Shown here piece by piece: positions 1-56,954 of a stretch of DNA of 56,954 bases (positions within the stretch are counted from its first letter, which is position 1; each line of letters opens with the position of its first letter). Source of the stretch: Alistipes sp. (GTDB lineage: Bacteria > Bacteroidota > Bacteroidia > Bacteroidales > Rikenellaceae); assembly GCA_017938765.1 (NCBI GenBank), contig JAGBAX010000019.1, positions 1 through 56,954 of the forward strand, in the 5' to 3' direction. The position numbers and the translations under genes were made by a program. Below the pieces are notes generated by a model that worked only from the letters and a program-made list of their open reading frames with translations, was not told the DNA's origin and ran no database searches.

Positions 1-240
1 CAGCGGTCGCACACCGAAGGTGCAAAAGGCGAAGATTGAAAACGGGAGCTTGCTCACAGATTTTCAATTTCGCATTTTGAAGTGCTTGCACTGCGACTGA
101 TACTGCCGAGGCGGAGCAGTGAAGGGTCGCCAAAGGCGAGCCAACGGCTAATGGCTAACGCTGCGATTAAGCCGAGAGCAATCAAACTTGTTTGAATTGC
201 CGAGGCGGAGCAGGGTCGGGTTGCCGAAGGCAAGCTAACA
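1..240. repeat. Dispersed structured intergenic repeats, two units
   Basis: No gene is visible here. Two related units follow each other. Each contains an A/T-rich hairpin (arms around TTGAAAA...TTTTCAAT at about 35-76, and TCAAAC...GTTTGAA at about 183-196) followed by the shared block GCCGAGGCGGAGCAG (from about 107 and 199) and a short GCCGAAGGC-like hairpin. The piece ACGGCTAATGGCTAAC (about 143-158) belongs to a family scattered through other intergenic gaps of this window (29702, 38920, 41551, 49600, 55482, 55570). Related units lie at 29786-29910, 31852-31915 and 41551-41613. Confidence 0.6.
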
Positions 241-244
241 GCCC

Positions 245-372
245 ATTTTGTTGTCAGAGTGTGTCAGATACGGTGCATCGTGAAAAAAATCAGTGGCGGA
301 TAGTACTAAAAGGTACAGCCGCCACTGATTTTTAAGGGATGTGCCGTAGGTGGCACACTATCACGACAAAAT
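245..372 (-). repeat. Nested-hairpin element, copy A
   Basis: This is a 128-bp inverted-repeat element. Outer arms of about 34 nt (245-278 and 339-372) pair with several G-U-type transitions. Inside is a second hairpin, GTGGCGG...CCGCCAC, flanked by an A-run and a T-run so that it could terminate transcription in both directions. On the minus strand its tip reads CTGTAC-N6-GTACTATCC. The right arm touches the stop codon of the acyl-CoA ligase gene (372-2012). Copies of the same size and architecture lie at 41640-41767 and 55718-55847. Confidence 0.7.
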
Positions 373-2012
373 TACTCTTTCTTTTTGCCTCGTCCGTCGT
401 AAAGGAATCTACGGATTTTCTTTGACGGAGTCTTTACAAACTCATCTTCCTCCTCTACAACCTCGGTGATGCGAGAGTTGCGGTTGACCTTGGAGTTAAT
501 CCACTGCTTGATATCCTCCATAATCTCATCGCGGACCTTTGCCCACTCCTCTTTCTTCTCTTCCCAGTCCTCCATAAGCTCCTCATAGCGAGCCTTAATG
601 GCCTCCTTATCAAAGTTCACGAGTGCGACAAGGTGTCCCTCATGCTCAGTGACGAGCGACTCGCTGATAAAGACATGCTGATTTAGTACGCTCTCAATAT
701 CCTCTGGGTAGATGTTCTCACCACTTGGGCCAAGAATCATATTCTTCAGTCGGCCCTTGATATAGAGCCAACCATCCTTATCAAAGCAAGCGAGGTCGCC
801 AGTGCGGAACCAACCATCCTCCGTAAATACGGCGCGAGTAGCCTCATCATTCTTATAGTAGCCGACCATCTGGCTTGGGCTCTTAACGACAAGCTCGCCT
901 ACACCCTCCTCGTTTGGATTCTCAATTCTTCCCTGAACACCCTGAAGCAGTGGGCCTGTAGAGCCGAGGCGAAGCATACCATCCACAGCACCTGCGAGAA
1001 GTGGTGCTGTCTCGGTAAGGCCATAGCCGATATCGTAGATAAACTTTGCTTCAAGCAGGAACTGCTCTACATTGCCATCCAGTTTCGCGCCACCGATACC
1101 GAAGAAGCGGACACGACCACCGAAGGTCTTTGTGAGCTTCTTTCCAGCCATACGATGAAGCATGCGACGGATAAAACCTACGCCATAGAGTGTACGCATA
1201 AATGCATTTGAGGTAAACTTCTTTAGCACAGCACCTCGGTATATCTTCTCAATGATAAGTGGTACTGTAAGCATAATTGTTGGGCGTACCTCCTTGAGTG
1301 CTGGTAGCAGGATAGATACTGTAGGCGCCTTATCAAGGTATACAACATGGCTACCATGATAGAAGGCAAGGATAAGTCCGATAGTACACTCGTATGTATG
1401 CGCAAGTGGCAACACAGAGAGGAAAATATCGGTTTCGTAGACCATAAACAGCTTGTCAATCATATCCAACTGCGAGCAGAGGTTGTAGTGAGTAAGCATT
1501 ACACCCTTAGGCTGCGAAGTTGTACCAGAGGTGTAGATAATAGCAGCCAAATCCTCAGGCTTTGGAGTGCGCATCTCGCCCTTACCACCCTTGACATTCT
1601 GAGAGATAATTCCCAAATTCTTTGTGCGCACAACAAGGTTCAATTTGTCGGCAGTCTGCTTAGAGAGCTTTGAGAAAAGGCGGTCTGAAACAAAAAGTGC
1701 TTTAGTCTCTGAGTGCTCAACAATACGGTCAATATCCTCAGAGGTAAAATCTGGCATAATAGGAACAACAACGTATCCAGCTGAGGTAATAGCAAAGTAC
1801 GCTACACCCCAATTTGGGACGCTACTACTCAAAATTGCCACACGATCTCCCGGATGAATATCAGCATCTACCAACATCTCCTGAATCTGCTTCACACGTT
1901 CTCCAACCTCACTGTAGGTTACGCCGGCACCACGCCATAATGAAAAGGCCGTACGAGTCGAAAATTTCTTCAAACTACTCTGAAGAACCTCGTACAAAGT
2001 CGTTAAATTCAT
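372..2012 (-). CDS. Long-chain acyl-CoA synthetase (AMP-forming ligase)
   Basis: This 546-residue protein belongs to the ANL superfamily and is predicted to activate a fatty acid with ATP and load it on CoA, most likely at the cytoplasmic membrane. The AMP-binding P-loop motif YTSGTTSQPKG is at about 160-170. The adenylate motif GYGLTET is at 329-335, TGDL at 404-407 and the hinge GRLKNMI at 420-426. A lysine-rich C-terminus (TPSKKIRR) provides the expected catalytic lysine. Length is normal for FadD-like enzymes. The start ATG at 2012 gives a complete N-terminus. The gene diverges from queG over 134 bp and ends inside nested-hairpin copy A, which may terminate it. The exact acyl substrate cannot be told from sequence; o-succinylbenzoate or other ligases are less likely given the motif set and length. 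Confidence 0.85.
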   Translation of the reverse strand: MNLTTLYEVLQSSLKKFSTRTAFSLWRGAGVTYSEVGERVKQIQEMLVDADIHPGDRVAILSSSVPNWGVAYFAITSAGYVVVPIMPDFTSEDIDRIVEHSETKALFVSDRLFSKLSKQTADKLNLVVRTKNLGIISQNVKGGKGEMRTPKPEDLAAIIYTSGTTSQPKGVMLTHYNLCSQLDMIDKLFMVYETDIFLSVLPLAHTYECTIGLILAFYHGSHVVYLDKAPTVSILLPALKEVRPTIMLTVPLIIEKIYRGAVLKKFTSNAFMRTLYGVGFIRRMLHRMAGKKLTKTFGGRVRFFGIGGAKLDGNVEQFLLEAKFIYDIGYGLTETAPLLAGAVDGMLRLGSTGPLLQGVQGRIENPNEEGVGELVVKSPSQMVGYYKNDEATRAVFTEDGWFRTGDLACFDKDGWLYIKGRLKNMILGPSGENIYPEDIESVLNQHVFISESLVTEHEGHLVALVNFDKEAIKARYEELMEDWEEKKEEWAKVRDEIMEDIKQWINSKVNRNSRITEVVEEEDEFVKTPSKKIRRFLYDGRGKKKE

Positions 2013-2091
2013 CTCCTAAATATTTAATATTCATATACTTAAGGCAGCTATCTTATTGATTATCAATAAAAAGCAACCGTTCTCTTCTTTG

Positions 2092-2129
2092 CAAAAATAA
2101 GGTTTTTTCGTTAAAAAACACTATTTTTG
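2092..2129. promoter_or_regulatory. Possible divergent promoter -7 boxes
   Basis: The AT-rich gap between the divergent ligase and queG genes contains TATTTTTG on the plus strand (2122-2129) and the same octamer on the minus strand (2099-2092). Both match the Bacteroidetes -7 consensus TAnnTTTG. I do not see a TTTG at the ideal 19-21 bp distance for either, so these are weak calls. Confidence 0.3.
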
Positions 2130-2146
2130 CTAAAAATATTATACAA

Positions 2147-3058
2147 ATGTTAAACCTGTCGCACATAAAGAGTATTGCAGCCAAGGTCGGCTTTGACCTC
2201 TGTGGCGTTACTCGTTGTCAGAAATTTGACTCCGACATGACCTTTTTAGAGCATTGGCTCGCTGAAGGATACGGCGAGGGATTGGCTTATCTTGAGCGCA
2301 ACACGGACAAGCGAGCCAACGCCTCACTACTTGTTGAAGGTGCAAAGAGTATTGTCGTCTGCGCAGTTTCCTACAAGAATAGTTTCTCGTGTGGCTACCC
2401 CGCTTCAGCCCGTAACAAGATAGCCTCCTATGCTCTGACAACGGACTACCACATAACCATAAAGAGGATGTTGCAAAGTCTCTGCGCAGAGCTCAAAGAG
2501 AGCTGTCCGACACTTTCTGGCCGTTGTTTTACAGACTCAGCACCCATATTTGAGAAGCGCTATGCCGTAGAGGCAGGTCTTGGTTGGATAGGTCGTCAGT
2601 CGCTGCTCGTTACGCCACAGTTCGGTACATTTGTGCTTCTTGGCGTGGCTGTGCTTACAGAGGAGTGCGACAGCTATGACACACCATATATCGGCATTGG
2701 CTGCGGAGAGTGCCACCGTTGCATAGATGCGTGCCCAAACGGCGCCATTCACAACCACCATATAGATACGCGACAGTGTATCTCGCGCGCAACGGTTGAA
2801 AAGCAGAGCGACTGCACCACCCCACTGCACGGATGGATTTTCGGATGCGACGAGTGCCAGAGCTGCTGCCCTTATAACACCAAAACGCCACTTGCAACCA
2901 ACCCACTCTTTGCGCCGACAATAGACCCGCTCACCATTGACTGGCAAAAAATGAGCGAAGCAGAGTATACACTCCACTTCGCCACTTCACCCCTCATCCG
3001 CACAACACTGCAGCGGATAAAAGAGAATATCAAGCTAACAACATTTTCTGCTGATTAA
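2147..3058 (+). CDS. queG: Epoxyqueuosine reductase QueG
   Basis: This 303-residue protein matches QueG, the cobalamin- and iron-sulfur-dependent enzyme that reduces epoxyqueuosine to queuosine in tRNA. Two cysteine clusters of the dicluster ferredoxin domain are visible: CGECHRCIDACP at 186-197 and CDECQSCCPYN at about 244-254. The segment CFTDSAP around residue 130 carries the conserved aspartate of the active site. The protein lacks the C-terminal HEAT-like extension of some longer homologues, which is normal in Bacteroidetes. It is monocistronic and converges on the end of the polysaccharide operon with only 12 bp between the stop codons, so it marks the left boundary of the exchanged locus. 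Confidence 0.93.
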   Translation: MLNLSHIKSIAAKVGFDLCGVTRCQKFDSDMTFLEHWLAEGYGEGLAYLERNTDKRANASLLVEGAKSIVVCAVSYKNSFSCGYPASARNKIASYALTTDYHITIKRMLQSLCAELKESCPTLSGRCFTDSAPIFEKRYAVEAGLGWIGRQSLLVTPQFGTFVLLGVAVLTEECDSYDTPYIGIGCGECHRCIDACPNGAIHNHHIDTRQCISRATVEKQSDCTTPLHGWIFGCDECQSCCPYNTKTPLATNPLFAPTIDPLTIDWQKMSEAEYTLHFATSPLIRTTLQRIKENIKLTTFSAD

Positions 3059-3070
3059 TCTGTTTTCATT

Positions 3071-4171
3071 TCAGTCTATGTATTTTTTTAACAATATACC
3101 ATACAATGAACTCGTAATACATAGCAATACACTTGTTTGCATTACATGATGGTATTTCCATGCATGAGTAATAGAATATTTGACTATACCAATACGTTCC
3201 ATTAGACCAGATGATGCTGTTGAGTATAATGGTTTGAATCCATAAATCAAATCATCTATCACTTTATCCACAACCCAACTATTACATCTATTACCAAACA
3301 GATAATGAAAATCCGAGCCAAAAGCTTTATCCGCCACTGTTGTTAGAACATATGCAAATCTCTCCAGCTTTTGCATTGACAATACTACCTTTAGTTCATT
3401 CCAATTCACATTATTTACCGCCTTGTTTAGAATCATAAACCAATCACACAAATGTCGTAAAGTAAGTCCTTCTGTTAGAAAATGGACAGATGCATGTCGT
3501 AAAAACATTAGGATATTAAACTCATCACAAGGTAGCAAAATCTTAGAGTCTTCTGAAATATACCGTCTTCTACTCTTATCATTAAGATATCGACACATTT
3601 CTTGCTCATATATAACAGCCTTTTTCCCATCTCTCACTTTAGTGCAATATCTATGATTTTCTATCAAGAGACCTTTGTATCTAAAATGAGAATGTTTATA
3701 GTCTTCCTTTTGAAGATTTATCCCTTGTGACTGCAAAAATTTTTCAGCCCTAATATGCTCTCCAAACATATACGCATCACAATCTCCACATTCTCTTAAT
3801 AACGGGTTTGGATAATATGAAGCAAAAGATATACCTTTTAAAACTGTAAATTGAACATTTATATTATCCATTAATGATGCAAGGGACTTAATCGTTGCCT
3901 CTTGTCGACGAGATCTATTTATTATTGTCTCTGTACGCAATGCCCACTGCAATTTTAATTTTCGAGGTGGGTGTGCATCAGAAGGTAGTTTTGAAAGCAC
4001 CTCGTAAACAATCGCTAGAACTCCATGCTTAGCAGATAGTGCGTAGAATTGTTGCCACTCATGTTCCTTTAATACTTTATAGTTTGACACATCAACCTCA
4101 CCTTCCAACAGAGCACTACGCAATGTTACGAACAGTAAATTGGTATATAGTTCTTTTGATTTTTTATCCAT
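3071..4171 (-). CDS. Nucleotidyltransferase-like protein (NTP_transf_5 type)
   Basis: This is the last gene of the polysaccharide operon. It resembles the uncharacterised nucleotidyltransferase family (NTP_transf_5) often found at the ends of capsule and lantibiotic loci. The key signature is VLKGISFASYYPNPLLRECG followed by DCDAY, matching the family pattern KG..L...YP.P..R..GD.D, at about residues 116-140. I prefer the ATG at 4171 (protein beginning MDKKSKELYTN), which lies 38 bp after the preceding stop; an ATG at 4231 would add 20 residues and overlap the upstream gene. The biochemical role is unknown for the family: transfer of a nucleotidyl or sugar-phosphate group is only implied by fold. 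GC content is low, as in the rest of this end of the locus. Confidence 0.7.
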   Translation of the reverse strand: MDKKSKELYTNLLFVTLRSALLEGEVDVSNYKVLKEHEWQQFYALSAKHGVLAIVYEVLSKLPSDAHPPRKLKLQWALRTETIINRSRRQEATIKSLASLMDNINVQFTVLKGISFASYYPNPLLRECGDCDAYMFGEHIRAEKFLQSQGINLQKEDYKHSHFRYKGLLIENHRYCTKVRDGKKAVIYEQEMCRYLNDKSRRRYISEDSKILLPCDEFNILMFLRHASVHFLTEGLTLRHLCDWFMILNKAVNNVNWNELKVVLSMQKLERFAYVLTTVADKAFGSDFHYLFGNRCNSWVVDKVIDDLIYGFKPLYSTASSGLMERIGIVKYSITHAWKYHHVMQTSVLLCITSSLYGILLKKYID

Positions 4172-4209
4172 CTGGAAAATAAATAAGAAAGGCGTATCAT
4201 TTATCTGTA

Positions 4210-5049
4210 CTATAGTACAATCTTGGGGCATTTACCCCAATCTATCATACCAACAGCCGTCTCCAAATTCACAAACTCAAAATCATCCAAGTACTTAAGA
4301 TATTTACCATAAGCGCTCTTCAAACCAATTTTATTCTTTATGCGTCGACTAATTGATAGATGAGTCATATCTGGCTGGTCAGGATCAAAATCACTTGGAT
4401 GGAAATAGGTCATCGTATAATCCTGCGACGCGGTAAGTCTCTTAATTAGCCAGTAGGGAAATAATCTAAAATAACCACCTCCAGAGAAAACTATCTCTTT
4501 TCCCAAAACTGTTGCAGGGCTGATGGGAAATTCTTTGAATTGATAACCATTGTGTTCAAGTATACGAGGTTCTGAGGCCCCATAATTAGGCATACCCCCA
4601 TAATCACGCGTAGTTGGGAAAATAGAACAATCAATCTTAAAACCAAGTTCCCCCAATACATCAAAAGCATAGAGATTATCTTTTGTTATGGAAAACGCTG
4701 GTGCCCTAAATGCTATGATTTCTTTACCTATAGTATCCTCAATCAACGATTTTGCTTTGCACGTATCCTCAAACAACGCTTTTTTGTCAAAATTGGTAAG
4801 TAACTCATGCTGATATGTATGGCAACCAATCTGATGACCTGCATCAGCAATTTTGCGAATAGCTGCAGGATGATGCTCAGCGAGCCATCCAACAACGAAG
4901 AATGTACCTTTCAAATTCCTCTCCGCAAGTGACTCCAGTATTTTGTCCACACCTTCATAGATGCGACACTCCAATTTATTCCACTCCTTATTGCCAGATT
5001 CCACATCGTGACAATACCAATCTTCTATGTCAAATGTTAGAATATTCAT
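4210..5049 (-). CDS. Polysaccharide deacetylase family protein
   Basis: A 279-residue NodB-fold protein predicted to remove an acetyl group from an N-acetylated sugar. The N-terminal MNILTFDIEDWY provides the metal-binding aspartate pair (motif 1). GTFFVVGWLAEHHP follows at about 49-62, and IGCHTYQHELL supplies the H-x-x-x-H metal motif at about 73-83. RAPAFS around residue 114 is motif 3. A C-terminal YFHPSDFDPDQP matches the DUF3473-type tail seen in deacetylases of exopolysaccharide loci. It has no signal peptide, so it probably acts on a cytoplasmic or lipid-linked intermediate. Its start overlaps the end of the upstream acyltransferase by 4 nt (ATGA type), a sign of translational coupling. 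Confidence 0.85.
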   Translation of the reverse strand: MNILTFDIEDWYCHDVESGNKEWNKLECRIYEGVDKILESLAERNLKGTFFVVGWLAEHHPAAIRKIADAGHQIGCHTYQHELLTNFDKKALFEDTCKAKSLIEDTIGKEIIAFRAPAFSITKDNLYAFDVLGELGFKIDCSIFPTTRDYGGMPNYGASEPRILEHNGYQFKEFPISPATVLGKEIVFSGGGYFRLFPYWLIKRLTASQDYTMTYFHPSDFDPDQPDMTHLSISRRIKNKIGLKSAYGKYLKYLDDFEFVNLETAVGMIDWGKCPKIVL

Positions 5050-5996
5050 TTTACGCTTTTATCATAGATTTTTTGAATATAGTATGATAATATCATTGTT
5101 AGTGGGAAACCTACAATAAAGAGATATGCCAACGTTGTTATATCACTTTCGGGACTCCATATTTGTAAACATAACCAATATACAACTCGATGAAATAGAT
5201 ATGCGCACATACTTGCATAACTTACAAACACAATGGCATCCTTTATAAACGTTGTACGCATATTATGTAAACATGTACTAATTGACATTGATACTGATAT
5301 AATAGCTATGGCTCCTATGTAACCAGTTGCCATCATAAGTATACGATTGTTTGTATAGCACAAACAGACAAGCATTACAATCCATATGGCACTAAATACT
5401 ATTGCCGGCATATTGAATTTGCTTGCAACATGAAACATTTGCTTATAATGAACACCTATATACAAACCAATAAAATATATGAGTATGTAATAGAATGTAC
5501 GCAAATCAATAGTTCGTGTGACACAATGCAATCCCAACAAAAATAACAGAACTAAGCAAAAGCGGATAATCATTCGCATTTTACTAGTATGACATAAATA
5601 GGGTGTGATAAGATAGAACGATATTAACATTGCTATGTACCAAAGTGTTTTTTGCTGTGGAACACAGTAAGGAGAAATTCCCAACAAGCCCTTTATGGTA
5701 CAACTTATTCCATTAAAACCTATGAGAAGTAGCACTATACTACTAATGAGAAATAGAGGATAAAAACGAATGAGACGTTTTTTGTAGAATTTCACAACCA
5801 TTCCTTGACTTGTGAAGTCATTTTGGGCGGACAAAAAAGCGGACAAAAATGTAAACACACTAAGCATGCTCCATATTAGAGATATGCCAACAGACAACTG
5901 TGTGATATGTAATGCGGTATACTCAGATAAATGGAGTACTGCTATTATGTAGATCATGCTAAATGACCTTGCAATATCAAAACCTAGAATTCTCAT
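5046..5996 (-). CDS. Membrane acyltransferase (acyltransferase 3, OafA-like)
   Basis: A 316-residue, very hydrophobic protein with about ten membrane segments. It begins MRILGFDIARSFSMIYIIAVLH, the first helix of the acyltransferase-3 family, with the catalytic histidine in VLHLSEY at about 21-27. Such proteins O-acetylate or succinylate sugars of surface polysaccharides from the cytoplasmic side. It overlaps the deacetylase by 4 nt and follows the ATP-grasp gene by 8 nt. The base composition is strongly AT-biased compared with the housekeeping genes to the right. The acyl group and target sugar cannot be read from the sequence. Confidence 0.78.
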   Translation of the reverse strand: MRILGFDIARSFSMIYIIAVLHLSEYTALHITQLSVGISLIWSMLSVFTFLSAFLSAQNDFTSQGMVVKFYKKRLIRFYPLFLISSIVLLLIGFNGISCTIKGLLGISPYCVPQQKTLWYIAMLISFYLITPYLCHTSKMRMIIRFCLVLLFLLGLHCVTRTIDLRTFYYILIYFIGLYIGVHYKQMFHVASKFNMPAIVFSAIWIVMLVCLCYTNNRILMMATGYIGAIAIISVSMSISTCLHNMRTTFIKDAIVFVSYASMCAYLFHRVVYWLCLQIWSPESDITTLAYLFIVGFPLTMILSYYIQKIYDKSVK

Positions 5997-6004
5997 AACT
6001 ACTC

Positions 6005-7171
6005 TTATTTTTTCTTGGATTTTCTAAATTCTGGATTTATTATTTTCTTCAACCCACCTAAGAACCCGCCGATAAATGGGAGTGGGTCTTTTATACCTCC
6101 ATCAACATAATAGATATTCTTTCCAAAAAAGTTAAACCAACTTGGGTTGCTATGAAAACGATCTTTGCTGGAAAAGAACCAAATTATTTCTGTTGCAAGG
6201 TTCCTCATATAAAAGCCCTCTTTGTATTCATACGTTTTATATGGAATATTTTGGGCGTGACTCATCATTATTTCAGCCACATCAATACCTGCAATAAAAC
6301 TTGCTTTTATCGTACCTGGAACACGAGGATTAATCTCCATCAGTAGAATTTCACCTGTTCTTGGATCCTCAATACAATCAAAATCCGCAAAACCAACCCA
6401 ATCTATATAATCTAATATTTTTGCGTACCTAGTCACTAAGTCTGGACGGGAGATAATCTTATTACATGTGCTTGTGCCTCCATCTATAGGATAATATCTA
6501 CACTTCTCATAGCAACTCGACATGACGATCTTTCCATCACCATTTCGATAAATCTGGACTTTTAGTTGCTTTCCTGTTTGAGGAATGAATTCTTGAATCG
6601 TAGATTCTCCAAACTTATCCACTATTTGCTGATAAAATAAATCAAAATCGTGTTTAGAATTAATTATCTTGATTCCTTTGGCTCCTGCACTTAAATTTGG
6701 TTTTATTAAACAAGGATATCCCACATACTCAATAGCTTCCACATATCCCATCTTTGCTGGATTTGCCGTTTTAGGGTGAGGAATTCCTATATTGTAACAT
6801 ATATCCATCAACTTCTCTTTATCATGAGCTTGTATAAATATATCCCACTGTGGGATTTCTACACAACACCCACATTCTTCCAACTGTTCCTTGTATTTAC
6901 TTGCCAGTTCCGCTGTGTCGTTAAAAAGAGGAATTATCAGATCCTGAGGATGCTCTAAAATGTAGTCCCTAAGAAATGAAAAATACTCATCATAGTTATT
7001 GTGAACATGGGGGCAAATAACAGTCTTCTTTTTGTATCGAGAGAAGTACCCATGTGAGAGTTTGGACTCACAAAAAATGGTAATCTCAACCGCCTTATTA
7101 TTCAAGGACTCTAAAAAAGGAAGGACTTGTATTGTATGACCATCTAAAAGTAGTACTCTATATTTTCCCAT
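6005..7171 (-). CDS. ATP-grasp domain protein
   Basis: A 388-residue ATP-grasp enzyme of the carbamoyl-phosphate-synthase-like group, which forms C-N or C-S bonds through an acyl-phosphate. The nucleotide-binding region includes PCLIKPNLSAGAKGIKI (about 152-168) and QEFIPQTGKQ (about 193-202). The metal-binding end is GFADFDCIEDPRTG followed by LLMEINPRVPGT (about 258-286), where E and N coordinate magnesium. In a polysaccharide locus this suggests joining an amino acid or other amine to a carboxyl group, for example on a uronic acid made by the UDP-glucose dehydrogenase encoded upstream. That link is an inference. Alternatives include an aminosugar-acyl ligase. Confidence 0.78.
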   Translation of the reverse strand: MGKYRVLLLDGHTIQVLPFLESLNNKAVEITIFCESKLSHGYFSRYKKKTVICPHVHNNYDEYFSFLRDYILEHPQDLIIPLFNDTAELASKYKEQLEECGCCVEIPQWDIFIQAHDKEKLMDICYNIGIPHPKTANPAKMGYVEAIEYVGYPCLIKPNLSAGAKGIKIINSKHDFDLFYQQIVDKFGESTIQEFIPQTGKQLKVQIYRNGDGKIVMSSCYEKCRYYPIDGGTSTCNKIISRPDLVTRYAKILDYIDWVGFADFDCIEDPRTGEILLMEINPRVPGTIKASFIAGIDVAEIMMSHAQNIPYKTYEYKEGFYMRNLATEIIWFFSSKDRFHSNPSWFNFFGKNIYYVDGGIKDPLPFIGGFLGGLKKIINPEFRKSKKK

Positions 7172-7254
7172 AAATTAAACCATCTATAATTATTAATAAT
7201 CTCTCGCATCCTCCCGTATAGAATAGTAACTCAGTCTTAGGAATCTGTATATGA

Positions 7255-7450
7255 TTAGATCGAATATTTTTTATTCATGATCCTGCGTTCCTTATCAAAG
7301 ACCCATCCCCATTTATTAAAATAATAGATAGCATATTTGATATGAACTTTTAGTATCTTAAACTCTTATATGATTCTCTATTCTTCCTACGAGTAATTAA
7401 AACCTCAAGCTCGTAGGAGTTTATTAGCTGTGTTCAGTCTTTAGTTTCAT
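7255..7450 (-). pseudogene. Decayed small remnant of a lost gene
   Basis: The gap between the GT2 gene and the ATP-grasp gene begins with an ATG that overlaps the GT2 stop codon by one base (TGATG at 7448-7452), the layout of a coupled start. That frame closes after eight codons (MKLKTEHS). Other frames then carry protein-like text: a piece ending ESYKSLRY, and a piece reading ILKVHIKYAIYYFNK then WGWVFDKERRIM up to a stop at 7255. This looks like a gene reduced by deletion and frameshift. I could not assign the family. A 9-bp inverted repeat (TCCTACGAG / CTCGTAGGA) lies in it at about 7384-7415. Confidence 0.45.
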
Positions 7451-8271
7451 CATTGATAACTTTTATGATTCCACGCCCACTTTAAAATCCGATGGCGCAA
7501 GAAAGACGGAACAATGCGCACAAATGAATGTAAGATTGAATTATATATAACATCTTTCGTCGTATAGAACCCCAATTCCTTAAACCTCAAGAAATTTCGC
7601 ATTTCATTAAGCGCGTATTTAAACCCACCACGACGTTTTACCAAATCCATTGATGTTCTTAAATAGTATAAAACCTCTTGAATATTATAGAATTTACTAC
7701 CGGTTATAATCATTCTAACCCATAAATCATAATCTTCATACATCAAATTGTGCATATAATTACCAGCCCGTAATACAGAAGATTTACGATAAGCACAACC
7801 TGGGTGACAAATAGGGGAGCGCTTATGTGCTAACTTTACAATATCATCATGATGCTCGGGTCGAGTTTTTACAGCAACCACATTATTGATATCATTCTCA
7901 AAAAGAATTGACCAACAACTAACAACATCATAACCTTTATCCAAAGCTTCTAATTCTTTTGCGAATCGCTCAGATGGAATAATATCATCTGTATCCATTC
8001 TTAAAATATATTCATATGTACATGCTTCTATGCCTTTGGCTAAAGCACGTCCCAAGCCTAAATTTGTTTCGTTTACCACGAATTTAAAAATAGGATATCG
8101 AGTACTATATTCATCAAGGATAGCATCAAGTTCAGCGGTCAGCGGACCGTCTTTTACCAAAACAATCTCATTTGGAAGGATGGTTTGTTTGAACACAGAA
8201 TCTAACGCTTCGTGTAAATACTCGGGCTTCTCTTTATAATAGAGAGATATAAGTACAGAGAACTCTGCCAT
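7450..8271 (-). CDS. Glycosyltransferase family 2
   Basis: A 273-residue GT-A enzyme that adds a sugar from a nucleotide-sugar donor to the lipid-linked repeat unit. The N-terminal FSVLISLYYKEKPEYL and the SVFKQT..PNEIVLVKDG segment are typical of the amylovoran/rhamnosyl-type GT2 subgroup. The metal-binding DxD is in ILRMDTDDI at about 89-97. HPGCAYRKS around 155 and MYEDYDLWVRM at about 177-187 match the acceptor-side ED motif. There are no membrane helices. It starts 3 bp after the preceding gene. Because rfbABCD are in the same operon, a rhamnosyl donor is possible but not shown. Confidence 0.85.
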   Translation of the reverse strand: MAEFSVLISLYYKEKPEYLHEALDSVFKQTILPNEIVLVKDGPLTAELDAILDEYSTRYPIFKFVVNETNLGLGRALAKGIEACTYEYILRMDTDDIIPSERFAKELEALDKGYDVVSCWSILFENDINNVVAVKTRPEHHDDIVKLAHKRSPICHPGCAYRKSSVLRAGNYMHNLMYEDYDLWVRMIITGSKFYNIQEVLYYLRTSMDLVKRRGGFKYALNEMRNFLRFKELGFYTTKDVIYNSILHSFVRIVPSFLRHRILKWAWNHKSYQ

Positions 8272-8274
8272 AAT

Positions 8275-9324
8275 TTACTGCTTAATTATTTTACTGAATA
8301 GGTTTAAATAGTTATTAGCCATGACGGTAGCTGTCAAATAGCGGGTATAGTATTCGTACAATCTTTTCCCATACTCTTCTTTATTTTTTATTGCCGAAAG
8401 GATAGCAGAAGCAAGTGAATCAATGTTATCTAACTGATAAAAATGTACACAATTCTCAGGGGTGATGCGTTTCAATATTTCTATATCTGATAGCACACAT
8501 GAACATTTAGCGCCAGCAGCTTCAATGAATGCCAGGGGAAAACCCTCTGAACGAGTACACATCACAAAAACATCAAGCAACGGTAAGTAGTCTATTGCAT
8601 TCCCTTGATACCCTAACCACAAGCACCTATCCGCAACACCAATACGCTCCGCTAAATTTTGGAGAGATTCTAGTTCTGGACCGTCACCAATACATACAAA
8701 AGCACAATCGGGCAACATTACAAGAGCTTGAACCATCTGCTCTAATCCTTTACCTTTGGTTATAACAGATGCCGTACCTACTATATGATATCGCTTCGCT
8801 AATAGCGCTATCTTATCTATGTGTTCTTTATTATTCAATTCGCATATAGCGACATCGCGCCCATTATGAATTATCTCAATATTTTGTTGTTTTAAGAATG
8901 GACGCGCCAACGATTCTTGAATCTTACTAAGAACTACTATGTTATTGAAAGATTTATATATTAACTGTGAAAGCTTGCTCAATACAAATGACTTAAATAC
9001 ACTATACGTCACTCGAAATGAATGATATGTGATTGGTTGATGAAGAGTTATTACAATTTTCGCATTCTTTATTTTAGTCATATTTAACCATATATATATG
9101 GCGGGTCGCAAGCAATGTATATGAATAATATCAAATTTATCAAAATCAAATTTATCAAACAATGATATCTTGGAAGTTTTACAAGGAAAGATTTCAGAAC
9201 CTTTATCTTTAAAGTAGAAAACTTCGCAATAATGCCCACTTTCACAAAACTTCTCACATAAATCTTTTGCTACAATAACAGGACCCTTGTGTTCTAATGC
9301 AGGAATAATAATGGCAATTTTCAT
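8275..9324 (-). CDS. Glycosyltransferase family 4 (GT-B)
   Basis: A 349-residue retaining-type GT-B enzyme. The N-terminal domain has the HIHCLRP motif (about 68-74) and KIVITLHQP. The C-terminal donor-binding domain shows GTASVITKGKGLEQMVQAL (about 193-211), IGDGPELESL, VFVMCTRSEGFPLAFIEAAG (about 250-269) and the conserved E-x7-E pattern EGFPLAFIE. It is cytoplasmic and is expected to elongate the lipid-linked repeat unit. It is separated from its neighbours by 3-4 bp, in line with one polycistronic mRNA. Donor and linkage are unknown. Confidence 0.87.
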   Translation of the reverse strand: MKIAIIIPALEHKGPVIVAKDLCEKFCESGHYCEVFYFKDKGSEIFPCKTSKISLFDKFDFDKFDIIHIHCLRPAIYIWLNMTKIKNAKIVITLHQPITYHSFRVTYSVFKSFVLSKLSQLIYKSFNNIVVLSKIQESLARPFLKQQNIEIIHNGRDVAICELNNKEHIDKIALLAKRYHIVGTASVITKGKGLEQMVQALVMLPDCAFVCIGDGPELESLQNLAERIGVADRCLWLGYQGNAIDYLPLLDVFVMCTRSEGFPLAFIEAAGAKCSCVLSDIEILKRITPENCVHFYQLDNIDSLASAILSAIKNKEEYGKRLYEYYTRYLTATVMANNYLNLFSKIIKQ

Positions 9325-9328
9325 AGTA

Positions 9329-10492
9329 TCAAAGAGTTTCTTTTATGACATCAAGGTACTGACGTCCAAACTTTAAATCTGGTTCAACATAATTTCCCTC
9401 AGCCCACTCATTCCATGACATCAAGAATAAAATTCTATGTTCAGGCTCCTTATCTTTAATCAAATCAATAGCCTGTTCCAAATGTCTTCTAAATAAGTGA
9501 GGAGTACTATTGTGATATATATTAGCTTTTCTACCACTTCGAGCCGAACGATCCCAGTTTGGCAACAGAGTGGGATACACATTTTCCCATGAATCTTCAG
9601 GAACAAACAGATATTTAATTATATCTTTATATTTGAATATATTCAAAGCATCATACTTAAATACTCGTTTTAGGACTTCTCGTATGTATTTTTGGAAGCG
9701 TCCCTTAACTTTTAATTCTGCCCTAAATAATCCTCTAGAATTGACCGCATCAAATCCCAAATCTAAGACTTGCTGGTATCTTGCACTTGCTGGTTCTGTA
9801 GCACTTACTGCATAATAATGCTTTTCCTTATTGTCATCATACTTAAAACCTGATAAGTTGCTCATAATGCCCACAAAGTGTATTCCTTGCAAACCATTCT
9901 TCACGGCAAGGTCTTGCCATGTATTAATGAACACTGACGCATCGGGAATGGCCATAGGATCAAAAACAACAAACAAGGGCTTACCATCTACCGTAATATA
10001 ACGGTGATCCTTAAAAGCAGGCAACAACTCGTAGAAATGATCAACATATTCCGATTCTATGTATGTTTGCTCCATCAACATCACATCAGAAACCTTTGAT
10101 GTTCCTTTTTCCCAAGTCTTACTACTCCAACTATGATTGGCCCAACCAATGCAAAATGGGAAATTTGGTTTACCACTTTCAAGCACCTCTTTAAAAGGAG
10201 ATTCCAACAACTCTTTGCCCTTACCAAACCAATACCGCCAATAGCAGAAGCCTTCAATACCCGACTCTTGAGCCAGTCGTGCCTGAGCTTCCCTTGCTTC
10301 AGTCATTCGTAAATCATAGAAGCCCAAGTCTGCAGGAATTTTGGGTTGGTAATGCCCTTTGAATAGAGGTTTCGCTTTGGCAACATTAGTCCATTCCGTA
10401 AACCCCTTTCCCCACCACATGTCATTTTCGGGAATTGGATGGAATTGAGGAAGATAAAACGCAATTATGCGTGCTTTGTTTGTCGTTTCCAT
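9329..10492 (-). CDS. WbsX family protein (GH99-like domain)
   Basis: A 387-residue protein of the WbsX family, related to glycoside hydrolase family 99 and common in O-antigen and capsule loci. It begins with the hallmark IIAFYLPQFHPIPEND, then WWGKGFTEWTNV (about 27-38). FCYWRYWFGKG and NHSWSSKTW follow, and the protein ends with MSWNEWAEGNYVEPD (about 358-372). No signal peptide is visible. The family is annotated as glycosyltransferase-like, but in many members the activity has not been measured, so transfer or trimming of a sugar are both possible. Translation is likely coupled with the neighbouring acyltransferase gene (4-bp gap). Confidence 0.85.
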   Translation of the reverse strand: METTNKARIIAFYLPQFHPIPENDMWWGKGFTEWTNVAKAKPLFKGHYQPKIPADLGFYDLRMTEAREAQARLAQESGIEGFCYWRYWFGKGKELLESPFKEVLESGKPNFPFCIGWANHSWSSKTWEKGTSKVSDVMLMEQTYIESEYVDHFYELLPAFKDHRYITVDGKPLFVVFDPMAIPDASVFINTWQDLAVKNGLQGIHFVGIMSNLSGFKYDDNKEKHYYAVSATEPASARYQQVLDLGFDAVNSRGLFRAELKVKGRFQKYIREVLKRVFKYDALNIFKYKDIIKYLFVPEDSWENVYPTLLPNWDRSARSGRKANIYHNSTPHLFRRHLEQAIDLIKDKEPEHRILFLMSWNEWAEGNYVEPDLKFGRQYLDVIKETL

Positions 10493-10496
10493 ATTC

Positions 10497-11120
10497 TTAT
10501 TTGATTTGTTTAATCACTTTAGCTGGAATGCCAGCAGCTACACAATAAGGAGGAATATCCTTGGTAACAACTGAATTTGCCGCTATGATACTTCCCTTAC
10601 CAACACGAACTCCCGGCATTATTGATGCTTTTTCTCCAATCCACACATTGTCTTCTATATACACGGGACCTTTACTATAAAGAGGTCGTTTGATTGGTGA
10701 AATATCTAATAGGTCCGCCGTTGATGCACCATGGGCATTATCTGTAATAAGGACTTTCTTGCCAGTCAGAACATTCTTGCCAATGTGTATCAAAGTAGTT
10801 GCTGTTATATGGGCATCTTCTCCAATGCTTACAAAGTCTTCAATGATAATTTTACCTCCTTCTACGCTGTCTGAAGAGAGTTTCCAGCTTGTTAATGTCG
10901 TTCCAGAGCCAATAAACACCTTGCTTCCAATCGTAACATTATGAAGATCATGCCAATTAAAAGGTCTACGTATATACGAATCCTTACCAAAGGATTTAAA
11001 CAAACGGGACATATAACCAGTGTATGAGAGTGTTACAACCTTTCCCAAATACATCATTAAAGTCGGTGAAAGTAAACAAGATAATCCTTTCGAAATGTAA
11101 AATACTAGTAATTTAAACAT
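10497..11120 (-). CDS. Hexapeptide-repeat acyltransferase (WbbJ/Maa-like)
   Basis: A 207-residue trimeric left-handed beta-helix acyltransferase. Hexapeptide repeats run from about residue 65 to the end ([66 protein letters not shown]). The loop ITDNAHG at about 132 contains the catalytic histidine, and [11 protein letters not shown] is the usual C-terminal signature. It should acetylate a sugar hydroxyl using acetyl-CoA. The N-terminal hydrophobic stretch (about 1-35) is unusually long for this family. It is the second of at least three acyl-transfer genes in the operon. Confidence 0.85.
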
Positions 11121-11132
11121 AAGCTATGCATA

Positions 11133-11247
11133 TTATGGAATCAGTCTTGTTAAACGTACTAATTTGTTGCACTGAAATCGCAAAACAAAGTACTCATCAA
11201 TAAGCAATAGGGACCTATATATTTTACTTATATCCAAATAAGGACCA
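11133..11247 (-). pseudogene. Possible 38-codon coding remnant
   Basis: The 130-bp gap after the GT-B-like gene holds one open frame of about 38 codons without a start codon, reading PYLDISKIYRSLLLIDEYF then VLRFQCNKLV before a stop at 11133-11135. The composition looks protein-like. It could be the tail of a deleted gene, but the stretch is short enough to be chance in AT-rich DNA. Confidence 0.25.
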
Positions 11248-11250
11248 AAC

Positions 11251-12699
11251 TTACCATTGAATCTGTGATTTTAACACCCTTTTCAGAATATTTGGGAATG
11301 CTATGACTTTATGCCCCAATGTTTTGCACATAAATTTGTGAAACATCATATTTTGATTCTCTCTGATAATTGCACTCTGCATATCCAAGATAGATTCTTT
11401 TTCATAGGTTTTAAATAAATCTATGGGGACTCCACCCTTCCCATTTTTTAAAAATTCACCTAATAATTTTCTAAAATGCGCAGCATTCACCATACTCGCC
11501 TTAAACTCTTGCCCTCTACGTAACCTATATTGTTCATCTTCTACCAGTTTAGTCATTTCATCACAAAACTCATTTACTGTATCAAAAGACATCTCTACAT
11601 GTTGTCTTTGACATATGCACTCCTCTATCCCTTGATTATGTTTGTAATTAATAACGGGTTTGCCCAAGCTCGCCGCTATTTGACACATGAGTCCTCCACC
11701 AATAGGAAATGTATTCATATAAATATCACAAGACATCATTAACCTATAAATATCCTTTCTTTCTCCAAGAACAAGCATGCGATCTTTGAGTCCATATTTC
11801 GAAAGATATTTATCAAAAAGCGCCATATCTCTACAACCGATATACACAACCACCGCATTCAAGTTGGTTGAAAGAACTTCTTTAATGAGTTTAAAGAAAA
11901 TCTCTGAATCATCAATAACCTTATATATAGCTCCCCCAGTCAGTATTACCACTTTATTATCGCACGCTTTGGGATATCCCTCATACGGAAATGATGTATC
12001 CAAAATAGGAAACATTGGGAGCAATATCTCTTTTTCTTCTTCAATACCCCTGTATTTTACGGAAATATTTGCTCCATAATTTCTGAACTCTATATTATAA
12101 TCCATATGAGTGGTTCCAATGTTATAAGCATGGTCTGTAAGGTTTATATTATATTTCTTAATAGTACTATCCAATGCGCAAAGCGCAATGCTCGCCTCTA
12201 CAGAATAAGGCAACATATGTAAAAAAAGATGTTTTGCACAACTACTATTAACAATATCATAAATCTGCTGAGCTAACTGCATTCCATTATGATTATGTTC
12301 AATAGGTACAATTTGGTTGTGAGAATGGCTCAATGCGGTAATTATTCGCTTATTGTCTTTGGATTTAGATGGATATATATACGTAATCTTATAACCCAAA
12401 GCTAATAAGGATTCTATATATTGTTGAGTAAGGCCTCTGTTATCCACTGAAAAATCATCGTAGAATACACATGCATATTCATCTTTGTTGTTGTCTTGGG
12501 AAAGAATAATTTTATCCGAAAGGGTTTTAACGTAGCGTTCTAGCACCATATCTACATATTTCACTCCGAAAATGTAGTATAAATTTGCCAGGCATTTTGC
12601 ATAAGCGATGCTGCTATCATACCATCCCCATGATAACAATCTGTTAATTATTAGATTTAGCCTATCTATTATTCGGTATAATTTTTTCTCTGTTAACAT
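11251..12699 (-). CDS. GT-B-like glycosyltransferase of the polysaccharide locus
   Basis: A 482-residue protein I could not place in a named family. The middle and C-terminal parts look like a GT-B donor domain: VVILTGGAIYKVIDDSEIF (about 251-269), a beta-strand then VVYIGCRDMALF, ILVLGERKDIYRLMMSCDI-like text near 315-332, and FPIGGGLMCQIAASLGKPVI (about 337-356). These correspond to the G-G-E-rich nucleotide-sugar loop of GT4-like enzymes. The N-terminal 90 residues are rich in Leu/Ile/Tyr but show no clear membrane helix. It is 9 bp downstream of wzx. A glycosyltransferase role is inferred from fold pattern and place; the donor is unknown. Confidence 0.65.
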   Translation of the reverse strand: MLTEKKLYRIIDRLNLIINRLLSWGWYDSSIAYAKCLANLYYIFGVKYVDMVLERYVKTLSDKIILSQDNNKDEYACVFYDDFSVDNRGLTQQYIESLLALGYKITYIYPSKSKDNKRIITALSHSHNQIVPIEHNHNGMQLAQQIYDIVNSSCAKHLFLHMLPYSVEASIALCALDSTIKKYNINLTDHAYNIGTTHMDYNIEFRNYGANISVKYRGIEEEKEILLPMFPILDTSFPYEGYPKACDNKVVILTGGAIYKVIDDSEIFFKLIKEVLSTNLNAVVVYIGCRDMALFDKYLSKYGLKDRMLVLGERKDIYRLMMSCDIYMNTFPIGGGLMCQIAASLGKPVINYKHNQGIEECICQRQHVEMSFDTVNEFCDEMTKLVEDEQYRLRRGQEFKASMVNAAHFRKLLGEFLKNGKGGVPIDLFKTYEKESILDMQSAIIRENQNMMFHKFMCKTLGHKVIAFPNILKRVLKSQIQW

Positions 12700-12708
12700 C
12701 TTTAATTA

Positions 12709-14184
12709 TTAAGATTTATTTGCTCTAAAAATTGCCTTTATGGGGATACGTTTATTTAACTCATACAATGCCAACATCAAAACGAATAAAAGTATAATAA
12801 TTTTAATTGGATATGTCAGGAGAAATAATGTCGCTGTTAATTTATAAATCACAATCAACAAAAATAACTTTATAAACAGATTCCAATATGGGGGTGTATA
12901 AGTTAATCCATACCTTTTATATGCAACCAAAGCGACCAAAATGAAGTATACGACATAAATAAATGTGTATGCATAACCTACCCCCTCTAGCCCCCACAAC
13001 TTGTATCCAAGCAGATATGATGGCAAAGTAATAAGCTTAATACCCAGTTCATTATACAGAAATGCCTTCATATCGCCTTTTGCCAGAAAAACAAAACTTA
13101 TTCCCCAAGATCCTGACTTTACAAATGAACCTACCAATAACCACTCTATCATTGGAGTCGCTACAAGAAACTCTCTACTATACAATATAGAAACACAAGG
13201 TTCAATTAGGACTAGCATACCAACTATTAATGGTGTTAAGATAATCAAAGCTACTTCACCTTGCTGACTCATGAGTTTTTTTAAAACTTGATTATCATTA
13301 TGGTTCTGAGACAATCTAGGGAAATAGTCTTTGGCCATTGCTGTAAAAACAAGCCCTAAATATTGTGCATTTATTGCCCACCCAGCAGAAAACAAACCAA
13401 CTTCTTCAATACCTCCAGTGCTTGTAATAAATGACCGTACTATAAACTCTACAGCAGAAACAGCTACAGCAGAAACAGCCATTGCAATACCAATTTTTAC
13501 TGCACTAGAACCTAATTGAATACTATCTTTAACACTTTGATAAAAGTTAGTATTTATTTGCAGTTTTTTATAGTATACATGAGATATAACACAGTTTAAC
13601 AACGCTGTTAATACCAATGACCAAATTATACCATCAATCCGAAAGAAATAAAACAACAATATTGAAACTATAAATCCGCACAGAGCACCAAGAATATTAG
13701 TTTTTACTATAGACTTCAAGGCTCTAAAACCCTGCATTACAGCTAAATGTTCTTGGAACAAAGAATTAAATACTATAACAAAAAACAAAAGAGCAAAACA
13801 CAAAGTATAATGAGCACTTTCAAAATACAATGAGCTCAAATGCTTAGCAAGAAGTACAACCACTACACCACCAAACAACCCCAAAACCAATACCCAACGA
13901 TGTATTGCCTTTACTAGACTTTTTACTTTATTATCATCGCCACCACTTATTTCGCTTGCAACAACCTTAACCTCACTACTTGCTAAACCTAGATTGGAAA
14001 TATTAAAAACTAGATTTGACACCATGCTAAAAATGGACATCAGGCCCATACCTTGCGTTCCAAGCCATAGCGCTACTAGTTTGGATTTTGCGACAGCAAT
14101 AACAATCTGTATAATCTGTGCCCCACCAAATAAAGCTGTTGATTTTACAACGGACTTATATCCTGTATTTTCGGAAGAACTCAT
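12709..14184 (-). CDS. wzx: O-antigen/capsule flippase (Wzx-like)
   Basis: A 491-residue integral membrane protein with about 12 helices, of the MOP/PST flippase superfamily. It moves the undecaprenyl-linked repeat unit across the inner membrane. The N-terminus GYKSVVKSTALFGGAQII and the loop LWLGTQGMGLMSIFSM (about 37-52) are characteristic. GLFSAGWAINAQYLGLVFTA (about 263-282) is the central conserved segment. Immediately upstream is a decayed relative of the same protein (14317-14998) and a fossil end of the aminotransferase gene, so this copy may be a later replacement. The start at 14184 lies just after that fossil. Confidence 0.88.
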   Translation of the reverse strand: MSSSENTGYKSVVKSTALFGGAQIIQIVIAVAKSKLVALWLGTQGMGLMSIFSMVSNLVFNISNLGLASSEVKVVASEISGGDDNKVKSLVKAIHRWVLVLGLFGGVVVVLLAKHLSSLYFESAHYTLCFALLFFVIVFNSLFQEHLAVMQGFRALKSIVKTNILGALCGFIVSILLFYFFRIDGIIWSLVLTALLNCVISHVYYKKLQINTNFYQSVKDSIQLGSSAVKIGIAMAVSAVAVSAVEFIVRSFITSTGGIEEVGLFSAGWAINAQYLGLVFTAMAKDYFPRLSQNHNDNQVLKKLMSQQGEVALIILTPLIVGMLVLIEPCVSILYSREFLVATPMIEWLLVGSFVKSGSWGISFVFLAKGDMKAFLYNELGIKLITLPSYLLGYKLWGLEGVGYAYTFIYVVYFILVALVAYKRYGLTYTPPYWNLFIKLFLLIVIYKLTATLFLLTYPIKIIILLFVLMLALYELNKRIPIKAIFRANKS

Positions 14185-14196
14185 TAGTATTTGTTG

Positions 14197-14292
14197 ATTA
14201 CTTAATTTTATTTAATATACGACACCTCTTCTGCGGTCATTACAGGGCTAATAGGCAAAACTCAACTCCATGTTGTGGATTGACTCGTTAAC
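14197..14292 (-). pseudogene. Fossil 3' end of the DegT aminotransferase gene
   Basis: About 95 bp here align with the last codons of the intact aminotransferase gene (16084-16188), in the same orientation. Shared stretches include AATCCACAAC, TTAGCCCTGTAATGAC (TCAGCC in the intact gene) and GAAGAGGTG. The copy has an extra T and other changes that break the frame. It directly precedes the intact wzx and follows the decayed flippase, so the segment wzy plus the fossil wzx is bracketed by direct repeats of the aminotransferase 3' end. Confidence 0.75.
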
Positions 14293-14316
14293 CATAACAT
14301 ATAGTTTACTATTATC

Positions 14317-14998
14317 CTAATGAATATCAGATAGGTTAGGACAATAATACTTTGCAATAGCGGTGAGTACCTCACTCAAATAAGAGGCATTAATTGCCCA
14401 GCCTGTTTGGTACAAGCCTATATTAGAGACACCACCATGTCTATCAACAAATGTATTGATGATAAACTGCGCCGAAAGCACAGATATGCTACCAATAGAC
14501 ACAGTAATTCATTATTGAATGGTATCGTAACCCAATTTATATGATTCTCTTCAAGATTGGCGTATCTCTGGACGTTTGTGTTTGGATGTGTAAAAACAAC
14601 TAACTATAGTTGTTGCGATAGCACCAACCATCAACGACCAGACAATACCATTGATTCTATAGGAATAATATAACAGTTATGATAGCAACAAGGTTGCCAC
14701 AACTTCATAAACTGTGGCGTTTGCCACATCCTTAATTTGTTGTATTCTCAGCAAAAAAGCATAAATGGACAGATTCCTAACAGCACTTTTCTGAAGACCC
14801 AAATTGATTGTTATGTAAATAAGGCTACAAACGGTAATATATATTCAATAATACCAGAACCTACTGTTCCCATTAACAATGCAACCATTTTGGTTTTATC
14901 ACATTCAGTAGAATTGTGCACATTTGCAGTCCGCCAAATACCGCTGTGTATTTAAATACTGCTTTGTACCCGAATGCCTCCTTGTTTGTTATACTCAT
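14317..14998 (-). pseudogene. Decayed flippase gene (fossil wzx)
   Basis: Several frames of this gap translate to pieces homologous to the intact Wzx next door, in order. From an ATG at 14998: [19 protein letters not shown] then VFGGLQM (compare GYKSVVKSTALFGG), then KMVALLMGTVGSGII (compare KLVALWLGTQGMG), INLGLQKSAVRNL (compare SNLGLASSEVKVV), YRINGIVWSLM (compare FRIDGIIWSLV), and finally GLYQTGWAINASYLSEVLTA (compare GLFSAGWAINAQYLGLVFTA) to a stop near 14317. Frameshifts and a large internal deletion make it non-functional. Its first codons overlap the 3' end of wzy by 47 bp, a natural gene junction, so this was once the partner of that wzy. Confidence 0.85.
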
Positions 14999-16091
14999 TA
15001 CTTAATGATAATATTGGTATATATATCATCAATATATATGTAATATTAGTAATAAACGGGCGCTGGAATAATACGCTGCAAATTACTAGAATATATATTA
15101 AGATGTTTGTTAGGGATGGTCTCAACTTGTGAATTCCATACATTATAAACGCACCTACATAAGCAAAGAAATAGACCGCTCCAAATTCAATAATACAATC
15201 CTTGTAAGATGCGCCACCTTCGTTATACATTGCTTTTGTTCCAGATCCAAGCCCCCACCAATAGTCATTACTACGCTTAAAACTTTCATACCAATACTCA
15301 TCAAGGCCTATATCTCTATTGTTTCCAACCATTTGACCATCCTCAAATTGCATTCGAGCAAAAATCAATTCATATAATAATGATTCTTTAGACACATATA
15401 GATACAGTGCTGCAAATATTGAAAGTAATAATATTTTATATTTGAGGCGAGCAAACAGCAATGTATAAATCAGACATATCATATAGAAAAACAAAGAGAA
15501 TGATATTAAACCAAATAACAATATTAAGATATTCTCTCTTTGTTTAAAATCAAATCTTCGCATTAGAAGTATCACTGCGCATATAGTACCAATAGCTCCC
15601 GGTTCATCACAGCATCCAAAAAACTTAAACATTTCTAAACCGTTGGGGACAACTAAAAACGGATACGCATTATACATGTGTTCTTTTTCGGGATTCAAAG
15701 GTGGTATAGTGTGATGCGGCAAATCAATTCCTAACCCAACTACTAATAGATAAACTATTGCAGAAATAGTTGTTGTATAAACAAATACCTTTATGAATTT
15801 TTCATAAGAATTTATCATCAACTTCTCTGATGCAAGAAATATCATACCGTATAACATGCCCAGAAGTGACGCATTTACCTTGAAAGCAAGCCACACAAAA
15901 ATCATTGATAGTATACCCTTGTACATTACATCTTCATTACGGACTTTGACGGACGTCGCACAAATGATTAACAATGCAACCATCAAAAATGGATGTAATG
16001 TGTTGTATACCCCCCAAATAAAATATGGCTGAAGAAATAAGTACATGAGAATGGCTATACCCCATTCTCTAATATTTTCAATTCTATTCAA
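14952..16091 (-). CDS. wzy: O-antigen/capsule polymerase (Wzy-like)
   Basis: A 379-residue integral membrane protein with about ten helices and a large periplasmic loop (about 230-295, containing [20 protein letters not shown]), the usual topology of Wzy. Wzy joins repeat units into the polymer at the periplasmic face. Sequence identity within the family is very low, so the call relies on topology, length and place between aminotransferase and flippase genes. The open frame starts with TTG at 16091, overlapping the aminotransferase stop by 8 bp; the first ATG is at 16046 and would cut into the first helix, so I prefer the TTG. The 3' end overlaps the start of the fossil flippase. Confidence 0.75.
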
Positions 16092-17187
16092 ACTTGTTGA
16101 TTATTTTAATTACATACCCCACCTCTTCAGCTGTCATTACAGGGCTGATAGGCAAACTCAGCTCTTCGTTGTGGATTTGCTCGGTAACGGGTAATGACAG
16201 ACCATTCATCTCCTTATAGCACTCCTGCTGGTGTGGAGCAATTGGATAATGGATAATTGTCTGAATGCCGTTGTCTGCCAAGTACTTCTGCAACCTATCG
16301 CGCTCAGCACAGCGAATAGGGAACAAATGGAATGCATGAGCTTTCCAGTCTGCAATCTGAGGCAATACAACCTTAGGATTGGTTATCTCCGAGCAGTAAC
16401 GCTTTGCCACCTCTTGGCGCAATGCTACATCCTCGTCCAGATTTGCCAACTTAACGTCCAAAATAGCAGCTTGAATCTCATCCAAACGACTATTGCGACC
16501 TGTATACTTGAATACATATTTCTTTTGCGAACCATAGTTTGCCAAAGCGCGCACTGTTGCAGCCAACTCTTCATCATCTGTCGTTACTGCACCCGCATCG
16601 CCAAATGCACCGAGGTTTTTACCTGGGTAGAAAGAGTGACCCGCAGCATCTCCCAATGATCCAGTTTTGCGACCATTATAGAGGCAACCGTGTGCTTGTG
16701 CATTATCCTCTACGAGTTTAAGATTGTATTTCTTGCACAACTCTCCAATCTTCTCGGTGTAAGCACACTGACCGTAAAGATGAACAATACAGATTGCCTT
16801 TGTACGAGGGGTAATAATCTGCTCAATAAGGTCGTCATCAATCTGATAGGTAGATAGTTTAGGCTCTACAAGCACAGGGTTCAGACCATTCTCGGTAATT
16901 GCTAAAATTGTAGCAATATATGTGTTTGCTGGTACGATAACTTCATCACCTGGTTTCATAACACCCATTTCAATATAGGCGCGGAAAATCCAGATAAGTG
17001 CATCCAAACCATTAGCGCAACCAATGGTGTGTTTTGATCCAATATATTTAGAGTAATTAGCCTCAAAACGCTCATTCTCATGTCCTTGTAGATACCAACC
17101 AGAATCCACAACTCTCAACACTGCCTCATGCATCTGATCTGCATACTTGGCAGTAACTTTCTGTAAATCAAGAAATTTAACTTGCAT
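16084..17187 (-). CDS. DegT/DnrJ/EryC1 sugar aminotransferase (FdtB/QdtB-like)
   Basis: A 367-residue PLP-dependent aminotransferase. The lysine that binds PLP is in [18 protein letters not shown] (about 181-198); EDNAQAHG (about 158-165) holds the PLP-ring aspartate; [17 protein letters not shown] lies near 50-66 and the C-terminal arm includes HLFPIRC and [13 protein letters not shown]. Because rfbAB and two FdtA/QdtA-like 3,4-ketoisomerases are in the same operon, the most likely reaction is transamination of dTDP-3-keto-6-deoxyhexose to a dTDP-3-amino-3,6-dideoxyhexose (Fuc3N or Qui3N). That specificity is inferred from neighbours. The gene starts 2 bp after the NeuD-like gene, and its 3' end is repeated as a fossil at 14197-14292. 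Confidence 0.87.
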
Positions 17188-17189
17188 AA

Positions 17190-17852
17190 CTAATCCAATC
17201 TTGTATTTTTAAGATACTTGGCAGGAACTCCCGCATGTATTTCGTAATCTGGAATGTCATGTGACACTAAACTTGCAGCTCCAGCCATTGCAAACTTTCC
17301 AACTACTTTATACGCAAGCAGAGTTGCACCTACTGCCAAATCAGAGCACAGTGACATCTTGGAGTATCCTGTCATTATGGCACCGACAGAACAGTGACAC
17401 AACTCATCAATGAATGTATTATGTCCAATAGAACAATTTGCCATAATCAATGAACACAACCCGACATGAGCACCAGGACCGACATAGCAGTTAGACATTA
17501 CCATCACACCAGGCTCAATTACTGCACCCTGACCAATAAATGCTGTTTTGTGAATTATTGTTGCAAGACGCTCTCGTGGAATAGCTGCTTCTCTAAACAT
17601 CTTTTCAGTCAAAACATTGCGAGCTACTAAATGAATGCCCCACATAAAGAAATAATCCGGATTCTTCAAAAGAGTTGGGATATCTTTCGTTGTACCAAGT
17701 ACAGGATAACCACAAACTTCTTGATCAAAATCGTTAACAAAACCTGCAACTTCCCATTCTAAATCACCATAGCGATTTCTATTATCCTCAATACAAGCAG
17801 CTATAACGCCTCCATTACCTTCGCCACCTACTATAATTACTTTCTTGCTCAT
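17190..17852 (-). CDS. NeuD-like sugar acyltransferase
   Basis: A 220-residue protein of the NeuD/PglD family. An N-terminal Rossmann-like domain ([20 protein letters not shown], 4-23) is followed by a left-handed beta-helix with hexapeptide repeats from about 108 ([39 protein letters not shown]). The family transfers acyl groups from acyl-CoA to the amino group of an amino sugar. The loop residue usually serving as base is in CSIGHN (about 140). The glycine-rich start GGEGNGG differs from the more common GxGGHG. It is the natural partner of the DegT aminotransferase beside it, acylating the new amine. Its start overlaps the upstream iron-sulfur gene by 4 nt. Confidence 0.82.
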
Positions 17853-18997
17853 TTATTATTCATTTTTTTTTGTTTGCGAATCTGTTTAATTTCTTCCAAG
17901 TTTTTAATTGCCATCTTATCAAAAGGCATACTATGTACATCTTCGTAGAAGGTACGACGAGCATCTTCTGGCATACCGATTGGATTCTTATGCAAACACC
18001 AATTATATTTAGTGGCATATTCCTCCAAATCAATATCCATTTTAACCATCTCCATATCTACAATTCTGCGCATATATTCCTCTCCTTTTGATGTGTTAAC
18101 AAGAACAAACGATGTTCCCTTATTGTCATCATATTCTGGGGCGTATTTTTCAATGGCCCAAAAGTCTCCGAGAGTTAAATCTGCACTACGCTCCAACGAT
18201 CTATATTTACAATTGAAGCATGCAGGACGTATATTAAATCTACTATGAAACGATACACAATAGTCATCATCTAAGATAGAGTTATAATACTCATCTCCAT
18301 TTTCAAAACATACTGCAATTGCTTTACCTCTCCAACCTTGACGCTTATCCTTAAAGTTTACACTCTTGACCTTTGATTTATATCTTTCCGCAAGGAAGTA
18401 AATATAACGCTTGTATACCTCAGGAGAAGATACGCAACCACAAATAAGATCGCAAGTTAAGAGATTATCATACTCCTTATTAAGATATTGGCGAAGACCA
18501 CCACACTCGCAAGGGGTACCACAAAATAGAGTTAGCACATTAGCATCAAGATGTTGTTTGAGCTGTGTGTAAATATCGTATTTTTTACTTTGTACAAACT
18601 TAGCTCTTCGCAAATCATCCAACTCATCCTTAGATGTGATTATCTTGTGTAAACATTCAGTACATCCTTCACTATAACCGACTGCACACACAACACCACC
18701 TTGCTCCAATACTAACTCTGCCAAACGAGAGAAAACACCGCCCGAAGAACTACGAGCTCTAAGTTCACTATTATTACGGCATGAGTATATTACTTGAGAT
18801 TCTTTATATGGGCGGACATTCTTGCACACTCTCAAACACTTCCCACAATCAATACATTTAGACACGTCAATACGAGGGTAAAGAAAACCCTCAAAGTCTG
18901 CTAGCATCTCAATAGCCCCGACTGGGCAACTTGCATAACAAGCAGTACATCCGCAGCACTCATTTTGTTTTAGGATTGATACATTGTTGCAAGTCAT
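17849..18997 (-). CDS. F420-hydrogenase beta-subunit-like iron-sulfur protein
   Basis: A 382-residue protein with an N-terminal dicluster 4Fe-4S ferredoxin domain (CCGCTACYASCPVGAI and CIDCGKCLRVC in the first 60 residues) and a C-terminal FrhB_FdhB domain (conserved pieces RARSSSGGVFSRLAEL, FCGTPCECGGLRQYL, SPEVYKRYI, CKYRSLERSADLTLGDFW). Such proteins occur in capsule loci of gut Bacteroidetes and Firmicutes and are presumed to deliver electrons to a flavin-dependent reduction. I place the start at the ATG 18997, which has AGGAG just upstream and lies 4 bp after the previous stop; a TTG at 19030 would overlap that gene. Substrate unknown. Its position beside the MaoC and CitE-like genes suggests a redox step in making the acyl group. 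Confidence 0.8.
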   Translation of the reverse strand: MTCNNVSILKQNECCGCTACYASCPVGAIEMLADFEGFLYPRIDVSKCIDCGKCLRVCKNVRPYKESQVIYSCRNNSELRARSSSGGVFSRLAELVLEQGGVVCAVGYSEGCTECLHKIITSKDELDDLRRAKFVQSKKYDIYTQLKQHLDANVLTLFCGTPCECGGLRQYLNKEYDNLLTCDLICGCVSSPEVYKRYIYFLAERYKSKVKSVNFKDKRQGWRGKAIAVCFENGDEYYNSILDDDYCVSFHSRFNIRPACFNCKYRSLERSADLTLGDFWAIEKYAPEYDDNKGTSFVLVNTSKGEEYMRRIVDMEMVKMDIDLEEYATKYNWCLHKNPIGMPEDARRTFYEDVHSMPFDKMAIKNLEEIKQIRKQKKMNNK

Positions 18998-19001
18998 ACT
19001 C

Positions 19002-19886
19002 CTATTTGTTACATAATCTGTGTTTCTCAATGATATCTTTTGCCATTTTTACCATTGGAGGGCCAATAAACTTATTATCCTTCACTGCTACACCTTTACC
19101 TTCTCGTACTGCTTCTTCTGCTAGTTCCAACATTTCTGTTGCCCAAGTTACTTCTTCCTCGCTTGGAGAGAAATACTTGTGACACAAAGGCAATTCTTTG
19201 GGATTAAGTATCAACATGCCTTCAAATCCTAATTTCTTGGCAACCTGAAGATTCCTTTCTAAATCTTCTAAATCATGGACTTTAATATGAACCGTGTCAA
19301 TAGGAATAACTCCACACGCTTTTGCCCCCATTGCGATCATCGCCCTTGCGGTAAAAATACTTTGTCCTTCCTCATCGTGTTTACCACCCAAGTCTGTAAC
19401 AAAATCCTCACAACCAAAAGCTACCGCAACAACACGATTGGGACAAGCAGTGCATATTTCTTGAATATTCATAACGGCACCTGCTGTTTCAATCAAAGGA
19501 ATGAGTTTGAAAGTTCCAACAGGAAAGCCTTTCTCATACTCAATGGTTTCAAGCAATTTACCGATGAAATATATATCTTGTCCACAGCGAGCTTTAGGAT
19601 ACATAAAGCCAGTAACGCCCTCTATGGTAAGTTGGTACACATCTCGCAACAATTCACCACTTTCTCTATCATTTATGCGAGGAAATATAACTCTACCATT
19701 AAAAGCTCCAGACTTAATATACTTAATTATATTGTCACGAGCATTTTGTTTATTACATGTAGGTTGCACAGAATCCTCTATATCTAACAATAACACATCT
19801 GCATTACTACGAGTTGCGCTATTCATCAGTCTATCGTTATGCGCTGGCAAAAACATTAAGCTACGCATTAAAAAGTCTGCTCTCAT
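19002..19886 (-). CDS. HpcH/HpaI aldolase, CitE/malyl-CoA lyase-like
   Basis: A 294-residue TIM-barrel lyase of the citrate lyase beta / malyl-CoA lyase family. The first motif RSLMFLPAHNDRLM (about 8-21) and ADVLLLDIEDSVQP (about 29-42) contain the conserved acidic cluster. IFPRIND supplies the CoA/substrate arginine, IPLIETAGAVMNIQEI (about 129-144) and VAFGCEDFVTDLGG (about 155-168) the metal-binding Glu and Asp. In central metabolism the family makes or cleaves (3S)-malyl- or methylmalyl-CoA and citramalyl-CoA. Here it sits 3 bp downstream of a MaoC-like hydratase gene inside a polysaccharide operon, which is an unusual place. A role in building a hydroxy-acid substituent is plausible but unproven. 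Confidence 0.8.
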   Translation of the reverse strand: MRADFLMRSLMFLPAHNDRLMNSATRSNADVLLLDIEDSVQPTCNKQNARDNIIKYIKSGAFNGRVIFPRINDRESGELLRDVYQLTIEGVTGFMYPKARCGQDIYFIGKLLETIEYEKGFPVGTFKLIPLIETAGAVMNIQEICTACPNRVVAVAFGCEDFVTDLGGKHDEEGQSIFTARAMIAMGAKACGVIPIDTVHIKVHDLEDLERNLQVAKKLGFEGMLILNPKELPLCHKYFSPSEEEVTWATEMLELAEEAVREGKGVAVKDNKFIGPPMVKMAKDIIEKHRLCNK

Positions 19887-19889
19887 AGC

Positions 19890-20348
19890 TTATGAGCGTT
19901 TTTTAACTAGGACTTTTCTACGGAACAGAAGAATATCTTCTCCACGCTGATTGTATGCGATGCTTTCTACATACACAATACCTCTATCCTCTTTGGATTT
20001 TGACTCCCATTTTTCCAGTATTTTAGAACGAACATATATGGTATCGTTAATAAAAACAGGGCCTAGATGCTTTACGCTCTCATACTCTAAGTTGGCGATA
20101 GCCTTTCCACTAATATCTGGTACCGTAATACCAACGGCTAAAGAGAATACCAAAGTACCCACGACCAAAATCTTCCCATGTTGATTTTGAGTCGCATAAT
20201 CCAAATTGGTATGCACTGGATGATAATTCATTGTTAAAAGAGAGAAGAAATTGTCATCACTCTCAAAGATAGTCTTAGAAAGAGAATGTTTAATCTCCGC
20301 CCCTACTTCAAAATCTTCAAAAAAGAGTCCAATCTGTTGTACATTCAT
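19890..20348 (-). CDS. MaoC-like hot-dog hydratase/dehydratase
   Basis: A 152-residue single hot-dog protein of the MaoC family. The N-terminal FFEDFEVGAEI is the standard family opening. The active-site helix reads LLTMNYHPVHTNLDYA (about 37-52). In most (R)-specific hydratases the motif is D-x-N-P-[IV]-H; here the position of the catalytic Asp appears to be Asn (MNYHPVH), with the His kept. Members next to CitE-like genes often act on mesaconyl- or methylfumaryl-type CoA esters. In this operon it probably works with the adjacent lyase. Whether the Asn change inactivates it or reflects a subfamily is not decidable here. It overlaps the FdtA-like gene end by 4 nt. Confidence 0.8.
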   Translation of the reverse strand: MNVQQIGLFFEDFEVGAEIKHSLSKTIFESDDNFFSLLTMNYHPVHTNLDYATQNQHGKILVVGTLVFSLAVGITVPDISGKAIANLEYESVKHLGPVFINDTIYVRSKILEKWESKSKEDRGIVYVESIAYNQRGEDILLFRRKVLVKKRS

Positions 20349-20770
20349 AATTTCTTAAATTTTACAAATTCATCATAATCTCGAATATAATCAGCTTCCG
20401 AATAGACCATTGATGCTAATACAAGACATACTGACCCGGAAGAGAAATTTTCCAAGTCTCGCCACATTCCAGGTACTACCAACAATCCCTGATAAGGACG
20501 ATTAAGAGTAAAACGCTTTTTATTAGTGCCATCATCAAGTACCACATCAAAACTGCCACTTGCAGCGACTACAAGTTGATACAACTCTTTGTGAGCATGT
20601 GCACCACGCGACTCTCCACCTGGAATATCGTACAAATAATATACACGTTCAGTGCTGAATGGAACAGTTATACCATTCTCCACGACAGTAATATTGCCCT
20701 TACGGTCACTGTGATGTTTGTCTAGTTCTACTATGTAGCACTCTTCAACCTTTGTTGTCTTACCTCTCAT
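20345..20770 (-). CDS. Sugar 3,4-ketoisomerase (FdtA/QdtA-like, HAH form)
   Basis: A 141-residue cupin of the WxcM/FdtA family, which isomerises dTDP-4-keto-6-deoxyglucose to the 3-keto sugar. The active-site motif is complete: GGESRGAHAHKELYQL (about 51-66), with both histidines. GSFDVVLDDGTNKKRFTLN and MWRDLENFSSGSVCLVLAS are the following cupin strands, and the tail SEADYIRDYDEF is typical. I use the ATG at 20770, which overlaps the upstream paralogue by 11 nt; a GTG at 20803 is possible. Whether the product is the galacto- (FdtA) or gluco- (QdtA) 3-keto sugar cannot be settled without a structure-based comparison. Confidence 0.87.
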   Translation of the reverse strand: MRGKTTKVEECYIVELDKHHSDRKGNITVVENGITVPFSTERVYYLYDIPGGESRGAHAHKELYQLVVAASGSFDVVLDDGTNKKRFTLNRPYQGLLVVPGMWRDLENFSSGSVCLVLASMVYSEADYIRDYDEFVKFKKL

Positions 20771-21173
20771 GCTGCAACCATATTTTATAATCACTGTAAT
20801 CACGGATGTAGTCCTCTTCGTCGTAAAGAGTTGAAGACAGTATTAACGCCACCGAGTTGGTAGAAAAGTTATCGATTTCACGCCACACTCCTTTCGGCAC
20901 ATAAAGCCCATAATATGAGCGATTAAGTGAGAATCGTTTTTTCTCTACCCCATCATCAAGTATTACATCAAAACTTCCCGACAATGCAATAATAAACTCT
21001 TCGTTTTCCTTGTAAGCGTGTCCTCCTCGGTTTTCTCCGCCAGGGACATCATAAACCCAGTAAACCCTCCTTATTTCAAAAGGAATCTGCTTAAAGTTTT
21101 CTGCAAACGAAAGATTTCCACGAGGATCTCCATGTTTGGGCAGCATTACGAGTTTAGCTTCAAAATGGCACAT
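20760..21173 (-). CDS. Sugar 3,4-ketoisomerase paralogue (HAY form)
   Basis: A 137-residue FdtA/QdtA-like cupin, the tandem paralogue of the next gene. The fold motifs are the same (RRVYWVYDVPGGENRGGHAY, then SGSFDVILDDGVEKKRFSLN and GVWREIDNFSTNSVALILSS), but the active-site HAH is HAY here. It could be a divergent ketoisomerase with altered outcome, the second subunit of a heteromer, or an inactive partner. The gene starts 12 bp after rfbB ends. The two paralogues share their overall exon-free length and C-terminal DYIRDY, so the duplication is clear. Confidence 0.82.
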   Translation of the reverse strand: MCHFEAKLVMLPKHGDPRGNLSFAENFKQIPFEIRRVYWVYDVPGGENRGGHAYKENEEFIIALSGSFDVILDDGVEKKRFSLNRSYYGLYVPKGVWREIDNFSTNSVALILSSTLYDEEDYIRDYSDYKIWLQHER

Positions 21174-21185
21174 TGTTAGTTTATT

Positions 21186-22322
21186 TTATCGTCCTTTATA
21201 CATCTCTTCGTAGTACTTCTCGTAGTCGCCAGAGGTGATGTTATCCATCCACTCCTGATTGTCCAAGTACCAACGGACAGTCTTCTCAATGCCCTCCTCA
21301 AACTGCAATGATGGCTCCCAACCGAGCTCCTTCTGCAGTTTTGTTGAGTCAATAGCGTAACGAGCATCGTGACCAAGGCGGTCTGTTACATAGGTGATAA
21401 GGTCCAAAGAGTGGCCCTCTGGATTGCCCAAAATGCGGTCAACGGTCTTAATCATAACCTTGATAAGGTCGATGTTTTTCCACTCGTTAAAGCCTCCAAT
21501 GTTATATGTCTCAGCGATTTTACCCTCGTGGAAAATAAGGTCTATAGCACGCGCGTGGTCCTCAACATAGAGCCAGTCGCGAACATTCTCACCCTTGCCA
21601 TATACTGGCAGAGGTTTGCGATTGCGGATATTGTTGATAAACAGAGGTATCAGTTTCTCTGGGAACTGGTATGGACCATAGTTATTTGAGCAGTTTGTAA
21701 CGATTGTAGGCATGCCGTATGTGTCGTGGTATGCACGCACAAAGTGGTCAGATGATGCTTTGGCTGCAGAGTATGGGCTATGAGGATTATACTTTGTCGT
21801 CTCGTAGAAGAAATCGTCGCCATAAGCCTTGTGACCCTCCGATGATGCAACGGTCTTAAATGGAGGCTCAATACCCTCTGGATGATTCATCGTAAGTGCG
21901 CCATACACCTCATCTGTTGAGATGTGATAGAAACGTTTGCCATCGTATCCCTCAGGCAAACTCTCCCAGTAGAGTTTTGCTGCTTGCAAGAGCGACAGTG
22001 TACCCATAACATTGGTACGAGCAAATGTGAATGGATCTTTAATTGAGCGATCCACATGACTCTCTGCTGCAAGGTGAATAATGCCGTCAATTTGCTCATC
22101 CTGCATAAGCTGATAGAATGCCTCAAAGTCGCAGATATCCATCTTTACAAACTTGTAGTTTGGCTTATCCTCCACATCCTTGAGATTAGCGAGGTTACCT
22201 GCATAAGTCAGCTTGTCAAGATTGATAATATTGTACTCAGGATATTTGTTCACAAACAGTCTAACAACGTGCGAGCCAATAAATCCTGCACCACCAGTGA
22301 TTACTATATTTCTTTTTGCCAT
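21186..22322 (-). CDS. rfbB: dTDP-glucose 4,6-dehydratase
   Basis: A 378-residue extended SDR that makes dTDP-4-keto-6-deoxyglucose, the branch point for rhamnose and for the amino sugar of this locus. The NAD-binding motif is TGGAGFIGSHVVR (8-20), the catalytic YxxxK is in YSAAKASSDHFVRAYHDTYG near residue 180, and STDEVYG (about 139-145) carries the Thr-Asp-Glu triad that distinguishes dehydratases. TNCSNNYGPYQFPEKLIP and the C-terminal RLGHDARYAIDSTKLQKELG are standard. It lies 6 bp after rfbD. GC content is higher than in the wzx/wzy half of the operon, in line with a more conserved module. Confidence 0.95.
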   Translation of the reverse strand: MAKRNIVITGGAGFIGSHVVRLFVNKYPEYNIINLDKLTYAGNLANLKDVEDKPNYKFVKMDICDFEAFYQLMQDEQIDGIIHLAAESHVDRSIKDPFTFARTNVMGTLSLLQAAKLYWESLPEGYDGKRFYHISTDEVYGALTMNHPEGIEPPFKTVASSEGHKAYGDDFFYETTKYNPHSPYSAAKASSDHFVRAYHDTYGMPTIVTNCSNNYGPYQFPEKLIPLFINNIRNRKPLPVYGKGENVRDWLYVEDHARAIDLIFHEGKIAETYNIGGFNEWKNIDLIKVMIKTVDRILGNPEGHSLDLITYVTDRLGHDARYAIDSTKLQKELGWEPSLQFEEGIEKTVRWYLDNQEWMDNITSGDYEKYYEEMYKGR

Positions 22323-22328
22323 AATTGT

Positions 22329-23219
22329 TTACTTTGTTTTAAGGTTAGATATACATTTTTTTAGAGAGTCTGTCCAGTAAGGAACTACAACACCGAACAC
22401 CTCTTTGATTTTTGTTTTATCAAGCACCGAGTAAGCAGGACGCTTAACGGGACTTGGGAATTCATCGCTGTGACAAGGTTGTACATCACACTCTGTTGTG
22501 CCGTTATACTCAGCAATCATCTTTGTAAAGTCAAACCATGAGCATACGCCCTCATTTGAGTAGTGATAAATGCCTGTCTGTGAGCCATCAAACTTTTCAA
22601 CCACCACCGCAATAGCCTTTGCCAAGTCAAGCGCATAAGTAGGGGTTCCTACCTGATCAAACACAACCTTTAGCTGCGGTTTGGTAGCGGTTAGATTCAT
22701 CATCGTCTTGCAGAAGTTCTTGCCAAACTCCGAGTAAAGCCAAGCTGTACGTATAATAACATAGTTGCCACCGTGCGATTGGATTGCTTGTTCTCCAAGT
22801 AGTTTCGTTTGGCCATAAACGCCTGTAGGAGTACCCTGCTGCTCCTCCTTACAAGGAGTATTGTAAGGGTCGCCACCAAAGACATAGTCTGTAGAGATAT
22901 GTATCAGTAGGCCATTTACCTCCTTCATTGCAATAGCCAAATTGTCAGGGGCTTGTGCATTAAGAATTTTCGCAAGTGTCACATCCTCCTCTGCCTTATC
23001 AACATTGGTATAGGCTGCACAATTGACTACAACATCTACATTGTTGTCAGTAACTATTTTGCGCACAGCATCAAGATCAGTAATATCAAGATAGGTTGTC
23101 TTTACACCCTCCACCTCATTTACATCAGTGAAGATATAGTTGTCCTGACTCTGCTTTGATACAATACGCATCTCGTTACCGAGCTGACCATTAGCACCTG
23201 TCACAAGAATTGTTTTCAT
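22329..23219 (-). CDS. rfbD: dTDP-4-dehydrorhamnose reductase
   Basis: A 296-residue SDR that reduces dTDP-4-keto-L-rhamnose to dTDP-L-rhamnose, the last step of the pathway. The nucleotide-binding site is VTGANGQLGNEMRIV (5-19). VNCAAYTNVDKAEED (about 67-81), ISTDYVFGG (about 108-116) and the catalytic YGQTKLLGE (about 134-142) are all present. It lies between rfbC (3 bp gap) and rfbB. Its presence implies L-rhamnose is one sugar of the polymer. Confidence 0.94.
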   Translation of the reverse strand: MKTILVTGANGQLGNEMRIVSKQSQDNYIFTDVNEVEGVKTTYLDITDLDAVRKIVTDNNVDVVVNCAAYTNVDKAEEDVTLAKILNAQAPDNLAIAMKEVNGLLIHISTDYVFGGDPYNTPCKEEQQGTPTGVYGQTKLLGEQAIQSHGGNYVIIRTAWLYSEFGKNFCKTMMNLTATKPQLKVVFDQVGTPTYALDLAKAIAVVVEKFDGSQTGIYHYSNEGVCSWFDFTKMIAEYNGTTECDVQPCHSDEFPSPVKRPAYSVLDKTKIKEVFGVVVPYWTDSLKKCISNLKTK

Positions 23220-23222
23220 ACG

Positions 23223-23804
23223 CTACTCAAACTCTGGATAAAGATTTTCGTTATAGTCAAATGGTGAATCGAAGTCCTTCAGGCATAGGTGTTTGATATC
23301 CTTCTCTGAAAGAATCGCCTGCTCCATAGGTATCTGCCAATCAATACCAAGCGACTCATCTTTTATACTGATACCACCATCGGCTTGAGGTGCGTAAAAG
23401 TTGTCGCACTTGTACTGGAACACTGCAGTTTCGCTCAATACAGCAAAGCCGTGTGCAAAACCTCTTGGAACAAAGAATTGGCGATGATTATCCTCGGAGA
23501 GCTCTACGGCAACGTGCTGTCCATAAGTAGGCGAGCCTTTGCGGATATCCACAGCCACATCCAATACTCTACCCTTTACGCAACGCACCAACTTACTCTG
23601 AGTATATGGTGGAGTCTGAAAATGCAGACCTCGCATAACTCCGTAACTTGACATACTCTCGTTGTCCTGTACAAAATTTATAGGACGAACCTTCTCCTCA
23701 AACTCTCTCTGCGAGAAGCTCTCAAAGAAGTAGCCTCTTGCATCTTTGAATACTTTAGGCTCAATGATTACTACGCCTTCAATAGCCGTTTTGATTACCT
23801 CCAT
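23223..23804 (-). CDS. rfbC: dTDP-4-dehydrorhamnose 3,5-epimerase
   Basis: A 193-residue RmlC cupin. VIIEPKVFKDARGYFFESF (about 12-30), NFVQDNESMSSYGVMRGLHF (about 44-63) with the catalytic histidine, VRCVKGRVLDVAVDIRKGSP and FVPRGFAHGFAVLSETA are the canonical blocks. It epimerises carbons 3 and 5 of dTDP-4-keto-6-deoxyglucose. It is 2 bp downstream of rfbA, in the usual Bacteroidales order A-C-D-B. Confidence 0.95.
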   Translation of the reverse strand: MEVIKTAIEGVVIIEPKVFKDARGYFFESFSQREFEEKVRPINFVQDNESMSSYGVMRGLHFQTPPYTQSKLVRCVKGRVLDVAVDIRKGSPTYGQHVAVELSEDNHRQFFVPRGFAHGFAVLSETAVFQYKCDNFYAPQADGGISIKDESLGIDWQIPMEQAILSEKDIKHLCLKDFDSPFDYNENLYPEFE

Positions 23805-23806
23805 TA

Positions 23807-24712
23807 CTAGTCTAAATTAGGATTACCTGTCTCTTTTACCTCTTCAATAACTTTCAACAGATACTGACCATACTGATTCTTAATCATAGGCTGGGCAAGT
23901 TCGCGCATACGCTCCTCGGTTATCCAACCTTGGCGATAAGCAATACCCTCCAAGCAAGCAACCTTGAGCCCCTGGCGTTTTTCTAACACCTCAATATAAG
24001 TTGAAGCCTCAGACAATGAGTCATGCGTACCAGTATCAAGCCATGCGAAACCACGACCAAGTGTCTGTACTTTTAATTCGCCATCTGCTAGGAACCACTG
24101 ATTGACAGTTGTTATCTCATATTCACCGCGAGCAGAAGGCTTAATCTTACGAGCAACGTCTACAACCTTATTTGGGTAGAAATAGAGACCTACAACAGCA
24201 TAGTTTGACTTAGGATTTGCAGGCTTCTCTTCAATAGATAGGCAATTGCCGTCTTTATCAAACTCAGCTACACCGTAACGCTCAGGATCATTTACCCAGT
24301 AGCCGAATACCGTTGCCTTCTTATCCTCTTCTGCAGCACGAACAGCCTCTTTAAGCATGCCTGTAAAACCAGCACCGTGGAAGATATTGTCACCCAGCAC
24401 CAAGCAAGCACTATCATCTCCGATGAAATCCGCGCCAATAGTGAATGCCTGCGCAAGGCCATCTGGACTTGGCTGCTCTGCATACTCAAATTTCACACCG
24501 TAGTCACTACCATCACCAAGCAGACGCTTGAAACCTGGTAGGTCGTGAGGGGTAGAGATAATCAATATCTCACGGATACCAGCCAACATCAAAACCGAGA
24601 TTGGATAATAAACCATCGGCTTGTCATAAATTGGCATTAATTGCTTTGAAATGCCTTTCGTGATGGGATACAAACGCGTACCACTACCACCTGCGAGAAT
24701 AATTCCTTTCAT
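23807..24712 (-). CDS. rfbA: Glucose-1-phosphate thymidylyltransferase
   Basis: A 301-residue nucleotidyltransferase making dTDP-glucose from dTTP and glucose-1-phosphate. The N-terminal signature is [20 protein letters not shown] (5-24), followed by [35 protein letters not shown] (about 104-118) contains the metal-binding Asp, and [19 protein letters not shown] the sugar-binding region. Length is normal. It is the first gene of the dTDP-sugar block and lies 30 bp downstream of the UDP-glucose dehydrogenase. Confidence 0.96.
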
Positions 24713-24742
24713 AGTTTTATGAAGTTTTTTGTTCTTTAGCTT

Positions 24743-25972
24743 CTAATCTCTCCTAAATATATCTCGTGTATAAACCTTGTCAGCGACATCGTCAAGGGCG
24801 CTATCATATCGGTTGGCGATAATTGCCTGCGAGCGAGACTTGAACTCCGCTAAATTATTTACCACAAGACTTCCGAAGAATGTTGTTCCATTCTCAAGTG
24901 TAGGTTCGTATATGATTACTTCTGCACCCTTCGCCTTAATGCGTTTCATAACGCCCTGCACTGCACTTTGGCGGAAATTGTCAGAATCAGCCTTCATTGT
25001 CAAGCGATAGACACCGATTACACACTCGCCCTCTTGGTTGCAGTCATAGCCATTCTGCTGGCTATAGCTATAATAACCAACCTTAGAGAGTACTTGGTCT
25101 GCGATAAAGTCTTTGCGTGTACGATTACTCTCAACAATGGCTGATATCATATTCTGTGGCACAGAATTGTAATTCGCAAGAAGTTGCTTTGTATCTTTGG
25201 GCAAGCAGTAGCCACCATAACCAAACGATGGGTTGTTGTAATGCGAACCTATACGAGGGTCAAGGCACACTCCCTCAATAATACTCCTTGTATCTAAACC
25301 CTTGGTTTCGGCGTAAGTATCCAACTCATTGAAATAGCTAATACGCAGCGCTAAATAGGTGTTGGAAAAAAGCTTAACAGCTTCGGCTTCGGTAGTACCC
25401 ATCAACAAAACCTCAACATCCTCTTTCAAAGCTCCTTGTTTAAGCAACTGGGCAAATTTCTCGGCAATAGACTTATGCTCTTCAGCACATCCCACGATAA
25501 TACGACTGGGATATAAATTATCATAGAGAGCCGTGCTTTCGCGCAAAAACTCTGGAGAAAATAGGATTGAGTTTGATGAATATATTTTGCTAATTGCCTC
25601 AGTATAACCCACTGGTACAGTTGACTTAATGACTATCGTAGCATTTGTGTTACACTCTGCGACAGTACTTATCACTTGCTCAACCAAAGAGGTATCAAAA
25701 AAGTCTTTATGACTATCGTAGTTGGTAGGTACAGCTACCACCACAATCTCTGCATTGCAGTAAGCCTCTATAGCATCAAGTGTTGCTCGCAAATTGAGAC
25801 ATTTTTCGGCAAAGAACTTTTCAATATATTCATCCCTTATAGGGGATTTTCTATCGTTAATAGCAGCAACTTTCTCAGGTACTACATCCACTGCCACAAC
25901 CTCGTTGTGCTGTGCCAGCAGTGTGGCTATTGATAAGCCTACATAACCTGTTCCTGCTACTGCGATTTTCAT
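24743..25972 (-). CDS. ugd: UDP-glucose 6-dehydrogenase
   Basis: A 409-residue nucleotide-sugar dehydrogenase predicted to oxidise UDP-glucose to UDP-glucuronate with NAD. The Rossmann motif is [19 protein letters not shown] (1-19). [16 protein letters not shown] (about 118-133), FSPEFLRES (about 145-153) and [17 protein letters not shown] (about 252-268), which carries the active-site cysteine, are all intact. The alternative substrate UDP-ManNAc or UDP-GalA-type cannot be excluded; the short 409-residue form favours UDP-glucose. It implies an acidic sugar in the polymer, a possible target for the ATP-grasp protein. The 95-bp gap upstream of it has no clear signal. Confidence 0.87.
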
Positions 25973-26067
25973 AAAATATATTTTTTTGCTTTCTCAATCT
26001 CCTTATAGTACACCTATTACTGCGATTTTTGGACGTACCAACACAAGTCTATAGGTTCGCTGTTCCT

Positions 26068-26481
26068 CTATTCCCCGTTGTTCTTGCCAATAATCATTAT
26101 ATCCTCTGAGGCAAGAGGAGTATATGGACCATCCTTGACTTCAAAAATTACTGTATTGCTTTCCAAAACATCCAATGTGTGCCATTGTCCCTTGGGTATA
26201 TGTACACCATAGTTTCCTTCATTAGGATTAAGGTCAAAACGATCTACCTCAACACCATTATCGTCGTAGAACATCACACTGATACGCCCACGCATCAAGA
26301 TGTATGTTTCATCTGTATTAAGATGGCGGTGTATGGGTAACAGTGTTCCAGGCTCCAATGCATTAAAAAGCCTTTGTGCCTTAGAATCCAAAGCCTCGTG
26401 AAGATTGTAATTCATCCTCAATCGCTCACTAGCTTTGGCACGAGCACTAACCTGGTCAAGTAGTTCTTTATCAATTAACAT
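26068..26481 (-). CDS. wbuC: WbuC family cupin-fold metalloprotein
   Basis: A 137-residue cupin related to WbuC, a small metalloprotein repeatedly found in O-antigen loci that make FucNAc- or QuiNAc-type sugars. The metal motif is HRHLNTDETYILMRGRISVM (51-70), with two histidines and a glutamate, and the second cupin motif is HIPKGQWHTLDVLESNTVIF. N-terminal RLRMNYNLHEALDSKAQRLF is also typical. Its role has not been established in the family. It overlaps the initiating transferase gene by 11 nt, pointing to translational coupling and a shared function in the first sugar step. Confidence 0.8.
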   Translation of the reverse strand: MLIDKELLDQVSARAKASERLRMNYNLHEALDSKAQRLFNALEPGTLLPIHRHLNTDETYILMRGRISVMFYDDNGVEVDRFDLNPNEGNYGVHIPKGQWHTLDVLESNTVIFEVKDGPYTPLASEDIMIIGKNNGE

Positions 26482-27457
26482 TTTCTTTTGATTTAAGATA
26501 TTCCTCGTGTAAGTGATAATATTTCTTTTTGAAAAGAATATAAGCTACACATAGAAGGAGTAAAACCACAAGGGAATATAGCCATTTATTTACAGGCAAC
26601 CATATCAATCCTGCAGCGATTGCAAATTGTATAACCATATAAATTGATGACACCACTACATGAGGAATGTGCAATTCGTTAGCCATCAGCTGATATGCAT
26701 GTTTGCGATGAGCCTGACCAAGGCTTTCGTGAAGCATTATGCGGTGGACGATTGTGAGTACTGTATCTACTCCATACAAGGCCAACAACATGATGTACCA
26801 CAAATTTCCAGTTTGAATTATCAGTTTGCCTAATAAAAATATTATTATAAACGCTATGCTTATTGAACCCACATCTCCTGCGAAGCACTTGGCTTTTTTG
26901 CGGAAGTTAAAGAGACAGAATACTATAACACTGATTATTGAGACTATTATAATTGATGTATCAATGAATGGTATGCTGTGATTTATTATCAACAATGGTA
27001 TCAGTACCGCCAAACTATACCCACCAGTAATTCCATTAATGCCATCCATAAAATTGTAGGCATTGATTACTCCTGTACAGAAGATTAGTGCGATTATAAT
27101 AATCCACCACGATTGCCAATCAACAATTCCCCACTGCCAGAAAACCATAAACATGGCCAAGAACTGTACTATCAACCTCACGGAGTTGGGAACTGAACGG
27201 ATATCATCAACAAAACTAACCAGACTCAAGGCCATTAATGCTACAAAAAACCAAGGGTAACTTACCCCATAAAACAGAGCATACACCACCATAGACAATG
27301 GAAAGATTATTCCACCTCCACGAAGTGTTATGCTACTATGAGACGAACGTAAGTTTGGCTTGTCAATAATATTAAAATGGTCGGCAATTCTAAAGTATAT
27401 CAACTCTAAAACTACTAAAATTACCGCAATGAGCAGGTATGTATATGTAGTATTCAC
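26471..27457 (-). CDS. Undecaprenyl-phosphate sugar-1-phosphate transferase (WecA/WbpL-like)
   Basis: A 328-residue polytopic enzyme of the MraY/WecA superfamily that starts the repeat unit by moving a HexNAc-1-phosphate from UDP onto undecaprenyl phosphate. The early RSSHSSITLRGGGIIFPLS (about 37-55), VDDIRSVPNS (about 87-96), NAYNFMDGINGITGGYS (about 130-146) and the cytoplasmic HRIMLHESLGQAHRKHAYQL (about 238-257) are the diagnostic loops. The length and RxxHR-type loop favour the WbpL subgroup (QuiNAc or FucNAc donors) over WecA proper. The start is GTG at 27457; no usable ATG lies near. It is paired with the epimerase gene just upstream, a common Bacteroides arrangement. Confidence 0.88.
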   Translation of the reverse strand: MNTTYTYLLIAVILVVLELIYFRIADHFNIIDKPNLRSSHSSITLRGGGIIFPLSMVVYALFYGVSYPWFFVALMALSLVSFVDDIRSVPNSVRLIVQFLAMFMVFWQWGIVDWQSWWIIIIALIFCTGVINAYNFMDGINGITGGYSLAVLIPLLIINHSIPFIDTSIIIVSIISVIVFCLFNFRKKAKCFAGDVGSISIAFIIIFLLGKLIIQTGNLWYIMLLALYGVDTVLTIVHRIMLHESLGQAHRKHAYQLMANELHIPHVVVSSIYMVIQFAIAAGLIWLPVNKWLYSLVVLLLLCVAYILFKKKYYHLHEEYLKSKENVN

Positions 27458-27468
27458 GATAAAACAGA

Positions 27469-28461
27469 CTATTTAGTTTCCTTAAAACTTCTTATAGTAG
27501 CTATCAATCCATCTTTAGCTGTTACAGGCATCTTCGGAAGAGATAAAGCTGATTTAATCTTGCTATTACTAACAACATAATTCTCAGTGAGTTTTTGCAT
27601 CCTTAATGGATTGAGTGGCAAATGCAGCCATCCGCCGACTTTCGCTAAAGCGTTCATAAAATCTCTATTTATGCGCCAGATATGACTTTTACGACCAAGA
27701 GCCTCACATATTACAGATATTAACTCATTGGTTGATAACGCCTCATCATCTGCCATATGATAGATACCGCTCTCAACATTTTTAGACAGCAACCCTTCAA
27801 TAACAACACACAGATTCTGAATACTGGTGAATGAACGACGATTCTCAAATGCACCTAATGGCCAAGGAATGCCCTTTTTTACGACATTATATAGCAAGTT
27901 CAGATTACCTTTATTACCAGGTCCGTGAATCATACAAGGACGCATTATATAGACCTTCTTATCAGGAAATAATACACTATCTGTGAAGCTATGAGATGGA
28001 ATGGACATTGCCTGAGGTGAATACTTGCTGATGATATAATTCTCGGCCGCAATTTTACTCTCTCCATAAGGGCCTACAGGCGTTGGGACACACTCTTCAG
28101 TTAGTATATCCCCCTCCACATAATCTGCAGCACTTTTTACCGTAGAGAAGAAAATAAACTTCTTAGCATAAGGATTGACCATATACCAATCAAATATACG
28201 CTGAGTAAGTCCAGTATTAACTTTGAAATAGATATCTGCGGCACTTTTGTTTTTCGTATCATGAGCCTTACCTGCGAGGTGGATAATAGCATCCACCTCA
28301 GGGATAGACCCATCATCTAAATTGTCCCATGTAAAAGTTTCTACTACGCCCTCTTTTTCAGGACTGATTATATCCAATCCATATATTGTATGATGAGGAG
28401 AGAGTGCTTTCACAAGATTGCTACCAACAAAACCGTGAACTCCAGTAATTAAAATATTCAT
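27469..28461 (-). CDS. NAD-dependent epimerase/dehydratase (UDP-deoxy-HexNAc modifying)
   Basis: A 330-residue extended SDR. The Rossmann motif is MNILITGVHGFVGSNLVKAL (1-20), followed by DAIIHLAGKAHDTKN (about 56-70), a Ser/Thr site near FFSTVKSA and the catalytic Y-x-x-x-K in PYGESKIAAENYI (about 131-143). RPCMIHGPGNKGNLNLLYNV and ALGRKSHIWRI lie further on. Homologues adjacent to WbpL-like transferases (WbpV/WbpK type) reduce or epimerise UDP-4-keto-6-deoxy-HexNAc to UDP-QuiNAc or UDP-FucNAc. That assignment is by neighbourhood. The required 4,6-dehydratase is not in this window. Confidence 0.82.
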   Translation of the reverse strand: MNILITGVHGFVGSNLVKALSPHHTIYGLDIISPEKEGVVETFTWDNLDDGSIPEVDAIIHLAGKAHDTKNKSAADIYFKVNTGLTQRIFDWYMVNPYAKKFIFFSTVKSAADYVEGDILTEECVPTPVGPYGESKIAAENYIISKYSPQAMSIPSHSFTDSVLFPDKKVYIMRPCMIHGPGNKGNLNLLYNVVKKGIPWPLGAFENRRSFTSIQNLCVVIEGLLSKNVESGIYHMADDEALSTNELISVICEALGRKSHIWRINRDFMNALAKVGGWLHLPLNPLRMQKLTENYVVSNSKIKSALSLPKMPVTAKDGLIATIRSFKETK

Positions 28462-28470
28462 AACGATGAG

Positions 28471-29061
28471 TTATTCTAATATTTCTAACAATTCTCTTTC
28501 AATGTGAGGGGTGGCGACGGCGACGAGGCCCTCGATGCGGACAACTACGCGGCGCTCGCGCGCTCCGGCAACCTTCGTTAGTATTCCCTCCGCGCCTGCA
28601 AAAATTCCACCGGTGACCCTTACGCGGGTGCCAGCCTTGAGCTCCACACTCTGCTCCTGAACAAGCATCAGGCGCTCATCCTCCGTGCCCGTGACAAGCA
28701 TAAAGCTGCGCATCTGACTCTCAGGAACTACCATTGGCTGGTAGACTGAGTCTACAGTGTGCATAACATAGCGCAAATAGGCTAGCTCAAAGGTCTTAAT
28801 ATGGTTTATCGTCTCGCGGTCCGAATGCACAAAAATATAGTTATGCACAAGTGCTCTACGCTGGAGCGATACCCTACCATTTGGAAGTTTTGCGCGAACA
28901 ACACGCGTCGGCACAAAGTGCTCTATCCCCAACTCCGCAAGACGGCGAGCTGCTATCATCTCTCGCTGATATGTCACGCGAAGAACATACCACTGCACCG
29001 TTTTTTCTGTCTGCTTTTCCTGCTTTTTTTCCACGAGGGGGGGGGTATAATCTGGGGACAT
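28471..29061 (-). CDS. UpxY-type transcription antiterminator (NusG-like)
   Basis: A 196-residue NusG paralogue of the UpxY/LoaP/RfaH kind that heads capsule operons in Bacteroidales and stops premature termination of its own long operon. An NGN domain starts near residue 24 (WYVLRVTYQREMIAARRLAE) and includes RALVHNYIFVHSDRETINHI. A KOW motif is at the end (GTRVRVTGGIFAGAEGILTK, about 142-161). Codons 6-9 are encoded in a run of nine C residues (29037-29045) followed closely by a run of seven A. A slip of one base would end translation before the NGN domain, and no suitable internal start is near. The local GC is higher than downstream genes. Confidence 0.9.
   Translation of the reverse strand: MSPDYTPPLVEKKQEKQTEKTVQWYVLRVTYQREMIAARRLAELGIEHFVPTRVVRAKLPNGRVSLQRRALVHNYIFVHSDRETINHIKTFELAYLRYVMHTVDSVYQPMVVPESQMRSFMLVTGTEDERLMLVQEQSVELKAGTRVRVTGGIFAGAEGILTKVAGARERRVVVRIEGLVAVATPHIERELLEILE
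29037..29045 (-). repeat. C9 homopolymer in upxY, candidate phase-variable tract
   Basis: Nine consecutive G on the plus strand, read as C9 by upxY at coding nucleotides 17-25. An A7 run follows within 10 bases (29026-29032 on the plus strand appears as T-run). Long G/C tracts near the start of a coding frame are classic slippage sites. In this sequence the gene is in frame. Confidence 0.6.
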
Positions 29062-29168
29062 TGATAACCTTGTAACGCAATGATTATCAATCAGTTATCT
29101 GATTTTACCTGCGAAATATGCGACAAAACGAACATAATTTTTACCTCATCAAATCGCATAGTTCACTG

Positions 29169-29200
29169 CAAAGATAGAAAAAAGATATAAAAACGCCAAA
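29169..29200 (-). promoter_or_regulatory. Promoter of the polysaccharide operon
   Basis: On the minus strand TTTG (29200-29197) is followed after exactly 20 bp by TATCTTTG (29176-29169). This fits the Bacteroidetes housekeeping promoter TTTG-N19-21-TAnnTTTG. Transcription should begin near 29162 and give a leader of about 100 nt before upxY. The leader contains the 8-bp inverted repeat TTATCAAT / ATTGATAA (about 29062-29092), which may be the site at which the antiterminator loads. Confidence 0.65.
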
Positions 29201-29359
29201 GGTTTTTTGTGTTTTTTTCAAACAAAAAACTTTTTATGTTTATAATTTAGTTATAGCGCACTGTTGAAATAATTTGGCAGTATGACAAAAAGTGTTACAA
29301 TTTTTGTATTTTTGTGCCAAAATGTCAATAGAGTCTGCCAAAATTAAAAAAAAGAGCAT

Positions 29360-29377
29360 TTGGCACAGCTCTTGATT
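29360..29377 (+). promoter_or_regulatory. Possible sigma-54-like site before groES
   Basis: TTGGCAC-N4-TCTTGAT-like text 55 bp upstream of the groES ATG resembles a -24/-12 promoter (TGGCAC-N5-TTGCW), although the -12 GC is GA here. The same region has several TTTGGCA / TGCCAAA half-sites (29273-29279, 29315-29321, 29336-29343, 29359-29366), a possible operator for a heat-shock regulator. No CIRCE element is visible. Between 29062 and 29431 there is otherwise no gene. Confidence 0.35.
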
Positions 29378-29431
29378 GATTGAGCCGCAAACAGAAATTA
29401 ATTTATAGAACAAACATAAAATAGTAAAATT

Positions 29432-29704
29432 ATGATTAAACCATTATCAGACAGAGTTCTCATTCTGCCAAATCCAGCAGAGGAGATTACCGCCGGAGGT
29501 CTAATTATTCCGGACACAGCAAAGGAGAAGCCACTGGCAGGCAAGGTTATTGCCGTAGGTCCTGGTACTAAGGATGTTACAATGGAGGTTAAAGAGGGCG
29601 ACGAGGTACTTTATGGCAAGTACTCTGGCACTGAGGTAACCTATGCAGGTACATCTTACATCATTATGAAGCAATCAGAGATTTTAGCAGTAGTAGAGAA
29701 ATAG
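29432..29704 (+). CDS. groS: Co-chaperonin GroES
   Basis: A 90-residue GroES, the lid of the GroEL chamber. It opens [17 protein letters not shown], has the mobile loop [19 protein letters not shown] (about 20-38) and [14 protein letters not shown] (about 62-75), and ends [12 protein letters not shown]. It is 224 bp upstream of groEL, an unusually long gap for groESL that is filled with dispersed repeats (29702-29910). Confidence 0.97.
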
Positions 29705-29785
29705 CCGTTGGCTATTAGCTATTAGCCATTAGCCTTATAGAGGTGTCGGCAAAGCCGACTTATATAAATCCGCATGGCGGATACC

Positions 29786-29790
<5 letters not shown>
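29702..29790. repeat. Twin-hairpin intergenic repeat
   Basis: Several GCTATTAGC/GCCATTAGCC units (29704-29733) are followed by two small hairpins, GTCGGC-AAA-GCCGAC (29745-29759) and ATCCGC-ATG-GCGGAT (29768-29782), joined by an AT-rich linker. The same arrangement, with loops TCT and AGA, is at 55521-55567. Stem sequences are the same and the triloops differ. Confidence 0.65.
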
Positions 29791-31556
<1,766 letters not shown>

Positions 31557-31585
31557 TCAGCGCGGATTTCAGACAGCAATGCTGT

Positions 31586-31646
31586 TGTTACAATAAAAGG
31601 ACTTGCCTTTGCAAATAAACTTGCAGGCAGTCCTTTTATTGTAACA
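31586..31646. terminator. Strong hairpin 30 bp after groEL
   Basis: A perfect 18-bp inverted repeat (TGTTACAATAAAAGGACT / its complement, 31586-31603 and 31629-31646) encloses a 25-nt loop. The stem itself holds A/T runs so that either strand could act as a terminator. It is the nearest candidate for ending the groESL transcript. Confidence 0.55.
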
Positions 31647-31800
31647 CCTACTCCGTAGGCTCTGAAAGCCGAAAACGCTCTGATATACAGTATAGTATAA
31701 AATATTAACATTACCTCCTCGGTTATTCGCGCACCAAGCATTAATGCTTGACAGCGCTACCTCGTCAATGATGACACGCAGTAGCGAACGCCACTGCGTG

Positions 31801-31915
31801 ACATTCCCCCTAAATCCCCCTTTAATCCACCTAAAGGTGGCTTTTCCTCCTTCGCGCCTCGGCATAGTTCAAACAAGCTTGACTCTACTCTCGGCTTGGC
31901 GTCGGTTGGCAAAGG
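31801..31915. repeat. C-rich hairpin and inverted structured repeat
   Basis: CCCCCTAAATCCCCC followed by CCACCT-AAAGGTGG (31803-31841) resembles the C-rich hairpins at 38866-38902 and 49520-49546. From 31852 to 31915, TTCAAACAAGCTTGA and CTCGGC blocks match the structured repeat of 155-245 in inverted orientation. No gene is supported between 31557 and 31989. Confidence 0.5.
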
Positions 31916-31989
31916 GGGACTTGGTCGTCATAGTGGGCAGAGAAATCTGCCCACTTCTACTCCGAGGTGCAACGAATAGGGTTCGGTTT

Positions 31990-32109
31990 CTTGAGAACGC
32001 AGCTTCTATAGCCTCTACGTTCCTTACCACTGAGTGCGTGCTTGCTGAGAATCCTGCTGAGAATCCGATGCCACAGATGCCTGCTGGTGGTATGGGCGGT
32101 ATGATGTAA
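31990..32109 (+). pseudogene. Second copy of the groEL 3' end
   Basis: These 120 bp repeat the last 40 codons of groEL including the stop. I count seven differences, six of them at third codon positions; only two change an amino acid (MFLTT to TFLTT and AEKPA to AENPA). No start or upstream coding part is present, so it is not expressed as GroEL. It is followed directly by a good terminator (32112-32142), probably the original groEL terminator. The pattern suggests that the two ends diverged while both were coding. Confidence 0.8.
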
Positions 32110-32111
32110 CC

Positions 32112-32142
32112 AAAAAAGAGTCCTGCGGGACTCTTTTTTTTG
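32112..32142 (+). terminator. Rho-independent terminator (original groEL terminator?)
   Basis: An A-run, the stem AGAGTCC-TGC-GGGACTCT and a run of eight T follow the second groEL 3' end. With the A-run on the left it can act in both directions, also serving the small minus-strand gene at 32222. Confidence 0.8.
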
Positions 32143-32221
32143 GCCATTAGCTTTTCAGAGTACAGAGTACAGAGTCTTAAAATCATTAAACTCATTATTC
32201 TCCTTAAACTCTCTAATCAGC

Positions 32222-32509
32222 CTACTTCTTACTACTATTTTGCGTGTTAGACTTAGACTCCGAGTTCTTTTTCGCCTCTGCTGCCTGAGCCTTCTTTCGC
32301 GCCTCATCTGCAGCCTTATCAATAGCCTTGTAGTTCACTCCGCTGTTAGTCTTGGAGTACTCGTGAGCCCTCTTTGCAGCCGCAGAATTGTTATATGTGT
32401 TTGGATGGGTTATATCACGCATAGGCCCTCCAACACGAGTTTGAGCGACAGCTCCAATTTGCGAAGCACAAACAAAACAGAAACACAAACAGATAAAAAA
32501 CCTTCTCAT
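32222..32509 (-). CDS. Small secreted hypothetical protein
   Basis: A 95-residue protein with a clear signal peptide (MRRFFICLCFCFVCASQIGA, cleavage likely after AVA near residue 22). The mature part is hydrophilic and becomes lysine, serine and asparagine rich at the end (AADEARKKAQAAEAKKNSES). I do not recognise the family. It is alone on the minus strand between two plus-strand operons. The composition suggests a periplasmic or surface-anchored basic tail, but no function can be given. Confidence 0.6.
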   Translation of the reverse strand: MRRFFICLCFCFVCASQIGAVAQTRVGGPMRDITHPNTYNNSAAAKRAHEYSKTNSGVNYKAIDKAADEARKKAQAAEAKKNSESKSNTQNSSKK

Positions 32510-32629
32510 AATCCCTCCTTCTTTAATGGTTTTAGAATAAATTGCCCTTTAACACTATAGAGGGAGGTCTGTCATTTTTCTAACAAAATAATTTGTTGTA
32601 ACTAAACTCTAATATTTTTCTTAAAAATA

Positions 32630-32661
32630 TTTGGTAGGCTCAATAATTTGTGCTACATTTG
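32630..32661 (+). promoter_or_regulatory. Promoter of rimP-nusA-infB
   Basis: TTTG (32630-32633) and TACATTTG (32654-32661) are separated by 20 bp, an excellent match to the Bacteroidetes consensus. Transcription would start near 32668. The roughly 70-nt leader has a GC-rich hairpin, GGGGAC-AGTGA-GTCCCC (32680-32696), which may be an autoregulatory or processing site. Confidence 0.7.
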
Positions 32662-32737
32662 CAGTGTGAATGAGTGTAGGGGGACAGTGAGTCCCCTTAT
32701 TTTGTATCAGTATTGGAATATATATTTTTATAACACT

Positions 32738-33202
32738 ATGGATATCAGCAAGTTAGTAGAGGTAGTAGAGAATCATCTATCGGGTACGGATGTTTTTGTG
32801 GTAGATTGTCAGTGTTCGCAGTCGAATGACATCACCCTTATTTTAGATGCGGACAGCAGGGTGGGTATAGACACTTGTGTGGCTGTTTCGCGTGCTGTGG
32901 ATGAGGTTTTTGACCGCGATGTGGAGGATTTTTCACTTACCGTAACCAGCGCAGGCATTGGCGAGCCGTTAAAGTTGCTTCGTCAGTATCAGAAGATTGT
33001 CGGCTCCCCTATTGAGGTGCTACTCAAGGATGGAATAAAGATTTTAGCAACCCTTGACTCTGCCACAGAGGAGGGCATTGTCGTATCCTACGACGAGAAG
33101 GTTACAGTAGAGGGTCGCAAGCGCAAGGAGGTTCAGCACACCGTGCGCACCATAGCCTTCGGCGATATCAAGAGTGCTAAGGAGTATTTGGATTACAAAT
33201 AA
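32738..33202 (+). CDS. rimP: Ribosome maturation factor RimP
   Basis: A 154-residue RimP, needed for 30S subunit maturation. The N-terminal domain (VVENHLSGTDVFVVDCQCSQ, then ITLILDADSRVGIDTCVAVS) and the C-terminal SH3-like domain (IGEPLKLLRQYQKIVGSPIE) are present. I choose the ATG at 32738 (MDISKLVEVVE); an open frame extends back to 32648 but that would include the promoter -7 box and leader. It is the first gene of the conserved rimP-nusA-infB operon, with 28 bp to nusA. Confidence 0.92.
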   Translation: MDISKLVEVVENHLSGTDVFVVDCQCSQSNDITLILDADSRVGIDTCVAVSRAVDEVFDRDVEDFSLTVTSAGIGEPLKLLRQYQKIVGSPIEVLLKDGIKILATLDSATEEGIVVSYDEKVTVEGRKRKEVQHTVRTIAFGDIKSAKEYLDYK

Positions 33203-33230
33203 TTAACAATAAATATAAAAAGTCAAAGCA

Positions 33231-34472
33231 ATGAACAACTTAAACCTTATCAGCAACTTTGCGGAGTTCAAAGAGCTGAAGAACATTGACAAGTCAACAA
33301 TGATTGAGGTTCTTGAGGATGTGTTCCGTCACGCGCTCCAGAAGCAGTACGGCACAGACGAGAACTTTGATGTGATTATCAATGCCGACAAGGGCGACCT
33401 TGAGATTTGGCGTAACCGTGTGGTTGTTGCCGACGAGGAGTTTGAGGACGATGTACGCGAGATTTCACTCTCACAGATTCAGGCTATTGACCCATCATAC
33501 GAGGTGGGCGACGAGTACACCGACCCTATCACCTTTGAGTCTTTCGGCCGCCGTGCAGTACTCTCACTGCGCCAGAACCTTGCATCACGCATCCTTGACC
33601 TTGAGAAGGCTACTCTGTATGAGAAGTACCGCGACCGCGTGGGCGAGATTGTCACTGGCGAGATTTATCAGGTATGGAAGAAGGAGGTGCTCATCCTTGA
33701 TGATGACGACAACGAGCTTATCCTGCCACGCGCAGAGCAAATCCCAGGCGAGTTCTACCACAAGGGCGACACTCTGAAGGCTATCGTCAAGAGCGTGGAG
33801 ATGAACAACAACCAGCCACGCATCATCCTCTCTCGTACTGCAAACCAGTTCCTTGAGCGACTCTTTGAGGCTGAGGTACCAGAGATTTATGACGGCCTTA
33901 TTACTATCAAGAAGATTGCCCGCATTCCTGGAGAGAGAGCAAAGGTTGCTGTAGAGTCTTACGACGACCGCATTGACCCAGTAGGCTCGTGCGTTGGTAT
34001 GAAGGGTGCGCGTATCTATACAATCGTTAAGGAGCTGCACAACGAGAATATCGACGTTATCAACTACACATCAAACACCAAGCTGCTCATCCAGCGTTCA
34101 CTCAACCCAGCCAAGACTACCGAGATTATCGTAGACGAGGAGCGTCAGACGGCATCTGTATACCTTGACCCAGATCAGGTATCGCTTGCTATCGGTAAGG
34201 GAGGTCTTAACATCAAGCTGTCAAAGATGCTCACAGGCTACAACATTGATGTCTACCGCAACATTGAGGGCGGCGACTTCCCACTGACTGAGTTTACAGA
34301 CGTTATTGAGGGTTGGCAGATTGAGGCACTCTCAGCAGTAGGCCTTGACCGCGCAAAGGCTGTGCTTGACCTTACCGCCGAGGAGATTGCCGAGCGCGCA
34401 GACCTTGAGGTAGAGCAGGCAGAGGCTATCATCGCTATTCTTCGCCGCGAGACAGAGCAGAGCGAGGAGTAG
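33231..34472 (+). CDS. nusA: Transcription elongation factor NusA
   Basis: A 413-residue NusA that binds RNA polymerase and influences pausing, termination and antitermination. The N-terminal polymerase-binding domain comes first, then an S1 domain (GEIVTGEIYQVWKKEVLILD, about 136-155), KH domains (PVGSCVGMKGARI about 250-262; ASVYLDPDQVSLAIGKGGLN about 305-324) and a C-terminal helix-hairpin-like region (VGLDRAKAVLDLTAEEIAER). It lacks the second acidic repeat of enterobacterial NusA, as usual in Bacteroidetes. It is of interest that the UpxY-controlled capsule operon in this window relies on the same elongation machinery. Confidence 0.96.
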   Translation: MNNLNLISNFAEFKELKNIDKSTMIEVLEDVFRHALQKQYGTDENFDVIINADKGDLEIWRNRVVVADEEFEDDVREISLSQIQAIDPSYEVGDEYTDPITFESFGRRAVLSLRQNLASRILDLEKATLYEKYRDRVGEIVTGEIYQVWKKEVLILDDDDNELILPRAEQIPGEFYHKGDTLKAIVKSVEMNNNQPRIILSRTANQFLERLFEAEVPEIYDGLITIKKIARIPGERAKVAVESYDDRIDPVGSCVGMKGARIYTIVKELHNENIDVINYTSNTKLLIQRSLNPAKTTEIIVDEERQTASVYLDPDQVSLAIGKGGLNIKLSKMLTGYNIDVYRNIEGGDFPLTEFTDVIEGWQIEALSAVGLDRAKAVLDLTAEEIAERADLEVEQAEAIIAILRRETEQSEE

Positions 34473-34546
34473 AAGGCATGTTCCCCAACATCTGGTTACG
34501 AGATTGTCGTAACGCCAAAGCATTGTTAAATAAAAAAGATTAATAT

Positions 34547-37240
34547 ATGGAGAACAACAGAAAATTACGCCTCATACAGGTTGCTAAGGAGTTCAAGGTT
34601 GGACTAAACACCCTTGCAGACTTCCTACGCAAGAAGGGTGTAGCCACAGACGGCTCACCAAATACACAAATTAGCAGCGAGGCATACGCTCTTGTTGAGA
34701 AGGAGTTCGGCGCAAACCGCACTACTACAACTTCTGCGCCCCTGCGCGATAAAATCGCTGCCAAGAAACAGACCGTCTCTATTGAGGAGCCAAAGCCAGA
34801 GCCAAAGCGCAATATTGAGGTGCGTAATGAGATACCACAGCAGCCACGCATCCTTGGTCGTGTAGAGCTTGATAAGAATGGCAATATCATTAAGCCACAG
34901 GCTGAGGCCCCAAAGCCAGAGGCGCCACAGCCAGCACCCGCTCCAAAGCCAGCTCCAGCACCTGCTCCAGCTCCAGCACCAAAGGTGGAAGAAGTGAAGC
35001 CTGCAGAGCCAGTAGCAGAGCAGCAGCCAGAGGCTGAGACTCGTCCGGGTCAGTTCCGCCCTACAGAGGCTCCAACGCTGAGTGGTCCTCAGATTTTGGG
35101 CAAGATGGACGTTAGCGGTATGGTCCCAGGAGGTAAGCACCGCCGCAAGAAGGTTACCCAGGAGAAGGTAGACATCACCCGTCAGCAACCACAGCAGGGT
35201 GGCGGCAAGAAGAAGCACCAGGATAACCGCGACAACCGCAACAATAACAACTCAAACAACAATAACAACAATAACAATCAGGGTGGTGGCAAGAAGAAGC
35301 ATAATAAGCCACAGCCAAAGCCTGTAGTTCGTCCAGAGGTATCAGACGAGGAGGTATCAAAGCAGGTTAAGGATACCCTTGCACGCCTTACAGCCAAGGG
35401 CGCAAAGAATAAGGGCGCAAAGTACCGTAAGGAGAAGCGCGAGGAGGTTCGTGAGCGTATGAACGAGGCTGTAGAGCGCGAGGAGATGGAGCGCAAGGTG
35501 CTCAAGGTGACAGAGTTTGTGACCGTGAGTGAGCTTGCTACGATGATGAACGTCTCGCCTATGGAGGTTATCTCGGCTTGTATGAACCTCGGACTTATGG
35601 TATCTATCAACCAGCGTCTTGATGCTGAGGCACTTGTGGTTGTTGCTGAGGAGTTCGGCTTTACCACTGAGTTCGTGTCAGTTGAGATTCAGGAGGCTAT
35701 TGGCGACGAAGAGGTAGACTCTGCCGAGGACCTTGTACCACGTCCACCTATCGTTACTGTTATGGGTCACGTAGATCACGGTAAGACTTCGCTGCTGGAC
35801 AATATCCGTAAGACCAACGTCATTGCTGGCGAGGCGGGAGGTATCACACAGCACATCGGTGCCTACTCTGTCGAGCTTAACGGTCAGAAGATTACCTTCC
35901 TTGACACCCCAGGTCACGAGGCCTTTACCGCTATGCGTGCTCGTGGTGCCAAGATTACCGACGTGGCAATTATCATCGTTGCTGCGGACGACAGCGTGAT
36001 GCCACAGACCATTGAGGCTATCAACCACGCTCAGGCTGCGGGTGTGCCTATGGTCTTTGCAATCAACAAGATTGATAAGCCTGCTGCCAATGTAGAGCGC
36101 ATTAAGGAGCAGTTAGCGGGTATGAACTACCTTGTTGAGGACTGGGGCGGTAAGTACCAGAGTCAGGATGTATCAGCAAAGCAGGGACTCAACCTTGACA
36201 AGCTCCTTGAGAAGGTACTCCTTGAGGCAGAGCTTCTTGACCTTAAGGCAAATCCAAACAAGAGAGCTAAGGGCGCTGTTATTGAGTCTACACTGGACAA
36301 GGGTCGTGGTTATGTAGCTACAGTGCTTGTTCAGGACGGAACACTCCGCGTGGGCGATGTAGTGCTCTCTGGAACATATACAGGCCGCGTAAAGGCTATG
36401 TTTGACGAGAATGGTAAGAAGGTCAAGGAGGCCGGCCCAGCAACACCAGTACAGCTGCTTGGTCTCAATGGCGCTCCGCAGGCGGGAGACTCTTTCAATG
36501 TTATGGAGGACGACCGCTCGGCACGTGAGATTGCCAATAAGCGAGAGCAGCTTCAGCGTATGCAGGGCATTATGACCCAGAAGCACGTTACTCTGGACGA
36601 GATTGGTCGCCGCATTGCTATCGGCTCATTCAAGGAGCTCAATATCATCGTCAAGGGTGATGTGGATGGCTCTGTTGAGGCTATGTCAGGCTCACTTATC
36701 AAGCTGTCAAAGGAGAGCGTGCAGGTAAATGTTATCCACGCCGCTGTGGGTCAGATTTCCGAGAGCGATGTACTGCTCGCTACAGCCTCTAACGCCATTA
36801 TCGTCGGCTTCCAGGTGCGCCCATCAGCCGCTGCACGTCGTCTGGCAGAGAAGGAGGAGATTGAAATCCGCCTCTACTCTATCATCTACGATGCAATTAA
36901 CGAGATTAAGGACGCTATCGAGGGTATGCTTGAGCCAGTGATGAAGGAGGAGATTGTCTGCTCTATTGAGGTTCTTGAGACCTTCAAAATCTCCAAGGTC
37001 GGCACTATCGCTGGTGGTATTGTCCGCGAGGGTAAGATTGGCCGTCACACCCCTATCCGCGTAATCCGCGACGGTATCGTTATCCACACTGGTCGTCTGG
37101 GTAGCCTCAAGCGATTCAAGGACGATGTTAAGGAGGTTGTATCGGGTCAGGACTGCGGACTTAACATTGAGTCATACAACGACATCAAGATTGGCGATAT
37201 CATTGAGGGCTACGAGCAGGTAGAAGTAAAGCGCAAGTAA
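34547..37240 (+). CDS. infB: Translation initiation factor IF-2
   Basis: An 897-residue IF-2, the GTPase that places initiator tRNA on the 30S subunit. The IF2_N helix motif lies at 1-50. A low-complexity part follows: a Pro/Ala stretch near 130-148 and an Asn-rich stretch near 228-244, flanked by two QGGGKKKH repeats (about 216-223 and 245-252). The G domain has [12 protein letters not shown] at about 406-417, DTPGHEAF and NKIDKP. The C-terminal fMet-tRNA-binding domain ends [11 protein letters not shown]. The N-terminal variable part is longer than in many bacteria but ordinary for Bacteroidetes. Confidence 0.97.
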
Positions 37241-37270
37241 AAGTTGTATAAAATTTATTTATCTCATTCT

Positions 37271-37370
37271 TTTATGCTGTTTACGACTCTTTTCGCACCT
37301 GATTTTCGTTACATAGGAATCCCTATGCGCCTCAAATCATACGGGAAAAGAGCCACAAAACAGCTATAAA
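37271..37370. repeat. Long imperfect hairpin after infB
   Basis: Outer arms TTTATGCTGTTT / AAACAGCTATAAA, inner arms GACTCTTTTC / GAAAAGAGCC and a central perfect hairpin CATAGG-AATC-CCTATG form a 100-bp nested inverted repeat 30 bp after the infB stop. It could be the infB terminator or a small mobile-derived element. Its layout (nested stems) recalls the 128-bp elements but the sequence is different. Confidence 0.55.
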
Positions 37371-37442
37371 ATAATTTCGCAAACAAATATTAAACAACTT
37401 TTGTAAGAACATATTAACAACCTAACTAAATAATTAAGAGCT

Positions 37443-38753
37443 ATGATTAAGTTTGTAACAGCAGAAGAGGCTGTAAAGGTAATCAAGTCAGGTGATCACA
37501 TTCACCTCAGTTCAGTAGCATCGGCACCACAGTGCCTGATTAAGGCTATGTGCGAGAGAGGTCGCAATGGCGAGTTTAAGGATGTACACATCCACCACCT
37601 CCACACCGAGGGTCCAGCACCATATGCAGACCCAGAGTTTGAGGGCATTTTCCAGCTCGACTCATTCTTCGTGGGCGGCAATGTTCGTAAGGTAACCCAG
37701 AGCGGTTATGCTGACTACATTCCAATTTTCTTGAGCGAGACCCAGAAGCTCTACCGCAGTGGCGCAGTACCTTGTAATGTAGCGATGATTCAGGTATCTA
37801 CCCCTGATAAGCACGGCTATGTATCTCTCGGTACATCTGTAGACGCTACCCTTGCAGCTGTTGAGTGCGCAGAGCACGTTATCGCAGTGGTAAACAAGTA
37901 TGTTCCACGCGCCTTTGGTGACGCTATGATTCACTGCTCACAGATTGAGTACTTCGTAGCTGACGACCAGCCACTTGAGGAGGCACACTTCGCAGAGCCA
38001 AACGAGGTTGAGACCAAGATTGGTAACCTCTGCGCAGGCCTTATTGAGGATGGCGCAACTCTTCAGATGGGTATCGGTGCTATTCCAAATGCAGTGCTCG
38101 CACAGCTCGGAAATCACAAGAACCTCGGTGTTCACACCGAGATGTTCGCCGATGGCGTACTTCCACTCGTTGAGAAGGGCGTTATTAACGGTGCTGCAAA
38201 GAACATTGATAAGGGTAAGATGGTATCTACCTTCCTTATGGGTTCACAGCGCGTATACGACTTTATTGACGACAACCCAGGCGTGCTGATGATGGATGTG
38301 GGCTACACTAACGACCCATATATCATCTCAAAGAACGACCGCGTGACCGCTATCAACTCAGCACTTCAGGTAGACCTTACCGGTCAGGTTTGCGCAGACT
38401 CTCTGGGCCGCAAGTTCTACTCTGGCGTAGGTGGTCAGATTGACTTTATCTACGGTGCATCGCTCTCTAAGGGCGGTAAGGCAATCATCGCAATGCCTTC
38501 AATTACCAATAAGGGCGTGTCAAAGATTGCAGATACCCTTACTGAGGGTGCAGGTGTTGTTACTACCCGTAACCACATCCACTGGTTTGTTACTGAGAAT
38601 GGCGCAGTAGACCTCTACGGCAAGAGCCTTCAGGAGCGCGCTCGCCTGATTATCTCTGTTGCTCACCCATCAGCACAGGAGGCCCTTGACGAGGCAGCCT
38701 TCAACCGCTACGGTAGCCACCACCACTATATTAAGGGGTATATGGGCAAGTAG
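37443..38753 (+). CDS. Acetyl-CoA hydrolase/CoA transferase family protein
   Basis: A 436-residue CoA-transferase of the Cat1/Cat2-like family, which moves CoA between short-chain acids such as acetate, succinate, butyrate or 4-hydroxybutyrate. Conserved blocks include the early IKSGDHIHLSSVASAPQCL, LQMGIGAIPNAVLAQLG (about 205-221), LGVHTEMFADG (about 227-237), where the glutamate is the expected covalent catalyst, and GVGGQIDFIYGASLSKGGKA (about 337-356). It is probably involved in fermentative acid production in the cytoplasm. It has its own terminator at 38782. The exact acid cannot be told from motifs alone. Confidence 0.88.
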   Translation: MIKFVTAEEAVKVIKSGDHIHLSSVASAPQCLIKAMCERGRNGEFKDVHIHHLHTEGPAPYADPEFEGIFQLDSFFVGGNVRKVTQSGYADYIPIFLSETQKLYRSGAVPCNVAMIQVSTPDKHGYVSLGTSVDATLAAVECAEHVIAVVNKYVPRAFGDAMIHCSQIEYFVADDQPLEEAHFAEPNEVETKIGNLCAGLIEDGATLQMGIGAIPNAVLAQLGNHKNLGVHTEMFADGVLPLVEKGVINGAAKNIDKGKMVSTFLMGSQRVYDFIDDNPGVLMMDVGYTNDPYIISKNDRVTAINSALQVDLTGQVCADSLGRKFYSGVGGQIDFIYGASLSKGGKAIIAMPSITNKGVSKIADTLTEGAGVVTTRNHIHWFVTENGAVDLYGKSLQERARLIISVAHPSAQEALDEAAFNRYGSHHHYIKGYMGK

Positions 38754-38781
38754 TAATCTTTGCGGTTACTTATCTATATGC

Positions 38782-38812
38782 AAGGCTTTCTCTTCGGGGA
38801 AAGCCTTTTTTT
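38782..38812 (+). terminator. Terminator of the CoA-transferase gene
   Basis: AAGGCTTTC-loop-GAAAGCCTT followed by T7, 30 bp after the stop codon. Confidence 0.85.
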
Positions 38813-38826
38813 ACCCCTTAATATAG

Positions 38827-38940
38827 TGGTGGTATGGCCTTCGGCCTCCACCACCTTTTGTGTTACCTATCCCCCAAACCCCCTTTCTGTAAAGGGGGCT
38901 TGTTTACTTTAGCTTTTAGCCGTTGGCCATTGGCATTTTC
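38827..38940. repeat. Intergenic hairpins
   Basis: GGTGG-TAT-GGCCTTCGGCC-CCACC (38828-38853) is followed by the C-rich hairpin CCCCCTTT-CTGT-AAAGGGGG (about 38880-38899) and a GCCGTTGGCCATTGGC unit (38919-38934). These are dispersed repeat types shared with other gaps; nothing coding is visible. Confidence 0.5.
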
Positions 38941-39005
38941 CACGATATAAATAAGCAGTGCTTTGCTAACGCATAATACACCGAGCGCACGAACACCGAA
39001 ATATG

Positions 39006-39037
39006 TTTGTTTGTTCGGAAATAATTTTCTAACTTTG
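39006..39037 (+). promoter_or_regulatory. Promoter with a long structured leader
   Basis: TTTG (39006-39009) and TAACTTTG (39030-39037) with a 20-bp spacer match the Bacteroidetes promoter. The predicted start near 39044 leaves a leader of about 270 nt before the gene at 39315. The leader has inverted repeats: TCACCG...CGGTGTGA around a GATATATC/GATATAC pair (about 39145-39200), and GTGTGAGG...CCTCACAC (about 39192-39258). Confidence 0.6.
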
Positions 39038-39314
39038 TAGTGTAGTCCGAGGACTGCTGACATATTATTAGTGAAAGTGTTTCGCTAATCCTTCGCAGCA
39101 AAATTTGGCGATTTTGAAAGAGTAAGGATAAGCAGTACAACACTCATCACCGTGTATGGATATATCTCGCTTGATATACCTGCGGTGTGAGGTATTGTTT
39201 ATTTACTCTTAGGCTACGCCAAATGCCTGCTGTGAGATAAACGAGCTGCCTCACACTTTCTTTATATATTAACTTCTCGCAGAGGCAGGGGGCAACAATT
39301 AATTTAATAGCATT

Positions 39315-40148
39315 ATGAGAAAATTACTTTTTGCAACTCTTTTTAGTTTAATATCTTTCGTTGTGGTTGCACAGAAACAGACCGTTTATTGCGATGTTTA
39401 CGCCAGAGGCGGCGGACAAAATTTGCGTATTACGATTATGTACGATAATAACACTCAATATTTAGGGCGTGCTAATCTTGCATTTGTACTTAACAAACTT
39501 GCTCGCAACGGCTGGGTTCTTGATCAAAATATCGTAATACCAAGACATCCATTTGGCAGTTTTCCTGCTACTCGTCACAAGTTACATCTAATTATGAAAA
39601 AAGAGTATCAGCAGAATGTTGAAAGCCCATTTGTCTTGCTAAATGACAACTCGACTAATTCAGGCGCTGTTCAACCTCAAAAAAATATGGACACCGCACC
39701 CAATACACCACCAAAGCAAGAGGCAAAAGTTGCGACCACACAAAAAAATAAAACTTATAAAATAGGCGATGTTTACAATCTTCATGGCTACGATTGCATC
39801 GTATCAGAAGTTTCAGAGGATGGCAAACACGGTAAGGCGATATATACAGATAAAAAGTTCTACGACAGTTGGGATAATGCCTATCAAAACTGTAAAAAAC
39901 TCGGAGATAATTGGAGATTAATAACAGAATCTGAGATGGAGAATGTAATTAAAAACATTGACACAATTAATAACGCAATCTCCCAAAATCTTACAAATAG
40001 CCGCATTAAAAGCACTGAATATTGGGTAGCAACTCCGCTGAATATACAATTTGCCAAAGTTTTGTATTATTGGGGAGGCAAAGACTTTGAATGGCAGAAA
40101 TGTTCACGAAATAACTCACGCAGATATATCGCAATATGTGAATTTTAA
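39315..40148 (+). CDS. Secreted DUF1566-like (C-type-lectin-fold) protein
   Basis: A 277-residue exported protein. The signal peptide is MRKLLFATLFSLISFVVVAQ. An N-terminal domain of about 85 residues (VYCDVYARGGGQNLRITIMY, then HKLHLIMKKEY) has a pattern I do not recognise. A spacer rich in Asn, Pro and Lys follows. The C-terminal part (YKIGDVYNLHGYDCIVSEVS, DGKHGKAIYTD, then RYIAICEF) resembles the DUF1566/Fib_succ_major class, also seen in the truncated gene at the right edge (56456-56954). The fold is related to C-type lectins, so binding of a surface ligand is plausible. It has its own promoter and a convergent-type terminator at 40184. Confidence 0.65.
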   Translation: MRKLLFATLFSLISFVVVAQKQTVYCDVYARGGGQNLRITIMYDNNTQYLGRANLAFVLNKLARNGWVLDQNIVIPRHPFGSFPATRHKLHLIMKKEYQQNVESPFVLLNDNSTNSGAVQPQKNMDTAPNTPPKQEAKVATTQKNKTYKIGDVYNLHGYDCIVSEVSEDGKHGKAIYTDKKFYDSWDNAYQNCKKLGDNWRLITESEMENVIKNIDTINNAISQNLTNSRIKSTEYWVATPLNIQFAKVLYYWGGKDFEWQKCSRNNSRRYIAICEF

Positions 40149-40183
40149 TATCGTAACTATTATTACGTTAACAAATTAAATAC

Positions 40184-40218
40184 AAGAGCGCGCCTAGTAT
40201 TTTGGCACGCTCTTTTGA
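40184..40218 (+). terminator. Terminator after the DUF1566-like gene
   Basis: AAGAGCGCGCC-loop-GGCACGCTCTT followed by a short T run, 35 bp after the stop. Confidence 0.7.
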
Positions 40219-40261
40219 CAAGAAGTTGTATAACAAGTGCTAATTTTAGGCCTGCGAAGCA

Positions 40262-40300
40262 CGAGAAACCGCAGCATACTATAGCGTATGTGAGGATTTT
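40262..40300. repeat. Dispersed 24-bp motif copy
   Basis: GCAGCATACTATAGCGTATG followed by TGAG (40271-40294) recurs at 55655-55678 with one base different. Both copies are followed or preceded by TGAGGATTT. It contains the near-palindrome CATACTATAGCGTATG. Both lie in gaps after gene ends. Confidence 0.55.
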
Positions 40301-40342
40301 GAGGGCGAGCAAACGACAAAGTAGCCTTGTTAGACGGCTTCT

Positions 40343-40675
40343 TTAGAGATTAAACCCTGTGTTATTCTCAACATACTCCCACATCCTTGCCTGCTCGGCA
40401 TTCATCGCGCCGTCAATGGTGGCGATGCTATAGATAAGTTCCTTTGCCCACTGTTGCTCCTCGCTGCCAAGGATAGAGAGTGTCGCTACCGAAGATTCAA
40501 AGTCCAGCATACCTGCCATACGCACCGTATTCTCCATATCCTCTGGCGAGAGGAAATCTGCAAGCGCATAGACAAGTCTCTTTGCTGCCGCCTCATTTTG
40601 AGAGTTATCACTCTTACTGATAAATAGTTGACCCAAGCGCATAATAGCCCAGAAGTCGCGTCTCATAAATCTCAT
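40343..40675 (-). CDS. Small TerB-like protein
   Basis: A 110-residue all-helical protein that resembles part of the TerB/DjlA-N fold: the end region ILGSEEQQWAKELIYSIAT then IDGAMNAEQARMWEYV looks like the A-D-G-x-x-x-x-E motif of that family. I use the ATG at 40675; a TTG at 40684 would overlap the upstream gene by 8 nt. It is clearly the partner of the gene just upstream, which has a similar N-terminal domain. Function unknown; metal or stress sensing is only suggested by the family name. Confidence 0.55.
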   Translation of the reverse strand: MRFMRRDFWAIMRLGQLFISKSDNSQNEAAAKRLVYALADFLSPEDMENTVRMAGMLDFESSVATLSILGSEEQQWAKELIYSIATIDGAMNAEQARMWEYVENNTGFNL

Positions 40676-40676
40676 A

Positions 40677-41465
40677 CTATTCAAGTCTTAAAAGTTCTCC
40701 TACAGCCTCATTTATCGCGATATACGCATCCTCAATAAGTCGCGCAGAGGTAAATCCCTTAAGTTCATATCCCTTATCGGTCTCAAGGGCAAAGACGATA
40801 TTTCCCAAAATCTCATGGCCAGAGCCATAGAGAATTGTTCCAGTCATATTATCGCCAATGCCATCCTTCTGATAGCCATTGCGGTCAACGAGGAACACAA
40901 GGTGGCAGTCTACAAGTCCCAGACGCTTTGACAGCGCATTTAGAGGTGCAGTAAAGCGTACAACCTCAGTGCGCTCCGCCCCGATATGCTTTGCTATATC
41001 GGCATCCAGTCCTCTCCAGTCTTGAGCCTCACTCTGGAACGGATAGGCAAGGCCATTTGTCTTTGCAGCGAGAAATGTCGGCGCAATAACATCCTCCGAA
41101 TTATCTACCAACGGCACATCAGGCTCTGGAAGACCACAGAGACTTCTGAGACCATTAAACAATTTGAGCTTGTTCTCTGACATAGTCTGCTCCGCGCGAA
41201 CAATATCTGCCAAGACATTGACAATCTTCTTCTTGGCATCAACATCAAAGTTAGAAACCAGCTCAACAACCCTCTGCACTGTCATTGACTCATTCTTATT
41301 GGCATAGTCAGCCACACGCTGCATCGCCTCATCGTTAAAGCCATTGATTCCATAGAAGAAAGCGGTCAAAGGCTTGGCACACACAGGGTCAACTTTTTCG
41401 TCTGCACATACTACAGCAGTGCCTAACTTGTATATAGCTGCCAGCATCTCAATATTAACTTTCAT
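40677..41465 (-). CDS. TerB-like domain protein of unknown function
   Basis: A 262-residue soluble protein. Residues 1-110 look TerB-like (IYKLGTAVVCADEKVDPVCA, then VLADIVRAEQTMSENKLKLF). The C-terminal 130 residues form a separate alpha/beta domain (LVFLVDRNGYQKDGIGDNMT, then HEILGNIVFALETDKGYELK) that I do not recognise. The gene lies just upstream of the smaller TerB-like gene, so both are probably cotranscribed and may form a complex. No signal peptide is present. Confidence 0.6.
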   Translation of the reverse strand: MKVNIEMLAAIYKLGTAVVCADEKVDPVCAKPLTAFFYGINGFNDEAMQRVADYANKNESMTVQRVVELVSNFDVDAKKKIVNVLADIVRAEQTMSENKLKLFNGLRSLCGLPEPDVPLVDNSEDVIAPTFLAAKTNGLAYPFQSEAQDWRGLDADIAKHIGAERTEVVRFTAPLNALSKRLGLVDCHLVFLVDRNGYQKDGIGDNMTGTILYGSGHEILGNIVFALETDKGYELKGFTSARLIEDAYIAINEAVGELLRLE

Positions 41466-41550
41466 AACCGTAAAGTTTTAAGGTAAGACATATATTCACA
41501 AAGTTAATAAAACTTTTATAAATAAACGCATAATTACCAGAAAAATTAAG

Positions 41551-41613
41551 CTGTTAGCCATTGGCTATTGGCTTGTCTTCGGCAACACGACCCTGCTCCG
41601 CCTCGGCCAAAAA
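41551..41613. repeat. Structured dispersed repeat, inverted copy
   Basis: TTAGCCATTGGCTATTGGC, TCTTCGGCAACACGACCC and TGCTCCGCCTCGGC form the reverse complement of the unit at about 199-245. Just after it (41613-41636), AGCAGTGGATAGTACTTGAA looks like a decayed half of the inner hairpin of the nested element. The gap 41466-41766 has no gene. Confidence 0.55.
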
Positions 41614-41639
41614 TTAGCAGTGGATAGTACTTGAACGTC

Positions 41640-41767
41640 GTTTTGAGGTTAGAGTGTGTCAGATACGGTACATCGTAAAAAAGAGCACCAGCGGATAGTA
41701 CTAAAGCGTACATCCGCTGGTGATATTTAAGGGATGTGCCGTAGGTGGCACACTATAACTTCAAAAC
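41640..41767 (-). repeat. Nested-hairpin element, copy B
   Basis: 128 bp, the same size as copy A. Outer arms (41640-41676 and 41731-41767) share GTGTGTCAGATACGGT and GATGTGCCGTAGGTGGCACA with copy A. The inner stem is CACCAGCGG / CCGCTGGTG, different from copy A but still fully paired, and carries the conserved tip (minus strand) ATGTAC-N6-GTACTATCC. The right arm abuts the stop codon of the PpiD-like gene. Confidence 0.72.
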
Positions 41768-43788
41768 TAGAAGTAGCCGACAGTATTATCCTCAACCTCC
41801 GCCAACTCCTGCACTGCATAGAATGCACGCATTGCGTTCTGCTCGGCTGCTGCCTGCTGCTTAACCTTCTCGGCCTCAACAGTCTGAGCCTCAGCCGCAG
41901 GGGTTACAGTGTCATTTACAAGAACATATACACCACTTGCGCCCTTAATTGGAGCAGAGAGCTTACCAGCCTCAAGAGAAGCGATAGCTCCGAGTACGCG
42001 TGGCTCTACGCCGATACCTGGAACGTAGTATGCGTCATACTTAACATTCTCATAGTTCTTAACCTCGCCCTCAGCGGCTGTAGCAACCTCCTCAATAGTG
42101 TTGCCAGTCATCTTAGAGGCAATCTGCTCAAACTTCTTGTCGCGCAGAAGAGTTGCCTTAATCTGATTAGCCACCTCGCTAACTGTGCGGTACTCGTTGT
42201 CATTGATACCTGTAAGAGTAGCAATTACATAGTGGTTGTTGTCAAGCTTGATAAGCTCAGAAACATCGCCCACCTTAGCCTTGTTAGCCCAGAATACAAC
42301 CTCCAGAGAGTGGCCGTCAATACCGCGCACCTCGCGAGCTGCGTGCTCAATATTAGCAGTGCGAGAAGACTGAGCCTGAGCAGTTACAGTTGCATCAAAG
42401 CCATCGTTTGCAGCGTTTACTGCAAAGAGGCTTGCAGCGTTGTGTACATCGCGCTGTGTCTGCTGTGAAGGAACGATTGGATAAACGAGGTTAGCGAGCT
42501 TATAGTGCTTCTGAATAGCGCTAACACCGTCAATCTTGAGAATCTGGATAACGTTACCCATAGTAACCTTCACTACATCACCCTTCTTCTTACCAACCAG
42601 TGCATCAGCAAACTCATTAGAGAGAGTAGAGTAAGCAATCTCGCCAATCTTACCTCCATCGGCAGCAGTCTCAGCTACAGAGTACTGTGAAGCCAGAGCA
42701 GCGAAGTCGCCCTTCTTTGCAACAGTCATAAGGCTGTCAGCAAGCTCAGTGTCGGTGTAGTTAAGAACAATATGGCTCAAGTTGAACTTCTCAGGAACGT
42801 TGCGTACATCAACTACGCGAGCAGCACGCCACTGGTCTGCAACCAGCGCTGGACCATATACCTTACCCTTTGTAAGAGTCTCCTTCTCCTCAGAGGTCAT
42901 CTGAGCAGCAGTGATATATGTCTGAGCTACAGAAGCATAACGATTCTCACGAGCATAAGCCTTAACGTCAGTTGCAGCAGCGAAAGTCTCTGTTGCAGCC
43001 TTAGCCTCAGCCTCTATAGCAGCCTTGTCAGCATCTGTAGGCAGAACCTCGTACTCAACATAAGAGATTGTGCGGTATGGAGTCTGCTTGTACTGGCTCT
43101 TGTGAGCGTTGTAGTAAGCCTTAATCTCGCTATCTGAAACATTTACCAGTGAGTCAGCAACAGTAGTGTAACGAGCAACTACATAACGGCCATTGTATGT
43201 GTTGTTTGCGCTCTTCACGCCGCGCTCAACCTCAAGGGCTGTTGCATAAGCACCCTTCTTTACAAGCTCCTGATACTTCATCATTGCGCGGTCAACATCA
43301 GCCTGCTTGCTAACGAAAGACCACATCTTCTGAGCCTGTGGGTTATTCTCCACCTGCTCTAGGAAAGCAGTCACAGCCTCAAGGCTATACTCGCCAGTCT
43401 GAGGGTTGCCAAAGATGCTACCAAAGACATTGCTTGCGCGCTCGCCGCGAACCATAGACTTGTGCTCTGCATCACCCACTGTAAGACCGAGCTCCTCAAA
43501 GCTTGGTACAAAGACGTGGTCAGTAAGCAGAATCTGCCAAGTGTTAGTCAGCGCCTGCTGAGCAGCCTGATCTGTGTTAAGCTCACCCATCTGAGACTTA
43601 ACATCGTCATAAGCGGCAAGGAACTCGCTGTAGTGGATATCCTCGCCATTGATAGAACCGACCTCAGGGTCGTTGCCAGTGAATCCCATCTCTGTCTTCA
43701 GAGAGAAGATAAACGCCAAAAGCGCGCCTGCAATAATTACAGAGAGCAGTACGCCGAATTTGGTTCTCATAGTATTCAAACTTACCAT
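41767..43788 (-). CDS. PpiD-like periplasmic chaperone/peptidyl-prolyl isomerase
   Basis: A 673-residue membrane-anchored protein of the SurA-N/PpiD type that helps fold exported proteins. One N-terminal helix (FGVLLSVIIAGALLAFIFSL, about 11-30) anchors it in the inner membrane. The SurA-N-like region follows (VGSINGEDIHYSEFLAAYDD, about 43-62). A parvulin-type domain lies at about 340-430 (NLSHIVLNYTDTELADSLM, then FAALASQYSVAETAADGGKI). A second, degenerate parvulin-like region may follow near 470-610. The length is typical for Bacteroidetes PpiD. It is the last gene of the coaX-side cluster, ending in nested-hairpin copy B. Confidence 0.88.
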   Translation of the reverse strand: MVSLNTMRTKFGVLLSVIIAGALLAFIFSLKTEMGFTGNDPEVGSINGEDIHYSEFLAAYDDVKSQMGELNTDQAAQQALTNTWQILLTDHVFVPSFEELGLTVGDAEHKSMVRGERASNVFGSIFGNPQTGEYSLEAVTAFLEQVENNPQAQKMWSFVSKQADVDRAMMKYQELVKKGAYATALEVERGVKSANNTYNGRYVVARYTTVADSLVNVSDSEIKAYYNAHKSQYKQTPYRTISYVEYEVLPTDADKAAIEAEAKAATETFAAATDVKAYARENRYASVAQTYITAAQMTSEEKETLTKGKVYGPALVADQWRAARVVDVRNVPEKFNLSHIVLNYTDTELADSLMTVAKKGDFAALASQYSVAETAADGGKIGEIAYSTLSNEFADALVGKKKGDVVKVTMGNVIQILKIDGVSAIQKHYKLANLVYPIVPSQQTQRDVHNAASLFAVNAANDGFDATVTAQAQSSRTANIEHAAREVRGIDGHSLEVVFWANKAKVGDVSELIKLDNNHYVIATLTGINDNEYRTVSEVANQIKATLLRDKKFEQIASKMTGNTIEEVATAAEGEVKNYENVKYDAYYVPGIGVEPRVLGAIASLEAGKLSAPIKGASGVYVLVNDTVTPAAEAQTVEAEKVKQQAAAEQNAMRAFYAVQELAEVEDNTVGYF

Positions 43789-43888
43789 ATCAAAATATTT
43801 TTTGTAATAATTTCTTTCTCTTTTTTTTGGATTGCGCCAAACAACCTGCGAATATAGTAATTTTATTCCAAATATCTACCTTTTTCTG

Positions 43889-45157
43889 CTATTTTTTCAC
43901 ACATTCAACCCTTGCAAGCTCTATACGTGAGCGTGTAGTACGCAGAATCTTAATCTTAAGTCCATCGAACTCCATCTGTGTACCTGCCACAGGCAACTCC
44001 TGATAGCGAGAGATGATATATCCAGCCAGAGTGTCATACTCGTCACTCTCGGCGATATTAAGTCCGTACTTCTCATTCAGATACTCCACCTCAAGGCGAC
44101 AAGAGAGGACATACTCCGTATCCGAGAGCTGTTTTTCTACCAAGTCCTCAACATCGTGCTCATCCTCAATCTCTCCAAAAATCTGCTCAAGCACATCCTC
44201 AAGCGAGATAATACCCGCCGTTCCGCCAAACTCGTCAATCACTACGGCGATATTACTCTTACGCTTGATAAACTGCGTCAGCACATCCTGCAGAGGTGTC
44301 GTCTCTGCCACAAAATATACATTTATAAGTACCTGCTCAATGCTCTGTGGCGATGTAAAGAGGCTCTTTGAATTGACATATCCGATGATATTATCAACAC
44401 TATTTTTCCAGACGAAAATTCGTGAGTACTTACTCTCAACAAAGCGCTCTGTAAGACTCTCTATCGTTGTCTCGTCAATATCCACAGCCTCCATATCTAC
44501 TCGCGAAACCATACAGTCACGCACACGGAGGTCTGCAAAGTCAAGCGCATTTTGGAACATCTTTATCTCAGCATCAGTATCCGCCTGCACCTCAGTATTA
44601 TTAGAGTCTAACAGACTCTCAAGCTCACTACGGTCAAACTCTGTATGGCGCACAGCCTGAGCGGGCGTACGACCAAAGAGTCGCAACAGTCCGTACGAAA
44701 TGAGCGTGGTAAACTTAGCTACAGGATAGAGTATAATGTAGAAGAAAAATATTACTGGAGCAAAAAATCGGTAGTAGAAGTTCGGATTTGTTCTAATAAT
44801 AGACTTAGGAATATACTCGGCAACAAAAATCACGATTACCGTAGGAATAATAGTCTCAAGGATAAACGAGCCCTCGTTGTATATATCATGCCAGCCGAGC
44901 ATATAGGCCACCGCACGGATAACCTGCGACATACACATAGAGTATACAACCAGCGTGATATTGTTACCCACAAGGATAGTTGTGATATACTGACCCTGAT
45001 TGCGCGAGAAGAGGTCGGCAATAAAATCAAAGACGCGGCTCTGTTTGCGGTCTATCTCGTGCTTGAGGCGGTTCTTATTCAGAAACGCAATCTCCATACC
45101 TGAGAAGAATGCTGACAGAAGCAACATCAGCAGTATGATTACTATCGTTGTTACCAT
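43889..45157 (-). CDS. CNNM/CorC (hemolysin-family) transporter-like protein
   Basis: A 422-residue membrane protein of the CNNM/CorB family. A DUF21 transmembrane domain (IIVLMLL-like helices, with GMEIAFLNKNRLKHEIDRK at about 20-38) has about four helices. Two CBS motifs follow (VRDCMVSRVDMEAVDID about 211-227; QFIKRKSNIAVVIDEFGGTA about 284-303), and the CorC_HlyC domain is C-terminal (EYLNEKYGLNIAESDEYDTL). The family is linked to magnesium efflux. The old name hemolysin is misleading. It precedes ppiD by 100 bp. Confidence 0.9.
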   Translation of the reverse strand: MVTTIVIILLMLLLSAFFSGMEIAFLNKNRLKHEIDRKQSRVFDFIADLFSRNQGQYITTILVGNNITLVVYSMCMSQVIRAVAYMLGWHDIYNEGSFILETIIPTVIVIFVAEYIPKSIIRTNPNFYYRFFAPVIFFFYIILYPVAKFTTLISYGLLRLFGRTPAQAVRHTEFDRSELESLLDSNNTEVQADTDAEIKMFQNALDFADLRVRDCMVSRVDMEAVDIDETTIESLTERFVESKYSRIFVWKNSVDNIIGYVNSKSLFTSPQSIEQVLINVYFVAETTPLQDVLTQFIKRKSNIAVVIDEFGGTAGIISLEDVLEQIFGEIEDEHDVEDLVEKQLSDTEYVLSCRLEVEYLNEKYGLNIAESDEYDTLAGYIISRYQELPVAGTQMEFDGLKIKILRTTRSRIELARVECVKK

Positions 45158-45176
45158 TTTCTTACTATACTATACC

Positions 45177-45929
45177 CTACTCAATTCTATCAGTTACTGG
45201 TTTTACACTATTCTCTCTTAGCTGTGGTGTTTGCAGATTCTGCTGCGGACGGCGGAAAGTTGCATTGGGACGCTGTGCATCCTTCTCTGGCGCAACCTTG
45301 CTCTGCTTTGGTTCTTGCTTTGGTTCTACGGGTTTATCCACCTGTGTAGAGTCTGACTCCTGAGGCATCATATCCTCTTTCATCATCACCTTGCCCTTCC
45401 AGTGGCGGAAGGTGAGCTCTACCATATCCTCATCCGACTCAAAGCCCTCGGTAAGGTGAGTATCATCTGCCGTTACAATTTTTGTATCTACATTTGAGTA
45501 GATGCGCTTTGTGGTTGAGTTCCAGAACAGCTGCTGGGTAAAGACCTTTGTTCCGTCGTGCTTTACTATTCGCACATTTCCCTTTGCCTCCCACAGTTTA
45601 CGATTCTCATAGTAGATGGCGTAGTTGGACTCAAGAGTAGCATTTACTGTTGTCAGTGAGTCATCTTGATAAGTTGTAATCTTGATACCCTTTCTAAACT
45701 CACGATAAGGGTCACGGCCGAGAGTATAACCCTCAAGCAGCGGAGTTGTAAAGCGGTACGACTTACGGCCATTTTCAGAGACCACAATCGTTAGGTTCTG
45801 ACTCTTCTCTGTCATTATAGCATCCAGAGACTCATCAACCACTCTCTTCTCCTCCTTGCACGAAAAGAGCAAAGCACTCCCTAATAAAAGGAGTGCCATT
45901 GCCGAATATCTGTGCAATAATTTTCTCAC
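45177..45929 (-). CDS. lptC: LPS export protein LptC (lipoprotein form)
   Basis: A 250-residue protein with an LptC domain (IVVSENGRKSYRFTTPLLEG, then VNATLESNYAIYYENRKLWE and GNVRIVKHDG), which passes LPS from LptBFG to LptA in the periplasm. I choose the GTG at 45929 (RKLLHRYSAMALLLLGSALL), because it gives a proper n-region before the lipobox LLFSC; the ATG at 45899 would lack positive charges, and longer frames overlap the upstream gene. The lipobox and the C-terminal tail rich in Gln/Pro (about 200-250) are different from the enterobacterial LptC, as is usual in Bacteroidetes. Confidence 0.85.
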   Translation of the reverse strand: MRKLLHRYSAMALLLLGSALLFSCKEEKRVVDESLDAIMTEKSQNLTIVVSENGRKSYRFTTPLLEGYTLGRDPYREFRKGIKITTYQDDSLTTVNATLESNYAIYYENRKLWEAKGNVRIVKHDGTKVFTQQLFWNSTTKRIYSNVDTKIVTADDTHLTEGFESDEDMVELTFRHWKGKVMMKEDMMPQESDSTQVDKPVEPKQEPKQSKVAPEKDAQRPNATFRRPQQNLQTPQLRENSVKPVTDRIE

Positions 45930-45942
45930 TATACTATAATAA

Positions 45943-47292
45943 TTACTGTACGCGAGAACGAACTGTTGTACGGATGCCAGAAGCAAAGCCGCAGTTTACT
46001 GTATAAGAAGAGCCATCAGCAAGCTCGTTGAAGAAGCACTCCTCCTTAGTTGGGAATGCAGCGCGGTAAGCCGCAGCAAGCTGCTTAGCAGCCTCTACAC
46101 GGTCAGCATCCTGAGCCTCAAGCAGTGGCAGAGCCTTCTGAATAAGGTCATATGCTACCCAATATACAGCATCCTTCTGGAGACCTGAGCAACCCTTAGC
46201 ACCATTTACATAGCACTGTGCAAGGAAGAATGGAGCGTGTGGATTCTCTGGATTGATAGCCTGAGCCTCACGGAATGCCTCAACAGCTGATGCAAAGTTG
46301 TTCATACTCATATCAAGGATACCGATACGAACAAAGAGCTTCTCACGCTCTGCTGCAACAGTCTCAGCAGCAAGAGCCTCACGCAAGTACTGGTTAGCCT
46401 TGTCAAAGTTCTTAGTATCCTGGAAGCCCTGTGCAAGGAGCATAGCAACCTCAGAGGTCTTGTTGTTTGCGTAGTGCTTCTCACCTACATTGAAGAAGAA
46501 GTCGCTTGAGCAGTTAGCGCGAGCCATAAGCTTGAATGCCTGCTCAACAATCTTCGCATCCTCTGGGTTTTCAGCAATCTTCTTTGAGAAGATAGTCTCA
46601 AGGTTCTCGCAAGAAGCTGCACCACTCATACCGAAGCACTGCTCAAACTGCTCCTTGAACTGAAGCTGCTCTGGAGCAAGATTCTCAAAGTACTGCGCGT
46701 GGTTGTCATAAGCATTTACAACAGTCATTGCATCAACAACATCATTCTGATAGTCGTCACAAAGGTTCTTAAAGTAGATAGCCACAACCTCTGGGTCAAC
46801 TACACCAGCCTCTTTCTGTGCAGCAATAGCAGCCTCAAAAGCCTCTGCTACGCCCTCACGGTCGTCAGCCTTGTAAGTAAGGTACTCACGAGCCTTACGC
46901 TCAAGCAGGTATACGCGACCACGCTTAGGGTGGTTACCAAAGTTCTCAATACGGATATCGTAGAGAAGCAGAATTGAATCAACATACATCTTCTTCTCAG
47001 CCAAAGTCTCTGCGCGGTTTGCCTTATCCTTGTAGAGCTTTACACCATTTGCATAGATATTCTCAGATGCATTTGGACAAGCCTTAAGGAGCTGCTGAAG
47101 ATAGCGAGCTGCAGAGTTGAAGTGACGGTTTGCAACCTCCTCCTTAAGATAAGAACTTGCAAGGATATTCTCCTTACGCTCCTCTGGTGTGTTACCCCAC
47201 TTTGCATACTTTGGATCGCTAAAATCCTGTGCGGCAGCTGTTGTTGCCACTGCAGCCATAGCTGCTACGATAAAAAACTTAAGTACCTTCAT
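45943..47292 (-). CDS. Exported TPR protein
   Basis: A 449-residue protein with a signal peptide (MKVLKFFIVAAMAAVATTAA, cleavage after AQ near 22) and several tetratricopeptide-like helical repeats (best seen in LFVRIGILDMSMNNFASAVE, then AFREAQAINPENPHAPFFLA, about 329-369). It ends SSYTVNCGFASGIRTTVRSR. Homologues sit between the outer-membrane protein gene and lptC in this conserved cluster. It probably acts in the periplasm as a scaffold; no enzymatic motif is visible. Confidence 0.8.
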   Translation of the reverse strand: MKVLKFFIVAAMAAVATTAAAQDFSDPKYAKWGNTPEERKENILASSYLKEEVANRHFNSAARYLQQLLKACPNASENIYANGVKLYKDKANRAETLAEKKMYVDSILLLYDIRIENFGNHPKRGRVYLLERKAREYLTYKADDREGVAEAFEAAIAAQKEAGVVDPEVVAIYFKNLCDDYQNDVVDAMTVVNAYDNHAQYFENLAPEQLQFKEQFEQCFGMSGAASCENLETIFSKKIAENPEDAKIVEQAFKLMARANCSSDFFFNVGEKHYANNKTSEVAMLLAQGFQDTKNFDKANQYLREALAAETVAAEREKLFVRIGILDMSMNNFASAVEAFREAQAINPENPHAPFFLAQCYVNGAKGCSGLQKDAVYWVAYDLIQKALPLLEAQDADRVEAAKQLAAAYRAAFPTKEECFFNELADGSSYTVNCGFASGIRTTVRSRVQ

Positions 47293-47336
47293 TTTGTTTC
47301 TATTTTTATGTTATTAATTTGTTCTGTTTCAACACA

Positions 47337-48728
47337 TTAATCAATCTTAGGACGTACAAACCAGTAATCCTCGCCAAAGAGTGAGAAGCCAAGACTCACC
47401 TTGATATAGTTCTGGCGAATTAATCCCACACGCTTGTTTAACTTCGGCATAATAACTGACGATAAATTACCTCGTCCACCAATCTCAATGCCTGCATTGA
47501 TGCTCGTTGCACCCATAAATCGGAGTGGGAATCCAAAACCTGCTGTTACAGCCCACTGGTCAATACTACGACCCTCAAAGCTCTGGTAGTAGTCGCCATA
47601 GCGAGCGCCTATGCGGTAAGAGATACGCTTAAAGTAGTTACGCACATCAAATCGGTTTGGCACATACTCAAATCCGAACTTATATGTGTGAGTGTCTACA
47701 TACTTAATGCTCATACCACTGAAGGCATCCTGCTGGAAGAAGGCGTTATCTCCACCCCAGTTATTGTATGAGTAGTCAAAGTTAGCAATAAACTTAGCAT
47801 CCTGGTAGCAAACACCTGCATTTACAGCATGTGGCAAGCGCATCTGTCCGCGAGAGTCCTCCTGACTAACAATTGTAGAGGAGTGGTCGCCAATATATAC
47901 TGTCTGCTGGAGTTTCGGACGCAACGGGCCACCGTAGTCATATGTAGCACCAACAGTAAGCATACGCTTCTTTGTTGAGATGATGTTCCACTGAATACCT
48001 GCCTGAAACTTAAAGTTTGAAAAGGCGTAGTCATCAAGACCTATTGTACTAACAAAGTTACCTGAGCCAACATAGTCGCCATAGATAGATGTTGAGTAGT
48101 TGTGCTGGATGTTACCCCAGTAGTACTTAGCAGCAAGACCGATTGAAAAGCCTCGGAAAATCTCCCAACCAAGTCCAGCCTTAACCTCTGTCACATCGCC
48201 ATCGCCCTGGTAGTTATACATCACACCACCTACAGTACCCCAGATATCCTCGCTCTGTTCAAAGGTGTGCATCTTGTATCCTACACTACCATAAGGAGTA
48301 AGGCTAAAACCAAATCCCAGACCCTTAGCTATAGGCATCTGGATTGCAATCTCTCGGAAATTTATGATGTTGCGAGCATTCTCTGCTGTAGTATAATCAT
48401 CCGCAGAGGTTGAGTTGAACTTGCGCTGCTGGTTCTTAAGGAAGTTACCCTCAATACCCACCTCAAGGATAAAACTCTTTGGCAGTGTTGCACTGTAACC
48501 TGCGGGGTTAAGCATGCTTGCCATCTGCGTGCTACGCATAGCTACACCCGTACCACCCATTGTGCGGTTAATTGCATTTCCGTGCGTACCCAACTCTCCA
48601 ACACCGTACATTGTGTATGGAGAGTAGGCATTTACAGCCGACTCCTGCGCCGAAACGCTATTAACCCCAAAAAGGATAACGACAATAGCCGCCAAAATTA
48701 CTCTACTATATTTTGTCACTCTCTGCAT
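47337..48728 (-). CDS. Outer-membrane beta-barrel protein (FadL/OmpP1-like)
   Basis: A 463-residue barrel protein. After the signal peptide (MQRVTKYSRVILAAIVVILF...VSAQ) the plug-like N-terminus reads NAYSPYTMYGVGELGTHGNA then MASMLNPAGYSA, the pattern of FadL/OmpP1 relatives in Bacteroidetes. Alternating hydrophobic strands run to the C-terminus, which ends with an aromatic pattern (FGEDYWFVRPKID). Its start overlaps the end of coaX by 23 nt. A transport role for hydrophobic compounds is typical of the family but unproven for this member. Confidence 0.78.
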   Translation of the reverse strand: MQRVTKYSRVILAAIVVILFGVNSVSAQESAVNAYSPYTMYGVGELGTHGNAINRTMGGTGVAMRSTQMASMLNPAGYSATLPKSFILEVGIEGNFLKNQQRKFNSTSADDYTTAENARNIINFREIAIQMPIAKGLGFGFSLTPYGSVGYKMHTFEQSEDIWGTVGGVMYNYQGDGDVTEVKAGLGWEIFRGFSIGLAAKYYWGNIQHNYSTSIYGDYVGSGNFVSTIGLDDYAFSNFKFQAGIQWNIISTKKRMLTVGATYDYGGPLRPKLQQTVYIGDHSSTIVSQEDSRGQMRLPHAVNAGVCYQDAKFIANFDYSYNNWGGDNAFFQQDAFSGMSIKYVDTHTYKFGFEYVPNRFDVRNYFKRISYRIGARYGDYYQSFEGRSIDQWAVTAGFGFPLRFMGATSINAGIEIGGRGNLSSVIMPKLNKRVGLIRQNYIKVSLGFSLFGEDYWFVRPKID

Positions 48729-49461
48729 TATATTCCAAAATTCTATTTAGTCCGCTATACATAACATTGCGACCCGCAAATATCGCACTTTTAATTTGAT
48801 TAACAAAATATTCAGCGTCTCCTCCGATAAAAATAATCAAATTTTTGCTGTTTTTTTTGCAAAATGCCTCAATATACCCTTTTACTTCGTAAAAAACGCT
48901 CTGCATAACGCCGAATTTTATTGCATCTGTAGTCGTCTTACCTACAAGCAACTCCTCACTCTCCACCCCCATCGGAGAACAGAGTGGCAAGAGAGCCGTC
49001 TTCTCACTCAGAGCCTCAAACCTCATATCTACACCCGGCGAGATATTTCCGCCAAGAAATACTCCGTTTGACACAAAGTCAATGGTTATGGCCGTTCCCG
49101 CATCAATGATAACCATCTGCTTATCAGCGCCATACATCTCTACCGCTCCTACTGCCGCCGCTATGCGGTCTGTGCCGAGCATCGCCTTGTCATACTCAAC
49201 GGCTATCGGCACGGGCGTTGTACGCTCAAAACAAAGAACATATTGCACCCTCCGCCCAACTATCTCCGCTGTGTGAGAAGCATCACCACGCGTAGAGGAG
49301 ATAATTGCCTTTGAGGGGGCAAACCTACAACAAAGCTCGTCAACAATCTCTTCTGTCAATTCGGTCACTACCCTCTCCTCCAGAATGTTGTTGTCTGTAC
49401 TAATAACGGCAATTTTGTGAAAAGTATTGCCCGTATCGATGATTAAATTACACTTTTGCAT
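48706..49461 (-). CDS. coaX: Type III pantothenate kinase
   Basis: A 251-residue CoaX, the first enzyme of CoA synthesis, of the ASKHA fold. NLIIDTGNT (4-12) is the phosphate-binding P-loop, TDRIAAAVGA (about 98-107) and VIIDAGTAITIDFV (about 118-131) the other conserved blocks, followed by GGNISPGVDMRFEAL. I use the ATG at 49461 so that the protein begins MQKCNLIID; a frame from 49506 adds 15 unneeded residues. A 31-bp relic of its 5' coding part is repeated upstream at 49566-49596. Confidence 0.92.
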   Translation of the reverse strand: MQKCNLIIDTGNTFHKIAVISTDNNILEERVVTELTEEIVDELCCRFAPSKAIISSTRGDASHTAEIVGRRVQYVLCFERTTPVPIAVEYDKAMLGTDRIAAAVGAVEMYGADKQMVIIDAGTAITIDFVSNGVFLGGNISPGVDMRFEALSEKTALLPLCSPMGVESEELLVGKTTTDAIKFGVMQSVFYEVKGYIEAFCKKNSKNLIIFIGGDAEYFVNQIKSAIFAGRNVMYSGLNRILEYNAESDKI

Positions 49462-49519
49462 TATTTCTCGCTTTACCTCTCGGTACATATTGCCGTTAAA
49501 TTGCATCTTTACATTCCCT

Positions 49520-49546
49520 CCAAACCTCCCTTTGGCAAAGGGAGGC
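49520..49546. repeat. Near-perfect C-rich palindrome upstream of coaX
   Basis: CCTCCCTTTG-G-CAAAGGGAGG (49525-49545) is preceded by TTCCCTCCAAA, the same design as the hairpins at 31803-31841 and 38880-38899. Confidence 0.5.
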
Positions 49547-49565
49547 TTAGATACGCCACCTCAAC

Positions 49566-49596
49566 GAAAAGTATTGCCCGTATCAATGATTAAATT
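49566..49596 (-). repeat. Duplicated fragment of the coaX 5' coding region
   Basis: These 31 bp repeat 49419-49449 (codons for LIIDTGNTF of coaX) with one base changed. The fragment is out of context and followed by the ATTAGC-type repeat units. It is a relic of a local duplication spanning the gap between mfd and coaX. Confidence 0.65.
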
Positions 49597-49678
49597 CGCC
49601 ATTGGCCGTTGGCTATTAGCTATTAGCAGTTAGTTTACAATCTTGCAAATTTACCATAAATCCTTGTGAAATCCAAAA

Positions 49679-49750
49679 ATTTAGGGAAATTAAAGAGTTT
49701 AGGGAATTTAGTGAATCTACACTAAACTCCCTAAGCTCCCTAAACTCCTT
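49679..49750. terminator. Hairpin downstream of mfd
   Basis: GAGTTTAGGGAATTTAGTG pairs with CACTAAACTCCCTAAGCTC across a 6-nt loop (with a few mismatches). It lies 15-85 bp after the mfd stop and may terminate it. A similar TTTAGGG / CCCTAAA-type sequence recurs at about 56337-56395. Confidence 0.45.
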
Positions 49751-49764
49751 TACCTGCGTAGCAC

Positions 49765-52700
49765 CTACGACTTAAGGTCAGTCAGTACCTTAACACCATC
49801 TGCCACTGTAGCCACTTGGCGCACGGTCATGGCGAGTTTGGTGTCGCGCTGTTTGAGGACAAAGCGCTCTGGCTGTGCGGTGACTTTGCGCAGCAGGTTC
49901 ATAAACTGTTCGGTCTTATAGAATGGCGAGTGGTCATCGCCCACGAAGTTTACTATCATAAATCCATTCTTGACCTTCACGCGCTCAATACCTATCTCGG
50001 CAGCCACCCATCTAAGGCGCACCACATCAAGCAGTTGTCGCGCAGCATCTGGCAATCGTCCAAATCTATCTACCAGGCGAGCCTCAAACTCTTCAAGTCG
50101 CTTCTGGTCAACGATAGAGTCAAGCTCGCGATAGAGCCTGAGTCGCTCGGCAGACTGTTGCACATAATCGGCTGGCAATGAGGCATCTACACCAAGCTCT
50201 ACAGCCACATCGTCTACATAGCTCAATCTATCAACAACCTTCTGCTCCTCATGGCTCAATCCTGCCACATCCAATCCCTCGGCACGCAGCTCGGCTATTG
50301 CCTCGTTCATAATCTTCTGGTAGGTCTCAAAGCCTATGTCAGCAATAAATCCGCTCTGCTCGGCACCCAGCAGGTTACCAGCGCCGCGAATATCAAGGTC
50401 CTGCATAGCGATATTAAATCCAGAGCCCAAATCCGAAAACTCCTCAATAGCTCTCAGTCGTCGGCGCGCATCGCTACTGAGCAGTTCATCTGGTTTGCTG
50501 AGCAGGTAGCAGTATGCCTTGCGGTCACTTCTACCCACACGGCCACGCAGCTGGTGCAGGTTGCTCAGTCCAAAACGGTCGGCGTTGTTGATAATTATAG
50601 TATTTACATTCGGAATATCTACGCCACTCTCAATGATAGATGTTGCCACAAGCACATCACTCTCGCCGTAGATAAAGTCCATAATGAGCTTCTCCATCTC
50701 GGCAGGCTTCATTCGTCCATGTGCCGCAACAACGCGAGCCTTTGGACAGAGGCGCGAAATAATACCGCGAATCTCCTCAAGCTGCTCCACATTGTTGTGT
50801 ATAAAGTAGACCTGGCCACCTCGTGACAGCTCCGCTTCAACAGCATCCTGAACAAGCTCCTCGGAGAATGTATGTGACTCAGTAATAATCGGTTGGCGGT
50901 TTGGTGGAGGTGTAGAAATTACCGACAAATCGCGCGAACCCATAAGCGAGAACTGCAGTGTTCGCGGGATAGGCGTTGCGGTAAGAGTAAGAGTATCAAC
51001 ATTGACACTCATCTGCGTAAGTTTCTCCTTCGCCGCCACACCAAAGCGCTGTTCCTCATCAATAATAAGCAGTCCCAAGTCGCGGAACTTGATAGCACTG
51101 CCGAGCATCTTGTGCGTACCGATAAGGATATCAATCTTACCACTCTCAAGCTCTTCGGCTATCTGTCGCGTCTGCTTGGCGCTCTTTGAGCGGTTTAGAT
51201 ACTCCACACGCACTGGCATATCGCGTAGTCGCTCGGTAAATGAGCGGTAGTGTTGCAATGCAAGGATTGTTGTAGGCACAAGCACTGCCACCTGCTTACC
51301 ATCTACAGCGGCCTTAAATGCCGCGCGTATAGCCACCTCGGTCTTTCCAAAGCCCACATCGCCACAGATAAGTCGGTCCATAGGACGTGACGACTCCATA
51401 TCGCTCTTCACAGCCTCAATAGCCCTCTGCTGGTCGGCCGTCTCCTCATAGCGGAACGAAGCCTCCATAGCCTGCTGCAAGTAGCTATCTGGAGAAAAGG
51501 CAAAGCCTTCACTGGCCTTTCGTTTGGCATAAAGGGCAATCAACTCGCGCGAGATATCCTTCACAGCCCTCTTTGTCGCCGTCTTAAGCTTCTGCCAAGC
51601 GCCACTGCCGAGCTTATGCACCTTTGGTCGCTCGCCATCGCCACTCTTGTAGCGAGATATGCAGTGCAATGAGTGTACATTTATAAATAACACATCGCCA
51701 TCACGATAGACAAGCTTAATAACCTCTCGTGGCTTGCCTCCATTAGGGTCTGGAAGGGTTACAAGGCCATCAAAGCGACCCACACCATGATCTATATGGA
51801 CAATATAATCGCCCACACGCAGAGCATTAAGCTCGGCAACGGTCATCTGCTCGTCACGCTTAATCTCGCCATTAATCTTATACCTGCGATAGCGGTCAAA
51901 GAGCTGATGCTCGGTATATAGGCACAACTGCGTGTCGTAATCTACAAATCCCTCATGGAGAATCACACGCAGCATCTCTAACTTAACCTCAGGGCGGTTT
52001 ATGCTATAGAAGATATTATCTAATCTCTCCATCTGCGCCAGATTATCCGAGAGAATATAACAGCGAAAGCCCTCCTCCTTGCGCGCCGTAATATCATCGG
52101 CAAGCATCTCAAAGTTCTTGCTAAACTGTCGCTGTGGTTGCGTGTGGAACTGAATAGTGGCTGTAGCAGGTCGCTCTGTAATGTTGTTGTGCAGAGATAG
52201 CAATGTACTACTCTGCATATCGCGGAGCAACTCTACGCGCGAAGTTAGAAGTTCTGTTGCTCGTTCTGGCTCGTCACTCTGATTGAGATACTTTACCCTT
52301 ACATCGTCAACCTTTCGCAGTGCATAGTCAGCATCGTAAAACCAGTATCTCGCACTCTCGCCAGCAAAGGCTGCAAGGGAGACCTGCCCTGCCTGTGAAC
52401 GATTTACATTGCCGATGATTGTAATTGAGTCTAATTTATCCGAAGAGAGCTGATTACCAATCTCAAAACGGCGCAGTGAGTCCACCTCATCGCCGAAGAA
52501 ATCGAGTCGGTATGGCTTTGACTCAACATACGAGAATATATCCACAATACCTCCTCGGACTGAGTACTGCCCTGGCTCATAGACAAAGTCTACACGCTCA
52601 AAGCCCAGACTCTCAAGGATATCGACCAGCTCAGTTATCTTAATAGCATCTCTGCAACTGATAGTCACAGAGTTTTCATCAAGCTGCGTTGCGCCTACCA

Positions 52701-53094
52701 CCCTTTCTGCAAGTGCCTCTGGGTATGTACAAAGAACAAGGTAGTCGGTGGCGACAAGTCCCTGTATAGCATTAATCGCATTTGTACGCATAACAACGCT
52801 CTGTGCCTCCTCCTGACCGTAGAGTATAGAGCGTTTATAAGCAGACGGGAAGAAGAGCACCCTCTTCTCGTCAAGCAGTGCGTAGAGGTCATTCATCAAG
52901 TATGCTGCCTGATCACGATCCTCTGCCACAACAATATGTAGGCCCGCAGTTTTTGCCACCGCCGCAGCCAAATAAAACGAAAGGGCACCTCCGACTAACT
53001 CGTTAAGGTAGACGGTGTTGCCCTTCTGTTTTAGTTCTCTTTGCAGCTGTGCAAATGGTTTTGTCTGCACCGCTGTCTGAAGTAGTTTGTGCAT
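49765..53094 (-). CDS. mfd: Transcription-repair coupling factor Mfd
   Basis: A 1109-residue SF2 translocase that removes stalled RNA polymerase and recruits UvrA. The UvrB-like N-terminal modules come first, then the RNA-polymerase-interacting CarD-like domain (VGDYIVHIDHGVGRFDGLVT, about 428-447). The helicase core has GDVGFGKTEVAIRAAF (Walker A, about 576-591), DEEQRFG (about 678-684), ATPIPRTLQFS and the RecG-like LHQLRGRVGRSDRKAYCYLL. The TRCF domain is at the end (SYVDDVAVELGVDASLPADY). Length is as expected. It ends near a hairpin (49679-49750), and 16 bp separate it from RNase G. Confidence 0.97.
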   Translation of the reverse strand: MHKLLQTAVQTKPFAQLQRELKQKGNTVYLNELVGGALSFYLAAAVAKTAGLHIVVAEDRDQAAYLMNDLYALLDEKRVLFFPSAYKRSILYGQEEAQSVVMRTNAINAIQGLVATDYLVLCTYPEALAERVVGATQLDENSVTISCRDAIKITELVDILESLGFERVDFVYEPGQYSVRGGIVDIFSYVESKPYRLDFFGDEVDSLRRFEIGNQLSSDKLDSITIIGNVNRSQAGQVSLAAFAGESARYWFYDADYALRKVDDVRVKYLNQSDEPERATELLTSRVELLRDMQSSTLLSLHNNITERPATATIQFHTQPQRQFSKNFEMLADDITARKEEGFRCYILSDNLAQMERLDNIFYSINRPEVKLEMLRVILHEGFVDYDTQLCLYTEHQLFDRYRRYKINGEIKRDEQMTVAELNALRVGDYIVHIDHGVGRFDGLVTLPDPNGGKPREVIKLVYRDGDVLFINVHSLHCISRYKSGDGERPKVHKLGSGAWQKLKTATKRAVKDISRELIALYAKRKASEGFAFSPDSYLQQAMEASFRYEETADQQRAIEAVKSDMESSRPMDRLICGDVGFGKTEVAIRAAFKAAVDGKQVAVLVPTTILALQHYRSFTERLRDMPVRVEYLNRSKSAKQTRQIAEELESGKIDILIGTHKMLGSAIKFRDLGLLIIDEEQRFGVAAKEKLTQMSVNVDTLTLTATPIPRTLQFSLMGSRDLSVISTPPPNRQPIITESHTFSEELVQDAVEAELSRGGQVYFIHNNVEQLEEIRGIISRLCPKARVVAAHGRMKPAEMEKLIMDFIYGESDVLVATSIIESGVDIPNVNTIIINNADRFGLSNLHQLRGRVGRSDRKAYCYLLSKPDELLSSDARRRLRAIEEFSDLGSGFNIAMQDLDIRGAGNLLGAEQSGFIADIGFETYQKIMNEAIAELRAEGLDVAGLSHEEQKVVDRLSYVDDVAVELGVDASLPADYVQQSAERLRLYRELDSIVDQKRLEEFEARLVDRFGRLPDAARQLLDVVRLRWVAAEIGIERVKVKNGFMIVNFVGDDHSPFYKTEQFMNLLRKVTAQPERFVLKQRDTKLAMTVRQVATVADGVKVLTDLKS

Positions 53095-53110
53095 CTTTAC
53101 AGGTTATACC

Positions 53111-54793
53111 CTACTCTTTATCCTTTGTTTCGCTTGTCTTTTTTGCTCGTCTTTTAGACCTATTGCCAGAGCCTTTGCGCTCCTTCTCTTTCTGCTCTGG
53201 CTGAGACGGCTTGCTCTTCTTTGGCTTGCGATGCCCAATATAGTTTGGATTGAGCATATCCTCACCCTTGCGGTCCAGATACTTAACCTCTATAATGCCC
53301 GAAGCCTGCGATGCTGTTATAGAGATAATCATACCATAACGCAATGCCCAGCGGGTACGCAGCGAGAAAAGTCCCTGCTTTAGGTACGCCGCAATATATG
53401 GACTTACAACAAGGTTTACATAACGCTCGCCATGCTCCTCGGCAAGTAGCGACAACTGATTCTCAATGCTCTTCTCAAGCAGCACAGTAGGCTCAATCTT
53501 GCCTGTTCCGCCACAAGTAGGACACACCTCCTGAATATCCTTTACCGCCACAGGACGGATACGCTGACGGGTAATCTGCATAAGACCAAACTTTGTCAGC
53601 GGAAGGATAGTATGGCGAGCCTTGTCAGTGGCCATCAGTCGTTGCATCTCCTCGTAGAGCATCTGTCGGCTCTGCGCCTTGTGCATATCTATAAAGTCGA
53701 TAATTACGATGCCGCCCAAATCTCGTAGGCGAAGCTGACGTGCTACCTCGGCTGCAGCGGCAAGGTTTACCTCAAGCACATGCTGCTCCTGATTGTCATC
53801 AGCCTTTGTACGGTTTCCAGAGTTGACGTCAATAACATTCATCGCCTCCGTAGACTCTATAATAAGGTATGCACCCCTCTTTAGGGAGACATATCGTGCA
53901 AAGAGCGACTTTATCTGTCGCGAGATGTCAAAGTTATCAAAAATCGGCACCGACCCGCGATAGAGCTTTACGAGCTTTACCTTCTCTGGGTCTACCGACT
54001 CAATATAACTGCGAATTTCGTTGTACATACCCTCGTCGTCTACACAAATCTGGGTAAACGAGCCATCAAGGGAGTCACGAATAATTGTATTGGCGCGATT
54101 CATCTCACCCATCAGCAGAGCAGGTGCCTGATGACGACGAATCTGCTGAAGTGTCTTATTCCACTTCTCAACTGCTGCAAGGATGTCCTGCTCAACATCA
54201 AGGTCAGTAGCATTTGTAGCAGCAGTACGGATAATAACGCCAAAGTTCTTTGGTAGTACGCCTTGAGCAACGCGCTTGAGGCGTTTTTTCTCCTCATTAG
54301 AGCGAATCTTCTGCGAAAGGAAGACCTTTGAAGAGAATGGGACAAGGACAATATTTCTTCCCGGTAACGAGATATCGCAAGTCAGACGCGGTCCTTTAGT
54401 AGATATAGCCTCCTTAGAGACCTGAACCATTACAGTCTGACCCACTTGCAGATGGTCGGCAATGCGTCCATCCTTCTCCAGAGTAGCGTCAAGTTTCATC
54501 GTATCTAACCTGACACACTTTTTACCTGGAGCCCAACTGTCGACAATTTTATTGAGCGACGAGAAGTGAGGTCCTAAGTCCTGATAGTGGATAAAAGCGT
54601 CGCGCTCGTGACCGATACTAACAAACGCGGCGTTGAGTCCGGGCATAATCTTGCGCACCTTTCCGAGGTATATGTCGCCCACAGAGAAACCTGTCTGCGC
54701 CATATCCTTACCCAACTCTACCAACACCTTGTCCTCACAAAGTGCGATATTAATCTCGGTAGATGTTACATTGATAATTAACTCGCGGTTCAT
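53111..54793 (-). CDS. rng: Ribonuclease E/G
   Basis: A 560-residue RNase G-type endonuclease acting in rRNA and mRNA processing. It begins MNRELIINVTSTEINIALCE (ATG at 54793; a TTG 6 bp earlier is possible). The S1 domain is GDIYLGKVRKIMPGLNAAFV (about 39-58). The metal-binding aspartates of the DNase I-like subdomain are in NVIDVNSG (about 322-329) and GIVIIDFIDMHK (about 363-374), and the zinc link is CPTCGGTGKI (about 427-436). A basic tail (KPKKSKPSQPEQKEKERKGS onward) replaces the degradosome scaffold of RNase E. It follows the COX24-like gene and HU. Confidence 0.93.
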   Translation of the reverse strand: MNRELIINVTSTEINIALCEDKVLVELGKDMAQTGFSVGDIYLGKVRKIMPGLNAAFVSIGHERDAFIHYQDLGPHFSSLNKIVDSWAPGKKCVRLDTMKLDATLEKDGRIADHLQVGQTVMVQVSKEAISTKGPRLTCDISLPGRNIVLVPFSSKVFLSQKIRSNEEKKRLKRVAQGVLPKNFGVIIRTAATNATDLDVEQDILAAVEKWNKTLQQIRRHQAPALLMGEMNRANTIIRDSLDGSFTQICVDDEGMYNEIRSYIESVDPEKVKLVKLYRGSVPIFDNFDISRQIKSLFARYVSLKRGAYLIIESTEAMNVIDVNSGNRTKADDNQEQHVLEVNLAAAAEVARQLRLRDLGGIVIIDFIDMHKAQSRQMLYEEMQRLMATDKARHTILPLTKFGLMQITRQRIRPVAVKDIQEVCPTCGGTGKIEPTVLLEKSIENQLSLLAEEHGERYVNLVVSPYIAAYLKQGLFSLRTRWALRYGMIISITASQASGIIEVKYLDRKGEDMLNPNYIGHRKPKKSKPSQPEQKEKERKGSGNRSKRRAKKTSETKDKE

Positions 54794-54823
54794 ATTCAAG
54801 ATTATGTTATTACTCTTAATAGG

Positions 54824-54854
54824 AACGCTAAAGGGCGAAATACCCTTTAGCGTT
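54824..54854 (-). terminator. Hairpin between the COX24-like gene and RNase G
   Basis: AACGCTAAAGGG / CCCTTTAGCGTT with a 7-nt loop is a strong stem without a T-run, so it may be an attenuator or a cleavage site for RNase G, whose coding region starts 30 bp further on. A smaller TATGCC-GGCATA hairpin lies at 54873-54888. Confidence 0.5.
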
Positions 54855-54888
54855 AAACTCCTATTTAAGCAATATGCCGTCGGGCATA

Positions 54889-54978
54889 CTACTTCTTCTT
54901 ATGACGATCCTTGCGCAGACGCTTCTTACGCTTGTGGGTCGCCATCTTGTGACGCTTATGCTTCTTTCCGTTTGGCAT
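54889..54978 (-). CDS. Small basic ribosome-associated protein (AURKAIP1/COX24 domain)
   Basis: A 29-residue protein, MPNGKKHKRHKMATHKRKKR then LRKDRHKKK. More than half the residues are Lys, Arg or His. It matches the short AURKAIP1/COX24-domain proteins annotated throughout Bacteroidetes, which are related to the mitochondrial ribosomal protein mS38 and are likely ribosome components. The frame is fixed by ATG at 54978 and TAG at 54889-54891. Its place between HU and RNase G is the usual one. It is too short for most gene finders, but composition and place make it credible. Confidence 0.85.
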   Translation of the reverse strand: MPNGKKHKRHKMATHKRKKRLRKDRHKKK

Positions 54979-55045
54979 AGTTGTAAATATTAAAGTTAAA
55001 CAATAGATTTTCTAATTAGAAGCTGTTTAAGATTTGTTTACTCTC

Positions 55046-55318
55046 TTACTTTACCTTAGCAACGAAAGTCTTTGCAGGCTTGAAAGCTGGAATCTTGTGC
55101 TCTGGGATAGTGATTGTAGTGTTCTTTGAGATGTTACGAGCAACCTTCTCAGCACGGGTCTTGATAATGAAAGAGCCGAAACCACGAAGATAAACATTCT
55201 CACCACGGCTAAGTGAGTTCTCAACCTCCTCCATGAAGGTCTCAACGATAGCCTGAATCTGAACCTTCTCTACGCCGGTTCTCTTAGCGATCTCTGTAAC
55301 GATATCTGCCTTTGTCAT
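55046..55318 (-). CDS. HU-family DNA-binding protein
   Basis: A 90-residue HU/IHF protein that bends and compacts DNA. The helix part MTKADIVTEIAKRTGVEKVQ is followed by VENSLSRGENVYLRGFGSFI (about 33-52) and the beta-arm region KVARNISKNTTITIPEHKIP (about 58-77) with the conserved proline, then AFKPAKTFVAKVK. Length is normal. In the arm the sequence is closer to IHF-like R-N-x-x-T than to canonical HU. The promoter candidate is at 55397-55428. Confidence 0.95.
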   Translation of the reverse strand: MTKADIVTEIAKRTGVEKVQIQAIVETFMEEVENSLSRGENVYLRGFGSFIIKTRAEKVARNISKNTTITIPEHKIPAFKPAKTFVAKVK

Positions 55319-55396
55319 AACTTAAAAAATTTGTTTATAAATTATTTTTCACTCAATATTCTACGCTATCGCCCTTATACAGAGCGAAATCGGCGA

Positions 55397-55428
55397 CAAA
55401 TATACAGTTAATTTTGCAAAAGGTAAAA
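55397..55428 (-). promoter_or_regulatory. Probable promoter of the HU gene
   Basis: TATATTTG on the minus strand (55404-55397) fits the -7 consensus. At the ideal 20-bp spacing the -33 position reads TTTT (55428-55425), a partial match to TTTG. It lies 80-110 bp upstream of the start codon. Confidence 0.45.
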
Positions 55429-55479
55429 CTTTCGCACCATTTTTTTGCCGAAAAATGAAAAAAAGTTGAATTGAAGGGC

Positions 55480-55606
55480 TGTTGGCCGTTGGCTATTAGC
55501 CTTTAGCTGTTAGCCTTATAGAGGTGTCGGCTCTGCCGACTAATATAAATCCGCAGAGCGGATACCACTTAAAGGCTAACGGCCAATGGCTAATGGCTAA
55601 TGGCAG
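55480..55606. repeat. Twin-hairpin intergenic repeat, second copy
   Basis: GTCGGC-TCT-GCCGAC and ATCCGC-AGA-GCGGAT (55526-55563) lie between GCTATTAGCC-type units on the left (55490-55515) and their inverted forms GGCTAACGGCCAATGGC on the right (55575-55600). The whole forms a larger inverted repeat. In this copy the two triloops are complementary to each other. Confidence 0.65.
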
Positions 55607-55654
55607 AATCTGATTTTAGGTGAGGATTTACCAGGCACACAAGAAGCCGAGCGC

Positions 55655-55678
55655 GCAGCATACTGTAGCGTATGTGAG
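55655..55678. repeat. Dispersed 24-bp motif, second copy
   Basis: GCAGCATACTGTAGCGTATG then TGAG, one base different from 40271-40294. It lies between the twin-hairpin repeat and nested-hairpin copy C. Confidence 0.55.
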
Positions 55679-55717
55679 CAGCTCGGCTATGAAGTGTAAC
55701 GCAGTAAATACCGCCCT

Positions 55718-55847
55718 ATTTAGTCGTCAAAATGCGGTAGATGCTGTTGCTCAATGAAAAATGCCTGCGCAGGATAGTACACAAACAGTACAGCCCAGCA
55801 GGCATTTTTTATTAGCGGCAGCAGGTGCCGTATTTTCACGACTAAAT
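55718..55847 (-). repeat. Nested-hairpin element, copy C
   Basis: 130 bp with 34-nt outer arms (55718-55751 and 55814-55847). The arms differ from copies A and B except for short blocks such as GTGCCGTA, yet still pair with mostly transition-type differences. The inner stem (GCCTGC / GCAGGC) has another sequence again, is flanked by A and T runs, and has the conserved tip (minus strand) CTGTAC-N7-GTACTATCC. The right arm includes the stop codon of the SRPBCC gene. Confidence 0.7.
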
Positions 55848-56249
55848 TCTGTTAAAGGCGGAAGCAAACCCCTCTACCGCCTGATCAAGCCCCTTCTGGA
55901 TTTTACTGCCGACCATCATACGCATCATCATATTAAGCTCGGCGTGGAGAACCATACGGATGCGGGTGTCGGTTGGGGTAACCTCGTGGAGCTGAATCCA
56001 AAAGGCGAAGTCAATAGGTACACCGCCCTCGTCGCCAGTGATTTTAACATGCTTGCCCTCTACCTTGTCAACCATACGCAACTTTACGGTAAAACCCTTA
56101 ATCTTAAATGAGCAGGTATCCTCTGTGGCCTGCCACTCCTCCACCTTATCAGCCACAGCAGGCGTAAGGAGGTTGAAGGATGAGATAAAGGGGTAAATTT
56201 GCGCTGCCGACTTATAAATCTGGCACTGCTTTGATTCGTACTTCTCCAT
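55842..56249 (-). CDS. SRPBCC (polyketide cyclase/START-like) family protein
   Basis: A 135-residue single-domain protein with a helix-grip fold pattern: MEKYESKQCQIYKSAAQIYP (the first strand), FNLLTPAVADKVEEWQATED, then IDFAFWIQLHEVTPTDTRIR and MVLHAELNMMMRMMVGSKIQ in the long C-terminal helix. Such proteins bind hydrophobic ligands in an internal cavity. The ligand is unknown. It has its own promoter at 56281-56312 and ends within nested-hairpin copy C. Confidence 0.8.
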   Translation of the reverse strand: MEKYESKQCQIYKSAAQIYPFISSFNLLTPAVADKVEEWQATEDTCSFKIKGFTVKLRMVDKVEGKHVKITGDEGGVPIDFAFWIQLHEVTPTDTRIRMVLHAELNMMMRMMVGSKIQKGLDQAVEGFASAFNRI

Positions 56250-56280
56250 AGGTAATGTGTGTTGTCATTTTTTTGCGGAG

Positions 56281-56312
56281 CAAAGGTAATAAAAAAATCT
56301 TGCGAGTGCAAG
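56281..56312 (-). promoter_or_regulatory. Promoter of the SRPBCC gene
   Basis: On the minus strand CTTG (56312-56309) and TACCTTTG (56288-56281) are 20 bp apart, matching the Bacteroidetes promoter with one mismatch in the -33 box. The start would fall near 56274, 25 nt before the ATG. Confidence 0.55.
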
Positions 56313-56404
56313 ATTTTTTGGCTGTTGCAGAGTAGAGAATTTAAGGAAATTAGCGAAAAAACACTAAACTCGCTAAACTCCTTAATCTCCCTACTATTAG
56401 CAAC

Positions 56405-56424
56405 GCGCCCGACTAGTCGGGCGC
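56405..56424. terminator. Perfect 20-bp palindrome after the DUF1566 gene
   Basis: GCGCCCGACTAGTCGGGCGC is its own reverse complement. It lies 32 bp downstream of the stop of the truncated minus-strand gene and may end its transcript, although no T-run follows. The segment 56337-56395 before it holds TTTAAGG / CCTTAA-type inverted pieces like those at 49679-49750. Confidence 0.5.
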
Positions 56425-56455
56425 AAAGATTAAAGCCTAAATAGTCGCTTCGCTC

Positions 56456-56954
56456 CTAAAAAGCGGAGACAGCGCGCACATAGTTGTTGTAGTCCTTACG
56501 GTCGATGCCGGTGTCGCCATTGTTCATATTGACAAGCCACGCGCAGAAATCACCAGATGACCATTGATAATCATCCTCCGTTGACGACCAATACAAATTA
56601 GATAACTTATCAGTTAAATTAGGATTTACCTTATCTTTGTTCTTATAGATTGTAAGCAGTTCCTCTTTTGACGGCAGATACCAACCTTCGCCAAGGTCTG
56701 CGCACCACTTAAAGGCAGGGTATTTATCTCGCCAACCAGAGATAGCCTTGACTTTTGCCATATTATACACACCATTCGTTTCGCTATTGGCACCAATAAG
56801 GCGTTTTTGTTCCGCACTATTTGATGACCAGTCTAACATCTCTGCTGACTTCTTCATACTGACTATCTTGCCGTGTCTGCCGTCTGCGCTAACCTCAAAG
56901 ACAACACCCTGCTTGCCATTCTCATTGTAGTAGTCACCCACCTTGTAGATTTTA
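56456..56954 (-). CDS. DUF1566/Fib_succ_major-type protein, 5' end cut by the window
   Basis: The reading frame runs off the right edge without a start; 166 C-terminal residues are visible (KIYKVGDYYNENGKQGVVFE at the edge). The middle has WRDKYPAFKWCADLGEGWYL and PSKEELLTIYKNKD, then LYWSSTEDDYQWSSGDFCAW and the C-terminal YVRAVSAF, the pattern of Lcl/DUF1566 and Fib_succ_major domains with a C-type-lectin-like fold. It is related in its first 40 visible residues to the protein at 39315-40148 (YKIGDVYN...VSEDGKHGK). Probably secreted, but the N-terminus is not visible. Confidence 0.75.
   Translation of the reverse strand, partial: KIYKVGDYYNENGKQGVVFEVSADGRHGKIVSMKKSAEMLDWSSNSAEQKRLIGANSETNGVYNMAKVKAISGWRDKYPAFKWCADLGEGWYLPSKEELLTIYKNKDKVNPNLTDKLSNLYWSSTEDDYQWSSGDFCAWLVNMNNGDTGIDRKDYNNYVRAVSAF

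Follow-up and report, generated by a model that had tools for sequence, protein, structure and literature searches.

attC sites are located at the 3' ends of cassette genes. According to one account of these sites (PMC2727003), the folded bottom strand is the active one, and structure and extrahelical bases are conserved while the sequence is variable. REPs are described as dispersed hairpins found mostly downstream of coding regions, the single-stranded REP being recognised by RAYT in E. coli, and the same source reports palindromic, CGTC-tagged REPs without a dedicated transposase in five phyla including Bacteroidetes and Spirochaetes (PMC3733652). In the window, i.e. the whole stretch of 56,954 nucleotides of Alistipes DNA analysed here, an initial annotation had pointed out three nested hairpins with a constant tip, all of which we found at the positions given in Table 1.

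Like REPs and BIMEs, the family to which these elements belong consists of dispersed gene-end hairpins with swings in copy number. Unlike the GTAG REPs, which are 20-40 bp hairpins with a GTAG tag at the foot, its members are ~130 nt long, conserved at the tip and locked in orientation to the gene. We rejected membership of the GTAG REP/RAYT group on account of this size, of the lack of such a hairpin and of the lack of a cognate Y1 transposase. Indeed, the signature of the RAYT-type Y1 transposases (PF01797) had no match in the window genome (87% complete) and was found in only one of 101 genomes of the genus, G075, which is itself devoid of tip matches. The CGTC-tagged REPs have stems of 8-9 bp, a CGTC foot and a CCA tail, and the family instead is nested and GTAC-tipped. 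With attC sites it shares the bottom strand as the preferred folder and the location at gene 3' ends, but attC sites combine a conserved foot (R boxes) with a variable tip, which is the reverse of the present arrangement, and the copies described here are mostly dispersed singly. As no integron integrase (TIGR02249) scored over the cut-off in any of 14 carriers, attC membership was also rejected; weaker tyrosine-recombinase matches were present in 13 of these carriers and likewise in all 14 control genomes.

Intrinsic (bidirectional) terminators resemble many of the copies, with a GC stem flanked by A/T runs at gene ends, and differ from the family by its second outer helix, its near-invariant tip and its antisense-biased fold. 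By eye, many copies of the window genome have a GC stem followed by a T-run, a feature that other subfamilies and the copies outside the genus show weakly or not at all. The family is also similar to MITEs in being short, non-coding, multi-copy and self-complementary. It differs from them in keeping its positions between species, and we saw neither fixed terminal repeats nor target duplications nor a parent transposase. Searches of Rfam 15 at gathering scores gave no match in the window, and only 5S rRNA and tRNA in the flanking DNA of ten further loci; at E values up to 10, no family came near the cut-off in six loci. The element itself thus has no Rfam match, in keeping with the annotation, which knew of no named family. 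A phage or plasmid origin was rejected: a blastn search with copy A against plasmid and phage collections returned no match, and eight pattern matches in viral contigs showed no nested hairpin by eye. No description of the hairpin family was recognised in sequence-string and topic searches of the literature, whose coverage was partial and left most subscription papers and all bioRxiv preprints outside. The combination of hairpin, tip, exchange and antisense fold fits none of the repeat families compared.

Table 1. Hairpin elements, tips and related features of the window (CM, covariance model)
Feature	Position	Strand	Remarks
Copy A	245..372	+ (better-folding strand, antisense to upstream gene)	CM match 246-374, 131 bits; copy used in model
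Tip of copy A, GGATAGTAC-N6-GTACAGCC	298..320	+	
Copy B	41640..41767	+	CM match 41641-41769, 117.5 bits; copy used in model
Tip of copy B, GGATAGTAC-N6-GTACATCC	41693..41715	+	
Copy C	55718..55847	+	CM match 55719-55849, 114.6 bits; copy used in model
Tip of copy C, GGATAGTAC-N7-GTACAGCC	55772..55795	+	
Class III tip of second hairpin directly beyond copy C	55654..55678	-	
Class III tip	40270..40294	-	
Isolated half tip GGATAGTAC beside copy B	41622..41630	+	Possible remnant of an earlier element

Structure, covariation and spread in the genus

Hereafter, 'sense' refers to the strand that carries the upstream gene, which is minus in the window, and 'antisense' to its complement (plus). The plus strand of each window copy folds end to end into one interrupted hairpin, with energies of -71.7, -73.5 and -71.4 kcal/mol for A, B and C, respectively (RNA parameters), and the sense strand folds more weakly (-55.0, -58.3 and -56.3 kcal/mol, RNA energies). 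The tip is indeed constant, reading GGATAGTAC-N6/7-GTACA[GT]CC on the plus strand of all three, with ATCC in B and AGCC in A and C. The inner stems differ among the three copies as had been noted, and copy C differs from A and B in its arms as well. It had also been claimed that an arm overlaps a minus-strand stop codon in each case, and this is so: the last base of copy A lies within the TAA of ORF 372-2012 (acyl-CoA-ligase-like, under curated cut-offs), copy B shares one base, the last of the TAG, with ORF 41767-43788 (weak peptidylprolyl-isomerase match) and copy C includes the whole TAG of ORF 55842-56249.

The annotation had read these differences as pairing kept despite sequence change, to be checked by scoring covariation. 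Across 188 inner stems, each of registers 1 to 10 shows every one of the four Watson-Crick pair types. For 58 inner stems that are <70% identical, 78.4% of positions pair, versus 31.8% with reshuffled partners (maximum 38.2%), the former figure being lowered by a few chance matches (from L200 and L201) still in the set. Pair-keeping double changes were found for 21 of the 30 predicted consensus pairs in a 30-sequence alignment. The helix of the tip also covaries, reading GTAT/ATAC in three copies of the window genome (L335, L346 and L347) and at L136 and L393. Over the ~130 nt of the element, the tip is conserved and the foot variable, the feet of the arms varying among copies. A selected structure, with pairing that withstands extreme sequence change, is supported by the covariation of both inner stems and arms.

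The looser pattern GGATAGTAC-N2-14-GTAC has 35 matches in the window genome and none when reversed as a control, indicating that the tip pattern occurs beyond chance; at least one of the 35, L008, has no hairpin and is a chance match. A covariance model, also proposed in the annotation, was built from 30 copies, 24 of them from the window genome. Its search of this 2.1 Mb genome gave 75 matches at E values up to 0.01, which represent 44 distinct sites, many more than the initial three. The other 31 matches are the same sites on the opposite strand, 24 of the 44 sites had served to build the model, and the weakest site, C24:167825, was counted without inspection. One of the sites (C26:154484; L351, G000) is a short version that looks as though it had lost its inner hairpin, the outer arms enclosing just a small loop. 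Relatives, which were likewise to be searched, also carry the tip: a stricter tip pattern matched 52 of 101 genomes of the genus including that of the window, with up to 77 matches per genome and none for the control, and it matched the window genome alone among 395 genomes of the phylum. In a named collection, 104 of 114 stretches among the matches listed are labelled Alistipes or Rikenellaceae. Tandem arrays were observed at L220 (6470-6923, G028:C16; five copies ~108 bp apart) and L221 (1416-1952, G077:C37; three copies ~260 bp apart).

Other tip classes and repeats accompany these elements. The class III tip, CTCACATACG-N-AGTATGCTGCG (also given as CTCACATACG-N-AGTATGCTSCG), has 17 matches in the window genome, the only one of 198 sampled phylum genomes in which it was found; class III hairpins are also present at the GAPDH ends of other members of the genus. 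Hairpins of the same layout with the class II tip GGGAAATAC-N-GTATGTCCC were seen at gene ends of L104 and L094. Outer arms of the class I type sometimes hold class III, class IV or GTAT/ATAC tips. In the second hairpin beyond copy C, the gene-side arm looks, by eye, as if replaced by copy C. The window also contains dispersed intergenic repeats (104-158, 198-252 and 29842-29896; 29704-29800 and 55485-55581) of the types TGCCGAGGCGGAGCAG... and TTAGCCATTAGCC... / GTGTCGGC...GCCGAC, some of which adjoin hairpin elements.

Gene-end position and folding strand

We collected 228 distinct tip matches, 29 in the window genome, 168 in the genus and 31 elsewhere, the latter including chance matches. 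With the crude ORF caller used, 32 of the 228 lie within a called ORF, and a further 16 lack an upstream ORF in the stretch retrieved. For those outside ORFs with an upstream ORF called, the upstream gene is in the sense orientation in 28/28 cases in the window genome, 123/134 in the genus and 15/18 elsewhere. Among these sense cases, the tip is located 39-66 nt past the stop codon in 26, 92 and 7 instances, respectively, i.e. 118 of 151 for the window genome and genus together. The location at gene 3' ends that had been proposed from three copies therefore extends to the family, as elements that are orientation-locked to the upstream gene and begin at its stop codon.

In the window genome, upstream genes whose products score over curated cut-offs include those for GAPDH, class II aldolase, malate dehydrogenase, EF-G2, uracil phosphoribosyltransferase, pyrophosphatase and GMP synthase. 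Pyruvate:ferredoxin oxidoreductase and methylmalonyl-CoA mutase are matched by partial proteins below equivalog cut-offs, and no family was assigned to 10 of the 33 proteins scanned at the thresholds applied. These upstream genes are presumably well expressed. As judged from GC skew, 54 of 72 elements are on the leading strand, versus 259 of 422 among the remaining genes of these loci (Fisher p 0.034), and in a 320-kb stretch the leading-like strand holds 11/11 class I matches versus 157/263 ORFs; high expression, if so, would by itself explain this skew.

Class I tips were found by eye within 260 nt downstream of 5S rRNA in 7 of 29 readable loci. Also by eye, 5S rRNA is followed at L247, L260, L268 and L274 by a terminator and then by an inverted copy of it, which at L247 includes part of the 5S 3' end. 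At rRNA operon ends with such an inverted terminator, the element, where present, lies between the two copies (by eye). An origin of the arms by inverted duplication of the coding end was rejected for protein genes, the longest inverted match being 5.0 versus 5.3 in mismatched controls (means, n=117).

Folding of the two strands was compared for 118 genus copies (26 from the window genome), taken from the 228 tip matches as those 30-75 nt past a sense stop codon with at least 130 nt available. The antisense strand is the better folder in 105 of them, with no ties and a mean difference of 10.9 kcal/mol (RNA energies), although the copies are akin to one another and such counts are not independent trials. 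Antisense folds contain 476 G.U pairs, versus 138 in sense folds. With DNA energies, the antisense strand folds better in 114 of the 118 (110 for the inner part and 112 for the outer part), and the outer part carries the larger antisense-sense difference. The inner stem alone is near-symmetric by register (92 G.T versus 74 A.C, registers 1-11). Control gene ends without tips in the 320-kb stretch show the opposite tendency, antisense being the better folder in 91 of 247 and, among those with strong hairpins, in 20 of 43. The antisense bias is present with both positive (47/53) and negative (18/18) GC skew, indicating that it is tied to the gene and not to replication. It thereby weakens a purely lagging-strand ssDNA model, a mechanism that does not need a strand bias tracking gene orientation. 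The better-folding strand of the family is usually antisense to the mRNA, which is a new observation. Altogether, the comparisons show that it is the bottom strand, i.e. the complement of the mRNA, whose predicted fold is best kept. Its tip is near-invariant, and its inner stems and outer arms change freely provided that they pair.

Turnover and carriers outside the genus

The GAPDH gene end was read in 30 genomes, the best 30 of 97 with a match. It harbours a class I element in 4, a class IV in 1, a class III in 8, a relic in 1 and an ordinary terminator in 16, with six of the class III cases, the relic, the class IV element and the ordinary terminators sorted by eye. The GAPDH ends of G000 and G098 have common outer arms and different inner hairpins. 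Between G098 and G028, identity is 99.2% over 2.5 kb and extends to the TA of the stop codon, past which nothing aligns, with no visible duplication at the border; this is the only clean case of a stop-codon border. Such a border was also found in 29 orthologue pairs, where coding constraint partly produces it, third codon positions being only ~60-80% identical in that region. Neither a target-site duplication nor a clean empty site was seen.

Class I elements of G098 and G028 were compared with the orthologous gene ends in fully read parts of the window genome, which harbour class I in 7 of 8 comparisons for G098 and 6 of 7 for G028, i.e. 8 of 9 distinct gene ends are occupied. The comparisons window genome-G028, window genome-G098 and G098-G028 used samples picked for elements and are biased towards occupancy. 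The base rate on that contig of the window genome is 11 class I matches per 263 ORFs. In 10 of the 13 occupied comparisons the 3' flanks are 67-78% identical. Non-orthologous copies of the window genome have a median flank identity of 72% (5-95% range 64-90%), and the median is 58% for ordinary flanks against elements. The orthologous flanks are thus no more alike than non-orthologous copies, so that the positions are older than the contents, and the high conservation of positions argues against frequent transposition. These alignments show elements that start at the stop codon and whose gene position persists between related species, with contents that are exchanged.

Among the matches listed, ten are in genomes other than Rikenellaceae, six with a hairpin and four without; the latter (L072, L075, L111 and L141) were discarded by eye as chance matches. 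Desulfovibrio-like, Spirochaetaceae and Chitinophagaceae genomes contain nested hairpins that bear the same tip, the Chitinophagaceae carrier belonging to the same phylum as the genus of the window. The looser pattern has 6 matches in Desulfovibrio, 6 in Chitinophagaceae, 5 in Spirochaetaceae, 4 in a 'Proteobacteria' bin, 3 in Humidesulfovibrio and 1 in a 'Deltaproteobacteria' bin, and the reversed control matches twice each in the Deltaproteobacteria bin and the Chitinophagaceae genome and never in the other four. Single matches outside the genus therefore prove little, and the evidence resides in the common nested fold. As the arms are unlike those of the window genome, contamination by the latter is unlikely.

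Nineteen distinct full-tip copies from outside the genus were scored further, leaving out L200, L201 and L203 (chance by eye), L202 (one tip base different), L215 and L218 (contig ends), L217 (duplicate) and places without retrieved loci. The antisense strand is the better folder in 19/19, with the piece length picked per group. The upstream ORF is in sense orientation for 16 copies and antisense for 2, with none for the remaining one. The tip is 42-66 nt past the stop codon in 9 of the 19, and four scored Chitinophagaceae copies are 162-735 nt from the nearest called sense stop. By eye, the copies inspected outside the genus have no comparable T-run after the inner stem. That unrelated groups share this tip points to one putative recognition factor.

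Possible mechanisms and significance

The annotation had envisaged a bidirectional terminator, an RNA-stability element or a MITE-like mobile hairpin. The first of these roles fits, as ordinary terminators occupy the same place at 16 of the 30 GAPDH ends, and it leaves unexplained the tip shared with genomes outside the genus and the antisense bias. Because the mRNA strand is mostly the poorer folder, an mRNA stability element is not supported as stated. The family is self-complementary and multi-copy as expected of a mobile hairpin, but a simple MITE is doubtful since positions are kept between species and the ends are not fixed terminal repeats. The reading that we favour, tentatively, is a REP-like exchangeable gene-end element that often doubles as a terminator, with a putative factor recognising the conserved tip of the folded bottom strand. 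This strand, as ssDNA or antisense RNA, would be recognised at its tip by a trans-acting protein, whose activity, or else gene conversion between copies, would spread the elements and swap their modules. The host might keep them at gene ends because many would also work as (bidirectional) terminators replacing ordinary ones. Searches for a Y1 transposase and an integron integrase identified no such trans factor.

Its strongest rival, which we nonetheless regard as unlikely, is a boundary element acting through antisense RNA. RNA polymerase entering a well-expressed gene from its 3' end would trigger the hairpin, with the antisense transcript folding, terminating at the inner hairpin and being bound or cut at the tip, thereby insulating the gene without the need for mobility beyond gene conversion. 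A bias that follows gene orientation at any GC skew, the G.U load on the antisense strand, the conserved positions and the occurrence of central-metabolism and translation genes among the upstream genes are consistent with such a boundary, as are the T-runs seen by eye on both sides of the inner stem in many copies of the window genome. Yet the inspected copies from outside the genus lack a comparable T-run, no conserved promoter was seen by eye outside the arms, and a terminated RNA would be devoid of the far outer arm although the larger energy difference is in the outer part. It is less probable still that the elements are intrinsic terminators of the ordinary bidirectional kind, which recombination would have copied from one gene end to another, the tip being a loop inherited by descent. 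Such copying would agree with ordinary terminators at the same place in orthologues, with the A/T-flanked inner stems of many copies and with the conservation of orthologous positions, but it would hardly yield the same tip in Desulfovibrio-like, Spirochaetaceae and Chitinophagaceae genomes, an antisense bias this strong, which is absent from other gene-end hairpins, or covarying outer arms, which termination does not need.

We consider very improbable a retro-exchange, in which a reverse transcriptase would copy the mRNA 3' end into an antisense single-stranded cDNA that folds and replaces copies during replication. It would unite the antisense strand, the stop-codon border and the well-expressed genes and is in line with the leading-strand excess of elements, but this signal is modest, and a preference of well-expressed genes for the leading strand would produce it as well. 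Least probable of all is an mRNA 3'-UTR element folded in the messenger that would affect stability or translation. The start at the stop codon is in its favour, as is one report that E. coli REPs within 15 nt of the stop codon lower translation (PMC12306157), and the poorer folding of the mRNA strand in 105 of 118 copies is against it.

Beyond the favoured REP-like element, a broader possibility, somewhat unlikely in our view, is a system that would be distributed horizontally over at least four bacterial groups and whose putative protein would read the antisense GTAC-tipped hairpin and would install, keep and swap hairpins at stop codons. If true, this would be a new class of gene-end elements structured as single strands, with several tip classes making up a recognition code of their own. 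Whether intergenic palindromes at gene ends are mobile, structural or terminators is an old puzzle, for which this family provides unusually strong comparative evidence in the form of pairing, strand preference, kept positions and swapped contents. The putative reader of the hairpins would be directly testable in culturable relatives.
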